Source of the DNA: Thuidium tamariscinum
Lineage: Eukaryota; Streptophyta; Bryopsida; Hypnales; Thuidiaceae
NCBI GenBank assembly: GCA_947034885.2
Contig: OX344750.2
Coordinates: 44,440,821 to 44,504,820 of the forward strand
DNA: 64,000 nucleotides
Direction: 5' to 3'
Of this stretch, positions 1 through 64,000 are shown piece after piece (position 1 is the first letter of the stretch; the number at the start of each line of letters is the position of its first letter). The notes beneath the pieces were generated by a model that had not been told where the DNA came from, made no database searches, and saw only the letters and a list, made by a program, of their open reading frames with translations. Both the position numbers and the translations under genes were made by a program.

Positions 1-671
1 TTTCTACATGTATATATAAGTGGAAAGCTTTGAATCATTCCATTTCGATCAAAGAGTCAAAAGTTATGAGGTTTTTTTGTTTGCGGGCAGTAATGGATTC
101 TCCACTATCAAAGAAACTTTGAAGTTGTTTATTTCACTCAATTTTCAATATTTTTGTAAAAAAATAAAACCCTAGGATGTAGATTGATTATTACAACATT
201 ACAACCATTGGGATTGTCATTTTCTAATTCTATAATTAAATTCTTAACAATTTAGTATTATGAATCATTCTCTACTTCTTTTTACTTACTATTTTTTTCC
301 TATATGTTGTACAATTCCAAATGACATGAAATTTTTTGAGCATATCTCCATCTTGTTTAGGAAACTGAATTCAAAGAGGCACCACCATTTTCAACATTTT
401 TTCCTTGAGAAGTGAGCTTGTGAAGTGTAGCTGCCTAATTCTTTGCAGGACTGAAAAAATGGTTTAGGGGAATTTGAATGCTTATATCTTTTGATCCACA
501 TGGTGGAATTTTCTGAAATTTTTACCACACGTTTTGTAGACACTATACTACAAGATCCTATGGTTACATATATCAAAAAATGTTTTTATCAAGGAAATTG
601 GTAGTTGTACTAGAAATGGTAGTTTTCGAGCGTTTTTGGGGAATACATAGTCATGGAACTTTAGGGGTTTA
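1..671 (+). mobile_element. piggyBac-type MITE, left part outside the window
   Basis: AT-rich non-coding repeat. It matches the 19038-19970 MITE: the stretch near 25-110 (GGAAAGCTTTGAATCATTCC and the following GCGGGCAGT..ATGGATTC) corresponds to 19319-19395, and the rest follows in the same order. It ends at about 661-671 in CTTTAGGGGTTT, so the expected terminal TTAA has decayed. The left end lies before position 1. It has no coding potential, and a short 83-codon frame across 548-799 is not gene-like. Confidence 0.7.
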
Positions 672-889
672 GGTTTTCTTCGATTCCCATTCGTGAAACT
701 ACAATCCCTTAGGCGCACATTTAAACATTCATATTGCATTTGATGTCCAATACTCCGATTTAGCAAAGATGTTGTACCATTCATGAAAGACAAAAACAAA
801 CCTTGTTTATTAAAGTCTTCCTCAACAACAAATGGTAATCACCTACTCTTGGTATATATGAGCATCTAAAGCCCTAAGCTTACATCCCT

Positions 890-3800
890 TCAATTAGAAG
901 GACAATAATCATCATCTCCTTTCACCTCTGCCCCACTACTCTCGCATCCTCGTCTGTATCCTACATCTTCATCGCTCGATGTGTTCTTCATACCATCTGA
1001 TGAAGATCCTGCACCTTCTACTTGCTTACTTCTCTTTGCTTTCCTTCACTTGATTGGCTTCTTGTATTCCTCTTTTACTTTCAATATTTCTTTGCTCATT
1101 TCTTCCCTAGAATTTAGACACGCGACCGGTTTCATTTTCCTCTTCGCAACAGGTAGGCATGTATGAAGGGGGGTTCTACCTGCATTCAATTTCTTCGCTG
1201 GTGAAACCGCGAAAGGCTGCATAGGTCTTTTTTTATTACCTTCATTGCCTACTTTGACCTCTAATTTCACTGCCTGGGGACATCCATGAACGATTATGTT
1301 GTGGCCCTCAAAGATTGCGGTGGAGAGGCTGTTGATTTCAGATTGCATCGTGGCGGTGCGGTGTGCAAAGCTAAATTACGTTTCATCTGTGCCAATGTCA
1401 CATCTCCATCATCATCGGTGGATGATAATACAATGGCAGTAAATTCGATGCAAGGCTGCTTTGCCTTGCCAACATTAACAAGCCGATGTCCAAGCCCTAA
1501 GCTCCTTGAACCGTCCAGATTTTGGCTACTAGTTCCAAATATGGCACCCGGTGCACCGCTCCGAGGTGGTTTTGGGGAATCTTGCATGAACTCTTCTCTA
1601 CGTTTGAGTGTATTGCCAAAGCTTGGACTCTCGGCCTCTTCTACACGTTCAATACCATTTTCCTTTACTGCAATTGTATTGATCGGGACCTCGTCATTGT
1701 CCGTACAACCCCTTTCTCCATCATTTTCTTCATCATTATCCTTTTCTTGAACCCTTCCTGTGGATGGAGATTGACAAATACGAATGCCTTCATCCGTGCC
1801 ACCATCCCCACCATCGGGAAGTGTTGTCCCATCCGCCTCCGCTATCTCTACAAAAGCGTCCTCCTTCTGCGATAGAATAGATTCGCTATTCAAAAACCCG
1901 AATCCATCCACGAATCTTGCTATACGAGGTTCATCTTCACCGTACCCATCATTCTCCTCATCGGAGTGAAAGTCATAGATGCTTGTATTATTGCCTCTCC
2001 ACCCACCATTCATTGGACTAGGACTACAGTACGTTTCGTCATACAAATTGTCCATGTCATTGTCCTCGTCACCTTCATCCCGTTGGTCAAGTGGATGAAG
2101 TCCATCATCGATGTCTTCCGCATTGCTTCCCGCATCAGAGGACTCGTAGTCCACATTGTCTCTGTACCATTTCTTCTCATCCTTGTTCTTCGATGTGCCC
2201 ACAACTTTTGAATTGGTGTACACATACACCAAGTCCGCTGCCCGGGTTGTTGCCAATTTGTTCCGAGATTTGTTGTGAACATAAGAGTAGCTACTCCAAT
2301 TTCGTTCGCATGCAGATGATGACACCGGTTGGGCCAAAATCCTCTTGGCAATGGGAGCAATTAGCTTCCCACATGCACCTTCAAAATCCCACCAAGCATG
2401 GGCCGACAACATTTGTTCTTGTGGCTCCAACATGGTATTGAATGGAGGGTCCCTATAGCGGAAGGCTACAAATTCCTTCACCACCTTCGCGTACTCTTCG
2501 GTAGAACATATCTTTGTTAGAACGTTCTTGCATCTCTCTGTTGCATCTTGATCGTCAGCTAGTTCTTTGTCGTGGAGAAGATACGGATTCAAAAGAGCGC
2601 CTGCATAATGGAGGTCTGTCTCCCCCATCTTTCGTCGTTTTACGAAGGACTCCTCCAGTGGTATTGCTCGGTCAAGGTCCAAACAAAAAGGTACTCCTCG
2701 TAGACCAAATACATGTTTTTCTAAATTCCGCATAATATGCAATACCTTCCCCATGCACGGCGTCTTTGCATCCAAATCACGTAGACCGAATACAACTGGG
2801 GCTGTCAGTTCCCGCACATTGATCAACCGGTCCCAGAAATGCTCATCCACAACTGTATTGTACACGTTCCTTGACTGCGATAGTGATTTGCCTTTGTCTC
2901 TATCATCCAATGTGTTCACGTACGCCACCCATTGTGGATCTACCACACTCTGCTTCAACGCATCCTTCACTTCCAACAAGCGGTCAATCATGATGAAATA
3001 AGAAGCAAACCTTGTTTCCAACGGCTTCAACAAACTGAACCTCGTCTCGTATTTCCGAAATATGGCAAGTGGCATGTGCCTCTTCCTGAAGAATTTGACA
3101 ACGACCTCGGTAGCCTTCACGTAATCTTTGATCCATGGCTGCTTCGCCCAATCCTTAAGCAACAAGTTCAAGGCATGCACCACACATCCTTGAAAATATA
3201 TGTGTGGATATTTATGGGACACCAAATTCCATGCTGCGGGGTTTGTATTGGTATTATCCGCAGTCACTTGCACTACATTCTTGGGGCCCACTTGCTCTAT
3301 GAATTCTTCCAAGATAGAAGCCACATACGGTGCTGTCTTCTTCTGTCCACTCGTATCCACCGATCCAAGGAATTGTTCACCTGCTGAAGAGTGAAGATAT
3401 GAGCATTGCATTTATTAATGGACGGTTTGTCACCGAGCTCCATCCATCAAAAGACAGTGTTGCTCCAAACTTCCTCACATTGTCTTTAGTCCTCAGAAGC
3501 AACTTCGTTTGAATATCTAACTTCGCTTGATCAAGCAATTTATGTCGCAGATCATTGTATGATGGAGGAGTGTAGGACTTTTTAAACTCAGCCGTCAACT
3601 TCACCGCTTCCCAAAAGGCTGGATTCCGAGCTACTGAAAATGGTATATTCGCCGAATAAAAAAAATGAGCCCATGTTGCATGTAATTTGCGTCTGTTGAC
3701 TTCATCAAATCCATCCACTAGCCTACTCTACGTTGCAGGCCTACTGCTTGATGCCCTCGAAGTATGCCGATTACCACCTGATTCCGTATTTGGAGTTATT

Positions 3801-4156
3801 TGTGAACCCACAGCGACCACTTCTTCCGGTGCGGTGCATGAATCTTCTTGCGTAGAACACGGCGTGCCCCTATCATTCAAAAGATTGCTTGTGGACATTG
3901 GCATGTCGTTGCCATCCGTTCCGTCCGCAACAGGTCTTTTGGGAAACAGCCCTTTGCAATTAACAAATAAGGATTTTGTTGTGGATGTCAACTGCGAGCA
4001 CAAGCCAATGCCCCTATCACGTTGTCCCGTAGGGCCTTCATATCCCAAGTGGCTCAACATACGGCTAGTTTTTCAGGCGAACACACACTTGCAAACCTTG
4101 CATTGTATTTTGTTTGTTTCCGGGATCGTGTACCAAGTGGTGAAGTCTTTGCTCAT
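890..4156 (-). pseudogene. hAT-superfamily transposase-like gene (BED finger, DUF659, hAT dimerisation), broken
   Basis: A single-exon reading frame of about 1088 codons starts at ATG 4156 and ends at TGA 890-892. Order of parts: a BED-type zinc-finger start (W8, C19, C22), a DUF659/hAT core with the SFDGW aspartate and the TADNT aspartate, a hAT C-terminal dimerisation region carrying SSACERNWS (about 2290-2330), then a roughly 300-residue acidic tail and a Lys/Arg-rich end not usual for hAT transposases of 600-800 residues. Three in-frame stops (TGA 4073-4075, TAG 3728-3730, TGA 1046-1048) and two frameshifts (near 3385-3405 and near 1345-1400) break it. Coding character clearly continues across each break. 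It could be a host gene domesticated from a hAT element or a dead autonomous copy; no hAT terminal repeats were recognised around it. Confidence 0.8.
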
Positions 4157-4384
4157 ATTGAATTCTTTTTCCCTTCAATTGTAATTGGTAACGTTAGCAC
4201 TGTGTTGTAAAAGTCCACAATCAAATAAGCACTGAGTGCAAAAAGCCTTCAAAATGAGAGCCCCCCCTTCCACCAAACTATGCATTACCAAGCAAGGGAC
4301 ACAAATAAATTTGCAGCGCCTAGCCCTTGGAAATCTTAGTGTTCAGTTCATCAAGAGTGCTTACAAATGACTTCTCTCAGTCTA
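4157..4384 (-). other. Probable 5' leader of the hAT-like gene
   Basis: This stretch lies between the TATAAG box (4385-4390, minus) and the inferred ATG at 4156. It has no coding potential of its own. The distance of about 230 bases fits an untranslated leader. The extent is inferred from the promoter motif only. Confidence 0.4.
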
Positions 4385-4580
4385 CTTATAGTAAATTGAG
4401 CGCAGCTGACCGTTGGGGCGGACAGTCTAATACTCGTTGCAACAGTCGCTGAATCGAAGCAGACGGCAAAATCGGTCGGGGCAGATGACCACTTCGGTCG
4501 GGGCGGACAGCCAATTCGGTTGGGGGCGGACGGCCAGTTCGGTCCAGGCGGACTGGCCGTGCGTAAAACATATATAGTAA
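4385..4580 (-). promoter_or_regulatory. GC-rich GTCCG-type array with TATAAG box upstream of hAT-like gene
   Basis: GC-rich island in AT-rich DNA. On the minus strand it carries repeated GTCCGCCCC and CCGACCGAA-type words, followed by CTATAAGTAG (TATAAG at 4390-4385) pointing at the hAT-like gene. The same layout, GTCCG/CGGAC array then TATAAG, precedes two other genes in this window (12742 and 15891), which makes a shared promoter module likely. No transcript data are available to confirm the start site. Confidence 0.55.
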
Positions 4581-4599
4581 GGTCTACTTCATTTACGAA

Positions 4600-4990
4600 T
4601 TCTTGCTGTCACATGGAAAAAAAATCCCCTGCTGCTGCCATCTTTGACGCCCTCCCTAGGACTCAAAAATTGTTATTTTTACATTTCATTTTCTGCACAA
4701 GATCGTCTCTATGTTCATAACACATGCGTCAAATTTCAAGGCCAAAAGATTTGCCCGGAAAAAGATTTTTCAAAATCTACGTACATGTGTGGTTGTGTCT
4801 AAAATTCCAATGCTACCAACTTTGACACCCTCCCAAAGAAGCAGAGATTGAGAAATTAAAATTTGGCCATGAAATTCTTGGCATGAGATCATCTCAGTGT
4901 TGATAATATGTATGCCAAATTTCAGGTTCTAAGGATTTGCTCATACAAAGCAACTTCAAATCTACCGACGGAAGTAGTTCTTAGAAATTT
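4600..4990 (-). repeat. Two diverged tandem units of about 190 bp
   Basis: Each unit contains a phrase like CCAACTTTGACACCCTCCC, then CATGAAATTCTTGGCATGAG, then GATCTGCTC-like and AAATCTAC words. Units start near 4638 and 4830. The same unit type builds the arms of the fold-back element at 45500-46900, so this stretch belongs to that repeat family. It directly abuts the GC-rich promoter array of the hAT-like gene. Confidence 0.55.
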
Positions 4991-5551
4991 TTTGACAACT
5001 ATACATGTTTATTGAAAATAATATTTTATTGAAAACACCTCTAGTGTTTACCCATAAATGTCCAAGGCCTCTTTTGAGCATCGACGAATTTGTTCAAATT
5101 GAACAAACAACAAACATTTTTATAAGTTGTATATTTCTTTTTCTGCATGGTAACCGTGCCAATTGAAACTAGGCATATTAGAGATCATATACAAAAACAA
5201 AACAAATCAAAATCAATTAAGAATTCAAAGATTATAATATTCAATCACAATTTCTTACATCCAATACCATGCCTCTAATAGCATACATTCCACATCAAAA
5301 AGTATTGTGCATAGTGAATACGTACATTGACTAATTGATACATACATAAATAGATAGATAAATGAATAGATAGATAAATAATTCCATATATATGTTCATA
5401 TTAAAAACCGATAATAAGTCAAAGCATATTCCGTGTACGTTTACCTAGTATTGCTCTATCCTTCTAAAATCCACATCACCATCTAACCATCCATAGTCCA
5501 TACAATACGATGGTTCAATCAAAAACTCATACAAGACGTATAGGTCCATGT
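4991..5551. other. AT-rich gap with GATA-type microsatellite
   Basis: No reading frame or transposon end was recognised. A short imperfect (GATA/AATA)n run lies at about 5348-5385. The right part leads into the 3' end of the RING pseudogene. Confidence 0.4.
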
Positions 5552-8500
5552 CTACTTTGTTTTACTACTACTACCCTCTCCCGAACCACGAGACGATTCA
5601 TCTTTAGTGCGTCAAGCTGCACTTCTTAGACTTTCTCGACGAGCTTGGGCCTCAGGGCTTTCAGCCGTTTCAGGGCCAGCTAGTCATGCGGATTTGTTAG
5701 TCCGCTCAACTACTTTGAATGCTTCTGCCGTGTCCACTGTATAATCATCATCATCTTCCAACTTCCGTTTCTTCTCTCTTTTGGGAGTCAAATCCATAGA
5801 CTTCAACTTCAAGGCTGACAAAGTAGACTACAATCGAAGTAAGACCTCGTCTACCACTTTGTTGGCCACTTCAAATGAGAATTCATTCAATGATTTTTCG
5901 GTTGTACATCCTTCGAATAGAAGTGTCCTCCACTGCTTTATGATTTCTCCAACCCGCCGGTCAAACGCCTCCACCACCTCCACCATTGGTTCGCTTGTGT
6001 TCCATTCCGCATCTATGTCTACGGAAGCACGATATTTGGCAGCTTCTTCCAACTTTGACAACAACAAGGCCTGACCTATCAAACCGTGGTCGTATGCCAC
6101 ATATTGTTCCTTGAATTCTTCTGAATCCTCCACGACAACCCATTCTCCACCTTCCGTTTTCTCCACGGGCTTCTCTGGAAACCGGAAGAACTTATTATGT
6201 TGCACGCTCCAATGCCTCCCCATGTTGCGACAAAACAATTCACGACCCTCATCATCGTCAATTGAACGGGCACGTATTTCCACCTCATTCGTTTGGGTCA
6301 TCCAATTGAAAGCATCCACTGGACCACGGACGTCATCGTACAATGCATGCTTTCGTTCTGTTGGGTTCCATTGTAGAGGTTTGCCCCAATGCTTATAATT
6401 CACAAATTCGTATGGCCCTTGGTCCAATGGAAGGGTCCACCTGTTGTATTCCTGGCCGGGGGGCATAACATCCAAGAGTCCAAACAATTCATAAAACCTA
6501 GGACTCAAAGGAGAACGACATTCGGCACAAACCGAGCTAAACATTGATGCTTTAATGATGCACCGCACGTGAAAAGTGTGGCCACAATGGCCCAAGGTTA
6601 TGGCTCCTTCAGGTCCAAAACCATATTGGCAAATTGTACAAATACCATCCAACATTTTATGACCTGCATCAAAATTATGCATAACACGCTTCTCCTTGTT
6701 GTTGATGTGTGCTGAAAGCGTTTGGTAAGGGACCCATCCTTCCTCTACTTCCAAGGCCCAATTGATATTTCCACCCTCCGTTTTCTTTGTGTGGTTCAAG
6801 CGCTCCATCATAGCATCTGTGTTTCCCCAACATGTGATTGAAGCACTCTCAATTGGATGGCGATCCACCTCGCTCTCAAACTTCTTCAAATGTTTCTCGA
6901 CGGCATTGCATTCATCGTTACCCTTCAATGCAATCGTACGAAGCTTATTCATTTCTCGAGCTGCTAACAAGGGTGGGTCTTGAAGTTTTTGTACCCATCC
7001 CAACCAACGAGACTCCGATCCGCTCCTAGGCAAATATTCATCCATGGCCTGCACTCGTATCATTTGATCCAACTTGGACTGAAGAAGGGCTTTTTCGGCA
7101 TTGGACTGGTCCAGTTCTTTTTGCAAGTCAAGCCAACTTTTACGGCCAATCGGCAAAGTTCGTTCGTTTGGCTCGACATGAGCTTTGCCCTTGTCCAATG
7201 GAAGAGACAGTTGATCGCTACCTTGAGTCCCTTGACTTGGCTCAATACATTTCAATGATTCAGCCATCCTTTGAATCCTGTCCTCGCGTTTCTCTTCTTC
7301 AAGTTCACTGGTGAGCGCAACCCTCAACTGTATAATATCTCTTCCTCTTTCTTTTAGCTCCTGCCTCAATTGAGCGTGACTTTCTTCACAATGAATCGCG
7401 GACGTGAGAATTGGTAACATTTGATCGGTGAAGTGCAGGAAAGCCGTCGCACCGCTCAATAGTGTAGGAGCTAGGGACACTAATTCATCGGCAAACGCAC
7501 CAACCCTTGGAGCCAATTCATCTATCCATGTGGCAGTTCTTGTCAATGCCAAAGCGGCATGTGGAAAGTCAGCGGGTTTATATACTTTCTTTGGTGGAGC
7601 TTTCCGGCTCGTTCTGCTGAGTCCGTTGCTCAAATGGAAACAAACGTTCTTCAACTGTCTTCCACTTCATACTAAGGTCAAACAAGCCTTCCAAATGCAG
7701 AATCTGTGGCATTGCAACAAGATTCTTGAAGCTAGTCGAGTCTAAACTTGACAAATGTGGATACTTTTTTTATAAACTCATATGTATCCATTGTCACATT
7801 CGTCTTTGCAACATTGGGTTGTTGCACATTCGTTCTTGACAGGTCCTCTTGAGTGATTGGAGTACACAATGGGCTCTCCGATGTTGGCAACTGTGGATTT
7901 GGAGCTGCATATCCCAAACTATCTAAAACACCGCTATCTACATAATGTCCAATTGTGACATTGGCCCCTGCAACCTCTTCATCCGTGGGGTCCGTCTTCG
8001 GAGAAGACAAGCCACCATTTTTGTTGACGAGCTCTTCCCGGTTGGGAGATTTGTTTTGGTCATTCACATGAACCGCAGAAACGTCCATAACTTTCGATGT
8101 TGTCTCCCTCGAATCCAACTGCGGTTTCGCACATGCGCTTGCTGAGGCCATCGTTGTAGGCGTTGCTGGATTTTGTAAGCTTGGTTGTACCCTCTGCGCC
8201 ATCGTTGGCCAGGAATCAAGAATATCCTTTTGATTTTGCTGCAGCAGTAGAGGATTCTTCTTTGTTGTTTGGAACGTGCTCCAATCCACCTTGCGTTTCA
8301 ATCTCAGTTCTGCATACACCATGGACGCCAAGCTGTAGTTGATGTACCCTTTAGACATTGGTTTAAGGCCAAACATGGCCCCCTACACCTCTGTCGCTCG
8401 ATGGACAAAGTGCGGGTCAATGCAACCGTGTGGTTTACAGTTGAAATCCGCAGTCTGGCGTGCGTGTGCATCCCGAGGCCACAACTTGTTGATGTGGTAC

Positions 8501-8697
8501 ATTTTAACGTACTGCTTACATAGTTTGGAGGTCCAATAATCTGCGGTCTCATTTTCCCAACCGCTCTCTGCTATGATGTTCGGATCATCCAAAATTTCAT
8601 AGTGTAGTCCATGTGTAGTCCCCTTCGCTTTATTTCGCTTTTTCTGGTCACCTCCTGAATTCATCCCATCAGTACCTGCACCGGTGTCTGTAGCCAT
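5552..8697 (-). pseudogene. Domain X + coiled coil + RING finger gene, broken
   Basis: Apparently one single-exon gene of about 1048 codons, ATG 8697 to TAG 5552-5554. The N-terminal 130 residues (C60, K65-M66, H68, L72-W73, then FVHR 97-100) match the start of the protein at 13044-14117; I do not recognise this domain. A Ser/Thr/Pro-rich middle and a predicted coiled coil (about 7050-7400) follow, then a RING-H2 finger (6518-6655: CTIC, GHCGHTFHVRC, CAEC), which suggests a ubiquitin E3 ligase, and finally a basic KREKKRK segment past the first C-terminal stop. Breaks: TAG 8383-8385, a frameshift at the A7 run near 7770, another near 7590-7610, TAG 5828-5830, TGA 5684-5686 and TGA 5612-5614. 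Coding character persists in frame after each stop. The 5828-7654 frame alone is open for 608 codons. Confidence 0.75.
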
Positions 8698-8925
8698 GAT
8701 AGAGAATCCGAATTTACAAGCCCTTGCAAATCAAAATTCTGTGAACCGGAGGGTATGAAACGTGTCTTCGTAATACAATTGGTCAAAGCTTCGACGTGAA
8801 AAAGTAATGACCCCTTCTCTCCGCCAAGTAGGAGCAACTAGCACCACGCACTCACACGTGGCAATAAGTAGCCCATCCGACTTGGGTTACTTCGTGAGGA
8901 GAGAAGAAGTGAGGGAAAATGAAGG

Positions 8926-9150
8926 GGCCGTCCGACCATATACCTGTCCGCCGCCAGACCTAGACAGGTCCGGCACCGGACCGGCGGACGGCCAGTGCGG
9001 ACCGTCGTCGGACGGGGCGTCCGCCTCGGGTCGTCCGACCGCCCCGCCGCCCATTCGCCCGTCCGCTCTGCCGACCACCCCCCGTCCACCCTTCGGCCCT
9101 GCCCGTTCACCTTGACGACCGACTGGGCGTCCGACAAAGGCGTCCGCCCT
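8926..9150 (-). promoter_or_regulatory. GC-rich GTCCG/CGGAC array upstream of the domain X-RING gene
   Basis: A GC island dense in GTCCG, CGGACGG and GCGGACG words, 230-450 bases upstream of ATG 8697. A weaker TATATG box (8943-8938, minus) sits at its gene-proximal edge. The arrangement parallels the islands before the other three genes of the cluster. It could also be a mobile GC-rich repeat that happens to sit in promoters. Confidence 0.5.
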
Positions 9151-9167
9151 GCCGACCGCTCAGATTT

Positions 9168-9260
9168 CAAGTCCAAACTGAACATTGGATTCCAAAAGTG
9201 AAAAATCGACATTGGATTCCACAAGTCCAAAGTGAACATTGGGTTCTCCAGAAGTCATAT
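9168..9260. repeat. Short tandem repeat, about 30-bp unit, three copies
   Basis: The word GAACATTGGATTCC recurs three times with small changes (near 9180, 9208, 9234), separated by CAAAAGTGAA/CAAGTCCAAAGT. It lies just outside the GC array of the domain X-RING gene. Confidence 0.6.
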
Positions 9261-9268
9261 TTAAAGCT

Positions 9269-10273
9269 TGAACCCTTAAAGGCAGGACCGTCAATATACT
9301 TTCACCAAAAGCGCTCCAATTGCCTCCAAAAAACCAAAACTGCCATTTCTAGTACAAGTACCAAAATCTTTGGAAAAAAACTTTTTTTGACATATCTGAT
9401 CGTAGGATATTGTATTGTATAGTATCAAAAGCATGTGGTAAAAATTTCAAACATTTCCACCGAGTGGATTACAAGATATAAGCATTCAAATCAACTGAAA
9501 TCATTTTTTTTACACTGCGAAAGCCGAAAAGCAAGGCAGCTGCACTTCCCAAGCTCACATTTCTATGAAAAAATGACCTAAATGGTCGTGCTTCTTTGGA
9601 TTTGTTTTCCTACAGAAGTTGGGCACATGCTTAAAAATTTTCAAATCATTTGGAATAGTACAACGTATAGGAAAAAATTAGTAAATACGTAGTAGTAGAG
9701 AATGATAAAACGCACTACATTATTTCCAGTTGAAATATGGAATTGAAAATTCCCAATCCCAAATTTCCAGTGGTTGCAAATTCGAAATGTTGTAATAATG
9801 TATCTACATCCTACGATTTTATTTTCATCCAAAAATATTGGAAGTTGGGTAAGATAAAGGATTTCAAAGTTTATTTTAGAGTAGGAAATCCAAAATTACC
9901 CGGAAACAGAAAATCCACATCACTTTTGACTCATTCATCAAAATGGAATGATTCAGAACTTCACGCGTATCCAGAACTCTAGAAAAAGAATTTGTGGAAT
10001 TCTTGTTTATGAAATAAGTGATTTTCTCTGATTTGCATGAAATGCCCTGTTATAAAAAAAATAACATATTAGGCTATAACCTTTGACCGGTATTTTCAAA
10101 TGCCATGAAAATTTGGTGCATATGACAAATCTTCCTCACCCCCACATTGGTCAATTGACTCAATTCCATTCAAATTTTAGCCTCAAATTTGGATATCCCC
10201 GCTCGTAAGTAGTAGGTACCTATCCAAAATTTCTATACATCCCAAAAAAAAAGTGCGGGCTTTTAGGGGTAAA
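9269..10273 (-). mobile_element. Diverged piggyBac-type MITE
   Basis: Ends AACCCTTAAAGG (left) and TTTTAGGGGTAAAA (right) are decayed versions of TTAACCCCTAAAGG and its complement. The interior is collinear, inverted, with the 19038-19970 and 1-671 copies (for example AAAACTGCCATTTCTAGTAC near 9330 and ATGGAATGATTCAGAACTT near 9942). Both terminal TTAA sites are mutated, so this is an old copy. Confidence 0.6.
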
Positions 10274-10964
10274 AATGGGAAGGGTTGGAAAAAGCATCCA
10301 ATGTTCAATGTATTATGTATGTGTGAAATTGAGTTTCATTCTACACATTAAATTTTTTAAAGAAAGTAAGTCCTCAACCCTACACCCTATCCGAATAGCA
10401 TCGACGTCCACTTTTGTAGAGTGTAGACAAGCCCAAACCCTAAACCTTAAACCCTAGAACCTAAACCCTAGCTTCTTCATCATTTTTGCATTATGGGAAT
10501 ATGGGTGTCATATAAAATAATAAATAGTGAAAATAAATTGATGAATGATTCAAGGATCCAACACATTATTAATTTAAAAAATGTATGCACCCTACTTTAA
10601 TAGAGAAAACATATACTCTTTACATATTTCTAAATGCAAACCAGTAAGGCAGTAAGGGGTAAAATCATTTGAAGTACACTCCTTCATATTTACATTCACT
10701 TACATTGAAATGAAGGATTCTATAATTTTTCACATTTTGAAATCTTTTTTCAAGTATAATTGCATCATTTTCAAATTTCACTCATCCTCTAATGCAATCA
10801 TGAATGTCACCATCTTCCAACTGTAGAATTGTAGAAAGTATGGTGATACATTTATCTAATTTGTTTAGAAATTGTTATATTAGGCCCTTACAAGTTAGAA
10901 CTTGAGAGTTGAGAATGTCTTGCAATAAAATATGGTTATAAAATATAAATCTCTCCCTTTATTG
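10274..10964. other. AT-rich gap with telomere-like tract
   Basis: No gene was recognised. At 10431-10471 there are four or five degenerate AAACCCTA units, that is, plant-type TTTAGGG telomere repeats on the other strand. The remainder is low-complexity AT-rich DNA. Confidence 0.4.
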
Positions 10965-11625
10965 TTAACCCTTAAAGGACCAAGGCCATTTTTTTGTTAC
11001 AAACCACTCAGAACTGTCATTTCTGCTGCGTTCACTATAAGAAAACCAAGAAAATACTTTTCTTTGGATCTAACCTTAGGATCTTGTACTTTACTTATCT
11101 AGGAAAAAGTGGCAAAAATATCAGATGACTTTGATCGCTATTCATGGAATTTTTTGGAACTATGGAGTACGGAGTATGGACCTTGAATTAAAATTTTTGA
11201 AGGAATTTGAAGAACTTAGATGGGAGTTGAAAGTCTAAGACAAAAATTTCAAGAAAAATAGGCTTGATTTTCATTATTCAAAAAATTGTTAAGTACAAGT
11301 AAGTCCAAGATTGAAAGAAAAACTAAATCATTAATAGCTCTAACATGGGATTGAAACACAATAATCTCAATGGTGAGATTGTTCTAGTTTTTTTCAACCC
11401 CCCGTCCCTTATTTTCAATATTTTGAGTTCATTGGATCATAGATGTTGTTATTGGGAATCAATTGTGAAAAAAATTACATTCCATGGAAGTTAATCAATT
11501 TTTTTATCTTTTGAAGAAGTTTTTAAAAACTAAAAACAAGGATCGAATTTGAAATTTCAGCCCGCAGGTACTACCACAAATCCCATGTTTCCCCACAAGG
11601 GCCAAAAGTGAATGACCCTTTAGGA
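10965..11625 (+). mobile_element. piggyBac-type MITE, right end decayed
   Basis: The left end at 10965 reads TTAACCCTTAAAGGACC, followed by AACCACTCAGAACTGTCATTTC-like sequence shared with other members. The right end near 11617-11626 (GACCCTTTAGGATTCC) is a decayed GTCCTTTAGGGGTTAA. The boundary on the right is approximate. Confidence 0.5.
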
Positions 11626-12092
11626 TTCCAACTTTCAATTGGAATTTCATTAAATTTGAATATTCCTTTGTCAATTGTCATAGAAGGTGTGTTACTATAT
11701 TTGGAACAATTTGAATCACCTAAATTTCAACAAATGATATTGACAATTTCCAATATTTAAGACTAGTATCATTATAATTTCCTAGAATTACAAATTCTTC
11801 CAAAAGAAATTAATTTCTGTTGAAATTGAAAACGTACTACGGTAATATAAATCATTCCTCTCTATCAGGTCCTAAGGTGAATTTTGGATACATATAATTT
11901 GAACATTGAAACCTAAAGTCATAGTTATTCCATGAAGTGTTCAAATTCCCCAAAATGCATGCAAATTGCAAAGAGAATCTAGCATTTATTTTTGATTTTC
12001 GAGAAGATTTAACATCAACTTGGCTAGTTTCAGAACCTAAACTAGTGTAACATGCTTACTCAATGAATTATCCGAATTCAAGTATCGATGTA
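11626..12092. other. AT-rich stretch, nothing recognised
   Basis: No coding frame, hairpin or transposon end was identified. Composition matches the surrounding AT-rich repeat DNA. Confidence 0.3.
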
Positions 12093-12448
12093 AGGTAGAA
12101 GCACCCATTATTTTCAGTGTATCCATAGTTTGACATTAGAGTTTCTTACAAAGTGTCCCCACTAGTACCTTGAAACTTTAGTTGTGCTTGGTGGGTTCTG
12201 ATTATTTTAGATTTTGGTGTGAGAATCTAGGCAGATTTACTAGGAGTGCAGATTTAGGTGCTCTACTAAGTTCTACTTTGAAAATTCACAGAAATTAGAT
12301 GCCTCGTCCAAAAATTCTAATTTTCTTTTTGGAAATTCATGATTTTCAGTTGCCAATACTACAAAAATATTCTTTATAGGAAAAGGTGCCTCCAACTATG
12401 CTGAAACTGCTAACTAACTAACTTCGGTTGTAATAGGTACTTCTACCT
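12093..12448. mobile_element. TA-duplication MITE with AGGTAGAAG ends
   Basis: Inverted ends AGGTAGAAGCACCC and GGTACTTCTACCT are flanked on both sides by TA (12091-12092 and 12449-12450). The pattern fits a Tc1/mariner-type MITE. Similar ends occur at 17913, 38364-38934 and 55529. Confidence 0.6.
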
Positions 12449-12465
12449 TAGGTCTTTGAGGGTTT

Positions 12466-12790
12466 CAACCCCCCCGCCCGTTCGTCCGCTCTTCCGTCGG
12501 TGCCGCCGTCCGCCCGTTGGTGCCCCCGTCCGCCCCTCGATGCCCCGTCCGCCCGTCGGTCCATCCATCCCTGCGTCCGCCCTCGACGGGCGCCGTCCGC
12601 GTCGTCCGTCCCTCGGTGAGTCCGCCCGATGTCTGTACGATCCAGCGGACGCCGATTTCTGTCCGCTGGATTCTGCCATCCGCCTCTCGGCCGTCGGATG
12701 AGCATCTGGTCGTCCGCCTCGGTGGGGGGCGGACGGCTCAGTATAAGAAGCGGGGCGGACGGCTCATTTGGCCACAACCGTTTCCCTCTG
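12466..12790 (+). promoter_or_regulatory. GC-rich GTCCGCC array with TATAAG box
   Basis: More than a dozen GTCCG or CGGAC words lie in about 300 bases of very GC-rich DNA, against an AT-rich background. TATAAGAAG begins at 12742 within the last part of the array. The ATG of the domain X-GY gene lies about 300 bases downstream. The same array-plus-TATAAG layout precedes the kinase-like and hAT-like genes. Confidence 0.55.
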
Positions 12791-13043
12791 GAGTGGACGA
12801 TCCAGTGCCTGATTTTAATCTGTGGCTCTGCGCGCCCCTTCCGACGTTGTGTGCAAACGGTTGTGCTTCATTAATCATCACTAAAATGCTTCACGAACTT
12901 TAGTTGAAGTAATGATCAGGCTCTGAGGGACTACAACTTCATCTAAACTGCATCGCACTGTAACTTTGAAGCATTTTGATTTCTTATTGCTGGAATTAGT
13001 GTGAACGAAGTCATCAGTTGCTCTCATTTTTGTCAACGCCACC

Positions 13044-14117
13044 ATGCCTCGTGATGAAAACAAGAGAAATAAGGGGAAATCCCAAAGCATAAATTGGGAT
13101 GATTGGAATGATCCAATGTGTGTTGGTGAACCCGGATGGGAGAGTGAACCAAAGAAAGTTTGGACCGCCACTACGTGCAAGAAGTACGTGAAAATGACGC
13201 ACATTGCCAAATTGTGGGCATCGGACCGTGCAACGCAACAAGTTCGCCGTTGGGAAGGGCAAACATCCACGTGTCTCAGTAGGCACTTTGTTCACCGATA
13301 CGATGAAGTGACGCGTAATGCTGGTATACGTGACTCCAAACCAAATGTCATGAATTATACGAACATGGCCATGGTCTGGGCAAAGATTGTACTTCACAAA
13401 GATGTTGATTGGCGCACAATATATGGAAAAGATGTGGCGACTCTCAATCGCAACGAAGCAGTCATTTATACGAGCTGGACTAATGCAAGCGATTGCATGC
13501 CTGAATGGTCCAATCGAGGCCAATTTGGATTTCCTGCAACAGTGATGCCGGATGCAGAGGAGCCCGTCCCAGATGATGATGATGATGTTGAAGAGGCTAC
13601 TGCACCCGTGGCCGATGGAGAGAGGCATGAACGTAGAGAAGCTCGAGAGGACATTCAATATGAGCATGAAATGCGTGAGGCAATGCGGAGAAGCATAGAA
13701 GATCGTGGTCCACAATATGGTTACGATGGGTACTATGGACGTGAACGTGGTACACATGACCCACGAGGTGGGCAAAGTCGTTCTCAAATCGTAGGAGGAA
13801 GCCACGGAACCGCGCACAATGCTCCTTCTACCCAAGAAGGCTCCCAATACCATTCGAGGTCTAGTGGAGGTGGTTCATATGGAAATTATGGGCATCATGG
13901 AGGGTCTTACCATGGCCGTTCAAATGAAGGAGGCTCCTACTATGGAGATTCAGTTCCTCCTCCAACCTTTGGAGGGCCTCATTACGGGAACTATGGACAA
14001 GGAGGAGCAGGAAGCGGAGCAGGAGACGTGTACGGTGGAGGACCATATATGGGGGTGTATGGATCTAGTTCTGTAGGCCATAGTCAGAGAGATGATACCG
14101 ACTCAGATTCCGAGTGA
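13044..14117 (+). CDS. Domain X protein with Gly/Tyr/Ser-rich tail
   Basis: Intact 357-codon single-exon frame starting at ATG 13044 in a CACC-ATG context. Residues about 17-135 form domain X, shared with the decayed gene at 8697: W32, C45, Y48, K50-M51, H53, L57-W58, D61, C77, FVHR 82-85, EV 88-89, Y105 and VDW 121-123. I do not recognise this domain in any named family. An acidic run (about 168-180) and a charged, possibly helical part (200-230) follow. The last 125 residues are rich in Gly, Tyr, Ser and His, a composition typical of disordered, condensate-prone proteins. GC content is well above the flanks. A TATAAG box lies upstream at 12742. Function unknown; nuclear or RNP association is speculation. 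Confidence 0.8.
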   Translation: MPRDENKRNKGKSQSINWDDWNDPMCVGEPGWESEPKKVWTATTCKKYVKMTHIAKLWASDRATQQVRRWEGQTSTCLSRHFVHRYDEVTRNAGIRDSKPNVMNYTNMAMVWAKIVLHKDVDWRTIYGKDVATLNRNEAVIYTSWTNASDCMPEWSNRGQFGFPATVMPDAEEPVPDDDDDVEEATAPVADGERHERREAREDIQYEHEMREAMRRSIEDRGPQYGYDGYYGRERGTHDPRGGQSRSQIVGGSHGTAHNAPSTQEGSQYHSRSSGGGSYGNYGHHGGSYHGRSNEGGSYYGDSVPPPTFGGPHYGNYGQGGAGSGAGDVYGGGPYMGVYGSSSVGHSQRDDTDSDSE

Positions 14118-14640
14118 AGTACAACAAAAAGACTACACTCTTGTAGTGGCTAGTCCGCACTACGGTGTAATGATTGTAATCCACTGCCATGTACCGTAGG
14201 TGGTGGCAATCATAGTAGTGTAATGTTGGTGAGGGGTACTCACGAACCTATAAGTATTTATGAAAATACAAATTTTTGAAATGCGTGAGTACAATATTGG
14301 ATCTATGGATGGGACCTTTGACCTGTAGTATTAAATTTAACCAATGTGTAGCTATTGTTATTATTTAAATATGAATATTGCATCGGAATGTTTTCCCCTC
14401 TTTTCTAGTACTCCGGTTACAATGCCTCCTCGAACATATATTTGAAACATAGTTTTAACAACTTAGAATTGTGAAGTAGAATTTAATAAGCTAAAAACTT
14501 GATTGGGGTTATGCTTGTTATGCCTTTGAACCTAATATTATTTTGATGACCCATTTTGAAAATTGTGAAAATTGTCAAGGCAATACTTGGTCATTTGGGG
14601 GTTAAAAGAAATAGAAGACTTACATGTTAGTTTATTTAAG
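14118..14640. other. 3' flank of the domain X gene, nothing recognised
   Basis: AT-rich non-coding sequence after the stop codon. No reading frame and no clear repeat end. It probably includes the 3' untranslated region of the preceding gene. Confidence 0.35.
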
Positions 14641-14649
14641 TTTAGGAGA

Positions 14650-15620
14650 ATAAAATAAGAGAGGCCCTAATTCCTCATCCGTAGTCCAAAGAGGTTGAAT
14701 GAAACTTTCACGTGTTTTTTTTTCCCTATGTGATCTCTAGCATGTCTATTTAGAATTTTTATGAGAATAAAATAAGAGAGGCCCTAATTCCTCATCCGTA
14801 GTCAAAATTCAATGACATTCCAATTTCTCCAATTGTTCTATGACATTCCAACCTCTCCATATTTTTCTTGGCCCGTCTTCACGTGAAATTTGAAATGAAT
14901 AGGGCACTTAGCAAAAAACTCCAAATATCGCAAGGGAGCCTATTTTTTGGAATCCCACAAAAAATAGGCAATTTCAATTTCCAAATGGAAATTTGTCATA
15001 GAACACAAATGTTCTATGACATTCCAACCTCTCCATATTTTTCTTGGCCCGTCTTCACGTGAAATTTGAAATGAATAGGCCATTTACAAAGTAGACCCAA
15101 AAATGGCTACGTGGCGTATTTTTTGAAATAAAATCAAAACTAGACAATTTCAAATGTGGAATGGAAATTAGTCATAGAACATAAATGTCCTATGACATTC
15201 CAACCTCTCCATATTTTTTTGGGCCCGTCTTCACGTGAAATTTGAAATGAATAGGCCATTTACAAAGTAGACCCAAAAATGGCTACGTGGCGTATTTTTT
15301 GAAATAAAATCAAAACTAGACAATTTCAAATGTGGAATGGAAATTAGTCATAGAACATAAATGTCCTATGACATTCCAACCTCTCCATATTTTTGTCGGC
15401 CCGTCTTCACGTGAAATTTGAAATGAATAGGGCACTTAGCAAAAAACTCCAAATATCGCAAGGGAGCCTATTTTTTGGAATCTCATAAAAAATAGGCAAT
15501 TTCAATTTCCAAATGGAAATTTGTCATAGAACACAAATGTTCTAAGAAATTTCAACCTCTCCATATTTTTTTGACCCTTCTTCACGTGAAATTTCAAATG
15601 AAGGCCTTCTACAAAGTAGA
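14650..15620 (+). repeat. Tandem array, unit about 177 bp, five units
   Basis: The phrase TCTATGACATTCCAACCTC recurs near 14837, 15012, 15189, 15366 and, diverged, 15540, so the period is about 177 bases. Units come in two types: one carries TAGCAAAAAACTCC and GCAAGGGAGCC, the other TACAAAGTAGACCC and GGCTACGTGGCG. They run in the order A-B-B-A. The final unit breaks off as a B type and runs straight into the GC array upstream of the kinase-like gene. A related word, GAGGCCCTAATTCCTCATCC, is also duplicated (14661 and 14779). Confidence 0.8.
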
Positions 15621-15626
15621 CCGTTG

Positions 15627-15930
15627 GATTAGGCGGACGGCACCCGCCCGATCATGGTCGTCCGTCGGATCGATCGGACGGCGGACTTCCCGTCCGCCCG
15701 ATCGGGCGGACGCGTTTCCGACGTGCATTGCGTCGGCGGACGGACTGTTGCCGTCCGACGAGGCGGACGCATATCCGTCCGCCCGTCCACGGCCGTCCGA
15801 TCGCGCGGACGCGTGCGCGCCGTCCGATCGATCGGACGGTGGACAGCGCCTCGTTGGGTCGTCCGCACAGGTTTAGGGCGTCCGCCAGGGTATAAGAGGG
15901 GCGGTTTAGGTCGTCCGCCCTCACTCTTGT
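15627..15930 (+). promoter_or_regulatory. GC-rich GTCCG/CGGAC array with TATAAG box
   Basis: About seventeen GTCCG or CGGAC words lie within 300 bases, several arranged as palindromes such as CGTCCGATCGATCGGACG. TATAAGAGGGG starts at 15891. The kinase-like gene begins at ATG 16075, about 185 bases further on. This is the densest of the islands in the window. Confidence 0.6.
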
Positions 15931-16074
15931 TTTCTCCCTTGCATTTTACAAGCGTGGAGTAGAAAGCTTGGTGGCTTTTTAAGTCTCCATTGGTTCCCCT
16001 CCTAGGGAAAGCAAGGGTGACATTATTGGGGCCCCCTTGTTGCTTTTTTTCGAAGTTTTGACGTGATTTTTATC

Positions 16075-17577
16075 ATGATGGGACGAACAAAGAAGGCGGG
16101 TAAAAGGAAACTGGAGGAGGTGGCAGGTCCATCTAAAGAGGAGGCAAAAGCAAACAAGCCCTCTGAAGCATTCAATGATATGATGATTAAAGTGATCGTG
16201 GACTTCTACGAATCGGAGAGCACGATGTCCTTGCAAATGAAGTATGTTCGCTACAATGAGGACTGTCCTAAAAAATTCAAGGACGACATGTGGCAACGAT
16301 TGATGGATGTGGTTTCTGTTCCACAATGGCACAGTGAAATGGATAAGAGTGGCTTTGAGCAGTTATTGAAAAATAAGGTGCATGATGCGTTGTGGAATGC
16401 AAAGGCCATCTTAACGAAGTATGGGAAGTTTCACTGTGAACATGATGCTGCATTTCAGCAAGTCATTCTAAGGGCTGAATTGTTTGTCGGCCGATGTGCT
16501 CCATTCGCGTCTGCCAAGAACAGACGAGGATCTATGGGTTGGTGGAAAACCAAGGATGGAATGGTTGAATTGACGGAAGGTAGGAAGCATCTAATAGCAC
16601 TTCCAGACACGGCGACCGTGATTTATTGTGATGATGTCGTGACCAAAGGCGGGTACGCAACAATTCGGAGGGTGCAAATTCGGGGATGCCGTGAAATACC
16701 TGAGTATTGGGAGTTTGCATCAAAGCTATCTAATGTACAGCAGACGCTACCTCATCTTGCAAAGGCGGAACACCAAAACGAATCCATGGCGGTGCGGATT
16801 GGCCATCCCGGAGTGATACGGTTTTATGCAGTTCATGCAAGGAGGAATGAAGGGTATGCATATTGGTGGAATGGCGGGACCTTGTGGAAGATGATGCATT
16901 TGGATAGAACTTATCCAGACAACATAGGTATGCACTTGCAATTTAGCTCGCCAACGAATGCGGATGTCATTGCCGCGGGTCATCTTGCACGATTTCGGAA
17001 GAAACGTACGGAGCTAGCATGGGCGTTGTTGCATATCATGCATGCGGTGCACGATGCAGGATATTTGCACAATGATATTTCACTGGACAACATTATGTTG
17101 CACTTTCCCGCGGACGAGTCGCGCGTATACATTGGAGTGTGCGATTGGGGCATGACTTTGTACGTTACAGAACCACCGAAGTCATTGTACGTGTTCACAT
17201 CCAAACAAGAGATGGATGCTGCTTTGCAAAACCGTTGGTGGGTGACCTCGAAGATTGCATATTTGCACGAAAAAGACAAAAATGTGCAAGTAATTCCAAG
17301 TTTATCCATTGCAACGGAGGAATACGCGGTGTGCAAAATAGCCATGGCAATTAACAGGGATTGCATGTCAGAGGAGTACCACAAGTTGAACATGGAAACG
17401 GCAAGCATGAGCAAATTTGATCACCAAGCGTTGGCAATGTCATTTCGTGCGTACTTGGAGCGCCCTTGCAAAGACGGCCCGGAGAATGCGGGCGGTTTGG
17501 CACGCATCATCAATCGTTGGACCAGTACTTTCAATTGGCCTATTCCCAATGAACACTTTCGGCGTTCGTATGAATAG
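16075..17577 (+). CDS. Protein-kinase-like protein with novel N-terminal region
   Basis: Intact 500-residue single-exon gene; ATG codons at 16075 and 16078 are the likely starts. Residues 1-190 begin with a basic KKAGKRK patch and match nothing I know. The kinase-like part starts near 190: a glycine-loop-like TKGGYAT (about 190-196), a candidate lysine in FASK (K217), HPGVIRF like the usual HPNIV element, a catalytic loop HNDISLDNIML with H332, D334 and N339, and a metal-binding motif reading CDWG (D357) instead of DFG. The key catalytic residues are thus present in altered contexts, so activity is possible but unproven. It is preceded by a 177-bp tandem array and a GC-rich TATAAG promoter island. 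The family is atypical and not one I can name. Confidence 0.75.
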   Translation: MMGRTKKAGKRKLEEVAGPSKEEAKANKPSEAFNDMMIKVIVDFYESESTMSLQMKYVRYNEDCPKKFKDDMWQRLMDVVSVPQWHSEMDKSGFEQLLKNKVHDALWNAKAILTKYGKFHCEHDAAFQQVILRAELFVGRCAPFASAKNRRGSMGWWKTKDGMVELTEGRKHLIALPDTATVIYCDDVVTKGGYATIRRVQIRGCREIPEYWEFASKLSNVQQTLPHLAKAEHQNESMAVRIGHPGVIRFYAVHARRNEGYAYWWNGGTLWKMMHLDRTYPDNIGMHLQFSSPTNADVIAAGHLARFRKKRTELAWALLHIMHAVHDAGYLHNDISLDNIMLHFPADESRVYIGVCDWGMTLYVTEPPKSLYVFTSKQEMDAALQNRWWVTSKIAYLHEKDKNVQVIPSLSIATEEYAVCKIAMAINRDCMSEEYHKLNMETASMSKFDHQALAMSFRAYLERPCKDGPENAGGLARIINRWTSTFNWPIPNEHFRRSYE

Positions 17578-18123
17578 ATCGGCATAGTATAGTAGCATAC
17601 GTAAGTATAGAATGATATGTAGTCTATGTTATAGAGAGAATGTACACGTGTGGCATATATAATACGTAGTATATATACAGAGCACCAATGTATGGCAACC
17701 CAAATGAAATCTATTATATTTTTTGAATTACTGAAAGCATTTGAAAATTTCAGCTATTAATGTTTTTGATCTTTGATACTTGATAGACAAACGTATTCAT
17801 GGGGGGGGGATGAGATCAATAGTTTTTATTGTTGGTAGATGTTGTTGTGCACATAGATACTTGATAAGGTTGTATAACAATTTGCATGATGTATAAGGTC
17901 TAAATAGTAAGTAAGGTAGAAGTACCTATTAGCGCCCTGACTTGCAATCTGAGTATGTTAGGGTGAACTTCAAGAGAGTTATATATTTTTCAGAGGTGTA
18001 CAAACGTTTCACAAATGAAATTCAAATGACAAAATTCTTTTTGCGGAGCTCTGAGAAATTTATGGCAATTTTAAATAAAATCATGACATGGACAGATCAT
18101 GATTCAAAATTCGAAAATGCCAT
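17578..18123. other. 3' flank of the kinase-like gene
   Basis: AT-rich non-coding DNA, probably including the 3' untranslated region. A G8 run lies near 17801-17809, and a lone TAAGGTAGAAGTACC transposon-end-like word near 17913 has no partner that I could find. Confidence 0.35.
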
Positions 18124-20270
18124 TAACCCCAAAAGGATTCGTGCCCCAAATGCACTTCAAAATACTAAAAACTTGTCCCGAAAGGAATGTCAAAAATCAA
18201 AATCTTCATGATTAAATTTTTTTTAAGAAAACCAACTTGTCGATCTTTTTGTTAACTTGTTCAAGTAATAGGGTACATTGTTCCAAAATTTTATTGTGAA
18301 TTTCCCCACCAATTAATATTTGCAACTAAAAAGATGACTAAAATTTCTCTCAAAATCATTTGAATTTCCTCATAGTGATATAAAATTCATAGTTTTAAGT
18401 AATAAAAATATAAGATTGATGTTTGAACAAAATAAGATATGCTTATTTTAGCTTAAGGATGATATTTGACCAAATGGAATAGAAACTATGAATTTTATCG
18501 ATATAAAATTTATATTTTGGTTTCAATTGATTTTGTGCCTATTTTTAATTGAAACAAAAATAACAAAATCAATTGAAACAAAAATTTGATTGAAACAATA
18601 GTTGATTATCAATTGAACCAAAAATGGGAGCAATTGATTTTGAGAAAAATTCTAATCGTTATCATTTTTTTAGAAAAATTAAAAATAAATATAAGAAAAC
18701 TAGCAGAAAAAATCTGAAATACTTTCAATTTCTTCCAAAGGTACAAGTATAAATGGAGATCACTATATATAATTTTCAATTTGCCTTTAAAAAATTTTGA
18801 ACCAAAAACTACAATAACAAAGACCTCAAAGTCAAATTTGGCTATTAAAGAAAATTAAATTTTTGATTTTATACATTATCAAGAGAAATTCTATTGTAAA
18901 ATTCTACTTTCTACATATTCTATTTTTCTACAAATTGCTTGATGAAAACTACATATTATTGTAATAATTTTAAAGTAAAAAATTAAGAAAATTATATCAA
19001 TTATACTATATATTGGAATAGTTTGAAATTTTCACCATTAACCCCTAAAGGACCAACCCTTTGTATTTGGCAACATAACTTTTTTGGGCAGGTACCTGTG
19101 AATGGAGGTTTTAATATTTTTCTTTGAAATTTTTACACAACATGGGATCTAGGAATATCTTTAAGGCCCAACAATTTTCATAACTTTTGACTACATTGTC
19201 AAAAAGTTATTGCATAATATGTTGCTTTTTTCTCAACTCGGGCAGTTCGGGCAGATCTGAAAAAATCACTTTTTTGAAAAATTGAAATTTGAAATTGGTT
19301 TGTCAAACTTATATATACATGGAAAGCTTTAAATCATTCTAATTTGATCAATGAGATGAAAGTTATGAAGATTTTTAGTTTGTGGGCAGTTATGGATTCT
19401 TTACTTTGAAATAAACTTTGAAATCGTTTATCTAACTCAATTTTCAATATTTTTGAAAAATGATAAAAACATTAGATGTAGATATTTTATTATAATGTCA
19501 CAACCGTTGGGATTGTCATTTTTTAATTCTATAATTAAATTCTTAACAATTTAGTATATTACATGATTCACTACTTCTTTCTACTTACTATTTTTTTTCT
19601 ATATGTTGTACAATTCCAAATGATTTGAAATTTTTTGAGCACGTAGCCAACTTGTTCTTACTAAAGAATCCAAAGAAGCACAACCATTTCGACCATTTTT
19701 TCATACAAATCAGACCTTCTGAACCGCAGCTGCCCAATTTTCAGCAGGGTTAAAAAAATGAATTTTTCAAATTCAAACGCTAATATCTTGCAATCCACAC
19801 GGTGGATTCTTCTGAAATTTTTTCCACATCATTTCTATCTACTTTAATACAAGATCCTACGGTTACATTTGTCCAAAAATATTTTTTTTCTAAAACTTGG
19901 TACTTGCACTAAAAATGACAGTTTTGGAGAGTTTTTAGTGGAAACATAGTCAAAGAACTTTAGGGGTTAATGAATGTTAAATGGAAAACTGAATATTGCA
20001 ATTGAAATTAAGGATTGATCTTAAAACAAATAAATATGAATGAAGAAGACAATGTATTGTGTTTGACGGATTTCAACACATGGAACTTGCAATTGCAATA
20101 AATTTTTCAATTCTTGGAATTTTTCAAAATTTTAAGTTCAAATAAAAAGAAAAGTTTTCAAGCTTCATTTTCTTATTTTAAGTCAAATACCAAAATGGCT
20201 ATATTGAAAGTTAGAATCAAAGTTGAACAAGGCACATCCACTTTTTTTATGCCTAAATTTTAGGGGTTAA
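18124..20270. mobile_element. Possible larger piggyBac-type derivative holding a nested MITE
   Basis: The left candidate end near 18124 reads ATTAACCCCAAAAGG. The right candidate end at about 20255-20270 reads ATTTTAGGGGTTAATG. The region between is AT-rich and non-coding and contains the complete 19038-19970 MITE. A stretch at 18186-18310 is repeated at 20500-20620. The ends match the family only over the outer bases, so the assignment is tentative. Confidence 0.35.
19038..19970 (+). mobile_element. Complete piggyBac-type MITE (TTAA-flanked)
   Basis: Begins TTAACCCCTAAAGGACC at 19038 and ends AACTTTAGGGGTTAA at 19970, so both ends carry TTAA and the inverted CCCCTAAAG. It is 933 bases long with no coding frame. 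Copies or fragments are at 1-671, 9269-10273, 52970-55261 and, as two left halves head to head, 57404-58147. The outer CCCCTAA matches the ends of the complete piggyBac element at 32303-37475, its possible source of transposase. Confidence 0.8.
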
Positions 20271-20471
20271 TGTGGAATCAATGTAACCACATAAAGATGT
20301 TGTTTTCAAGATTATTATTATTTTATTATTTTCATCATTATTTTAAAATTATTTTAATACTACTTAATATTCAATGTTTTTACTAGTAAAATTTAAATTT
20401 CTTGAATTTAGAAACAAAATTATTAATTTTTTTAGTATCAGTTTAATAGGGTCATTTGCCATCATTGATGA

Positions 20472-21203
20472 CTACTGACTATTAACGCCTAAAGGAATTA
20501 TAAAATCAAAATCTTCATCATTAATTTTTTTCCGGGAAAACCAACTTGTTGATCTTCTTGTTAACTTGTTCAAGTAATCAAGTACATTGTTCCAAAAATT
20601 AATTATGAATTTCCCCACCAATTGCAAGTTCAATGCGCCTAAAACCGCCTACTTTCACTACTTGTACATGTTGCTTTTTGTAGCCTTCAGCAATGTACAA
20701 AGGGTGTACATTGCAGGGGTGGGCGTTTTCAAAGCCCTATGCCCTTTCAACTTCAAAAATTCATAACTAATTCCACAAAACTTCAAAAATTATAAAACAA
20801 TTTCGGTTAGATGTCAATTCTACTTGTCTTTCAAAGGCAATTTACTGGAAAATATTTTAAGACGTTTCCCCTCCCCAAAATTCAATTTCAGCTCTTAAAT
20901 TGACTAGTTACCTTATACGGTGAAAAGTTTTAATTTTTTTTTCAGACATTCTCATCAAGGTCGATGCGGACGCCATCACGGACGCGTGGCGGACGTGCTC
21001 GGTCGGAGCGGACAGGATCGCTTTCGTGGCGGACGCCGGCGGTCGGACGGGACCTCCGACGCCGGCTGCTGGGGCGGCCATCCGCCTCTGTATTTTACCG
21101 GGCGCACTAAATTTCGAAATTGAAATGTCACAGGACGTCCGCGGGGTGCCGGACGCAGACGTGGACGCCCGGACGTCCGCACAGCCCTACTTTTAGGGGT
21201 TAT
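20472..21203. repeat. Repeat with TTAA-type ends and a solitary GGACG-rich island
   Basis: The left word TTAACGCCTAAAGG (about 20476) and right word TTTTAGGGGTTAT (21191-21203) look like decayed piggyBac-type ends. At 20960-21185 there is an island dense in GGACG/CGGACG like the promoter arrays at 4385, 8926, 12466 and 15627, but no gene follows it. The middle (20640-20860) matches 55560-55800. Confidence 0.4.
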
Positions 21204-21984
21204 GACCGTTGGGTGAGCATGGATGACACAAATTTAAGCATTCAAGCATTCTGATTTTATCTATGGACAACATGAAAGTAGTCTTGTTATGAAAAACAAC
21301 ACCTCTCTCTTTACTCCCATGGTTGTGTAGTTATTTCTCATAATAAGACTCTACTTTCAAACTATCTAGTCATTTTTGTGTCAAATTAACCTTGCCAATC
21401 CTTGAATTTTCCAGTGATCCAAATTAGTTGCTTAAAAAAACAAAATACTCTTCCTCCACAACTAAATATGATTGACTTTTATGGTAATTAAATCTAAAAT
21501 GGCACAATTAAGAAATTCAATATAATTTCCATTGTTATATTTTGAAACTTTTTGTAGAGTTTTGTTGGTAGTCAAGTGAAGATTCTGGATTCTCTTAAAA
21601 ATCAATGGATTTTCTTAATACTATATGAATAAACTAATAAAGTAACTAAGAATTTTATAAGAACAAAAAACAGCAGAAGATTTTTTTGGAATTCCGTACT
21701 AGCATTGTAGTGAAAATTATGCTTTAAAATGACTAATTAAATCAACAAAAACATAAGGAATGTGATTATCACAAAGAAAGGTGAAAAAGAGAGTTTCATT
21801 AATAGGGGAATTTGTGCATCTTTTAATGTTATTTGAAGATGTTCCCCACCTCCAAATCAACTCAATTTATGAAATTGAATATTTGAGAATGTAGATTTAT
21901 GTTTGTGAAATCTTACTTTAGTGTAGATTTTAGTGTGCATAATCAAGACAATTTGTAGATTTTGGAGGCTTAAATCTAAATAAT
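21204..21984. other. AT-rich repeat flank
   Basis: The first 100 bases (GAGCATGGATGACACAAATT and following) match 58157-58250, so they belong to a dispersed repeat. The remainder is low-complexity AT-rich DNA without a gene. Confidence 0.4.
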
Positions 21985-23447
21985 GGATGATTGCAAGAAA
22001 CACCTACATTATTTTGCGTCACACAATGATTGTTTGCTAATCTATTTTTTGGCCATAACTTTTGTGTTTTGGCTACAAATGACTCAAGATTTATAATAAA
22101 GGTATTCATGGCTATTATACACTGTGCCTCATTTTTTTGTAGTTTTGAAAAATAGCAAACTATCCAAAAATAGATCCCAATTTAATGTTGCACTTGCCAA
22201 TTTGGAGGTTTGTAGTACTATTTAGCATCCAAAAAAAATGAATTTTGAATTGAAACTTGAAAGAGGTGATCTTCTATTAGACTTGTAGCTAATGGATAAA
22301 GTAATTTAATTTTAAAATGGTATTTTTGAATGGTGTAGAAGTCTACAAAATAGGCTTCTTTCTACTTGCATTTTGAAACATGTAAAAAATGGTTTTGATG
22401 AGATTTTTAGTGAAGGGCCATCTAGCTATAAAGTTGTTGCAAATGTATACTTTTAATTTTGTTTTTTTAAATTTTTTCCTATTTGTTCCTAATCAAAACA
22501 TCAAACTATATATTTTCTTAAGATTTGACGTTTTTCCAATTCTCCTTTTTAGGATGATTGCAAGAAATACTTGTACTATTTTGAGTCATGCGGTGTATGT
22601 TGATTTGTTTTTTGGCCATAAATTTTTTGTTTTGGCTTCAAATGACTCAAGATTTATAGAAGAGGTACTCATAACTATTGTATACCATCTATAATTTCTT
22701 TTCATAATTTTCAAAAATATTTTACTATCCAAAAATAGACCCCAATTGAATATCACAATTATCAATTAGAAGGTTTTTAGTACTATTTAGTATCCTAAAA
22801 ACAAATTTTGAGCTGAAATTTGGATGAGATTGTCTTCTAATAGACTTGTAGAGTTGTAGCTAATAGAAAAGGGAATTTCAAAAATAATTAATTTTGTGTG
22901 GTGTAAAAGTCTACAAAGTGAGTTTCTTTTTGCTTGTTTTTTGAAACATATAAAATATTATTTTAGTGAATTTTTTGGTGAATGACCATCTTTATAAATT
23001 TTTTACAATTAAATATTTTTTTTAAATTTTTATTTATTTATTTATACTATTTTTCCCTAATTAAAACACCAAAATATGTATTTTCTTGAGGTTTGGCACT
23101 TTTTAAGTTCTTCTCGTACTTAGAAATTTTTTTGTGCAATTCCTTCCCTAGGTACCTTCATCTTAAAGGTGTTTACATTAGCCATATTTTTGAAATTTTT
23201 AAAAATTACTTTTTGATTTTAAAGTACTTCTAAAAAAATCATCAAAATGCAATAAAATTGACAAGTGTTTCTTGCAATCACCCTTTAGAGAAATTTTACA
23301 TACATTTCCTTTGGTGGTTACCTTTGTCTTAAAGGTGTATACATTAGTCATATTTTTAAATTTAAATTTTATTTTTTTATAATTAAAGTACTCCCAAACA
23401 AATCCTAAAAATGCAACAAAATTGACAAGTGTTTCTTGCAATCATCC
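21985..23447. mobile_element. MITE with 4-bp target duplication TAAT (outer of a nested pair)
   Basis: Inverted ends GGATGATTGCAAGAAACACC and TGTTTCTTGCAATCATCC are flanked by TAAT on both sides (21981-21984 and 23448-23451). A second member of the same family is inserted inside (22552-23283). Related members occur at 43158, 51449 and 53200. No coding sequence was found. Confidence 0.8.
22552..23283. mobile_element. MITE with 4-bp target duplication TTTA (inner of the pair)
   Basis: Ends GGATGATTGCAAGAAATAC and GTGTTTCTTGCAATCACCC, flanked by TTTA at 22548-22551 and 23284-23287. It lies wholly inside the outer member. The interior shares TTTTGGCCATAAATTTTTTG-like words with all members of the family. 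Confidence 0.8.
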
Positions 23448-23698
23448 TAATGAATGAATTTCCAATTCAAATGATTTGAACATTTCAAATTTTTGGATTT
23501 AGATCCTCTTTTAGGTTTCAAGAGTTCAAAATGTCAATCATAAAACGATTGCATTTGCTTAAACATTTTATAATTTCATATACTACAAAATATCCTCATA
23601 AATATCTTAGGTTTCTAAAATATACAACTTTTGGAAATGTTATATATCTATGAATAAAATCCATTGCCTACAAGATTGAGAAGTTAGAAGTGTTATGT

Positions 23699-26600
23699 CG
23701 TACGCGCAGTCTAGCAGAAAGCACCTTTATCACACCCAAACGTGATAATATGACAAGGAATATCGTCCCAGGAGATTCCAGACGTTACTAATAGTTGCGT
23801 TTTCCGGTTTCTAGGTTTCCCGGCTCAAAACACCCAAGTTACTACTCTTAATCCGGAATACCAACTTGTCTTCCGGAACTCTTTTTCCGGATTCGTCGTT
23901 TCTTTCCGAATCCGTCTCTCAACTATGACCGGATTCCTTTCTCGGATCCGGATTTCACATTCACCCGGATCCGTCTCAATCCGGAATCCGGTTCCGTCAC
24001 TCAATACTCGGTTTTTGATATCCCTGTTTTACCCTCAGGGAGTCCTCTCTTGATCTTTAGAGGGGTAGGGACTTACCACTTGTAAACCTCATGCTCTCTC
24101 CTCTCAAACAAAACACACAAAAACACCAAAATATATCCGATGTTGTATGAGGGCCGGATCCGGATCCTCACAACTTCCCAGATAGCTCTAGGCCAATCCG
24201 GTTAGCAGGTCACTCAAGACTACTTCACTTACCCTTACTACAACGACAGATTCAAAAAACCCCAGACCCGAAAGGACGTACTTTCCTAGTTCTTCGGATC
24301 GACTCAATGGTTGGCAGACCTTCTGGTGGACGGAACTTTCCTATGGCGGCTGCTTAACTCCGCACGAGTCTGCCCCTGTGGTTCCGGAACCTCCTCCTCG
24401 TCACTCCTGGACTCACACCGGATCACCGTTCCGGTGAATTAAAGGCTCCACGCTCAAACTCATGATTCAAGATCCTAGCTCTCGGAAGTTGGTCACTCAG
24501 TTCGGATTTCAAGTGCCTAAGAATCCGGATTCCTCCTCACCCTTCCCTCTTGCCTCTCAACACTTCAACGAACACACCAAGAAAAGACTCAAACACAAGT
24601 CAAAGCTAGAATGTCCATCCGCCGGCTCAAATTAAAGAAGGGAATGAAAAATACAATGGAATATGCACTAGGAGGGAATGACAGGCCAACTAACTTACTT
24701 GCCCCTTAAAAGCTCAAAACAAAATGAAAGTCAAAGCCTAAAAACAGAAACGGAATGCCAACAAGGCAAAAAGAAAATCCGAAACAACCAATCGGAGCCC
24801 AACCGGATTATCCGGAAAGGTCCGGCCAGTTGTCCCTAAAGTTCCGGATCGGGGCCCACATCCGGGAAATCCGTCCAGGAAACTTCCGTTCCAAAACCTC
24901 AAAATCCTACCTAACTACTCAACCCTATCCTACTTACGCGCCCGCTTTGATGTCGTGCCCACGGGCGGGACTGAATTCCTCCGCGTTGCTACCTTGGGAG
25001 GGGGAGCCTTCTTGGTGGCGGATCGAGTCTGCCTCTTCTGAATCGGAACCGGTGGCGTTCCGCTGTCTTTCGTCGAAGTCTCCTCCGAATCTGCCTCGGA
25101 GCTTTCCGAATGCTCCACTCCCTGGGATCCGCCCTGCTCCCTAACTTCATCACGGATGGTGAGGGGCGGATTGCCTTCCCTGTTCGTGTCATCCAAGATG
25201 ACTGTCTTGCTGCGCGGATCCTTGCCCAGAACTCTGTCTGGCTCGTTCATGTGGGCGAACTTCTCCGGATTCTCCCTGGCCGGATTCACTAGGGCCTTCA
25301 TCCGGATCTCCAGGTCGATCCATGGTGATGCTCTCTTCTCTTGCGGTTCCGTAGGTGTGTTGGACGGTCCGGCCGCATTCGGATCCGATCCGAGCTCGCC
25401 GAGGTTCTTCACGACCGGCGAGTTTCCGAGTAGCTTCCGATCCGTCGACATCCGTCCTTGCGCTCCGGGGCTGAAGTCCGTATAAACCTACTAGTTGAGC
25501 AAGCTCAACAGTCCTTCCCCCAACTCCGGATTGAGAGCCCCAATCAAGGCCCTCATCTCCTTCAGTACCTCTTCCATCTTGGCCTGGTAATCCACCAAGA
25601 TGGTGATGACTTTTGATCCGGTGACGTGCCCTTCCGTCATCAGCCGGGCGGAAAACAGTTTGGCCTTCATCACTATTTCCGCCGGCTGGGCCACCAACTC
25701 TTGCAGGTTCTGAACCAAGGAGGTGGCCTCGCCGATCTTTCCATTGGCGACACTGAGATCACTCTCCAGGTAATTCACCGTGCTCTGGAGCCCATTCCGC
25801 TCCTCTTCCGCCTTCCGCCATTCCTCCTCAGCTACTCGGGCCAGATCTTCCGCCTGCCGGGTCCGATCCGTCTGGTTCCGAGCTTCGTCCTCCCGGTTCC
25901 AGGCTTCGTCCTCCCACTTCCGGATCTCCTAGTCCTTCATCCGCAACACCTCTTGAGTCGGAAGACGATCGAGGATTTCCAGAATATCCTCGATCTTCAC
26001 CGCGCCCAGCTTGGTGACGATCTGCTCGAGTATCGCCTCACACTGGTTGCTGTCCGCGTGTGCCATCATGGCGTGACGGATGATGGTGTCAAAGTGGTTC
26101 CGCTTCTTCTTCCTTAGGATCGATCCGGGTGGATCCGGGTGGATCCGGGTCTGGATGTCCCCTCTTATCCGGCGTCGTGGATTTCTTCCGTTCTGGCTGG
26201 CTGGCCGGCTTCTGCTCTTCCGGGTCCTCGTCCATCCGCTCATCCTCTGGGTCCTCCGGCTCCTTCTCCAACTCATCCGTCAAACCGTACTTGAGGATCT
26301 GAACTCCCGTCTCATAGCGGAGGAGTTCCGGGCCACTCAGTACATCATTGTGGTGGTACAGGTGGAAGAGATAGGCGCTGATGGTGCTGGTCTTCTCCCG
26401 CCCCACATGCTCGGCTAGCCGATTAACTACCCACTAGAGGACTAGGCTCCAGTTGACTATCCGCTTCTCAAAACACCCGAAGATGGTATTTGCTACCGTC
26501 ACCGTGACACAGGTAGGCTTTTCCGGGTAGAGGATGGGAATCAGGAATTCCAACATCCGTTTGTGCCAGTCGTTCGTGCAATCCGGAACTGAATATCCGT

Positions 26601-27537
26601 CCTTAGGGTGGGGCGGATTCCGAAACTTGTTAACACCAAACTTGTCCGTCCGGGGAGCCAGACCTAATCCGGTTTTATCAAAACCGTATACATCCGCCCA
26701 GGTATCCGGCGACCAGGCACTCGGTCTATCCCTCACTGTGAGTTGGTACTGATTCGGAACTCCCGAGAGGATTTCCTGCACCATCTCATCACTCTTCACA
26801 CTTCACGGGCGCCGGATCAACCCATGACACCCTAGGAAGACTAAATCATCCTCTAACTCCTTCCGATGCTGCGGATCGGAAGGGATGAGTGGCGAAATTG
26901 CCTTGGCAGTCACTACCGCCCGTTTCGAATTGGAGGAACTCGCCACCTCTCCGCCCAAGTCAGAACTTGTCGGTGCAGTCGGCACCGACCCTGAACTAAA
27001 CCCGGAACTGATCTCTACTGCTCACCACTCTTTCTCTCTCTATACGCGCTCCAAAACTTGCACATAAGCCGTACCTCGATTTGCCAAATCGAAAAGGAAA
27101 AATGAAGTGGAGTGGAGGGGTTTATATACCAGTCGGTACCCTGCATTCCTAGTTCCCCTCGGAACGGCGCGACGTTCCCCGGCCGTTACGCTAGTTTCCG
27201 TAGGTCGGCGGCGTAGACCCGTAGGTGCTGACCATCCGGAACTGGCTCGGATCCGTCCCTAAGTAGACTGGATCCGTCTTTGACAATATCGGATCCGTTC
27301 TTAGCAAGTTCCGTCTTCCAGAAAGTTCCGTTTTGGATACTAAGGAATCCGGATCCCGGAACTTATACCCATAGTCCGGAAATTCTCCTTGGTTAATCCG
27401 GTTCAAACGGATCCCAAGGGAAAAAGACTTTAATTGTCTTTTTCTTTCCATATCTAACCCTAAAATTTTGAAAAATTGAGCTACTCTATATACTATCTTT
27501 CTATTTTACTTACATGATATTTCCGGACTGTGACACG
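23699..27537 (-). mobile_element. TCCGGA-rich mobile element with short inverted ends
   Basis: The block is flanked by TTATGT on both sides (23693-23698 and 27538-27543). Its outer ends are weakly inverted: CGTACGCGCAGTC on the left, and CGTGTCACAGTCC read from the right on the other strand. Composition changes sharply at both borders, with TCCGGA, ATCCGG and GGATCCG words repeated dozens of times inside and almost absent outside. It carries a broken gag-like reading frame on the minus strand (24930-26985). I found no long terminal repeats and no reverse transcriptase or transposase domain, so its class is open. Confidence 0.5.
24930..26985 (-). pseudogene. Gag-like or transposon-encoded protein, broken
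   Basis: Minus-strand coding character runs from about 26985 to TAG at 24930 through several in-frame stops: TGA 26803-26805, TAG 26434-26436, TAG 25929-25931 and TAG-TAG 25488-25493. One frameshift lies near 26100-26150, at a 10-12 base tandem GGATCCGGGT repeat. The N-terminal half has a globular region (PDTWADVYGFDKTG.. through IPILYPEK) reminiscent of plant retroelement gag proteins. Acidic linkers and a long charged coiled coil (about 25780-25930) follow, and the tail is rich in Thr, Pro, Arg and Lys. No zinc knuckle, protease or polymerase is visible. Identification is by overall build only. Confidence 0.5.
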
Positions 27538-27543
27538 TTATGT

Positions 27544-27953
27544 ATCCAACCTTCTGATATCCTTGACAATTGATATGAGACAATTGCATCTCATAAAGTC
27601 AACCAAATATTAGGTGGAAACAACATTGGAATGTAAAATACTAAGATGTATCTACGTATGTTAAAATCTACTAGTTTGGATTGCACATGGGAGATTCAAA
27701 GAAAATTTTGTGAATATCCCTGCTAAGAAAATCCACAACTTTCTTCTCTATAGGATGTTATTTCTTTGAAGATCCTCACCATGATGACATAAAAACACTC
27801 AAAATAAAGAGCTTTTTTTCACTTTTACCTAGAGAACCAGAAATTTATTGTCTTGGGCCTCCTTTCAATGGTAGCATTTAATGTCGAGTATGTGAGATTG
27901 CAAGGTCAAAGGAGCACTTACAGTGGTCAATGGGCTACACACAATGGACTAAC
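27544..27953. other. AT-rich gap, nothing recognised
   Basis: No gene or repeat end was seen between the TCCGGA-rich element and the Tourist-like MITE. Confidence 0.3.
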
Positions 27954-28221
27954 TTAGAGCATCCCCAACGCATGGCTCAGAATTTGACTCATAATCTATC
28001 CTTTGGAGGGCTCTCGAACTCTGGCCGGGCCCGGTGTTATTCATCTGCCCCACTGCTGAACAGTGCAAGCAGCCCTGTAAAAGAGAATTTTTTTTAAAAT
28101 CAAGTTTTCCAATTTTTTTTGCTTTCAATTTGAAGCCAAAGAACATTGGGTTTTTAAAGAATTCTTTGAGATCTCACTCTCCTTGCTTGAGGAGATCTTT
28201 AAGTAATTTGGAAATACATTA

Positions 28222-28454
28222 GAACAAGGCTCCTTATATCCCCATGGGGTGGAGGGAGGTGCTCCAATCCATGTGGGATATAAGGATTTGAACTTGTTTG
28301 AATGAAGAATTCAAATTTTTAATTTTGAAAATTTAAATTAAAAATTTTCAAAATTAAAAATTTGAACCCTTCATTCAAACAAGTTCAAATCCTTATATCC
28401 CACATGGATTGGAGCACCTCCCTCCACCCCATGGGGATATAAAGAGCCTTGTTC
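28222..28454. repeat. Long hairpin with about 100-bp arms
   Basis: The arms are almost perfectly complementary: GAACAAGGCTCCTTATATCC at the left pairs with its complement ending in GCCTTGTTC at 28446-28454. The centre near 28335 is AT-only. A transcript would fold into a stem long enough for Dicer-like processing. Confidence 0.85.
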
Positions 28455-28526
28455 CATTGTAAACTCACTTCTTCTTACAACCACATGAAGTGGAAGTTGG
28501 AAGGCATGAGTTTCCATGGGAAGTGG

Positions 28527-28661
28527 AGCTCACTACATCCTCTTGAGGTGTAGGGAGGAGTCCCAATCCATGTGGGACAAAAGAGAGTTTCAAGTTGAAA
28601 CTCTCTTTTGTCCCACATGGATTGGGACTCTTCCCTACACCTCAAGAGGATATAGTGAGCT
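28527..28661. repeat. Second hairpin with about 65-bp arms
   Basis: The sequence from AGCTCACTACATCCTCTTGA pairs with its complement ending in TAGTGAGCT; the turn is at TTTCAAGTTGAAA near 28594. It shares words (CAATCCATGTGGGA) with the first hairpin, so the two probably arose by duplication. Confidence 0.85.
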
Positions 28662-29315
28662 TTATTTTTTGAGAAAAACTGAAGCTAAGATGGAAAATGA
28701 ATTCCACGAAATTGCTTTTAAGCATTTCATATAAAAAAAATTGAAATTGGATTGTCAGTTGGGGTCTGCACCTAGACATTGGGGCCAAAAGTGCAATCAA
28801 ACTCCCTTCCAGGCCCTGCCTTACACCTACAAATTTTCTTTCTGCTCAGTAAATTTGGCCGCGCCCGGCCATATTTTGAGTTTTATTTTGCATGCGGTGG
28901 GGTATAGAGAGTTGGCTGACCCGGCGAAATGCCTAGTTTGAGCCATATTTTGAGCTGCGTTGGGGATGCTCTTAGATAATGCTCTGAGACTTAGGAGGTT
29001 GGAGAGGGATGCCAAGTCTAATAATTCATCACAAATGTCCATATTTGTACTTTTTGTAAATATAAGGGTTTCAAAAGAACGTTTGTGCTTTACAAATTAT
29101 AATATTTGTTTGACTACCTAATGGAATGGTGGCACATTTGCCTTGAAAGTCAGATTTGGCATAATATAAATGCATCAACATTTCCAATTAAAAGCGACCT
29201 ACAAGTCTTCATCACCATTGCTACAGTCTACTAGACCTACTACAAAATTGTGCAACAACTACTTTAAGTTCTCCTACAATTATTGCCACTTCTACAAAAT
29301 TTTGCCCACAAGTTC

Positions 29316-29840
29316 AATTGAATCCCCAAATGCCTAAGGCCTTTTTGAGCTTCCTCAAATTTGCTCTAAATTAAACCAAATTTTTTTTAGTAAGTTTTCT
29401 CATTAAGAAAAATTGTAACCATGCAAATTCCATTTAAACATGTTAGAGATGACATGGGAAAGAAAACACAACAATATCACTTATTGATGCATTGAAAGAT
29501 AATCCATTTATGAATTCTTAAAATCTACTCTATGATTTTTTTAAACAACTTTCTAATGTCTATTTTTCTCCAAGTTCTAATGTATCTGAAGTTCATTTCC
29601 AAGAGCTTCCAACACTAAAAAAATCAATATTTGCAATGAACACCCTTGCACAAAATGTTGAATAATAAATCATAATCATTCATTTTTAAAATTGAATTTT
29701 TAATGCTAAAAATAGATTCAAAAATAATTTTTCGAAAATATTATAAACTACTCAAAATGGTAACTTGGTAAACTTTTATTGAACTATAAATTTTGTCGAA
29801 ACAAGAATTTGGTACCTTGGGCATTTAGTCCTGGATTAGT
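29316..29840. mobile_element. Decayed piggyBac-type MITE, GCCTAAGGCC subfamily
   Basis: The left end TTGAATCCCCAAATGCC is a decayed TTAACCCCAAATGCC. The right end reads TTGGGCATTTAGTCCTGG where the intact family ends in GGGCATTTAGGGGTTAA. Copies are at 42473-43078 and 59635-60240. The right end resembles that of the complete piggyBac element. Confidence 0.5.
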
Positions 29841-30838
29841 AACCACACAACATGACATTCCTTCACATTTGTCAATCACAGCAGCAGCAAGCCAACAACC
29901 AAGGTAACTCTTCATAAGTAGTTACTATCTTTGATAAAAAAAAATTATTAATTTTTTTTCCAAATAATATAATTTCTTTAAAAATTGAAACAAATTCAGA
30001 ATAATGGATAAATAGAGACTAAAAAGAAGAAAGATACAAAATAGTTCATATCTTCAAACGCATCGCCGCATACAGATGTGGCACATCTATATGCATCATT
30101 ATAGTTATTTCTAGCTCTTTCCCAAGGTGGAGTTTTAGTTCTCAATATTTAAAGAAAAATATGGACTCCAAAACACAAAAGGTAAATAAAGCTTGAAGGA
30201 ACCCCAAGTACTTTAAAACTTCAACAAAAATACAAAACACACAAAAAAAATTGAATATAATAATAAGAACCATATTGAATTGCTTATGTGAGCAATTTGG
30301 GGTATAGTTATATTATTGGCAATCAATAAGGGATTTTAAGTTCTTTTAGAATGAATTTTTTGGATACCACATGAATAAACTACAAATTTTCAAAGTGGTC
30401 TAAAATGGGGGAATCTAAAATTGATAATAGACTCTCATGTGTAATGGGAATACATTTTAGACAAGAGTTTGTGATATTTGGTCTTAGAAAGCAGTTCAAA
30501 TTATGTGTGGTCACCTTACTGGTAAACATATGCACTTTAGAACCTCCGTTTTAGCTCAACTCCTTTTTGCTTTCTTCAAGCCATCTTTGATAAGTTAAAA
30601 AAATTATCTGCAAACTCCAGTTCTAAAATCACAATTATCCAATGCTTTGCAGAAAATTCTACCATTCTTTGAGGAGTGACAAGATTTTGGATGAATGCAT
30701 TCATGTTTGGATGAATTTGGGACGTTTCATCTCTATGGATGTAACTAGTTTCCATCACCAATGAACTATGAAGAATCCCCTTGTGCTCTTTACAAAAAGA
30801 ACTAAAAACTGGAAAAATTCTAGATTGTACTGCAAGAC

Positions 30839-31110
30839 ATTAAATTGGTCCCACGCAGTGGCTGCAGAGGGTAAAACGTGGCTTTAGTAGGGTAAAACTC
30901 ATTTTACTAAGGGTTGACTGAGGTTTGGGGTTTATGTTTTTGTTCGGTTTTTTGGTTGGGTTTAGACCTCTCCAAGCCAATTCGGAGTCTCTGATGCCAA
31001 ATATGAACTCAGAATTTGATAAAGTAAATTTATGCAAAAAAACAAAAAGAATTCAGAGTTTACCCTGTGGTAAACTCAGGGACTTCATAGGACCAATTGA
31101 ACATTGCGTG
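30839..31110. repeat. Fold-back element with ATTAAATTGGTCCCACG ends
   Basis: The left ATTAAATTGGTCCCACGCAGTG and the right CATAGGACCAATTGAACATTGCGTG are inverted copies of each other. A second copy is at 61484-61752 and a diverged one at 41815-42085. Boundaries are approximate. Confidence 0.55.
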
Positions 31111-31123
31111 ATTGTACTCTGTA

Positions 31124-31396
31124 AGGTAGGTACACCCAAAAGCACCCTGTTTCTGAAAGCGCCATCTACAGTGCACATACATTTCCAAAATCAGTCATGT
31201 TCACAGACTGTAGATGGCGCTTTCGGAAACAGACTTTGACTGTTAATAACTTTTGCATACGGTATCCAAATCCTGCGTTCTTTGGTGCGTTGGAACATGC
31301 TTTCACTTGCCAACAAGAGCACATAAAAATTTGAACTCATTAATAGCAGGAACTAGGCTCAGTATGAATAAGTGGCGCTTTTGGGTGTACCTACCT
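31124..31396. mobile_element. TA-duplication MITE, ends AGGTAGGTACACCC
   Basis: Inverted ends AGGTAGGTACACCCAAAAGC and GCTTTTGGGTGTACCTACCT are flanked by TA (31122-31123, 31397-31398). The block copies at 61757 and 45478 read CTCTGTAATAGAG without the insert, so target and insert are defined exactly. The internal palindrome CGCCATCTACAGT..ACTGTAGATGGCG adds a second stem. It is a Tc1/mariner-type MITE. Confidence 0.9.
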
Positions 31397-32306
31397 TAAT
31401 AGAGTAATGTAAAATGAAATTTATGTTGTTTCTTTTTCCGAATTTTTTTTCATAGAATTTCAGATGTTGGATGAATGATACAATACAATATGCATGAGTG
31501 GCCATTACAGACCCTTTACCAACGTTTCATTGACTAAACCTAGGAAACATGGAGATATGGACATCTTGAACCTTGTTCATTAATAAAGTGGCAGTAGATA
31601 CTGCCACTTTACAGTGCATTGGGAAAGGTATGCATGCCTGTAATATAAGGTATGGTAGGAGGCTCAGAAACCACTCATTTAAGAGCTGATTTGCCTTTTC
31701 CGTGTATGTCTTTAGATGGAAACATTTTTAGTTTATTTTTTAGTCAAGGAGAAATAGATGAGGAATGTAACACAAGTCGTTTCATATTTTTTGAAGCATT
31801 ATTGAATTAGTTATGAATTTTCAAACAAAATGTGCCATAGGACCCTATTTGTGATCAGTAGGCCTTGAAACCCATACATGTGCAGTTTCAAAAAAAATAT
31901 GGTTTGATTCAAAAACTTGTAATGCAACATGTGAAAAGCACTAAAAATGGTTTCTGAATGTGTCCCTTTCAAAAACTGAAATGAATTCTTCAATCAATCA
32001 TTACAGTGGAAACACCCAAAACCATCCAAATTCAGCATAGTTGGAGGCATCATTTTCTAAAAATAATATTTTTCTAGTATTGGCGAATGAAAATCATGAA
32101 TATTCAAAAAAGAAATTAAAATTTTCAGATATAGTATGTAATTTCTACAAATTTTCAAAGTGTTGGCTCCCTAGACCAGTGGAACCGTCCTATAGGTGCC
32201 CTCAAAACTGAACCCTATGAAAATCAGCACTTTGCCAACTAGATTTTCCTATGTGTCCTTCAATTGTGTCAACAAATTACAATCACACATGTGGCAAACA
32301 CATTAA

Positions 32307-33568
32307 CCCCTAAGTTCCCAAGGCATTTTCTGGCTCTGAAACCACTCAAAACTGCCATTTCTCTTGCATCGATGAAATTTTCTTTTAAGATTCATAATTT
32401 GAAATTTTAACCGTAGGATCTTGTATTTTACTTGTATAAGGTCACATGATAAAAATTTTGCAAGGTTTGACCGTACGGATTGAAAGATATATGCATTCAA
32501 ATATTACAGGTTGTTTTTTTTTCACTGTGCCCGACAATTTCAGATGCCTTTGACCGCCGTTTGCTGAAATTTTTTGCACTACCGAGCCTAAGGTTAAAAT
32601 TTTTTCTTATGGTAAAACATGTTAGGCTCATACATGCCAATTTTCAAAAGAATCCAAGCCATGGAACACATCCCAAAAAATCTTGTAACGTCACAATGTC
32701 CCAGGAATTCACAATACACTGAGCCATCTTTGCATCAATTTTGCCACCACATAATTTGAGATATTCAAAATCCAAACGGTAGATAGAAAGGTCTGCTCAT
32801 CTTCAAGAATTAGCAAAAAAAAAATTTGAAAAAAAACAAAATCTCAAATTTTTACAAGGTTCTGAAGTCTGCTGCCACCTCAAAAGAAGTACACAGAGTG
32901 GGCAGCCCTTGTATAATGGGACCCTTCATGTTCCCAGTTAGTTCCCAATGAATTCCCATGATGTTCTACTGCAGTGGAACTTGTTCCCAGTAATTGTAAC
33001 CAAGTAGTTCTCTCCATGGACTGATGGCAGTTAGCTTGTAATTGTGTTCAATCACTTGGACACATGCCATGGCCTCATTGCTCATGTAGGAGGTAGGGTT
33101 TCTGTAAAATGGTACTCTTCTTCTCAAAAAGGGTACTTGAGTGTTGTTCCAAATAGCTCATAACCTACAACACCAGTACATGAGGTCAATGGAAATTGCA
33201 AAAATGCAGAATGAAAAAAAAAGCTACTCAACAACCAAAAATACATCCAGAATTCTATATGATAGTCCCAGTGGAATTAAAAATATATCACATTCCGTAC
33301 TTTCTAAATTCATAGTTCATTCATATAATGACGTAATGAAGTATTACATAATAAATCTTCAAGGCCCCATTTTAATCCTACTAATGAAAATATACCTTAC
33401 TTCTCTCTCAGTAATATGAAAATAATGCACTACAATCCAAAAATTAGTATAGGTGCTTCAAAGTAATGTAATCATATTCAACCATGGCACTCTAAAGGAG
33501 TGTGATTTTGATGCTCAAATGTATGGATGGCTACAAGTGTAGAAATTGTACTTACATCAATTATAGCT
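32307..33568. other. piggyBac element, transposase-distal 1.26 kb
   Basis: Non-coding left interior between the inverted end and the transposase stop codon. Its first 250 bases resemble, inverted, the right half of the piggyBac-type MITEs (AACCACTCAAAACTGCCATTTC near 32340). This is the shared sequence that ties the MITEs to the full element. No other gene was seen. Confidence 0.5.
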
Positions 33569-36314
33569 TCATTGGAGGTTGTCATGGTACTTTTGAAAAC
33601 AACCCTTCCGCCAACACATGAACTTATTTTCACATGTGGGACAATATGTCTTGGGCCTAATCAAAGCACTTGAGCCATCATTGCAAACAACACATGCTCT
33701 TCGGAAAATGCTAAACGCTGGATAACAAATACGCACACATTGGGGGGCTTCAATGCATTGAAGACATCTTTTCTTCAACCAATTGTTTGTAAGCGCTTTG
33801 CACAACTCTGTACGGAATTGAAGATGAGTCATTGGATGTCGAGGTGGCCTCCTTTGTTTGCATTCGTCCATGTAAATGATATACATATTCACAATGCTTG
33901 TGTCAGTGAGGAAGAAAAACACCCGATGCCACCACTTGTGTGAACGAGTTTGACAAGTGTATGATGCACGCAATTGATCAGCAACATCAACCCCCCTCAT
34001 ATATGTTGTATATTCCACATGTACTGGAGATGTTTGAATTTCCTCACGAATAGAGCCACTTCGCCGCGGGACAGACACCACTGGAAATTGGCAAGGGAAT
34101 TGTATTGGCATTGTGTGCGTTGAAAGGATGAGAACGGGTTTTTTATCCTTCCACAAAATTGAACACATTTGGCGTGATTCATGCATGCGCCACTCCAAAG
34201 TACCTTGTGGCTTCCTATTGAAATCTTTTGTATTTTTTAGAACACTAGGAAGTCCAACCCGATTGCACCGAATAGTCCCTGTGGCATATGTCCCTTTCTC
34301 TAATAGCTCTTTGAACAAAAAAATGCTAGTGAAGAAGTTATCCATTGTTATTACATGCCCCTTGCCCTCTATTGGGGCCACTAGTCGAAGGACTACATTA
34401 TGAGCCAATCGTGGTGCACCACTCACTATTGATGCATGTCCACCTTCATCTACAACGGGATTTTTGCCACAATATACTTCAAAATTGAAGACATATTTTG
34501 ATTGTACATCAGTTAGACACCAAACCTTGAGTCCCCATTTCTGTGGTTTTTGGGGCATGTATTGTCGTGCTGGACAATATGTGCCCTTATATCTAATCAT
34601 CATCTCGTCTATTGTTGCATATTTACCCACTTGCCATGCACTTTTGCAAATACCACAAATAGCATTCAACAACCATCGAACTTGCCCCATTTTGTCATAT
34701 CCCGGTTTATTTTTATCGCACTCATATGTTGAAGGATTTGTAACATGTAAGCACTTTGTCAAATGTTCAAACCAGTTCCGGGACATGAGTGCGGTGATTG
34801 TTGAGCAATGAAATATTGAACCAAGCTTTTGCCAATATGTTCTTACATTCGGTTGCCGCTTCATCCCCATATATAAAGTGATGGCAATAAAAACCTTGAG
34901 TTCGGCTATTGTCAAAGGTTCCCAATTGTCTCCTCCATAAGTTTTGCCATTGCTATTGACAAAAGTGGCATATCTATTTGTTTCAGTAACAATGCGATGC
35001 AAAACAATATAGGGCCAAAATATGTCAAATAAGTTTAGGAATGTAGGGAAGTGCCTCCAAGTACTTGGGGACCCTGAATTCCCAGTGAAATGTTCAGGCT
35101 CTGGATCATATGTTATAAAATCCTTATGCCATGTTGAATCACGGTACAAGTATTTGATGCCATGTATGTCCCCAATATCAGAGTCTGAATCATCTTCGTT
35201 TGAGTCTGTATCATCCATTTCTGCATAGGGAAAATCAATATCACTTTCACTCTCATATGGTATAGTAGGTGGTGTAGTGAAATTTCCCCCCCTAGTGTGC
35301 CCACGACATGGTGTAAATACATGAGACCCATCTCTATCATCCTCAAGGCCAAGAAAATCACTTGTAGTTCCCCTCAAAACAAATTCTCCTCTAGAAGATG
35401 ACCCTCCCATATGATATTGCCCTCCCCCTTCGGTCCCTGTGAATTGCCCTCCCGTAGTGGGAGACAGTTCAGGGCCAGAGGAAGAGGGGAAGTTGGGGGC
35501 AGTCGGTGGGCTGCTTCTGGAGGGCACCCTACCACCCCCCCAACCCGCTTCTCTGCCGACCCCCCTACCGGCAGCTCTGCCGGCCAGCCTTGCGGCAGGA
35601 GGGCCAGCGGGGTCTGCAAAGGGGGGCGGCAGTTCACCTGGCCCTCCGCCGCTCCCCTCCAAGCCTCCCCCGCTTCCAACCACGCCTCCGCCGCTCCCCT
35701 CCGGGCCGTTGCGGTCGATGCTCCCGCCCCGTCCTTCGCCGTCCTTCCGCAAGTACTGATCGATGCTTGCAGACGTTGTAGATTGATGTAGCGTCCGCCG
35801 TAGTCGTTTAGATTTTAAGAAATTGGTGGAATTGTGCAATACCTCGGGTGGCCATAGAAGCTCTTCAAGTGACCGGACCTCAGGAAATGCATAATCGCCT
35901 TCATCGAAATCATCTTCTTCAAGTTCTTTGCAATTTGAATCTCGTCCATCTTCATCTTGAGATTGGCTGTCTATAAATTTTGGATCAGGTTCTCCAATGT
36001 GTACAATGTCTGTGAAGTAGTCAACGTCTTCTTCTTGGCAAGACACGGGTGGAATTGGAAGTGGTGTCGGATAGTCAAAACTTGGAGTAGGAACTTCTAC
36101 AGGTGATGGACTTGTACTCAAAGATAGTTGATCGATAGAGATTCTGTCTGCCAATGATATGAGCCGGCAACTGCGACGGACTGGAAGCCCATCCCAAGCA
36201 ATCTACACAAATGCAGGCAAGACAACACATGAGACAACGGAAAAATATTTGTGAAAGCAAAAGAGAATGTGAAGAAGAAGAAAATACCTCCTTTCCCTTG
36301 CGGCTGGACCTCAT
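33569..36314 (-). CDS. piggyBac transposase, two exons
   Basis: Exon 1 is 36314-36288 (ATG 36314, nine codons) and exon 2 is 36202-33569. The 85-base intron (36287-36203) has GT and AG ends and keeps phase. The product is 886 residues, against about 590 for insect piggyBac. The extra length is an acidic and then Gly/Pro/Ala-rich N-terminal region of about 330 residues. The catalytic core is complete: ATIDE aspartate (34607-34609), MDNFFTS aspartate (34340-34342), and both aspartates of RGVDVADQ (33985-33987 and 33977-33979), followed by the typical HKWWHRVFFFLTD segment. The C-terminal Cys-rich domain (about 33590-33730) has many paired cysteines, as used to bind element ends. It should cut and paste the element at TTAA. 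The first ATG and splice are inferred from the sequence. Confidence 0.9.
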
Positions 36315-36899
36315 TGTAACTGTCCTTGATGAGAGTAAATCCTACAGCTTTGTCAACAACTCACAAGTTCTATAGTTTCCAAAGCAATTGACATTGAACA
36401 CTGAAATTTTGGCACTAAGTGCACACTACCTTCTTGATAGCAATGCTGCTGTAGATCTAGGTCTGAACACATGAACAAGTAGCCGACTTTGCATTAATTT
36501 GATAATGGGAGTGCTCATTATGTATTTGGTGTGTTGTTGGTCATAGCAATTCAGAGTGTGCTAATTTAGCTTGTACAATTCGACTTATTTATGAGTCCTT
36601 CAATTACTTGCCACTAATTGCGAACGCCATTGCTTAGTAGTCATAAATTTAGGAATGTTGCGTTCAATTTGATGTCATGGAGCCCAATTTGGTTGCAATA
36701 CTTCAATTACTCCCTCCAAATTGCAATCTCATCTACTCAGCAGTCATAAATTTTGTGAATTCTGCTTCGATTCCTTATTGGATTCACATTTTCCAAGTTA
36801 GATTGAGCCAGCAATTTCCAATTTCTTGGCAGAATTTGTGCGGATTGCGCCGACATTTCAGTTCTACATCATTTAATTTAGTGGGGCGCATCAAGAATT

Positions 36900-37260
36900 T
36901 CTCAGATTTGCTTGGAATTCCCCTCCATCGAAGCTGCCGAAGCGTGCGCAAGCGCAGGCGCAGGAGCAGCGCAGCCGCGGCCTAAAGCAGACAGGTCCGA
37001 TCGCGGGGTGTTCAGTCCAACCCGACCTCCGACCGGGCGGGGGGGGGGGCGGATTCAGCCCGATTCGCCGGCTTCCGGACTCAGCGACCTTTGGCTCCAG
37101 ACTCAGCGACCTTAGGCTCCGTTTGAATCCGTGGACTCAGTTCCCCAGCATGGGAACATGCGATCCCCTGGCACCAGGTCGGGATTTCAACCCGTTGCCC
37201 TCTCCAGTCTGTTCTCTTGCCCACTTCTGCTGCCCTTCTGCAGTCAAAGCCAGATTCTCT
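36900..37260 (-). promoter_or_regulatory. GC-rich region upstream of the piggyBac transposase
   Basis: A GC-rich stretch with G10 (37029-37038) and CGGACTCAGCGACC-type direct repeats (37076 and 37100) lies 600-950 bases before the ATG, within the element. It is a likely promoter region by position. It lacks the dense GTCCG array of the four-gene cluster and no TATA box could be assigned. Confidence 0.35.
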
Positions 37261-37548
37261 TGCCCAAGCTGCCCTACGAACTGCTTTTGACGAAAAAATG
37301 CTTATAACTTCTACAATGTAAGTCGGATTTTTATGAAAATTATATGTGCACGAAGCTTGTGAGAAATTGTATATACACAAAAAGTTTCAAAAAATCATGT
37401 TGAAAATTGAGATTGAACAAGCTTGCCCAAAATCCCAAGTGTCCCCCGAGGGGACTTTGGGCATTTAGGGGTTAAGGGAACTCTACTGACGCATTTGGGT
37501 GAATTTATAATCCACTGCAAGGAACAGGTTTGGGAATCGGTGTCTTTA

Positions 37549-38363
37549 TTTCAGATTTTTTGACACTTGAAAGAAGGTAGTTCAACAACCATTTTTTATT
37601 TTGAATAATATCAGTAAATACTTGCCCACTTAGTTAGGATTGAACTCATGTAACTCTTAAACCATCCATTCTAATAGTAAAAATCAAATCTTAGCATGCT
37701 TCAATATAATTCACAATTCATTTTTTCACAACGAGCTATCCATTTCAAACCCTCCTATTGGGCAACAATGTTTGTTTTTTAAAATTTTAAGGGAATGTGG
37801 ATTTGGGCTCTAGGTGAGAAGTAAGTGGTTGAAGTTAGGTGATACTCAAATTTACTTTTGGTGCAATATTTGGCTCCAAGTTAGGAATTAGTGTAGTTGT
37901 ATGGCTTCAAAACTAAAATCCAAAAAACATTTTTGCCAACTATAGCTCTTACATTGGTGTAAAATAGGGCAACCAAGTGGTGCAAAATAGAATGCACATA
38001 AATTATGAAAAATATGACTCACAAATTCATGCACATGAACTATAGCTCATTCATGTACTTGGGTTTCAAAGTCTAATATCTTCCTAATTCATGTGCATGA
38101 AGTTTTGAATGGTTTGTGCAACAAAAATGCAACCTCAAAGATTGCAATTGGTAGAAAAAGTTGACTACAATTGAAAGCAAGAAAATTGTAGCTTCAAAGA
38201 AAGTGACAAAACTTGGTGATAGGATGAAGGTGCCTTTGTATATGTGGCTACAGTCTATACCTATATCTCCAACTTTGGTATATTTTAGGCGATTGCAAAT
38301 GTAAAGTTGTTGAATCAACATCTAGATAGGTGGCAATAGGTAGAAAATCCTAGTAGTCCTTGT
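37549..38363. repeat. Continuation of repeat block copy 1
   Basis: Directly follows the split MITE. It matches 52622-52900 (GAAGGTAGTTCAACAACC against TAAGGTAGTTGAAGAAC, then the GTTAGGATTGAAC region). No coding frame. The part after 37800 is AT-rich and not recognised. Confidence 0.45.
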
Positions 38364-38934
38364 TAAGGTAGTGGCTACTAGGGTGTGATTGAAAATTTAT
38401 ATCTGGCTTTTAAAAAAAATTTCCTCCAAATTTTTCTAAGGGCTTGATGCAGAAGAATTTTTTTGGGTGCTTTTAGTTTGTTTATTGCTTAGGAAAAAAT
38501 CCCTACTCGGCAAGTGCAAAAGCCTATACAGTTTATGAACCTCCTACCATAGAAGTACCCATTCTTGACCAGGACCTATAGCCAGTAGCCAACATGTAGA
38601 GTGCATCTATTTTCAACCAAAGTTTGGAGTGTGTTTATTCCTCTATTTCAAGGTTGCACCCCATAAGGTCATGACACATGTCCCAAAGTAGTGAGTAGGA
38701 AAGTACGTAGTCTATAATTGAAATTGGAAGAGTTTAGACATTGGCTATTAGTTTAGACTATTTTTTGGCTTTCAAAAATCATAGAAATTTCAATTTTGGG
38801 AATAAAATTCTGAAAAATTTGTAGTCCCTATATTTCCTATCTTTCTACTTGGAAAAAAATTCACTTGCTTCATATTAATCATAATTTGCCTAAAAATTGC
38901 TTAAGTGATTGACTATGGGTACCTCTACCTTATA
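38364..38934. mobile_element. Probable TA-duplication MITE, ends AAGGTAG
   Basis: The left end TTAAGGTAGTGGCTACT and right end GGGTACCTCTACCTTA have TA on both outer sides. Homology between the two P450 loci begins immediately after it. The inverted ends match over only about ten bases, so this is tentative. Confidence 0.4.
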
Positions 38935-39144
38935 CGAGCAAAGATATTTAGGAGCAAAATACATAGTTGTGCATAAATGTGAATTAAAAAAACCTCACAC
39001 TATTATGAACTTGAAAAAGAACATTATTAGTACATAACTAAAAAATGGTATTTATTGCATATATATGTAAAAGTATCAAACTTACAATACAAACAAATTA
39101 CAAATGATAACCTTTCTATACATCACTATTTCAATGAAATTAAT

Positions 39145-40979
39145 TTAAAGAATGGATAAGCGAGCTTTTGGAATGGCAATCAAAGGGGAAGCTAGTACAT
39201 GCCCAATACCTTCACTTCATGACATATCTAAGTCCATAGGTTGCAAACCATTAGGAAGGGACCAATCAAAAGATTGCAAAAAAGTTGCAACCATAATGTG
39301 AACCAAAGTGGAAGCTAGCATGATGCCCAGACATTGTCTTTGCCCAGCTCCAAATGGTAGCATCTCAAAAATTTTGCCGTCAAAGTGTACATGAGCATGA
39401 GGCATCCCATCCAAAAATCTTTCAAGCTTGAAAGTCAAAGGATCCTCCCATATTCTTGGATCTCGAGCAATTGCAACAACATTTACAAAAACTAGTGTTT
39501 TTGGTGGTATATCATATTCCAAAACCTTGCAAGGTTTTTCATTTGCATGAGGAACTAACATTGGGATAACTAGGTGAAGGTGGAAGTTTTCTTTGATGAT
39601 GGCTTGCAAATACTTGAGGTTAGGAATGTCCGCATCTTCCACTCTTCGAGACTTGCCTACAACAGTATCAAGCTCTTCTTGCACCTTCTTCAATACAATG
39701 GGATTGCGAATGCATTCCGCAATTGCCCATTCTATTGTGTCGATAGTTGTACTTATACTTCCTGTAATAGCATTCTAGTTTTTGAAAGAGAAAACAAGTT
39801 AGATGTGCATTTACTTACTTAAACCTATTTACAAAATCAACTTGAACAATATAACTTTAAAAAGAATTTGATAAGAAAATAGGAGCTTTAATGTATTTGA
39901 AATTTTTATGTATAAATTTCACCACATAATCTTCAATATACAAATCATCAGTTTTACAGGGAAATAACCTTCAAAATAGTTTCCTTGTGACTATCTTTCA
40001 CCTTGTTCATTTCAAATATTCAAATCATTAGGAGGGATTTGAGGGCTCCGCAGGGCCGTTTCGGGATTGTTCCCGAAACTGGTCTGGGAACGGCTGGCCG
40101 TTGTCAGGTCAGCATTTTTTTTTTTTTTTTTAAAAAAAAGTTTTTTTTTGGGTCCTGAAATATGAAAAAAAGTCCAAAACAAAATTCGAGAAAAAAAAGT
40201 TGATGACGTGGCACGATCTCGACCACGTCGGATTCCTACATATCTGCGTTCCCCGCGACTGATTACAGATTTCGGGCTGTGGGAACTCGCAGGCTCCCAG
40301 AGCCCTCAAATCCCTCCTAATGGGTGAAGTCTTTGAAAGACTAAAAAATAAAAAATAAAATAAGTTTTTGATAGCCTCCACTTTATGAAAAGGAATTATT
40401 CTCTTACCCACAATGTACTCTTGACGTTGTCATTGGTGATGCCAAATTGCAATGTTTCATCCTCAATTTGATCTAGAAAGACATCTACCATATCTTTGAC
40501 AAAGATTGAACCATTTTTTCGTTGTACTACATGCTCAGATATTATTGGGGACATGAAAGCATCCATTCTCTCTCTCAGCTCTTGAAGTTGTCTTTCAAGT
40601 CCAAAAATGTCCATCCACTTGAACACAGGGATAAAGTCTCCTAGATTTATAATCAATGCATACTTGGTGAGATCTATCAAAATCTTTCTAAAATTGCTCA
40701 CTTCTTCAAGTTCTTGTTCATCATGTTTTTCATCAAAAGACATTGCCATAAAATGCCTTTTGAGAATCACACGTGACATGATGTTAGTTACAGCCACTTC
40801 AATGTGGCTCCTCACATGTGCCTCTATGATACCATCTTTGGGAATCACACTCATGACATGAGCGATTTCTTCTGTTCATACATTTGTTGCTAGTTGAAGT
40901 TGTTTATTGGTGCTAAGTTGCATGTGTAATATTTTCTTCAAGTGCAACTTTGTAGGTGAGTCTGATGTCAAGGCTACAT
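39145..40979 (-). pseudogene. Cytochrome P450, truncated and mutated copy
   Basis: Exon-intron equivalent of the last two exons of the gene at 47418-50733: 40979-40408 (572 bases) and 39774-39145 (630 bases), identical in length to the sister exons. Both upstream exons are missing; similarity to the sister's long intron stops near 41805. Inactivating changes: TGA at 40876-40878 (an arginine codon in the sister), TGA at 39217-39219 near the C-terminus, ExxR changed to ENFH, PERF to LERF, and I-helix GGIG to GSIS. The heme-binding FGAGQRQCLG cysteine is still present. Intron 39775-40407 holds a 295-base MITE. This is a DNA-level duplicate, since introns are retained. Confidence 0.85.
40027..40321. 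mobile_element. MITE in the P450 pseudogene intron
   Basis: Perfect inverted ends ATTAGGAGGGATTTGAGGGC (22 bases in all) at 40027 and their complement ending at 40321. GC content is higher than the intron, and T16/A8 runs lie in the middle. The sister intron (near 48300) lacks it, reading TTCAATTTGGTGAAG there. The target duplication cannot be resolved. Confidence 0.8.
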
Positions 40980-41805
40980 CTAGTATCAAATACAATCACA
41001 ATTGTTAGAAAGATGAATTTTAAACTACAAAAGTTGAACTAAACTAAAAACCACTAAAATGAAATGACTTTCAATTTAGTTTAAAAAATGAAAGACTTTC
41101 AAATGCCTAGAGCTTTGAAAAGTAGAAGTGTTTTACTGTTTGGAGATGTGAATCAAACAATTGAAATGGTAGTAAGGTAACTACACTTATGACCCATTAT
41201 TAACGGAGTCCTAATTGTGACAGCTGAATTTGAATTTAGAAGCGTAAAACAAAATTAGATATTGATTATTCAAGATGTATACTATCAAACCCTAGCAGTC
41301 CATGAAAGCCTATTCTTGTTTGTTTAGTAGATTTAGAGGCATTATCTAAGAACTATCACTAGAAGGAGCTTGTGTTTTCTTAAATTTGACAAATGGCTTC
41401 CTTATAGTCTTTGCTTGGTTTTCATTAGTATCAATCCATCATAAGAGCGCATACCTCAATCAACCTAAACTCTACCATTCTACTATTGAGCATTCTAGAT
41501 ATTCAAGCTTCTATGTCTTCCATATGTGAAAGCAAAATGCAATGATCTAAAACACCATCTTCATAACCTCGACCAAACTCACTTTGTACAAATGCCAATC
41601 ACTCATTGGGTAAAGGTAGGCATGTAATCTTCCAAAACTTTGGGTTTGTCTGGCATTACGAGTTTTTACTTTTAACTTGTTCATGAAAGATATATCTAAC
41701 AACATGAAAATGGAGACTTGTTATGAAAATGGAGCCTTGTTATGGAAATAACCCTCAGTCACAACCCCGGTCATGACTACCATGGTTTAGGTGTTATTTC
41801 TCATA
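40980..41805 (-). repeat. Remnant of the P450 long intron
   Basis: Collinear with 48962-49880 of the intact gene, including GTAACTACACTTATRACCCATTAT and CTTGTTATGGAAA. Similarity ends at about 41805, before the exon that should follow. It is the broken edge of the duplication. Confidence 0.7.
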
Positions 41806-41814
41806 TCGTGGGGC

Positions 41815-42085
41815 TGATTTAATGTCACGTGTTAAATCCTACCATCAAAGGTGGGCCTAGCAAGCTCAATTAACTTGAGGGATAAACGCAATTTTTTTTA
41901 ATTTTTTGCACAAATTTTGTTTTGCAAATTCTGAATTCATATTTGCAATCAAAGACTCTAAATTAGTAAGGTTGAGTGAAGAACATACTTGAAAACACCG
42001 CCCGAAATAGGGGGCTTTTTTACTATTATCCTCGCGTAATACAAGTTTTACCTTGTCGGCTCCACCTTTGATGGTAGGATTTAAC
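41815..42085. repeat. Fold-back repeat at the P450 duplication edge
   Basis: Inverted words TTAAATCCTACCATCAAAGGTGG (41832) and CCACCTTTGATGGTAGGATTTAAC (42064). Its interior resembles 30839-31110 and 61484-61752. It sits exactly where the P450 duplicate is truncated. Confidence 0.6.
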
Positions 42086-42472
42086 TTCCTGCATCTTAGA
42101 TAATGCTTGAGAGCCAAGAGGATGGAAAGCATTATGTGGGACAAAATGCCAAATTTAATTTAATTCAATAAAAAATGCCCATATTTGTACTTTTTGTAAA
42201 TATAAGGGTGTCAAGAGGGTTTACATTACAAATTATAATATTTGTTTGACTATCCAATGGAATGGTGACACATTTGCTTTGAAAGCCAAACTTGGCATAA
42301 TAAAATGCAACAATATTTCCAACATCAAGTGACCTACAAGTCTTCATTACCATTGCTGCATACACACAACTACTACACATTCTACCAGACCTACTATAAA
42401 ATTCTACAACAACTACTTTAAATTTTCTTACAATTGTTGCCACTCCTACAAATTTTTGCTTGCAACTTCAAT

Positions 42473-43078
42473 TTAACTCAAAAATGCCTAAGGCCTTTTT
42501 TGAGCTTCTTAGGATTTGCTCTAAATTGAACCAAAAATACATTTCAATAAGTTTTACCATTTAAAAAGAATTGTAACTATGCAAATTTCATTTAGACATA
42601 TTAGAGATGATATGGGAAATAAAACACATGCAACAATATCATGTATGCATTGAAAGATTATAATGTTTGATCATGAGGGTGTTAAAACTATAAAAGTGGT
42701 CACTCAAAAAACTTGAAGTCAGAAGGCATAATATGCGTAACTCTAATCCATTTATGGCTTCTTAAAATCTACTCTAAAATTTTTTAAATGAATTTTTAAT
42801 GTGTATTATTCTCTAAATTCTAATGTATGTAAGGCTTATTTCTAAGAGCCCTCAACACCAAAAAATCAAGATTTGCAATGAACACCCTTGCACAAAAGTT
42901 GAATAATAAACCATAATCATTCATTCTCAAAATTGGATTGTTGATGCTAAAAATAGACTTCAAAAATAATTTTTTGAAAATATAAACTACTACAAATGGT
43001 AACTAGCTACACTTTTATTGAACTTGAAAGTTTTATTGACCCGAGAATTTAATACCTTTGGCATTTAGGCTTGGATTA
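42473..43078. mobile_element. Decayed piggyBac-type MITE, GCCTAAGGCC subfamily
   Basis: The left end TTAACTCAAAAATGCCTAAGG begins with TTAA. The right end TTTGGCATTTAGGCTTGG is decayed. It is collinear with 29316-29840 and 59635-60240. Confidence 0.5.
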
Positions 43079-43157
43079 CTAACCACACAACACAACATTC
43101 CTTCACATTTTTCAAAACACCACATTTGTCAATTAGAGTGGCAAGCAAACAACCAAG

Positions 43158-43886
43158 GGGTCATTGCAAGAAGCACCTGTACTATTTTGTGTCACACGTT
43201 GCATGCTGACCAGTTTTTTTGCCATAAATTTTGTGTTTTAGCTCCAAATGACTCAAGAATTATAAGAAAGGTACTCATAACTATTATACACTTTCCTTGA
43301 TTTTTTCATAATTTTTAAAAATAATTTACTATCCAAAATTAGACCGTGATTGAATGTCACACTTTGCAATTAAAGGTTTAGTACTATGGAATACCTTTTT
43401 CTAGTGATTTTGAGATGAAATTTGGATGAGATGGTCTTCTTGTAGACTTATAGCTTTCCAGGGAAGGATTTTCAAAAATAGTTAATTTTATGTGGTGTGG
43501 AGGTCTAGAAAGTGAACTTCTTTCTGCTTGTATTTTGAAATATATAAAATATGATTTTGGTAGGTTTTTTTGGTGAATGACTATTTCAAAAAAGTTTTTG
43601 CAAATGGTCACTTTTTATTTTTTGAAAATACTTATTTTTACTATTTTTCCCTAATTTTTGAATCAAAGTACCTATTTTCTTGAGATTTGGCACTTTTCAA
43701 GTTCTTCTTTCTAGAGAATTTTTCTATCAATTTCCTTCGGTGAAAACCTTCATTTTAGAGGTATATAAATTATTCCTATTTAAAAAAAAAATTTAATTAA
43801 TTTTATAATTTTATAGTACTCCTGAAAAAATCATGAGTATTGTTGCAATACACAACAAAATCGACAGGTGTTTCTTGCAATGACCC
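43158..43886. mobile_element. MITE with 4-bp target duplication CAAG
   Basis: Ends GGGTCATTGCAAGAAGCACC and GGTGTTTCTTGCAATGACCC, flanked by CAAG at 43154-43157 and 43887-43890. Block copy 1 at about 29896 reads AACCAAGGTAAC with a single CAAG, which is the empty site. The length of 729 bases matches the other members (732, 735). Confidence 0.9.
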
Positions 43887-44181
43887 CAAGGTAACTACAC
43901 CTAAAATTGCTCAAAGAAGAAATTTAGCATGGTTCTTATTATTTTATTTTATTTTTTGTGTTATATTATTGACAGTCAAAAGGAGATTCTAAGTTCTTTT
44001 AGAATGCATTTTTTGAATACCACATGAATAAACTATAAATTTTCAAAGTACTAAAAATAGGTAATCTAAATTGATCATAGACTCTCATGTATAGCGGGAA
44101 TACATTTTAGACAAGAATCTGTAATATTTGGTTTTGGCAAGCAGTAGAAATTAGGTGTGGTTACTTTGGCGGTAAATATAA

Positions 44182-44583
44182 GAGCATCCTCAAAGCTCAA
44201 GTATGAACGCACTGCAACGGCAAGTTCTGCGCAGCTTGACAAAATCTTGATCCAATGCACTCGGCACCTCTCACGTCAGTTTCAAGGCCGCGGTATTTCT
44301 TGGCTCCCACTGACCCACTCTGTAAAAATTAGCCATTTATTGTATCCTCCAAACTCCTCTGCATTTCTCTGACAACACTAAGAATAGTGATGATTCTAGA
44401 CGCACCTTTCCATTCTATTTATTGTCGCCGTGTCAAGAGTAAGGAACTGTAGCAAAGTATTAGGAGTTCAAGGTACCGTCATAGCATTGAGGCGCCTGCG
44501 ACGGCAAGAGACGCAAAAGAAAAAGGGAACACGATCTCGTTACTTGCAGCGCCATTTTGATGAGCAGAGGACTGAGGATGCTC
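44182..44583. mobile_element. Tourist-like MITE, TAA duplication
   Basis: Ends GAGCATCCTCAAAGC and GACTGAGGATGCTC, flanked by TAA (44179-44181 and 44584-44586). Block copies at 30527 and 61175 lack the insert (GTAAACATATGCACTTTAG). The interior is GC-richer than its surroundings, with no convincing gene. Confidence 0.8.
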
Positions 44584-44796
44584 TAAGCACTTTAGAACCT
44601 CTTTGGCTCAATTCCTTTCCACTTTCTTCCAGCCATCTTTGATAAATTAAAAAAATTCTCTACAAACTCTAATGCTAATTTCATAATTATCCAATGCTTT
44701 GCAGAAAATTCTAGCATTCTTTCAAGGGGTGACAAGATTTTGGATGAATACAATCATGTTTGGATGAATTCAAAATGTTTCATCTACATGGATGTA

Positions 44797-45388
44797 AGGT
44801 AGGTGGCTTGAATAGAGACCCTCTTCTTTAAATGGTCCAATAGGGAGGTGTGCAATGGACAGTCAATGGTTCCAAAATGGATTGCCAATAACTGTGAGTG
44901 CATAATTAAGACTTATTCTATGTTGCTTCATACTTTGTCAATAGATGGAATTAGAACCAATGAGGTCCATTTCAAAGACAGGGTACGTTCACTTAATTTT
45001 TCTGAATGAGAATTGATTGCCCAATTAACTTCATCCAAATGTTAAAATATTGTAAGACTTGTTTAAGTTTTAGTAAGATCGCATTTAGGAACATCATGTA
45101 TTACTTTTTTGATGCAGCACTGCAGATTTGAAGTCAAGTCATATCGTTTTGTAGAGCAGATGTGCATGGTTTTTGTAAGGCCTACAGGTCACGAAAAGAT
45201 ACCTATCTCAGAATTATTTGAAAATTCATAAGTAATTCATAAATGCTCCAAAAAATATGAAACCACTTGGATTAGATTCCTCATCAATTCTTCTTCAAGA
45301 GAAAAATAAGTGAAAAAAATTTTGAACATCTGAAAGCCATCAAAAAGGCCGACAGCCCTTAAAGGGTTGCTTTTTGAGCCGGCTACTT
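44797..45388. mobile_element. TA-duplication MITE-like insert
   Basis: Flanked by TA at 44795-44796 and 45389-45390. Block copy 1 reads GGATGTAACTAG (30735) without the insert, giving exact borders. Terminal words AGGTAGGTGGCTTG and AGCCGGCTACTT are only weakly inverted. The right half (45111-45380) resembles parts of 20640-20860 and 55560-55800. Confidence 0.7.
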
Positions 45389-45500
45389 TAACTAGTGTCC
45401 ATCACCAATGAACAATGAACAATCGCCTTGTGCTCTTTATGAAAATAACTAAAAAAATTGGAAACAATCTATATTGTACTCTGTAATAGAGTATTGTATA

Positions 45501-46896
45501 GTGGGGTACCAAACTACCAATCAAAATGTCGTTTTTGAATTCACAGTGAAAATATTTTTAGTACTACCAACTTTGAAAGCCTCGCGAGAGCTCAAAAATT
45601 GGTATTTTACAACGGAATTTTTACCACAATATTATCTTTAAGTTAGTTATATGAATACTAAATTTAAAGTCCAAAAGACTCACCAAAAAAAAGTTATTCA
45701 AAATCTACCAACATGGGTAGTGGTGAGAAACATTTCACTACTTTCAACTTTGACACCTTCCTAAGGATTGAGTTTTTTTTCTTTTGCCATGAAACTTTTG
45801 TCATGAAACAATCTCTATGTTTTTAATATGTGGAGAAAATGTCAAGGTAAAAAAATTGTTTTTTAAGAAGGTATTTGAAATCTCCCAAGAAGTGTAGTTT
45901 TGAGAAAATTTTCACTATTGCCAACTTTGACACCCTCCTAAGGGCTAAAAAATTTGTTTCTTACAATGAATCTTTTTTTGTTAAGTCATCTCTATGTTGA
46001 TAATATGTGATCCAAATTTCAAGTTCAAATGAATTACCAAAAAGAAGATATACAAAATCTCCCAACATGTAGTTGTGAGGAGGAGTTTTTGAGCCCTTAG
46101 TATAGTGTTATTTTGTGGAGCAAAGTTTGACACGAATGTAAAAACTCAACCTCACAACTACACATGTTGAGAGATTTTGAATATCTTTTTCTGGGTAAGT
46201 GTTTTGAACTTGAAATTTGAAACATATATTATCAACATAAAGTTGATCTTATTCAAAAATTTCATCTTAAATAGACAAATTTTCAGTCCTTGAGAGGGTG
46301 TCAAAGTCGGCAATAGTGAAAATTTTCTCACAACTATACATGTTGGAAGATTTTGTATATCTTTTTTTCGGTAATTTATTTGAACTTGAAATTTATATCA
46401 CATATTATCAACATAGAGATGATTTCACAAAAAAAGATTCATTGTAAGAAACAAAATTTTCAGCCCTTGGGAGGGTGTCAAAGTTGGCAATTGTGAAAAT
46501 TTTCTCAAAACTACACTTCTTGGGAGATTTCAAATACCTTCTTAAAAAACAATTTTTTTACCTTGACATTTTCTCCACATATTAAAAACATAGAGATTGT
46601 TTCATAACAAAAATTTCATGGCAAAAGAAAAAAAACACAATCCTTAGGAAGGTGTCAAAGTTGAAAGTAGTGAAATGTTTCTCACCACTATCCATGTTGG
46701 TAGATTTTGAATAACTTTTTTTGGTGAGTCTTTTGGACTTGAAATTTAGCATACATATAACTAACTTAAAGATGATACTGTGGTAAAAATTTCGTCGTAA
46801 AATACCAATTTTTGAGCTCTTAGGAGGCTTTCAAAGTTGGCAGTACTAAAAATTTTTCCCCGAAAATTCAAAAACGACATTTTGATTGGTACCCCA
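45501..46896. mobile_element. 1.4 kb fold-back element built from tandem sub-units
   Basis: The left end GTGGGGTACC and right end GGTACCCCAT are inverted, and the two halves are complementary along almost their whole length, turning near 46100-46200. Each arm holds three diverged units of 150-190 bases with the phrase CAACTTTGACACCTTCCTAAGG. The same units stand in direct order upstream of the hAT-like gene (4600-4990). Block copies at 31400 and 61770 lack the insertion. Confidence 0.8.
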
Positions 46897-46929
46897 TTGT
46901 AGAATGAAATTTTTAGATTTTTTCTTTTA

Positions 46930-46930
<1 letters not shown>

Positions 46931-47001
<71 letters not shown>

Positions 47002-47043
47002 ATGTATATGTATGTATATGCCTAGATATATATAGATATATGT
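46931..47043. repeat. TA and TATG microsatellite
   Basis: More than twenty uninterrupted TA units are followed by six TATG-like units and mixed TATATG. A shorter TA run lies at 47328-47345. Confidence 0.95.
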
Positions 47044-47417
47044 ATGTATTTGTTAGATAAATGGTATAATATGCATGAGTATTTATGGCCCTTGTACCCA
47101 ACACCGTTTCACATACTAAATGTAGGAAAACAGTAGATATGGACATCATTAGAATGGAAGGTATGCATGCCTGTTATACTTGTTATGTATACCTTCTAAT
47201 ATGTAAAGATATTTATGAGCAAAATAAATTGTTATGCATAAATATGAATTAGAAAAATTTAACACTATTATGAACTTGAAAAAGAATATCATTATTACAT
47301 AACTAAAAAATGGAGTATTTATTTCAAATATATATATATATATATACAAAGGGTCAAACTTACAAAGAAATTACAAATGATAAACTTTCTATAAATATCT
47401 ATTTCAAAGAAATTAAT

Positions 47418-50400
47418 TTAAGAAATGGATAAGCGAGCTTTTGGAATGACAATCAAAGGGTGAGCTCGTACATGCCCAATTCCTTCACGTGCTGACATAT
47501 CTAAATCCATAGGTTGCAAACCATTCGGAAGAGACCAATCAAAAGATTGCAAAAAAGTTGCAACCATAATGTGAACCAAAGTGGAAGCTAGCATGATGCC
47601 TGGACATTGTCTGCGCCCAGCTCCAAATGGTAGCATCTCAAAATTTTTGCCTTCAAAGTGCACATGAGCATGAGGCATCCCATCCAAAAATCTTTCAGGC
47701 TTGAAAGTCAAAGGATCTTCCCATATCCTTGGATCTCGAGCAATTGCAGTGACATTTACAAAAATGAGTGTTTTTGGTGGTATGTCATACCCCAAAACCT
47801 TGCAAGGTTTTTCATTTGCATGAGGAATTAACACTGGGAGAACCGGGTGAAGACGAAAGTTTTCTTTGATGATGGCTTGTAAATACTTGAGGTTAGGAAT
47901 GTCCGCATCTTCCACTCTTCGAAACTTGCCTACAACAGTGTCAAGCTCTTCTTGCACCTTCTTCATTACAATGGGATTGCGAATGCATTCCGCAATTGCC
48001 CATTCTATTGTATCGGTTGTTGTACCTATACCTCCTGTAATAGCATCCTAGTTTTCAAAAGAGAAAAAAAATTTAGAGGTGTCGTATTTAAACCTATTTA
48101 TAAGATGAACTTGAAGACTTGAGATCAATAATATAATTTTAAAAGTTTGACAGAAAATAGGAGTTTTTATGTATTTGAAACTTTTATGTATAAATTTCAC
48201 CACATAATTTTCATTATACAAATCATCAATTTTAGAGTGAAATAACCTTCAAAATAGTCCTCTTGAGACTATCTTTCACTTCGTTCTTTTCAAAACTTCA
48301 ATTTGGTGAAGTCATTGAAATAAAAATAATAAATAAATAAAATAAAATTTTGATAGCTTCTACTTTATGAAAAGGAATTGTTCTCTTACCCACAATGTAC
48401 TCTTGATGTTGTCATTGGTGATGCCAAATTTCAATGTCTCATCCTCAATTTGGTCTAGAAAGACATCCACCATATCTTTGACAAAAATTGAACTACTTTT
48501 CCGTTGTGCAACATGCTCAGTTATTATTGGAGACATGAAAGCATCCATTCTCTCTCTCAGCTCTTGCATTTGTCTTTCAAGTCCAAAAATGTCCATCCAC
48601 TTGAACATAGGGATAAAGTCTCCTGGATTTATAGTTTGACCATATTTGTTGATGTCTATCAAAATCTTTCTTAAATTGCTCACTTGTTCAAGTTCTTGTT
48701 CATAATGTTTCTCATCAAAATCCATTGCCATAAAACGCCTTTTGAGAATCACACGTGACATGATGTTAGTTACGGCCACTTCAATGTGGCTCTTCACAGG
48801 CACCATTGTGACACCATCTTGGGGAATCACACTCATGACATGAGCAATTTCTTCCACTCTCACATTTGCTGCTAGTTGAAGTTGCTTATTGGTGCTAAGT
48901 TGCATGTGAAGTATTTTCTTCAAGTGCAGCCTCATAGGTGAGTCCGATGTCAAGGCTACATCTAGTATCAAATACAATCACAATTGTTAGAAAGATGAAT
49001 TTTAAACTACAAAAGTTGAACTGAACTAAAAACCACTAAAATGAAATGACTCTTATATTAGTTTAAGAAATAAAGAACTTCTTAATGCCTAGAGCTTTGA
49101 AAACCAGAAACGTTTTACTATTTGGAGACGTGAATCATACATTTGAAATGGTAGTATGGTAACTACACTTATAACCCATTATCAATAGTGCTTCAAATGT
49201 GACAACAAAGTTTGGATCTTGAAGCATAAAAGAAAATTAGATATTGATTATTCATGATGTACACTATCAAACCCTAATAGTCTATAAAAGCCTATTCATG
49301 TTTGTTTAGTAGATCTAGAGGCATTATCTAAGAGACCCATGATTTATTCATACATTAATCATATTAAACGTATTGAAGTATATTGGAATCTTCTTTTAGT
49401 TGCTAACAAGATTTTACAAAAATAATTCATATTTAGTAATACAAACTATCACTAGAAGGAGCTTGTGTTTTCCTGAATTTGTGTCAAAGTTGATGAATGG
49501 GTTCCTTCTAGTCTTTGCTTTGTTTTCATTAGTATCAATCCAGAATAAGAGAATTTAATACCTTAATCAACCTAAATCTATCATTCTACTATTGAGCATT
49601 CCAGACACTCAAGCTTCTATCTCTTCCATATTTGAAAACAAAATGCAATGATCTAAAAAACCATCTTCATAACCTCAACCAAACTCCGTTTGTACAAATG
49701 CCAATCACTCACAGGGTAAGGAGAGGCATGTAATCTTCCAAAACTTTGGGTTTGTCTAGCATTACCAGTTTTTACTTTTAACTTGTTCATAGAAGATATA
49801 TCTAACATGAAAATGGAGCCTTGTTATGGAAACAACACTCAGTCATGACTACCTTGGTTTGTGTGTTATTTCTCAAAAATTATGAAATATGTATTTTCAT
49901 GTTACATTCAGCATCCTCAATGAGGAATTCGAATCTAAGTTAGTTTCCGAGGAGAGGAAGAGGAGGCCTCAAGGTACCTCCAGGACAAATCACATCTGCA
50001 AAAGATGTTGCAATTCGGTTTGCGAAATTGGGGCCTTGAGTCTTGAGAATCTCTTTTGCTGCCGCAGGCGAGGTAGCCACCACAGCGAGTTTTGGCCCCA
50101 ACCACACGGACATCAGCGGGCCATACGTCTCCGCCAGTTTGGCAAAGTCTTGTAGTGGGAATCTGCCCAGCCGGTGCAAGGATCCGATGATGGGGAGACC
50201 CCGCGGGCCTGGTGGCAAGTTCTTGTATTTGCTGCCGGTGAGCAACTTGGCAAGCAGCAGAAGGCCAAGCACCACGGCACTCACAACCTGCGCAGATCGA
50301 CAGCACCATCGACAAGTAGATTCATGAGATTATGCACAAAAACCAGCTTAATTTGAGCAAACATTTGGAGACTCATTCAACTGCTATCCACACTATCAAT

Positions 50401-50733
50401 CATACGTTTGTGCATACACACAGCAGGTCTTGTTTGAGCAATAGTAAGGCAAATTCAAACTGATATCTACACTGCATGCATTCTGTGGTGCATATAACAA
50501 ACAACTTTGAGACTGACCAAGGTTAGCATTTTGAGACTGAACTGATACGTCTTCACATTCCTGTGGTTGCTCAGAATATATATCAAAATTTTGTGGCCAA
50601 ACTGATATCCATACTCTAAAGGGAGAGCCTACAGGTCTACTAATGTATGATCAGATGGTTTGGGAAGCAGAGCCTGAGAGAGAGAGAAGCAAAATGATAT
50701 TACAGTCCAAGCTCCAGAAGCCTGCATCGCCAT
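47418..50733 (-). CDS. Cytochrome P450 (plant microsomal, CYP71-clan-like), four exons
   Basis: Proposed exons: 50733-50704, 50287-49978, 48961-48390, 48047-47418. All introns have GT/AG ends and phases agree, giving 513 residues, a normal P450 length. Visible parts: an N-terminal hydrophobic anchor (VVSAVVLGLLLLAKLL), proline-rich hinge PPGPRGLP, I-helix GGIGTTTDTIEW, K-helix ENFR (ExxR), FKPERF, and heme ligand loop PFGAGRRQCPG. It should be an ER-anchored haem monooxygenase of unknown substrate. Oddities: the I-helix acid before TT is Gly, and the C-helix WxxxR is not conserved (SPMRLHLKK). Exon 1 is inferred: the large second exon has no in-frame ATG, while an ATG at 50325 leads to a stop after 14 codons. 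The gene may therefore use the small first exon, or may carry a frameshift. A damaged duplicate is at 39145-40979. Confidence 0.8.
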
Positions 50734-50961
50734 TGTCGCCGTGGCTGTGGCCGAGAAGGTGGAAGCTCTCGCTTTGTTCGTTCACAATTCCACTTCTGCA
50801 AGTGAGTCTGAGGAAGTGGAAGCTTCTCCGGATTCCCAGCTGCCACGGGACTCATGAACTCACTCTCGCTCCAACTGGGCTCCAAGTGCACATTGGTGCT
50901 CCAATAGTGCGAGACGGACAACATGCGAATGGCACTACTGACGTTGGCTCACCGTTATATA
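50734..50961 (-). promoter_or_regulatory. P450 promoter and 5' leader with TATA box
   Basis: On the minus strand CTATATAACGG places a TATA box at 50961-50955. The proposed ATG (50733, in GACAATGG context) lies about 220 bases downstream, leaving a leader of roughly 190 bases. The stretch is clearly GC-richer than the flanking DNA, like the first large exon. Confidence 0.5.
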
Positions 50962-50996
50962 GCGAGGGAGCAGGAAGAGTCGTAGTGGCAGGCTGA

Positions 50997-51448
50997 CAAT
51001 TTAAGTGGACAAGAAAAATAAAGATCAGATTCCACAACCTGATCTTTTGAACTTGACTACTATTATTATTCATGTATTTTAATTTAATATAAATTATTTT
51101 GGACAAATGAAACGGAATTTCATTGCAAAGGGTAAAGTTGCCTTTAATTTCAAATCAAATCGTACCTTGTTGCAGGATTCTGACCCATGGAAGAGAGTGG
51201 TGATGCTTCTTTGGAACTTTAGTGTTGTATGAGCCAGCCCATCCACGAAATTGCATCTGTACTATACTAGCACTGTGGACAACCATGAGGCAATGAGCAA
51301 GAAAAGGGGTTCATGCCCTGCACGTTGATGCAGGAGCACCAATTGAAAGTATATTTTGTACCAGTGGGGGTGTAATATCACAGAGGGCACTTGCTGACCG
51401 TATGTCATTGTACGCATACGATTGGGTGAATAAAAGGAGTGAAGTACA
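50997..51448. other. Upstream flank of the P450 gene
   Basis: Mixed-composition DNA with no reading frame and no repeat end recognised. It may hold distal promoter sequence. Confidence 0.3.
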
Positions 51449-52183
51449 GGGTGAATGCAAGAAACACCTATACTATTTGTTGCGTTTTACTACAGTACTC
51501 ATGACTTTTTCTGGAGTACTTTAAAATTAGAAAATTAATTTGAAAAAAATTTGAAAAATATGAACAATGTATAGACCTCTAAGATGAAGGTTTTCACCGT
51601 AGGAAATTGATAGAAAAATTCTCTAAGTAGGAGAATTAAAAAAGTGCCAAACCTCAAGAAAATACATACTTTCATGTTTTAATTTGGGAAAAATAGTAAA
51701 AATAAGTAAATTCAAAAAATAAAAAGTGGCCATTTGCAACAATTCTATGGAGATGGTCATTCACCAAAAAAAACACCAAAATAATATTTTATATGTTTCA
51801 AAATTCAAGCAGAAAGAAGCTCACTTTTGTAGACTTCTACACCACACAAAAATAACTTTTTTCAAAATCCCTCACGTGGAGAGATGTGAATCTACTAGAA
51901 GACCATCTCATCAAAATTTCATCTCATAATCATTAAAAAAAAGGTACTCCTTAGTACTAAAAACCTCCAAATTCTCATTTGTGACATTTAATCACTAGTA
52001 CTATTTTAGTATTAAACTATTTTTGAAAATTATGAAAAAATTATGTAAGGTGTATGATAGACATGAGTACCTTCTCTAGAAATCTTGAGTCATTTCGAGC
52101 AAAAATGCAAAAGTTATGACCAAAAAACAGATCAGCACTTAGCATGTGACGGAAAATAGTACAAGTGTTTCTTGCATTCACCC
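51449..52183. mobile_element. MITE with 4-bp target duplication TACA
   Basis: Ends GGGTGAATGCAAGAAACACC and AAGTGTTTCTTGCATTCACCC, flanked by TACA at 51445-51448 and 52184-52187. It is 735 bases, in the same family as 21985, 22552, 43158 and 53200. Confidence 0.9.
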
Positions 52184-52259
52184 TACATATGTACACCCAT
52201 AATCAACATGGCCTAAAATGCAATGCCTACATTTTGGCAAGAATGCCTAAAAAACTCCT

Positions 52260-52960
52260 TGGACATATTAAGGGAGGAGGCTCAAAAACCACTCATCTAA
52301 GGTCTGGTTTGCCTTTTTCATGTATCTCCTGAGATGTAAACATTTTTAGTTTATTTTTCAGTCAAAGAGAAATAGATGAGGAATCTAACTCAACTTGTTT
52401 CATATTTTTTGAAGCATTATTGAATTAGTTATGAATTTTCAAACACAATCTGGTGTAGGGCCCTATTTGTAATCATAGGCCCTTCGACCCCATCCATGCA
52501 TATTTTGAAAAAAAATCAGGGCTTGTTCAAAAACTAGCATTGCTACATGTGTAAAGTAATTGAAATGGTTTCTAAAAGTGTTTTTTTCAAAATCTGAAAT
52601 GAATGTTTGATTTAATCATTATTTCAAATTTTTCAATACTTGTAAGGTAGTTGAAGAACAAATTCTAATTTTGAATTAAATTAGTAGACACCTAGCTACT
52701 TAGTTAGGAATGAACCAAGTCTGGTTCTTCAACCATCCATTGAAAAAGTAAAAACAAATCTCATCAAGCTCCATTGTAATCCAGAGGTCATTTTTTCAAA
52801 GTTCACATGTCCATTGTAGAGCCCTACTGGATGGTTGCAAAAGCATGCTCAATTTTAGAACCCTATCCTATACATGTATTTAATATTGTTCCTATATTAT
52901 GTTCTTAGAGAATGCATTGTACATTTAATTTGGACAAAAATCAGGTTGGTTATATTTTTT
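52260..52960. repeat. Repeat-block fragment
   Basis: Matches 31640-32000 and then, without the split MITE, 37549-37800. The junction at 52616-52622 (AATCATTATTTC) is the empty TA target of the CAGTGGAAACACCC MITE. TTAA at 52612-52615 is an empty piggyBac-type target that is occupied at 63297. Confidence 0.65.
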
Positions 52961-52969
52961 TAAACTATT

Positions 52970-55261
52970 GTTTTACCAAAATGTACTCTAAAACTGCCAT
53001 TTCAAGCACACATGCCAAATTTTAGGAAAAGAACATTTTTTGGATACATGTAACTATAGGATCTTGTAGTAAGATGGTCTAAGAAGATTTGAAAAAAGGT
53101 TCAGAAATTTCTACCGTGTGGATTGCAAGATATTAGCATAACTTGAATTGACACAAATCTTTTTTTTGGCCCTACTAAAAATTGGATAGTTGCACTTTAG
53201 GGTGAATGCAAGAAACACTTGAAGCCTTTTGTCACACCTTAATTTTTTCTTTTTCTTTTAGCCATAACTTTTGTGTTTTAGCTCCAAATGACTCAAAATT
53301 TATAGACAAGATACTCATAGCTATTATGTATCTAAGATGAATTTTGGAGATTTTTTTAAAATAATTTATTATTTTTAAATAGCCCCAAAAATTTCTTACA
53401 TTACTCAATTTAGGGGTTTTTAGCACCATTTATCTCCCAAAAAAATAATTTTTATCTAAAACTTGAAGATGATGGTCTCCTAGTAGACTGATACCTAATG
53501 TCGAAAGGAATTCTAAAAATAATTATTTTAAAGTGTTGTACAAGTCCATAAAGAGAGCTTCATTCTGCATTTTTTTCCAAAGGTATAAAACATTATTTTG
53601 GTGAGTTTTTTGGTTAAATCTCATCACCAAAAAGTTTTTTCAAGTTTCGTATTTTTATGTATTTTTCAAAAAAATAATACTATTTTTAACAAATTAAAAT
53701 GTCACAAGTTGTATTTTCTTCACCGGAATTTTATGAGAATTCTATGTCCAAAGTTCCGGTGAAGAAAATACAACTTGTGACATTTTAATTTGTTAAAAAT
53801 AGTATTATTTTTTTGAAAAATACATAAAAATACAAAACTTGAAAAAACTTTTTGGTGATGAGATTTGACCAAAAAACTCACCAAAATAATGTTTTATACC
53901 TTTGGAAAAAAATGCAAAATGAAGCTCTCTTTGTAGACTTGTACAACACTTAAAAATAATTATTTTTAGAATTCCTTTCTACATTAGGTATCAATCTACT
54001 AGGAGACCATCCTCTTCAAATTTTAGATCAAAATTCGTTTTTTTGGAGAAACAGGGTGCTAAAAATCCCTAAATTGAGTATTATGAGAAATTTTCGGGGC
54101 TATTTAAAAATAATAAATTATTTTTAAAATATCTCCAAAATTCATTTTAAATATATAATAGCTATGAATATCTTCTCTATAGATTTTGAGTCATTTGGAG
54201 CTAAAACACAAAAGTTATGGCTAAAAGAAAAAGAAAAAACTAGGGTGTGACGAAACGCAACAAATAGTACAAGTGTTTCTTGCATTCACCCTTTAGAAGG
54301 TCACATTTGCATTAAAAAATCTTCAAAATGGTGGGTGTTCTTGGGACTCATTTTTCAAGCAACGGTACTAGTATGTAAGCATAAATATGTGAGCATGAAA
54401 ATGTGAGCATGTGAGCCTTGGGCATATATATATAAGTAGATATACTACCACCATTAAAGGTCCTTATAATAAAAACACCTATAATAGACGTATGCATAAT
54501 ATAATTACACTATAATAATTAAAATATTTTTTTAGTAAAGACACTTATATCATAGGTGTCTTTCAGGCTCCTAGGCTTAGTTCATTAGGCTCACGTAACA
54601 GCAACCTTTATTTTTCAAGGTAAGTTGGCTACATGCTTGAAAAATTTCAAATCATTTGAAAATGTACAACATATAGGAAAAAAATAGTAAATAAAAAGAA
54701 TGTAGAGAATGATTGAAAACACTAAATTGTTAAGAATTTAGTTCTAGAATTGAAAAATGTCTATTCCAATGGTTTTAGTGTTGTAACAAAGTAATAAACA
54801 ATTTACATCCATTGTTTGTTTGTTTTTTCAAAAATATTGAAAATTAAGCTAAATAAATCATAAATGACTTCAAAGTTTATTTTAGTGCAAAGATTCTTTG
54901 AGTGCATGCAAACTAAATCTTCTTATAACTATCATTTCATTAATCAAATTGGAATGATTCAAAACTTTCTACATATATAGAAATCTAGAAAATCAATTTT
55001 AAATATAAATTTATCAAAAAATTGAATCTTCCAAAAAAATTTGACTTGCTCGGGTTGCCTAGATATCAATGAGAATTACATGATGGGCAATAACTTTTCA
55101 ACCATGTAGTCAAAAATTATGAAAATTATTGGGCCTTAACAACACTCCTCATGCACATGTTGTGTGAAAATTTCAAAGAAAAGAAATAAATACTTTGTTT
55201 GTAGTGAGTTGCCCAAAATTGCTATATTGCCAAAAATACACTTTAGTCCTTTAGGGGTTAA
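52970..55261 (-). mobile_element. piggyBac-type MITE carrying later insertions
   Basis: The right border GTCCTTTAGGGGTTAA ends at 55261. The sequence is collinear, inverted, with 19038-19970 (AAAACTGCCATTTCAAG near 52990, GAATGATTCAAAACTTTC near 54953). It is interrupted by the fold-back MITE at 53200-54291 and by an unassigned insert at about 54360-54600. The left terminal TTAA was not found. Confidence 0.6.
53200..54291. mobile_element. Palindromic MITE with 4-bp target duplication TTTA
   Basis: Flanked by TTTA at 53196-53199 and 54292-54295. Ends GGGTGAATGCAAGAAACACTT and AAGTGTTTCTTGCATTCACCC. The two 520-base halves are nearly perfect complements meeting at a short hairpin around 53726-53750 (CACCGGAA..TTCCGGTG). 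It is the only fully palindromic member of the family. Confidence 0.9.
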
Positions 55262-55528
55262 TAAACAAGGACAAAATTTGAAGGTGTGAAGGAAAACAAT
55301 GGGCCTTCCTTGTTAGAAGAAATAGAATTACAACAATTTGTCCAGATCCAAAGCATAAACACAAATAGTCAAGGAGAATTCTATTTTAAAAATACCTTAT
55401 TCTTACCACTGTGGAGGCTGCCCAAAGTGATGTCAATATCTTTATTTTAGGAAGGTAACTTACCTCAGAGGCAAATATTGTTATGATTTTGTTTCTTTGT
55501 AAATTGGGGATAAAGTTAGAGAAGAGTA

Positions 55529-56230
55529 AGGTAGAAGGCTCTTAAATGGAGCGGGTTCTAAAATGGTGCCCTATCTTAAATGTACAATAGTTGTACATGT
55601 TGCTTTTTCATAGCCTTCAATAGTGTACTGACAGTGTACATTGTAGCTAGGGCACCATTTTACAGCCTTATGCCCTTTCAACTTCAAAATTTGATAACTA
55701 ATTCAAAAAAATCAGAAAAATATGAAACGACTTGGGTTAGATGTCAATTCTACTTGTTTTTCAAGGAAAATTTACTGAAAAATATTTCTAGTCATAGGTT
55801 TTACCTGCCTGAAATTCTGTTTCATCCCTTAGAGCATCCCCATGCCTCGCTCGGGCAAATGGCCCAACTAGGGACCACTTGCCGAGCCATTAAGGAAGCC
55901 CGGGCCTAGCTAAAAAAATTTGCCCCACCCCAACACGGCCAACGAGGCGGGGAAGCAAGCTATTTCGGACTTTGAGGTGCCACCTCATGGTTGCCACCGA
56001 GAATCAATTCTTTTAAACTCAAAAAGTACCTCGAACAAGGGAATGAAATCTAAAATAATTGTACACCGAGCCTAGCCACACACTCGCCACTTGGCCGTGC
56101 CATTCTCAAATTTGGCCGGGCCTGGCTACTTACCCAGTTTGCGCCGAATTTCAAGTGGCCGTGGGGATGCTCTTAGATGGTCCATTACAGGACTTCTTAT
56201 ATAAGTACCTGAGTTAATCAACATTACTAA
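55529..56230. mobile_element. Possible TA-type element interrupted by a Tourist-like MITE
   Basis: The left end AAGGTAGAAGGCTC follows TA at 55527-55528. The interior shares TTGTACATGTTGCTTTTTC and the GGGTTAGATGTCAATTCTAC stretch with 20660-20850. The right end was not resolved. The Tourist-like MITE sits at 55832-56172. Confidence 0.4.
55832..56172. mobile_element. Tourist-like MITE, TTA duplication
   Basis: Ends GAGCATCCCCATGCC and GTGGGGATGCTC, flanked by TTA (55829-55831 and 56173-56175). It is 341 bases and GC-richer than the surroundings. Confidence 0.8.
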
Positions 56231-57403
56231 GTTACAAATTACTTGGGATTTGGGTCTCTGCAATTGTGGGTGACCAACTATTGCATGTTTTTAGGGTATT
56301 TCATTGAAATGGCAATATTCCATTGACTTGTTACAATTCACAAAAAAATTCAAATTTTTAATTTTATGTAAATACAAATGTGACAAAGGAATGATGAGAG
56401 CAACTAAAATTTTATTTTTCTGAAAAAATATGAATATTTTATGAATGTTTGAAGTATGCAACCTAATTGGTCAAAAGAATCTATAGACTATCCAAAATTA
56501 GAAAAAAGTGTTTTTGTAATGGCCATCTTATCATCTAAAGCAATTTCAACATTTTCTAACATGGCTACATGAATTCCTAACATGGTAAGTTATGATATGA
56601 AAGAATAAAGAAAATAACTTTTTATGATGAGTTTACACTAATAAGGTATAAGTGTCTAGTGATAGTCACTAATAACTCTATGATCATCTCTCAAGGCACT
56701 GAATATGGCTGTACAACAACCTAATGTAGTCGTAGTCCCAATTTTTTTTTTAAATTTGTCATGGGTAGATAGATATCTCTAATGACTAGTTAACTAGAAG
56801 CATATCATAGGTGGTTGGATTGTCATAGGTAAGTTTACCTTATATGTAATATAGAAGTAGACAATCCAAATGATTTTGGCAATTCCTTACTAGAATCCAA
56901 CATGGTCCAAAGATGACCAATAAGGAAGTAGGAAATATGTGATTTGAGAGGCATCTTTTAGTCAATTTGTACTTGGGCCAAAAATTTGCCAATTTTTTTT
57001 TATTTAAATCAATTATATCATTCAAATAAATAAATTATATTATTAAAATAAATAAATATAGATATAAGGTAACAAAAATAGACATCTTCATCTCAAAATT
57101 GATTCCCTCATGAGTGATGGAAAAAAAGAAGCATATATATATATATAAAGAATTAAAAACCTAATTTTGCCTTTAGAAAGGGGAGAATCAAGATTGTCTC
57201 AAATAATCTTGACCTCAAAATTTTAAAGATGCTAAAATTCCAAACCCTTTCTAGACTCTATAATAATGAAGTACAAAGCCTTAGTGTACAAAGTAAAGTC
57301 TGATAATATAGGTGATAGACCCCTTTTAGTTGATGCTAGGAACATATTATTTTCTAGAATCAATTAGAAGTGCTATTTTAAATTTATTACAAAGACCCTT
57401 ATA
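56231..57403. other. AT-rich stretch, nothing recognised
   Basis: Very AT-rich with short TA runs (57137-57148). No gene and no paired transposon ends were seen. Confidence 0.35.
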
Positions 57404-58147
57404 TTAATCCCTAAAGGACTAAGTTATGTTTTTTGGCAACATAGTGATTTTGGACAACTTACTACGGAGGGATTTTTTTCCCCTTAAAACTTTCTTATAA
57501 CGTGTACGTGAGGAGTAGCTTTAAGGCCCAACAATCCTCATAACTTTTGAGTACATGGTTAAAAATTTATTGCATGATATGTCATTTTCATTTGATAGCG
57601 GGCAGTTTGAGTAGCCTAAAAAATTTCTTTAGAAAACATTTTTTTTTAAAATAAAAAATTTGAAACTCATTCTTTACATTTATATACACATGGTAAGCTT
57701 TGAATCATTCCATTTGGGTTAATAAAGTGAAAGTTATGAGGAATTTTAGTTTGTAGGTAGGTATGGACTATGGAGTCTTTTAAAAACCATACCTACCTGC
57801 AAACTAAAATTCCTCATAACTTTCATCTTATTAATGTGAATGGAATGATTCAAAGCTTGCCATATGTATAAATGTAAAGAATTAATTTCAAATTTTTTTA
57901 AAAGTGTTTTCTAAAGAAGTTTTTTGGGCTGCCTAGACTGCCTACCATTAAATGAAAATGATATATCATGCAATAACTTTTTAACCATGTACTCAAACTT
58001 TATGAGAATTGTTGGGCCTTAAAGCTACTCCTTGGTCACGTGTTATGTGAAAAAAAATTTAAAATAAAAAATAAAAACTCCATCTGTAGTAAGCTGTCCA
58101 AAATCGCTATGTTGCCAAAAAACACGACTTGGTACTTTAGGGATTAA
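57404..58147. mobile_element. Palindromic piggyBac-type MITE (two left ends head to head)
   Basis: TTAATCCCTAAAGGAC at 57404 and its complement CTTTAGGGATTAA ending at 58147 bound a 744-base palindrome. Both arms correspond to the left half of the 19038-19970 MITE (GGCAACATAGTGATTTTGGAC and GTCCAAAATCGCTATGTTGCC). The turn lies at about 57763-57800. TTAA is present at both outer edges. Confidence 0.85.
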
Positions 58148-58460
58148 GACCCTTTGTTGAGCATGGATGACACAAATTCAACCATTCAAGCATTGAGATC
58201 TTATCTACAAATAATATGAAAGTAGTCTTGTTATGAAAAATATACGCGATCCCATGTAGCTAAGAAACTACCACGTCATATAATGATATTAAGAAGATTA
58301 AATTTTTATTTTTTTTCAAATTTTTATTTTTTTCAAATTTTTATTTTTTTCAAATTTTTATTTTTTTCGATTTAAAATAATAATAATTTTAAAAAAAATT
58401 TTGATTGTTCACAACATTGGGAATGAGCCTAAAATAATCTTCTAATCCCTTAAAAAATCT
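58148..58460. repeat. Dispersed flank repeat with T-rich tandem tract
   Basis: 58157-58250 matches 21213-21300. At about 58305-58373 a 17-base unit (CAAATTTTTATTTTTTT) is repeated four times. Confidence 0.6.
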
Positions 58461-58830
58461 AATGTTTCTTCAATTTTTATGTGCAATTCCTTCCCTAGGT
58501 ACCTTCATCTTGAAAGTGTATACATTAGCCATATTTTTAAAATTAAAAACAAAAATTACTTTCTAATTTTGAAGTACTCCTAACAAAATCATCAAAGCAG
58601 AACAAAATCAACAAGTGTTTCTTGCAATCACCCTATAGAGAAATTTTACATTCCTTTTTTTGGTAGTTACCTTTTGTCTTAAAGGTGTATACATTAGTCA
58701 TATTTTTAAAATAATAATAAAACTATTTTTTTAATTTTAAAGTATTTCCCAAAAAATCATGAAAATGCAACAAAATTGACAAGTGTTTCTTGCAATCACC
58801 TTAATAAATGAATTTCAAATTTAAATGATT
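58460..58830. mobile_element. Partial copy of the nested 4-bp-duplication MITE pair
   Basis: Collinear with 23130-23470, including both right ends (TTTCTTGCAATCACCC near 58620 and 58790). The left ends are absent, so the nested pair was copied or moved as a unit and then truncated. Confidence 0.6.
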
Positions 58831-59583
58831 TGTACATTTCAAATTTTTTGATCTAAATCTTTTTTTAGGTTTCAAGAGTTTAAAATGTTAGTCATAAAAA
58901 GATTGCATTTTCTTGAACATTTTACAATTTCATATATTATAAAAATATCTTGGTAAATATCTTAGGTTTCCAAAATATACAATTTCTAAAAATGCCAACA
59001 TTTTGATAAGTTTTATCAATTTTTTGAATTGTAACTGTACAAATTCAAATAAGACATGTTAGAGATTGCATAGGAAAAGAAAATACAACAATAGCACTTA
59101 TGGAATGAAAGATTATAATGTTTGACCATGAAAGTGTTAAAACTGCAAAAGTGATGTAAAGTGTTTCTATCGTCTTTTCGCAAGTTAAACCTAAAAAATT
59201 GGTGACCAAAAATATATGAGGTGAAAGGGCCTAACATGCATAACTCCAATCAATTTATGGCTCTTCAAAATCTACTCTACAATTTTTGCAAATGAATTTT
59301 GAATGTCATTTTTTCTCCAAGATCTAGTGTATTTGAGGCTCATTTTCAAGAACTCTCAACACTATGGAAAGTCAAGATTGCAAAGGGTACCCTTGCACAA
59401 AATCTTGTATAAAAAAAAATCACTATCATTCATTTTCTAGATTGGATTTTTGACACTAAAACTAGACTTACAGAAGATCTTTTCATAAATACAAACTACT
59501 AAAAATAGAAACTTGGTTAGGTTTTTGTAACTTCAAAGTTTTGCAAACACCAAATTTTGGTGTCTTGGGCAATTAGGGGTTAA
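58831..59583. mobile_element. piggyBac-type derivative, right end only
   Basis: Ends TTGGGCAATTAGGGGTTAA at 59583, close to the GGGCATTTAGGGGTTAA right end of the complete piggyBac element. The interior resembles the GCCTAAGGCC subfamily. The left end was not located. Confidence 0.45.
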
Positions 59584-59634
59584 GTTCTCCTACAACTATT
59601 GCCACTTCTACAAATTTTTGCCCACTACTTCAAT

Positions 59635-60240
59635 TTAACCCCAGAGTGCCTAAGGCCTTTTTGATCTTCCTCAGGTTTGCTCCTAATTTTATTTTTTTAA
59701 ACATTTTAATAAGTTTTATCATTAAAAAATCGGAACCATGCAAATTCCATTTAGACATGTTAGAGATGACATGGGCAAGAAAACACAACAATACCATGTA
59801 TGCATTGAAAGATTATAATGTTTGATCATGAGGATGTTAAAACTATAAAAGTGGTCACTCAAAAAACATGAAGTCAAAAGGCATAACATGCATAACTCCA
59901 ATTCATTTATGGATTTAAAAAATCTCTTCTACAATTTTTTAAAATGAATTTCTAATGTGTATTTTTCTCCAAGTTCTAATGTATCTGAGGCTCATTTCCA
60001 AGAGCTTCCAACACTAAAAAAAATCAATATTTGCAATGAAAATCCTTGCACAAAATGTTGAATAATAGATCATAATCATTCATTATCAAAATTGGATTGT
60101 TGATGCTAAAAATAGACTTCAAAAATAATTTTTCAAAAATATTATAAACTGCTAAAAATAAGTAACTTCGCAAAGTTTTATTGAACTTGAAAGTTTTGTT
60201 GACATGAGAACTTGGTACGTTGGGCATTTAGTCCTGGATT
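59635..60240. mobile_element. Decayed piggyBac-type MITE, GCCTAAGGCC subfamily
   Basis: The left end at 59635 reads TTAACCCCAGAGTGCC, the best-preserved left end of this subfamily. The right end TTGGGCATTTAGTCCTGG is decayed. Confidence 0.55.
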
Positions 60241-60500
60241 ACGAACCACACAACATTACATTCCTTCGCATTCAGTGTCAAAACACTACATTGGTCAATC
60301 ACAGCAACAAGCCAACAACTGACCAAGGTAACTCTTTATAAGTGGAGTTACTATCTTTGATAAAAAAAAAAATTATAAATTTTTTTTTGAAATAATATAA
60401 TTTCTTTAAAAATTGAAACATATTCAGAACAATGGATAAATAGAGACTAAAAAGAAGAAAGATACAAAATAGTTCATATCTTCAAACGCGTCGCTGCATA

Positions 60501-60721
60501 AGGGAGAGGCACCCAATGGCATCCTTGTACCCAATGCCGTCCGTTTCTACAGCACACAATCATTTTAGGCTATGAATGTAGGTAGGTAGTACATGGCTTA
60601 TTTCTTTTTACCTAAAACAATAAGTAGTCTATAGTCCCACTACATTTTTGTTCTAGAATGAACAATTGACTTAAGAAATGGACAGCATTGGGTACAGGGA
60701 CGCCATTGGATGCCTCTCCCT
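60501..60721. mobile_element. TA-duplication MITE, ends AGGGAGAGGCACCC
   Basis: Inverted ends AGGGAGAGGCACCCAATGGC and CCATTGGATGCCTCTCCCT, flanked by TA (60499-60500 and 60722-60723). Block copy 1 reads GCCGCATACAGATGTGG (30069) without the insert. Confidence 0.9.
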
Positions 60722-61483
60722 TACAAATGTGGCACATCTATATGCATCATTATAGTTATTTCTAGCTCTTTCCAAAGGTGGAGTTTTAGTTCTCAATATT
60801 TAAGGAAAAATATGGACTCCAAAACACAAAAGGTAAATAAAGCTTGAAGGGACCCCAAATCCTTCAAAACTTCAATAAAAATACAAAACACACAAAAAAT
60901 TGAATATAATAATAAGAGCCATATTGAATTGCTTATGTGAGCAATTTTGAGTACAGTTATATTATTGGCAATCAATAAGGGATTTTAAGTTCTTTTAGAA
61001 TGCATTTTTTGGATACCACATGAATAAACTACAAATTTTCAAAGTGCTCAAAATAGGTGAATCTAAAATTGATCATAGACTCTCATGTGTAATGGGAATA
61101 CATTTTAGACAAGAGTTTGTGATATTTGGTCTTAGGAAGCAGTTCAAATTATGTGTGGTCACCTTACTGGTAAACATATGCACTTTAGAACCTCCGTTTA
61201 GCTCAACTCCTTTTTGCTTTCTTCCAGCCATCTCTGATAACTTAAAAAAATTCTCTGCAAACCCCAGTTCTAAAATCACAATTATCCAATGCTTTGCTGA
61301 AAATTCTACCATTCTTTGAGTGACAAGATTTTGGATGAATGCATTCATGTTTGGATGAATTTGGGACATTTCATCTCTACAGATGTAACTAGTTTCCATC
61401 ACCAATGAACTATGAAGAATCACCTTGTGCTCTTTACGAAAATAACTAAAAACTGGAAAAAATTTAGATTGTACTGCAAGACG

Positions 61484-61752
61484 TTAAATCGGTCCCACGC
61501 AGTGGCTGCAGAGGGTAAAATGTGGCTTTAGTAGGGTAAAACTCATTTCACTAAGGGTTGATTGAGGTTTGGGGTTTGTGTTTTTGTTGGGTTTTTTGGT
61601 TGGGTTTAGACCTCTTCAAGCTAATTCGGGGTCTCTGATGCCAAATATGAACTCAGAATTTTTTTTTTTAAAATTATGCAAAAAAATAAAAAATTTCAGA
61701 GTTTACCCTGTGATAAACTCAGGGACTTCATGGGACTGATTTAACGTCGCAT
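61484..61752. repeat. Fold-back element, second copy
   Basis: Equivalent of 30839-31110, with GTTAAATCGGTCCCACGCAG at the left and GGGACTGATTTAACGTCGC at the right. Boundaries are approximate. Confidence 0.55.
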
Positions 61753-61961
61753 GATTGTACTCTGTAATAGAGTAATGTATATTGTTTCTTTTTCAGAATT
61801 TTTTTCATAGAATTTCAGATGTTGGATGAATTGTACTGTACAATACAATATGCATGAGTGGCCATTACAGACCCTGTACCCAACGTTTCATTGACTAAAC
61901 ATAGGAAAAATGGAGATATGGACATCTTGAACCTTGGTCATTAATAAAGTGGCAGTAGATA

Positions 61962-62499
61962 AGGTAGGTATACCCAAAAGCGCCACTTTCTCATACTGAG
62001 CGTAGTTCCTGCTACTAAGGTGGAAGCGCCCTGTTCCTAAAAGTGCCATCTACAGTGCACATACATTTCCGAAATCAGTCATGTTCACAGAATGTAGATG
62101 GCACTTTCAGAAATAGACTTTGACTGTTAATAACTTTTGCATACGGTATCCAAATCCTACGTTCTTTGGTGCGTTGGAACATGCTTTCACTTGCCAACAA
62201 GACTACATAAAAATTTGAACTAATTAATAGCAGGAACTAGGCTCAGTATGAATAAGTGGCGCTTTTGGGTGTACCTACCTTAATGTGTTCAAATTTTTAT
62301 GTAGTCTTGTTGGCAAGTGAAAGCATGTTCCAACACACCAAAGATCGCAGGATTTGGATACCGTATGCAAAAGTTATTAACAGTCAAAGTCAGTTTCTGA
62401 AAGCGCCATCTACAGTCTATGAACATGACTGATTTCGGAAATGTATGTGCACTGTAGATGGCGCTTTTAGGAACAGGGCGCTTTTGGGTGTACCCACCT
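61962..62499. mobile_element. Head-to-head double copy of the AGGTAGGTACACCC MITE
   Basis: Flanked by TA (61960-61961 and 62500-62501). It consists of one copy (to about 62280) followed by an inverted copy, with all CCAAAAGCGCC-type ends still visible. The unoccupied target in block copy 1 is AGTGGCAGTAGATACTGCCACT (31590), itself a palindrome cut at its centre. Confidence 0.85.
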
Positions 62500-62620
62500 T
62501 ACTACCAGTTTACAGTGCATTGTTACAGTGCGTTGTGAAAGGTATGCATGCCTGTACTATAAGGTATTGTAGGAGGCTTAGAAACCACTCATTTAAGAGC
62601 TGATTTGCCTTTTCCGTGTA

Positions 62621-63005
62621 CAGTGCAAACACCCAAAACCGTCCGAATAAGGAATTCAGCATGGTTGGAGGCATCTTTTTCTAAAACTGATATTTTTCTA
62701 GTATTAGCGAGAGAAAATCATGAATATTCAAGAAAAATTAAATTTTTCGGAATCAATATGTAATTTCTACAAATTTTCAAAGAGTTGTCTCCCTAGACCA
62801 CTGGAACCGTCCTATAGGTGTACCCTAAACTAAACTCTGCTGAAATCAGTTGTCAATGAATGAAAATTATACATGTGTCTTCAAACTGCGTCAGCAAATT
62901 AGAGTTAAACACTTGTCAAACACTTTAATGGATGCTCATGGACAGATTTAGTGACACTCTAGGGACCTGGAATAGGTACAGGGACGGAAATGGGTGTTTC
63001 TCCCT
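62621..63005. mobile_element. TA-duplication MITE, CAGTGCAAACACCC family
   Basis: Ends CAGTGCAAACACCCAAAACC and GGGTGTTTCTCCCT, flanked by TA (62619-62620 and 63006-63007). Block copy 1 reads TCCGTGTATGTCTTTAG (31700) without it. It is the uninterrupted sister of the MITE split by the piggyBac element. Confidence 0.8.
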
Positions 63006-63296
63006 TATGTCTTTAGATGGAAACATTTTTAGTTTATTTTCCATTCAAGGAGAAATAGATGAGGAATGTAACACAAGTCATTTCATATTTTTTAAAGCAT
63101 TATTGAATGAGTTATGAATTTCCAAACAAAATCTGCCATGGGACCCTATTTGTGATCAGTAGGCCTTGAAAACCCATACATGTGCAGTTTCAAAAAAAAA
63201 TATGGCTTGATTCAAAAACTAGTAATACAACATGTGAAAAGCACTAGAAATGGTTTCTGAATGTGTCCCTTTCAAAAACTGAAATGAATTCTTCAA

Positions 63297-64000
63297 TTAA
63301 CCCTTAAAGGACGGGCCTATGACCACTGGTTGGAAGCCCCCTTGCTGGTCACTCAATTTGATACCGTTCATAAATCAATCAAGTATGAAAATTTTAATTT
63401 TATTTTTCAGAGATGGAAGTACATGTCTTCTGCACTTCACAGAAATTTCAGATTTTTTTGAGGAAAATTGATTTTTATGAGATTTTTTGAAGAAAAAATG
63501 AAGAAAAAATCATAGAAAATAGAAAATTATTTCAAAAAATCTGAAAATTTCACAATGTGTGTAATTGCATAGGCAAACATCACGGTGTAAACTCAACTTC
63601 AATGTACACCTATTTATAGATTGCAGTGGACATTAAAAATGAAGCCAAAATTCAAATTGCAATAAAATATTCAATTTTACGAATTTTCCAAAATTCCAAT
63701 TGGAGTAGAAACTAGAAGAAAAGACCTTCATTTCATTAGTTGGGCTCAAACTCAAAAAATGTCATTTTCAAGGAGAAATTTTAGATTTTGTCAATTTCTC
63801 AAAATACACTAAAATGGCAAATTTTGCCATCCGTTTTCTCTAATTACTTCTCAACTACATGAAAACAAATAGTAGTTAGACTAAAAACTCAATTGGAGAC
63901 TCTTTACAATTCAAAGTGAAAGGTCATTAAAAAAAAGTGGATGAAAAAATTATTGTTCAGGTCCTTTGCTGCCCCCGCAAAGTCATCCGAACGCCAAAAA
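63297..64000 (+). mobile_element. piggyBac-type element, left end, runs off the window
   Basis: Starts TTAACCCTTAAAGGACG at 63297. Sister loci at 31994 (TTCAATCAATC) and 52609 (GATTTAATCATT) show the site without the insert, so the border is firm. The visible 700 bases are AT-rich and non-coding. The right end and any transposase would lie outside. Confidence 0.7.

Follow-up and report, generated by a model that had tools for sequence, protein, structure and literature searches.

A full-length, probably autonomous piggyBac-superfamily transposon in the genome of the moss Thuidium tamariscinum

Introduction

The piggyBac element is a leading transposon of genome engineering, and is best known from animals. 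The piggyBac-derived MITEs of animals are short elements that have nothing but their ends in common with an autonomous element, and the same ends-only sharing is seen in elements of about 930 bp in the moss genome described here. In the piggyBac of the moth Trichoplusia ni, a palindrome is located within bp 17-33 of the left end, the minor groove being centred at approximately bp 25 (PMC7351741), while the transposases of the animal Pokey and E clades are described as reaching 903 and 1316 aa, respectively (PMC10813416).

A 2015 survey places piggyBac among the superfamilies found in all of the groups studied, including the land plants (PMC4438587), and plant-genome papers contribute table entries, such as 122 kb in Ceratopteris (PMC6890710) and, in Stipa (PMC8319324), a single fragment of 75 bp. 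The original prediction called intact piggyBac elements an unfamiliar component of land plants; the occurrence of the superfamily was already in print in that survey, while the plant-genome papers, as represented here, offer table entries only. No description of an endogenous moss piggyBac element was found by title or abstract in the literature searched, and the present element is a new member of a superfamily already known from land plants.

This element is located in a stretch of 64,000 nucleotides of the T. tamariscinum assembly (the window), at 44.44-44.50 Mb within a contig of 47.85 Mb. It resembles the T. ni piggyBac (PDB 6x67/6x68) in its TTAA target and target duplication, CCC-type ends, DDD triad, cysteine-rich C-terminus, a palindrome whose centre lies near bp 25 (in the moth element, of the left end), and the inequality of the two ends, but the transposases are only 26% identical in the region compared, the moss protein has 886 aa rather than 594 aa, and an intron is predicted in the moss gene. 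The moss element is also longer, at 5.17 kb, against approximately 2.47 kb (PMC10813416), and some 385 residues precede its catalytic core, where the moth protein has a disordered segment at residues 1-117 (PMC7351741). The catalytic core is shared with piggyBat (PDB 9c0f), from which the moss protein differs in having only 25% identity, the piggyBat chain being of 578 aa and matched from its residue 116. The long transposase is reminiscent of the Pokey and E-clade elements, a likeness by published description only, and the hosts there are animals (PMC10813416).

Structure of the Element

The window contains a full-length piggyBac transposon of 5173 bp, both TTAA motifs included (Table 1). The original prediction of a complete element proved exact to the base, its boundaries recurring in two more full-length copies elsewhere in the genome, where single-TTAA empty sites are also present. 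The TTAA on both sides and the inverted CCCCTAA ends, which begin with the CCC typical of piggyBac, were likewise recovered by the analysis of the boundaries and inverted repeats.

The terminal inverted repeats (32303-32321 and 37457-37475) are imperfect, with 19 nt, including the TTAA, and 89% complementarity. This likeness alone was discarded as proof because, of the 14,458 pairs of TTAA in the window with a spacing of 1-8 kb, five reach 17/19, that is, the element's own pair and four others, which were AT-rich in appearance or part of another type of repeat, and were set aside. A scan of the window at the Rfam gathering thresholds returned no match.

Table 1. Features of the moss piggyBac element, in window coordinates.
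Feature	Position	Strand	Basis or remark
piggyBac element, TTAA to TTAA	32303..37475	-	transposase coded on minus strand; boundaries recur in C7 and C2 copies; empty sites
TTAA, left target site duplication	32303..32306	.	single TTAA at 6/6 fetched empty sites
TTAA, right target site duplication	37472..37475	.	single TTAA at 6/6 fetched empty sites
Terminal inverted repeat, transposase-3' side end	32307..32321	.	inverted-repeat pairing
Terminal inverted repeat, transposase-5' side end	37457..37471	.	inverted-repeat pairing
Stretch matching majority of ten ~930-bp elements, 59/60 bases	32303..32362	.	alignment
Stretch identical to majority of ten ~930-bp elements, 46/46	37430..37475	.	alignment
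Palindrome GTCCCC-TCG-GGGGAC (transposase strand), bp 17-31 from end, centre bp 24	37441..37455	.	candidate binding site, C-terminal Cys-rich domain dimer
Transposase exon 1 (MRSSRKGKE)	36288..36314	-	ATG and the two splice sites shared by the three copies
Predicted 85-nt GT-AG intron	36203..36287	-	predicted from sequence
Transposase exon 2, 877 aa + stop	33569..36202	-	open frame
N-terminal extension, residues 10-385, acidic and Gly/Pro-rich	35075..36202	-	no Pfam match
DDE_Tnp_1_7 catalytic region	33887..35035	-	Pfam
Codon of catalytic Asp 541 (= D268)	34607..34609	-	alignment to piggyBac
Codon of catalytic Asp 630 (= D346)	34340..34342	-	alignment to piggyBac
Codon of catalytic Asp 748 (= D447)	33986..33988	-	alignment to piggyBac
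C-terminal Cys-rich domain, residues 846-882 (CX2C, CX2C, C, C, H)	33584..33694	-	Cys/His pattern

The Transposase

The transposase gene is modelled on the minus strand as two exons joined by predicted splicing, which encode 886 aa and a stop codon, with no internal stop. The protein matches the Pfam family DDE_Tnp_1_7 (E 7.7e-77), its best PDB match is the piggyBac transposase 6x67 (E 3.7e-30), and the D268/D346/D447 triad of piggyBac aligns with D541/D630/D748. The pattern of cysteines and histidine at the C-terminus suggests the zinc domain characteristic of the superfamily, and is also present in the other moss transposases compared that reach the C-terminus (that of locus L017 stops short). 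An 886-residue transposase with every catalytic aspartate, a cysteine-rich C-terminus, and neither stop nor frameshift had been anticipated from the sequence, and is confirmed here, the splicing as a prediction only. The AlphaFold structure predicted for exon 2 from a single sequence was poor throughout (mean pLDDT 34.1), and was discarded.

Full-length Copies and Empty Sites

Two other full-length copies, at C7:1354927-1360069 and C2:25810070-25815277, have flanks that differ from those of the window copy, and the three are 98.25, 97.35, and 97.55% identical in pairwise comparisons, excluding gaps. Three copies is a lower bound, with 40 of the 2533 candidates scored, as are all of the genome copy numbers reported here, because only a fraction of the candidates is scored in each search. 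Near-identical copies with differing flanks had been proposed as a check on the original prediction, and the finding of these two removes the objection that the element has no others. An origin of the three copies by segmental duplication is unsupported, given their differing flanks and the empty paralogues of the window site.

The window copy is inserted in a dispersed repeat, and of the 42 match rows obtained with its joined flanks, 41 run across the junction (40 of 4623 candidates scored). Each of the six empty sites fetched contains a single TTAA with nothing added, which, together with the TTAA target and the 4-bp duplication, is the insertion pattern of piggyBac. Neither the C7 nor the C2 copy had a match to its joined flanks among those scored, the places being filled by matches to the window flanks.

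The transposase frame is uninterrupted only in the window copy, while the C7 and C2 copies contain frame-breaking indels; no stop is found at the aligned codons of any of the three. The dN/dS among them is 0.45-0.49 over the whole coding sequence. In the core and cysteine-rich region, the ratio is 1.14 between the window and C7 copies, on four synonymous changes, and 0.80 and 0.61 in the other pairs, and purifying selection is therefore not demonstrated in this region; the changes are too few to argue that the core is under selection, and that argument was dropped.

Terminal Sequences and Non-autonomous Elements

The left terminal 30-mer of the element occurs at 220 places in the genome at ≤2 mismatches, and the right terminal 30-mer at 116, with none for the reversed-pattern control in either case. 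One hundred of the places were listed for each end, and 66 of the 100 right-end places differ from the window's right end by two bases.

Ten TTAA-bounded elements of 928-933 bp, fetched from the better-scoring matches, a choice that favours intact ends, are 97.5-99.2% alike. The window element matches them almost perfectly only in its outermost 60 and 46 bp, and at 75-82% over end stretches of 303 bp and 140 bp. The close similarity of these elements, with their shared ends, indicates that a matching transposase was at work fairly recently. The ends suggest that the window family mobilised these elements in trans, although identical ends are no proof, and an unseen relative may move them instead.

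The Palindrome at the Transposase-side End

Nine of the 12 elements compared have, at the end on their transposase side, a palindrome with arms of at least 5 bases and its centre at bp 24-25, against a background of 1.4%; with the ends as paired, none of the 12 has one at the opposite end. These 12 elements, which are not independent, are those of the window and of loci L021, L009-L017, and L019; loci L020 and L022-L028 were left out as near-identical to L021, as were the C7 and C2 copies, which have the window's ends. Loci L014-L016, copies of one family, have an imperfect palindrome pair only, and at L013 two 3' ends tied on score, of which the nearer was used, the other carrying the same palindrome. 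The palindrome resembles the site of the cysteine-rich domain in piggyBac, and may be bound in a similar way.

Other piggyBac Lineages in the Genome

The genome contains at least 116 piggyBac transposase matches (116 of 659 candidates scored), and ten sampled transposase cores fall into four deep lineages. In another piggyBac family, six of the nine 5096-bp copies fetched, at unrelated sites, are identical base for base; of the 11 rows with a 1023-aa frame, nine were fetched. The window transposase forms a long branch, its identity to the nine remaining moss rows being 36-42%. A scan of viral contigs found no relative.

Origin and Mobility

In all likelihood, the window element is a native of the moss genome and an autonomous DNA transposon of the piggyBac superfamily, with an open transposase frame and both ends intact. 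Its spliced mRNA would give rise to a transposase that binds both ends, with a dimer of the cysteine-rich domain occupying the palindrome of the transposase-side end, by analogy with piggyBac, and the DDD active site would excise the element at TTAA for insertion at a new TTAA.

The host is very probably a moss. The fame of piggyBac in animals might suggest contamination from an animal or protist, an origin that is extremely improbable, given that the element lies deep within a very large contig of an assembly with a plastid contig, a 103-kb plant-type mitochondrial contig, plant telomere repeats, and 11 large contigs, and that its left end is found on contigs C1 to C11; the land-plant host of the original prediction is supported. 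A search of plasmids with a stretch of cox1 found no match. The long branch could also mean that the window family came horizontally from some other eukaryote, apart from the moss's other lineages. This appears unlikely, as the window transposase is less similar to the moth (26%) and bat (25%) proteins than to the moss rows, and groups with the latter (98/99), a weak test with just two outside rows. Domestication as a PGBD-like host gene, to which the whole-CDS dN/dS below 1 might point, is very unlikely: such a gene would be single-copy, with lost ends, whereas three full-length copies, with intact, TTAA-bounded ends, are located at unrelated positions, and empty paralogues exist for the window site.

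The ability of the window copy to move today is a matter of about even odds, and three copies that are 2-3% apart do not demonstrate present-day movement. The copy may be an immobile relic with a frame open by chance survival, a reading that overlaps with that of a native autonomous element and falls somewhat short of an even chance. The scarcity of full-length copies among the candidates scored, two of the three being frame-broken, and the age implied by their divergence are consistent with this loss of movement, against which stand the mutually similar elements of about 930 bp that share its ends and the window copy itself, where no lesion was detected in the ends, the splice sites, or the frame. 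The element was originally predicted to be possibly active; its open frame, its intact ends, and the mutually similar non-autonomous relatives fit this view, and the broken frames of the other copies weigh against it.

It is somewhat more probable than not that the piggyBac elements of mosses form a diverse native fauna that was active until very recently and perhaps still is, with at least four deep lineages here, the identical 5096-bp copies, a window family feeding a non-autonomous swarm, and the end geometry of the moth piggyBac, with the palindrome centred at bp 24-25 of the transposase side. If this is correct, unequal ends bound by the cysteine-rich domain would be ancestral to the superfamily across animals and plants. 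The moss families would provide a distant comparison for the recognition of the two unequal ends, and a moss whose piggyBac families are intact and have recently duplicated may be a source of plant-adapted transposases as candidate tools.

The N-terminal Extension

The long N-terminal region of the window transposase, which is of low-complexity composition, is real, but is less unusual than originally supposed, as other families of the same genome have one and long animal transposases have been published. Elsewhere in the genome, the domain match begins at residue 497 in a frame of 1023 codons and at residue 595 in one of 1127 codons. In seven proteins of other loci, Pfam at E ≤ 1 revealed no additional N-terminal domain; a possible small barrel-like motif was suspected by eye in some of these seven.

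The window element and its transposase

The window holds a complete, structurally intact piggyBac transposon, a new addition to a superfamily already known, which is native to its host, a plant and very probably a moss. Its boundaries, as first described, proved to be exact, and its ends are inverted at TTAA, as the original prediction had it, with 89% complementarity over 19 nt, TTAA counted in. Inverted ends at TTAA are by themselves weak evidence, and the proof comes from the copies in the genome; five of the 14,458 TTAA pairs in the window reach the inverted-end score of the element, the element itself among them.

The transposase comprises a 27-nt exon 1 and an 877-codon exon 2, separated by a predicted GT-AG intron of 85 nt, and the 886-residue frame claimed for it is indeed stop-free in the window copy. 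Exon 2 matches the Pfam family DDE_Tnp_1_7 (E 7.7e-77), and the two PDB matches at E <= 1 in phmmer are moth piggyBac (6x67, 3.7e-30) and bat piggyBat (9c0f, 5.8e-20). All of the catalytic aspartates are retained, as had been asserted, with D541, D630, and D748 aligning to D268, D346, and D447 of moth piggyBac, where the roles of these residues have been described (PMC7351741). Long transposases occur in the animal E and Pokey clades (PMC10813416).

Coordinates of the features discussed (C, contigs of the assembly; L, fetched piggyBac loci)
Feature	Location	Remark
Window	C2:44,440,821-44,504,820	
piggyBac element	window 32303-37475	
Transposase exon 1	window 36314-36288	minus strand
Surroundings of the element	window 32173-32302, 37476-37550	dispersed repeat
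Empty site	C2:44505032-44505309	just past right edge of window
Full-length copy	C7:1354927-1360069	
Full-length copy	C2:25810070-25815277	
1023-aa family, nine fetched 5096-bp copies	L020-L028; C1, C2, C5, C8, C9	unrelated TTAA sites
L014 and L015	C8:23929494-23946664	opposite orientation
TTAA-bounded inverted ends	window 10965-14605	
370-aa frame	window 13005-14117	
Inverted arms with internal repeats	window 45638-46769	
Cytochrome P450 gene copies	window 39217-40875, 47418-48977	same strand
DUF659/hAT transposase frame	window 1294-3411	

The host genome

The assembly consists of 363 Mb in 19 contigs, the first nine of which (C1-C9) measure 54.2, 47.9, 47.4, 32.5, 30.6, 29.1, 28.8, 25.7, and 24.9 Mb. 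Ends of the element also lie 16.3 Mb into C10 and 11.4 Mb into C11, which brings the large contigs seen to 11; C12 and C13 measure 22 and 36 kb. The first 4 kb of C19 (115,000 bp) contain rps7 and ndhB, of the plastid, and the first 4 kb of C18 (103,123 bp) contain YMF19 and cox1, of the mitochondrion. The mitochondrial genomes of liverworts and hornworts are much larger. In the mosses Straminergon, Climacium, and Ulota, by comparison, mitochondrial genomes of 104.6-104.9 kb are described, together with 11 chromosomes, three of them larger than the rest. The start of C3 contains 146 CCCTAAA units in 1.5 kb; none were found in the end of C2 that was read, and the start of C1 reads N. The placement of the host among the land plants is upheld by the plastid and mitochondrial genes, the plant-type telomere repeats, and the 11 large contigs, and the host is very probably a moss, perhaps of the Hypnales or an order close to them.

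Insertion site and full-length copies

Empty sites were sought with 130 bp from each flank of the window element, joined around one TTAA. This search, in which 40 of 4623 candidate places were scored, returned 42 match rows, 41 of which span the junction (40 at 87-92% identity, one at 73%), mostly over positions 1-205 of the query. In all six of the empty sites that were fetched and aligned, a single TTAA stands at the junction, with no base gained or lost. The window element thus entered one copy of a dispersed repeat and duplicated the TTAA, as is typical of piggyBac. This repeat, which makes up the surroundings of the element, has some 40 relatives among the places scored, out of the 4623 candidates.

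Near-identical copies with differing flanks, which the original prediction had proposed looking for, do exist: a whole-element search recovered two more full-length copies, on C7 and C2, with the same TTAA start and end and different flanks. Excluding gaps, identity is 98.25% between the window and C7 copies, 97.35% between the window and C2 copies, and 97.55% between C7 and C2. All three have kept the start codon, splice donor, and splice acceptor. The frame runs unbroken in the window copy alone, given a one-base gap within the N-terminal coding part of the C7 copy, and changes of +1, +8, +6, and -42 in the C2 copy relative to the window. The dN/dS of the whole coding sequence is 0.45-0.49 across the three pairs, and that of the catalytic and C-terminal part is 1.14, 0.80, and 0.61, on 4-7 synonymous changes, too few to demonstrate selection.

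Non-autonomous relatives

Within two mismatches, the outermost 30 bases of the left end recur at 220 places (69 exact among the 100 listed, which lie on C1-C11) and those of the right end at 116 (23 exact and 66 with two mismatches among the 100 listed), the exact places at each end including the three full-length copies. The reversed 30-mers of both ends, used as controls, were found nowhere in the genome. Ten fetched elements with ends of the window type are 928-933 bp long, TTAA-bounded, and 97.5-99.2% alike. Three of the ten (L030, L035, and L039) have identical adjacent 20 bases on both sides, and are thus perhaps one insertion that was multiplied along with its surroundings.

At its left end the window element agrees with the majority of the ten in 59 of 60 bases and at its right end in 46 of 46, and then only patchily (75-76% over 303 bp, 80-82% over 140 bp); the interior of L033, the one tested, matches no part of the window element. 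The simplest reading of these sequences is that a transposase of the window family moves the ~930-bp elements, and that the conserved terminal stretches would be what it needs. Their 60 and 46 bases recall the lengths of LE35 and RE63, the minimal ends of moth piggyBac (PMC7351741).

A palindrome at the transposase-side end

The transposase-side end of the window element, on the 5' side of the gene, carries the palindrome GTCCCC-TCG-GGGGAC at bp 17-31 (centre 24), counted from the first base after the TTAA. A perfect palindrome with arms of at least 5, centred at bp 24-25, is found on this side in nine of 12 delimited elements and at the other end in none, against a background of 1.4% of 37,303 positions inside seven of the elements. 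The 12 are interdependent and fall into four tree groups (the window lineage; L021, L009, L011, L013, and L019; L010 and L017; L012 with L015, whose ends L014 and L016 share), each with at least one perfect-palindrome element. By eye, L014-L016 have only an imperfect GGAC/GTCC pair, centred at 25. L013 has two possible 3' ends of equal score, and the farther one, which was not used in the count, does carry the palindrome; it may be part of a neighbouring element, or the palindrome may not be strictly confined to one side.

The left end of moth piggyBac has a palindrome, within bp 17-33, on which a dimer of the Cys-rich domain sits; the minor groove there is narrowed around bp 25 (PMC7351741). 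By analogy, the moss palindrome may do the same job.

piggyBac lineages in the genome

In a Pfam family search of the genome, 116 of 659 candidate places were scored, all of which were above the cut-off, and 74 were stop-free inside the match. A 1023-aa frame is common to 11 rows. Of the nine copies of this family that were fetched, six share every one of their 5096 bp and three are 1-2 bases off, all nine being TTAA-bounded with no common 20-mer in their 500-bp flanks; this is a very recent burst. L014 and L015, which belong to another lineage, are set apart over 5.6 kb by three mismatches and a single gap; their transposase matches lie about 7 kb apart.

A tree built from the core domains of ten moss transposases plus those of moth and bat clusters the moss rows together (98/99); the window row has a long branch to itself, alongside three further moss lineages in no resolved order. 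Identity of the window protein is 36-42% to the nine other moss rows, 26% to moth, and 25% to bat. The pattern CX2C...CX2C...C...C...H is common to the moss C-termini among the rows that reach that part. With at least four lineages, base-for-base identical family copies, and a non-autonomous swarm, the genome adds interest beyond the single window copy.

The presence of the superfamily in land plants is already on record in a 2015 survey, in which PiggyBac was among the superfamilies found in all the groups studied, land plants included (PMC4438587). The elements are reported from insects, fungi, and plants (PMC10813416), and from most eukaryotic lineages (PMC9499001). Among the titles and abstracts listed, none was found that describes an endogenous moss piggyBac; a record may exist in Repbase or in the subscription literature. 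Of the few papers that mention piggyBac together with bryophytes or mosses, one (PMC10619864) has the word "piggybacking" and another discusses moth piggyBac as an untested tool for Physcomitrella (PMC5505980). No occurrence of "piggyBac" was listed for a Physcomitrium paper on actively transcribed transposons (PMC7466625).

Other features of the window

Elsewhere in the window, TTAA-bounded inverted ends that start with CCC (13/16) surround a 370-aa frame with no Pfam match. This is possibly another TTAA-targeting element, and some of the repeats first called "Tourist-like" may be of the same kind. A further stretch, with inverted arms of >40 nt and 177-bp repeats between them, looks like another long-TIR element. 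The readable parts of the two P450 gene copies look alike by eye, and one of the copies has plant P450s as its best PDB matches.
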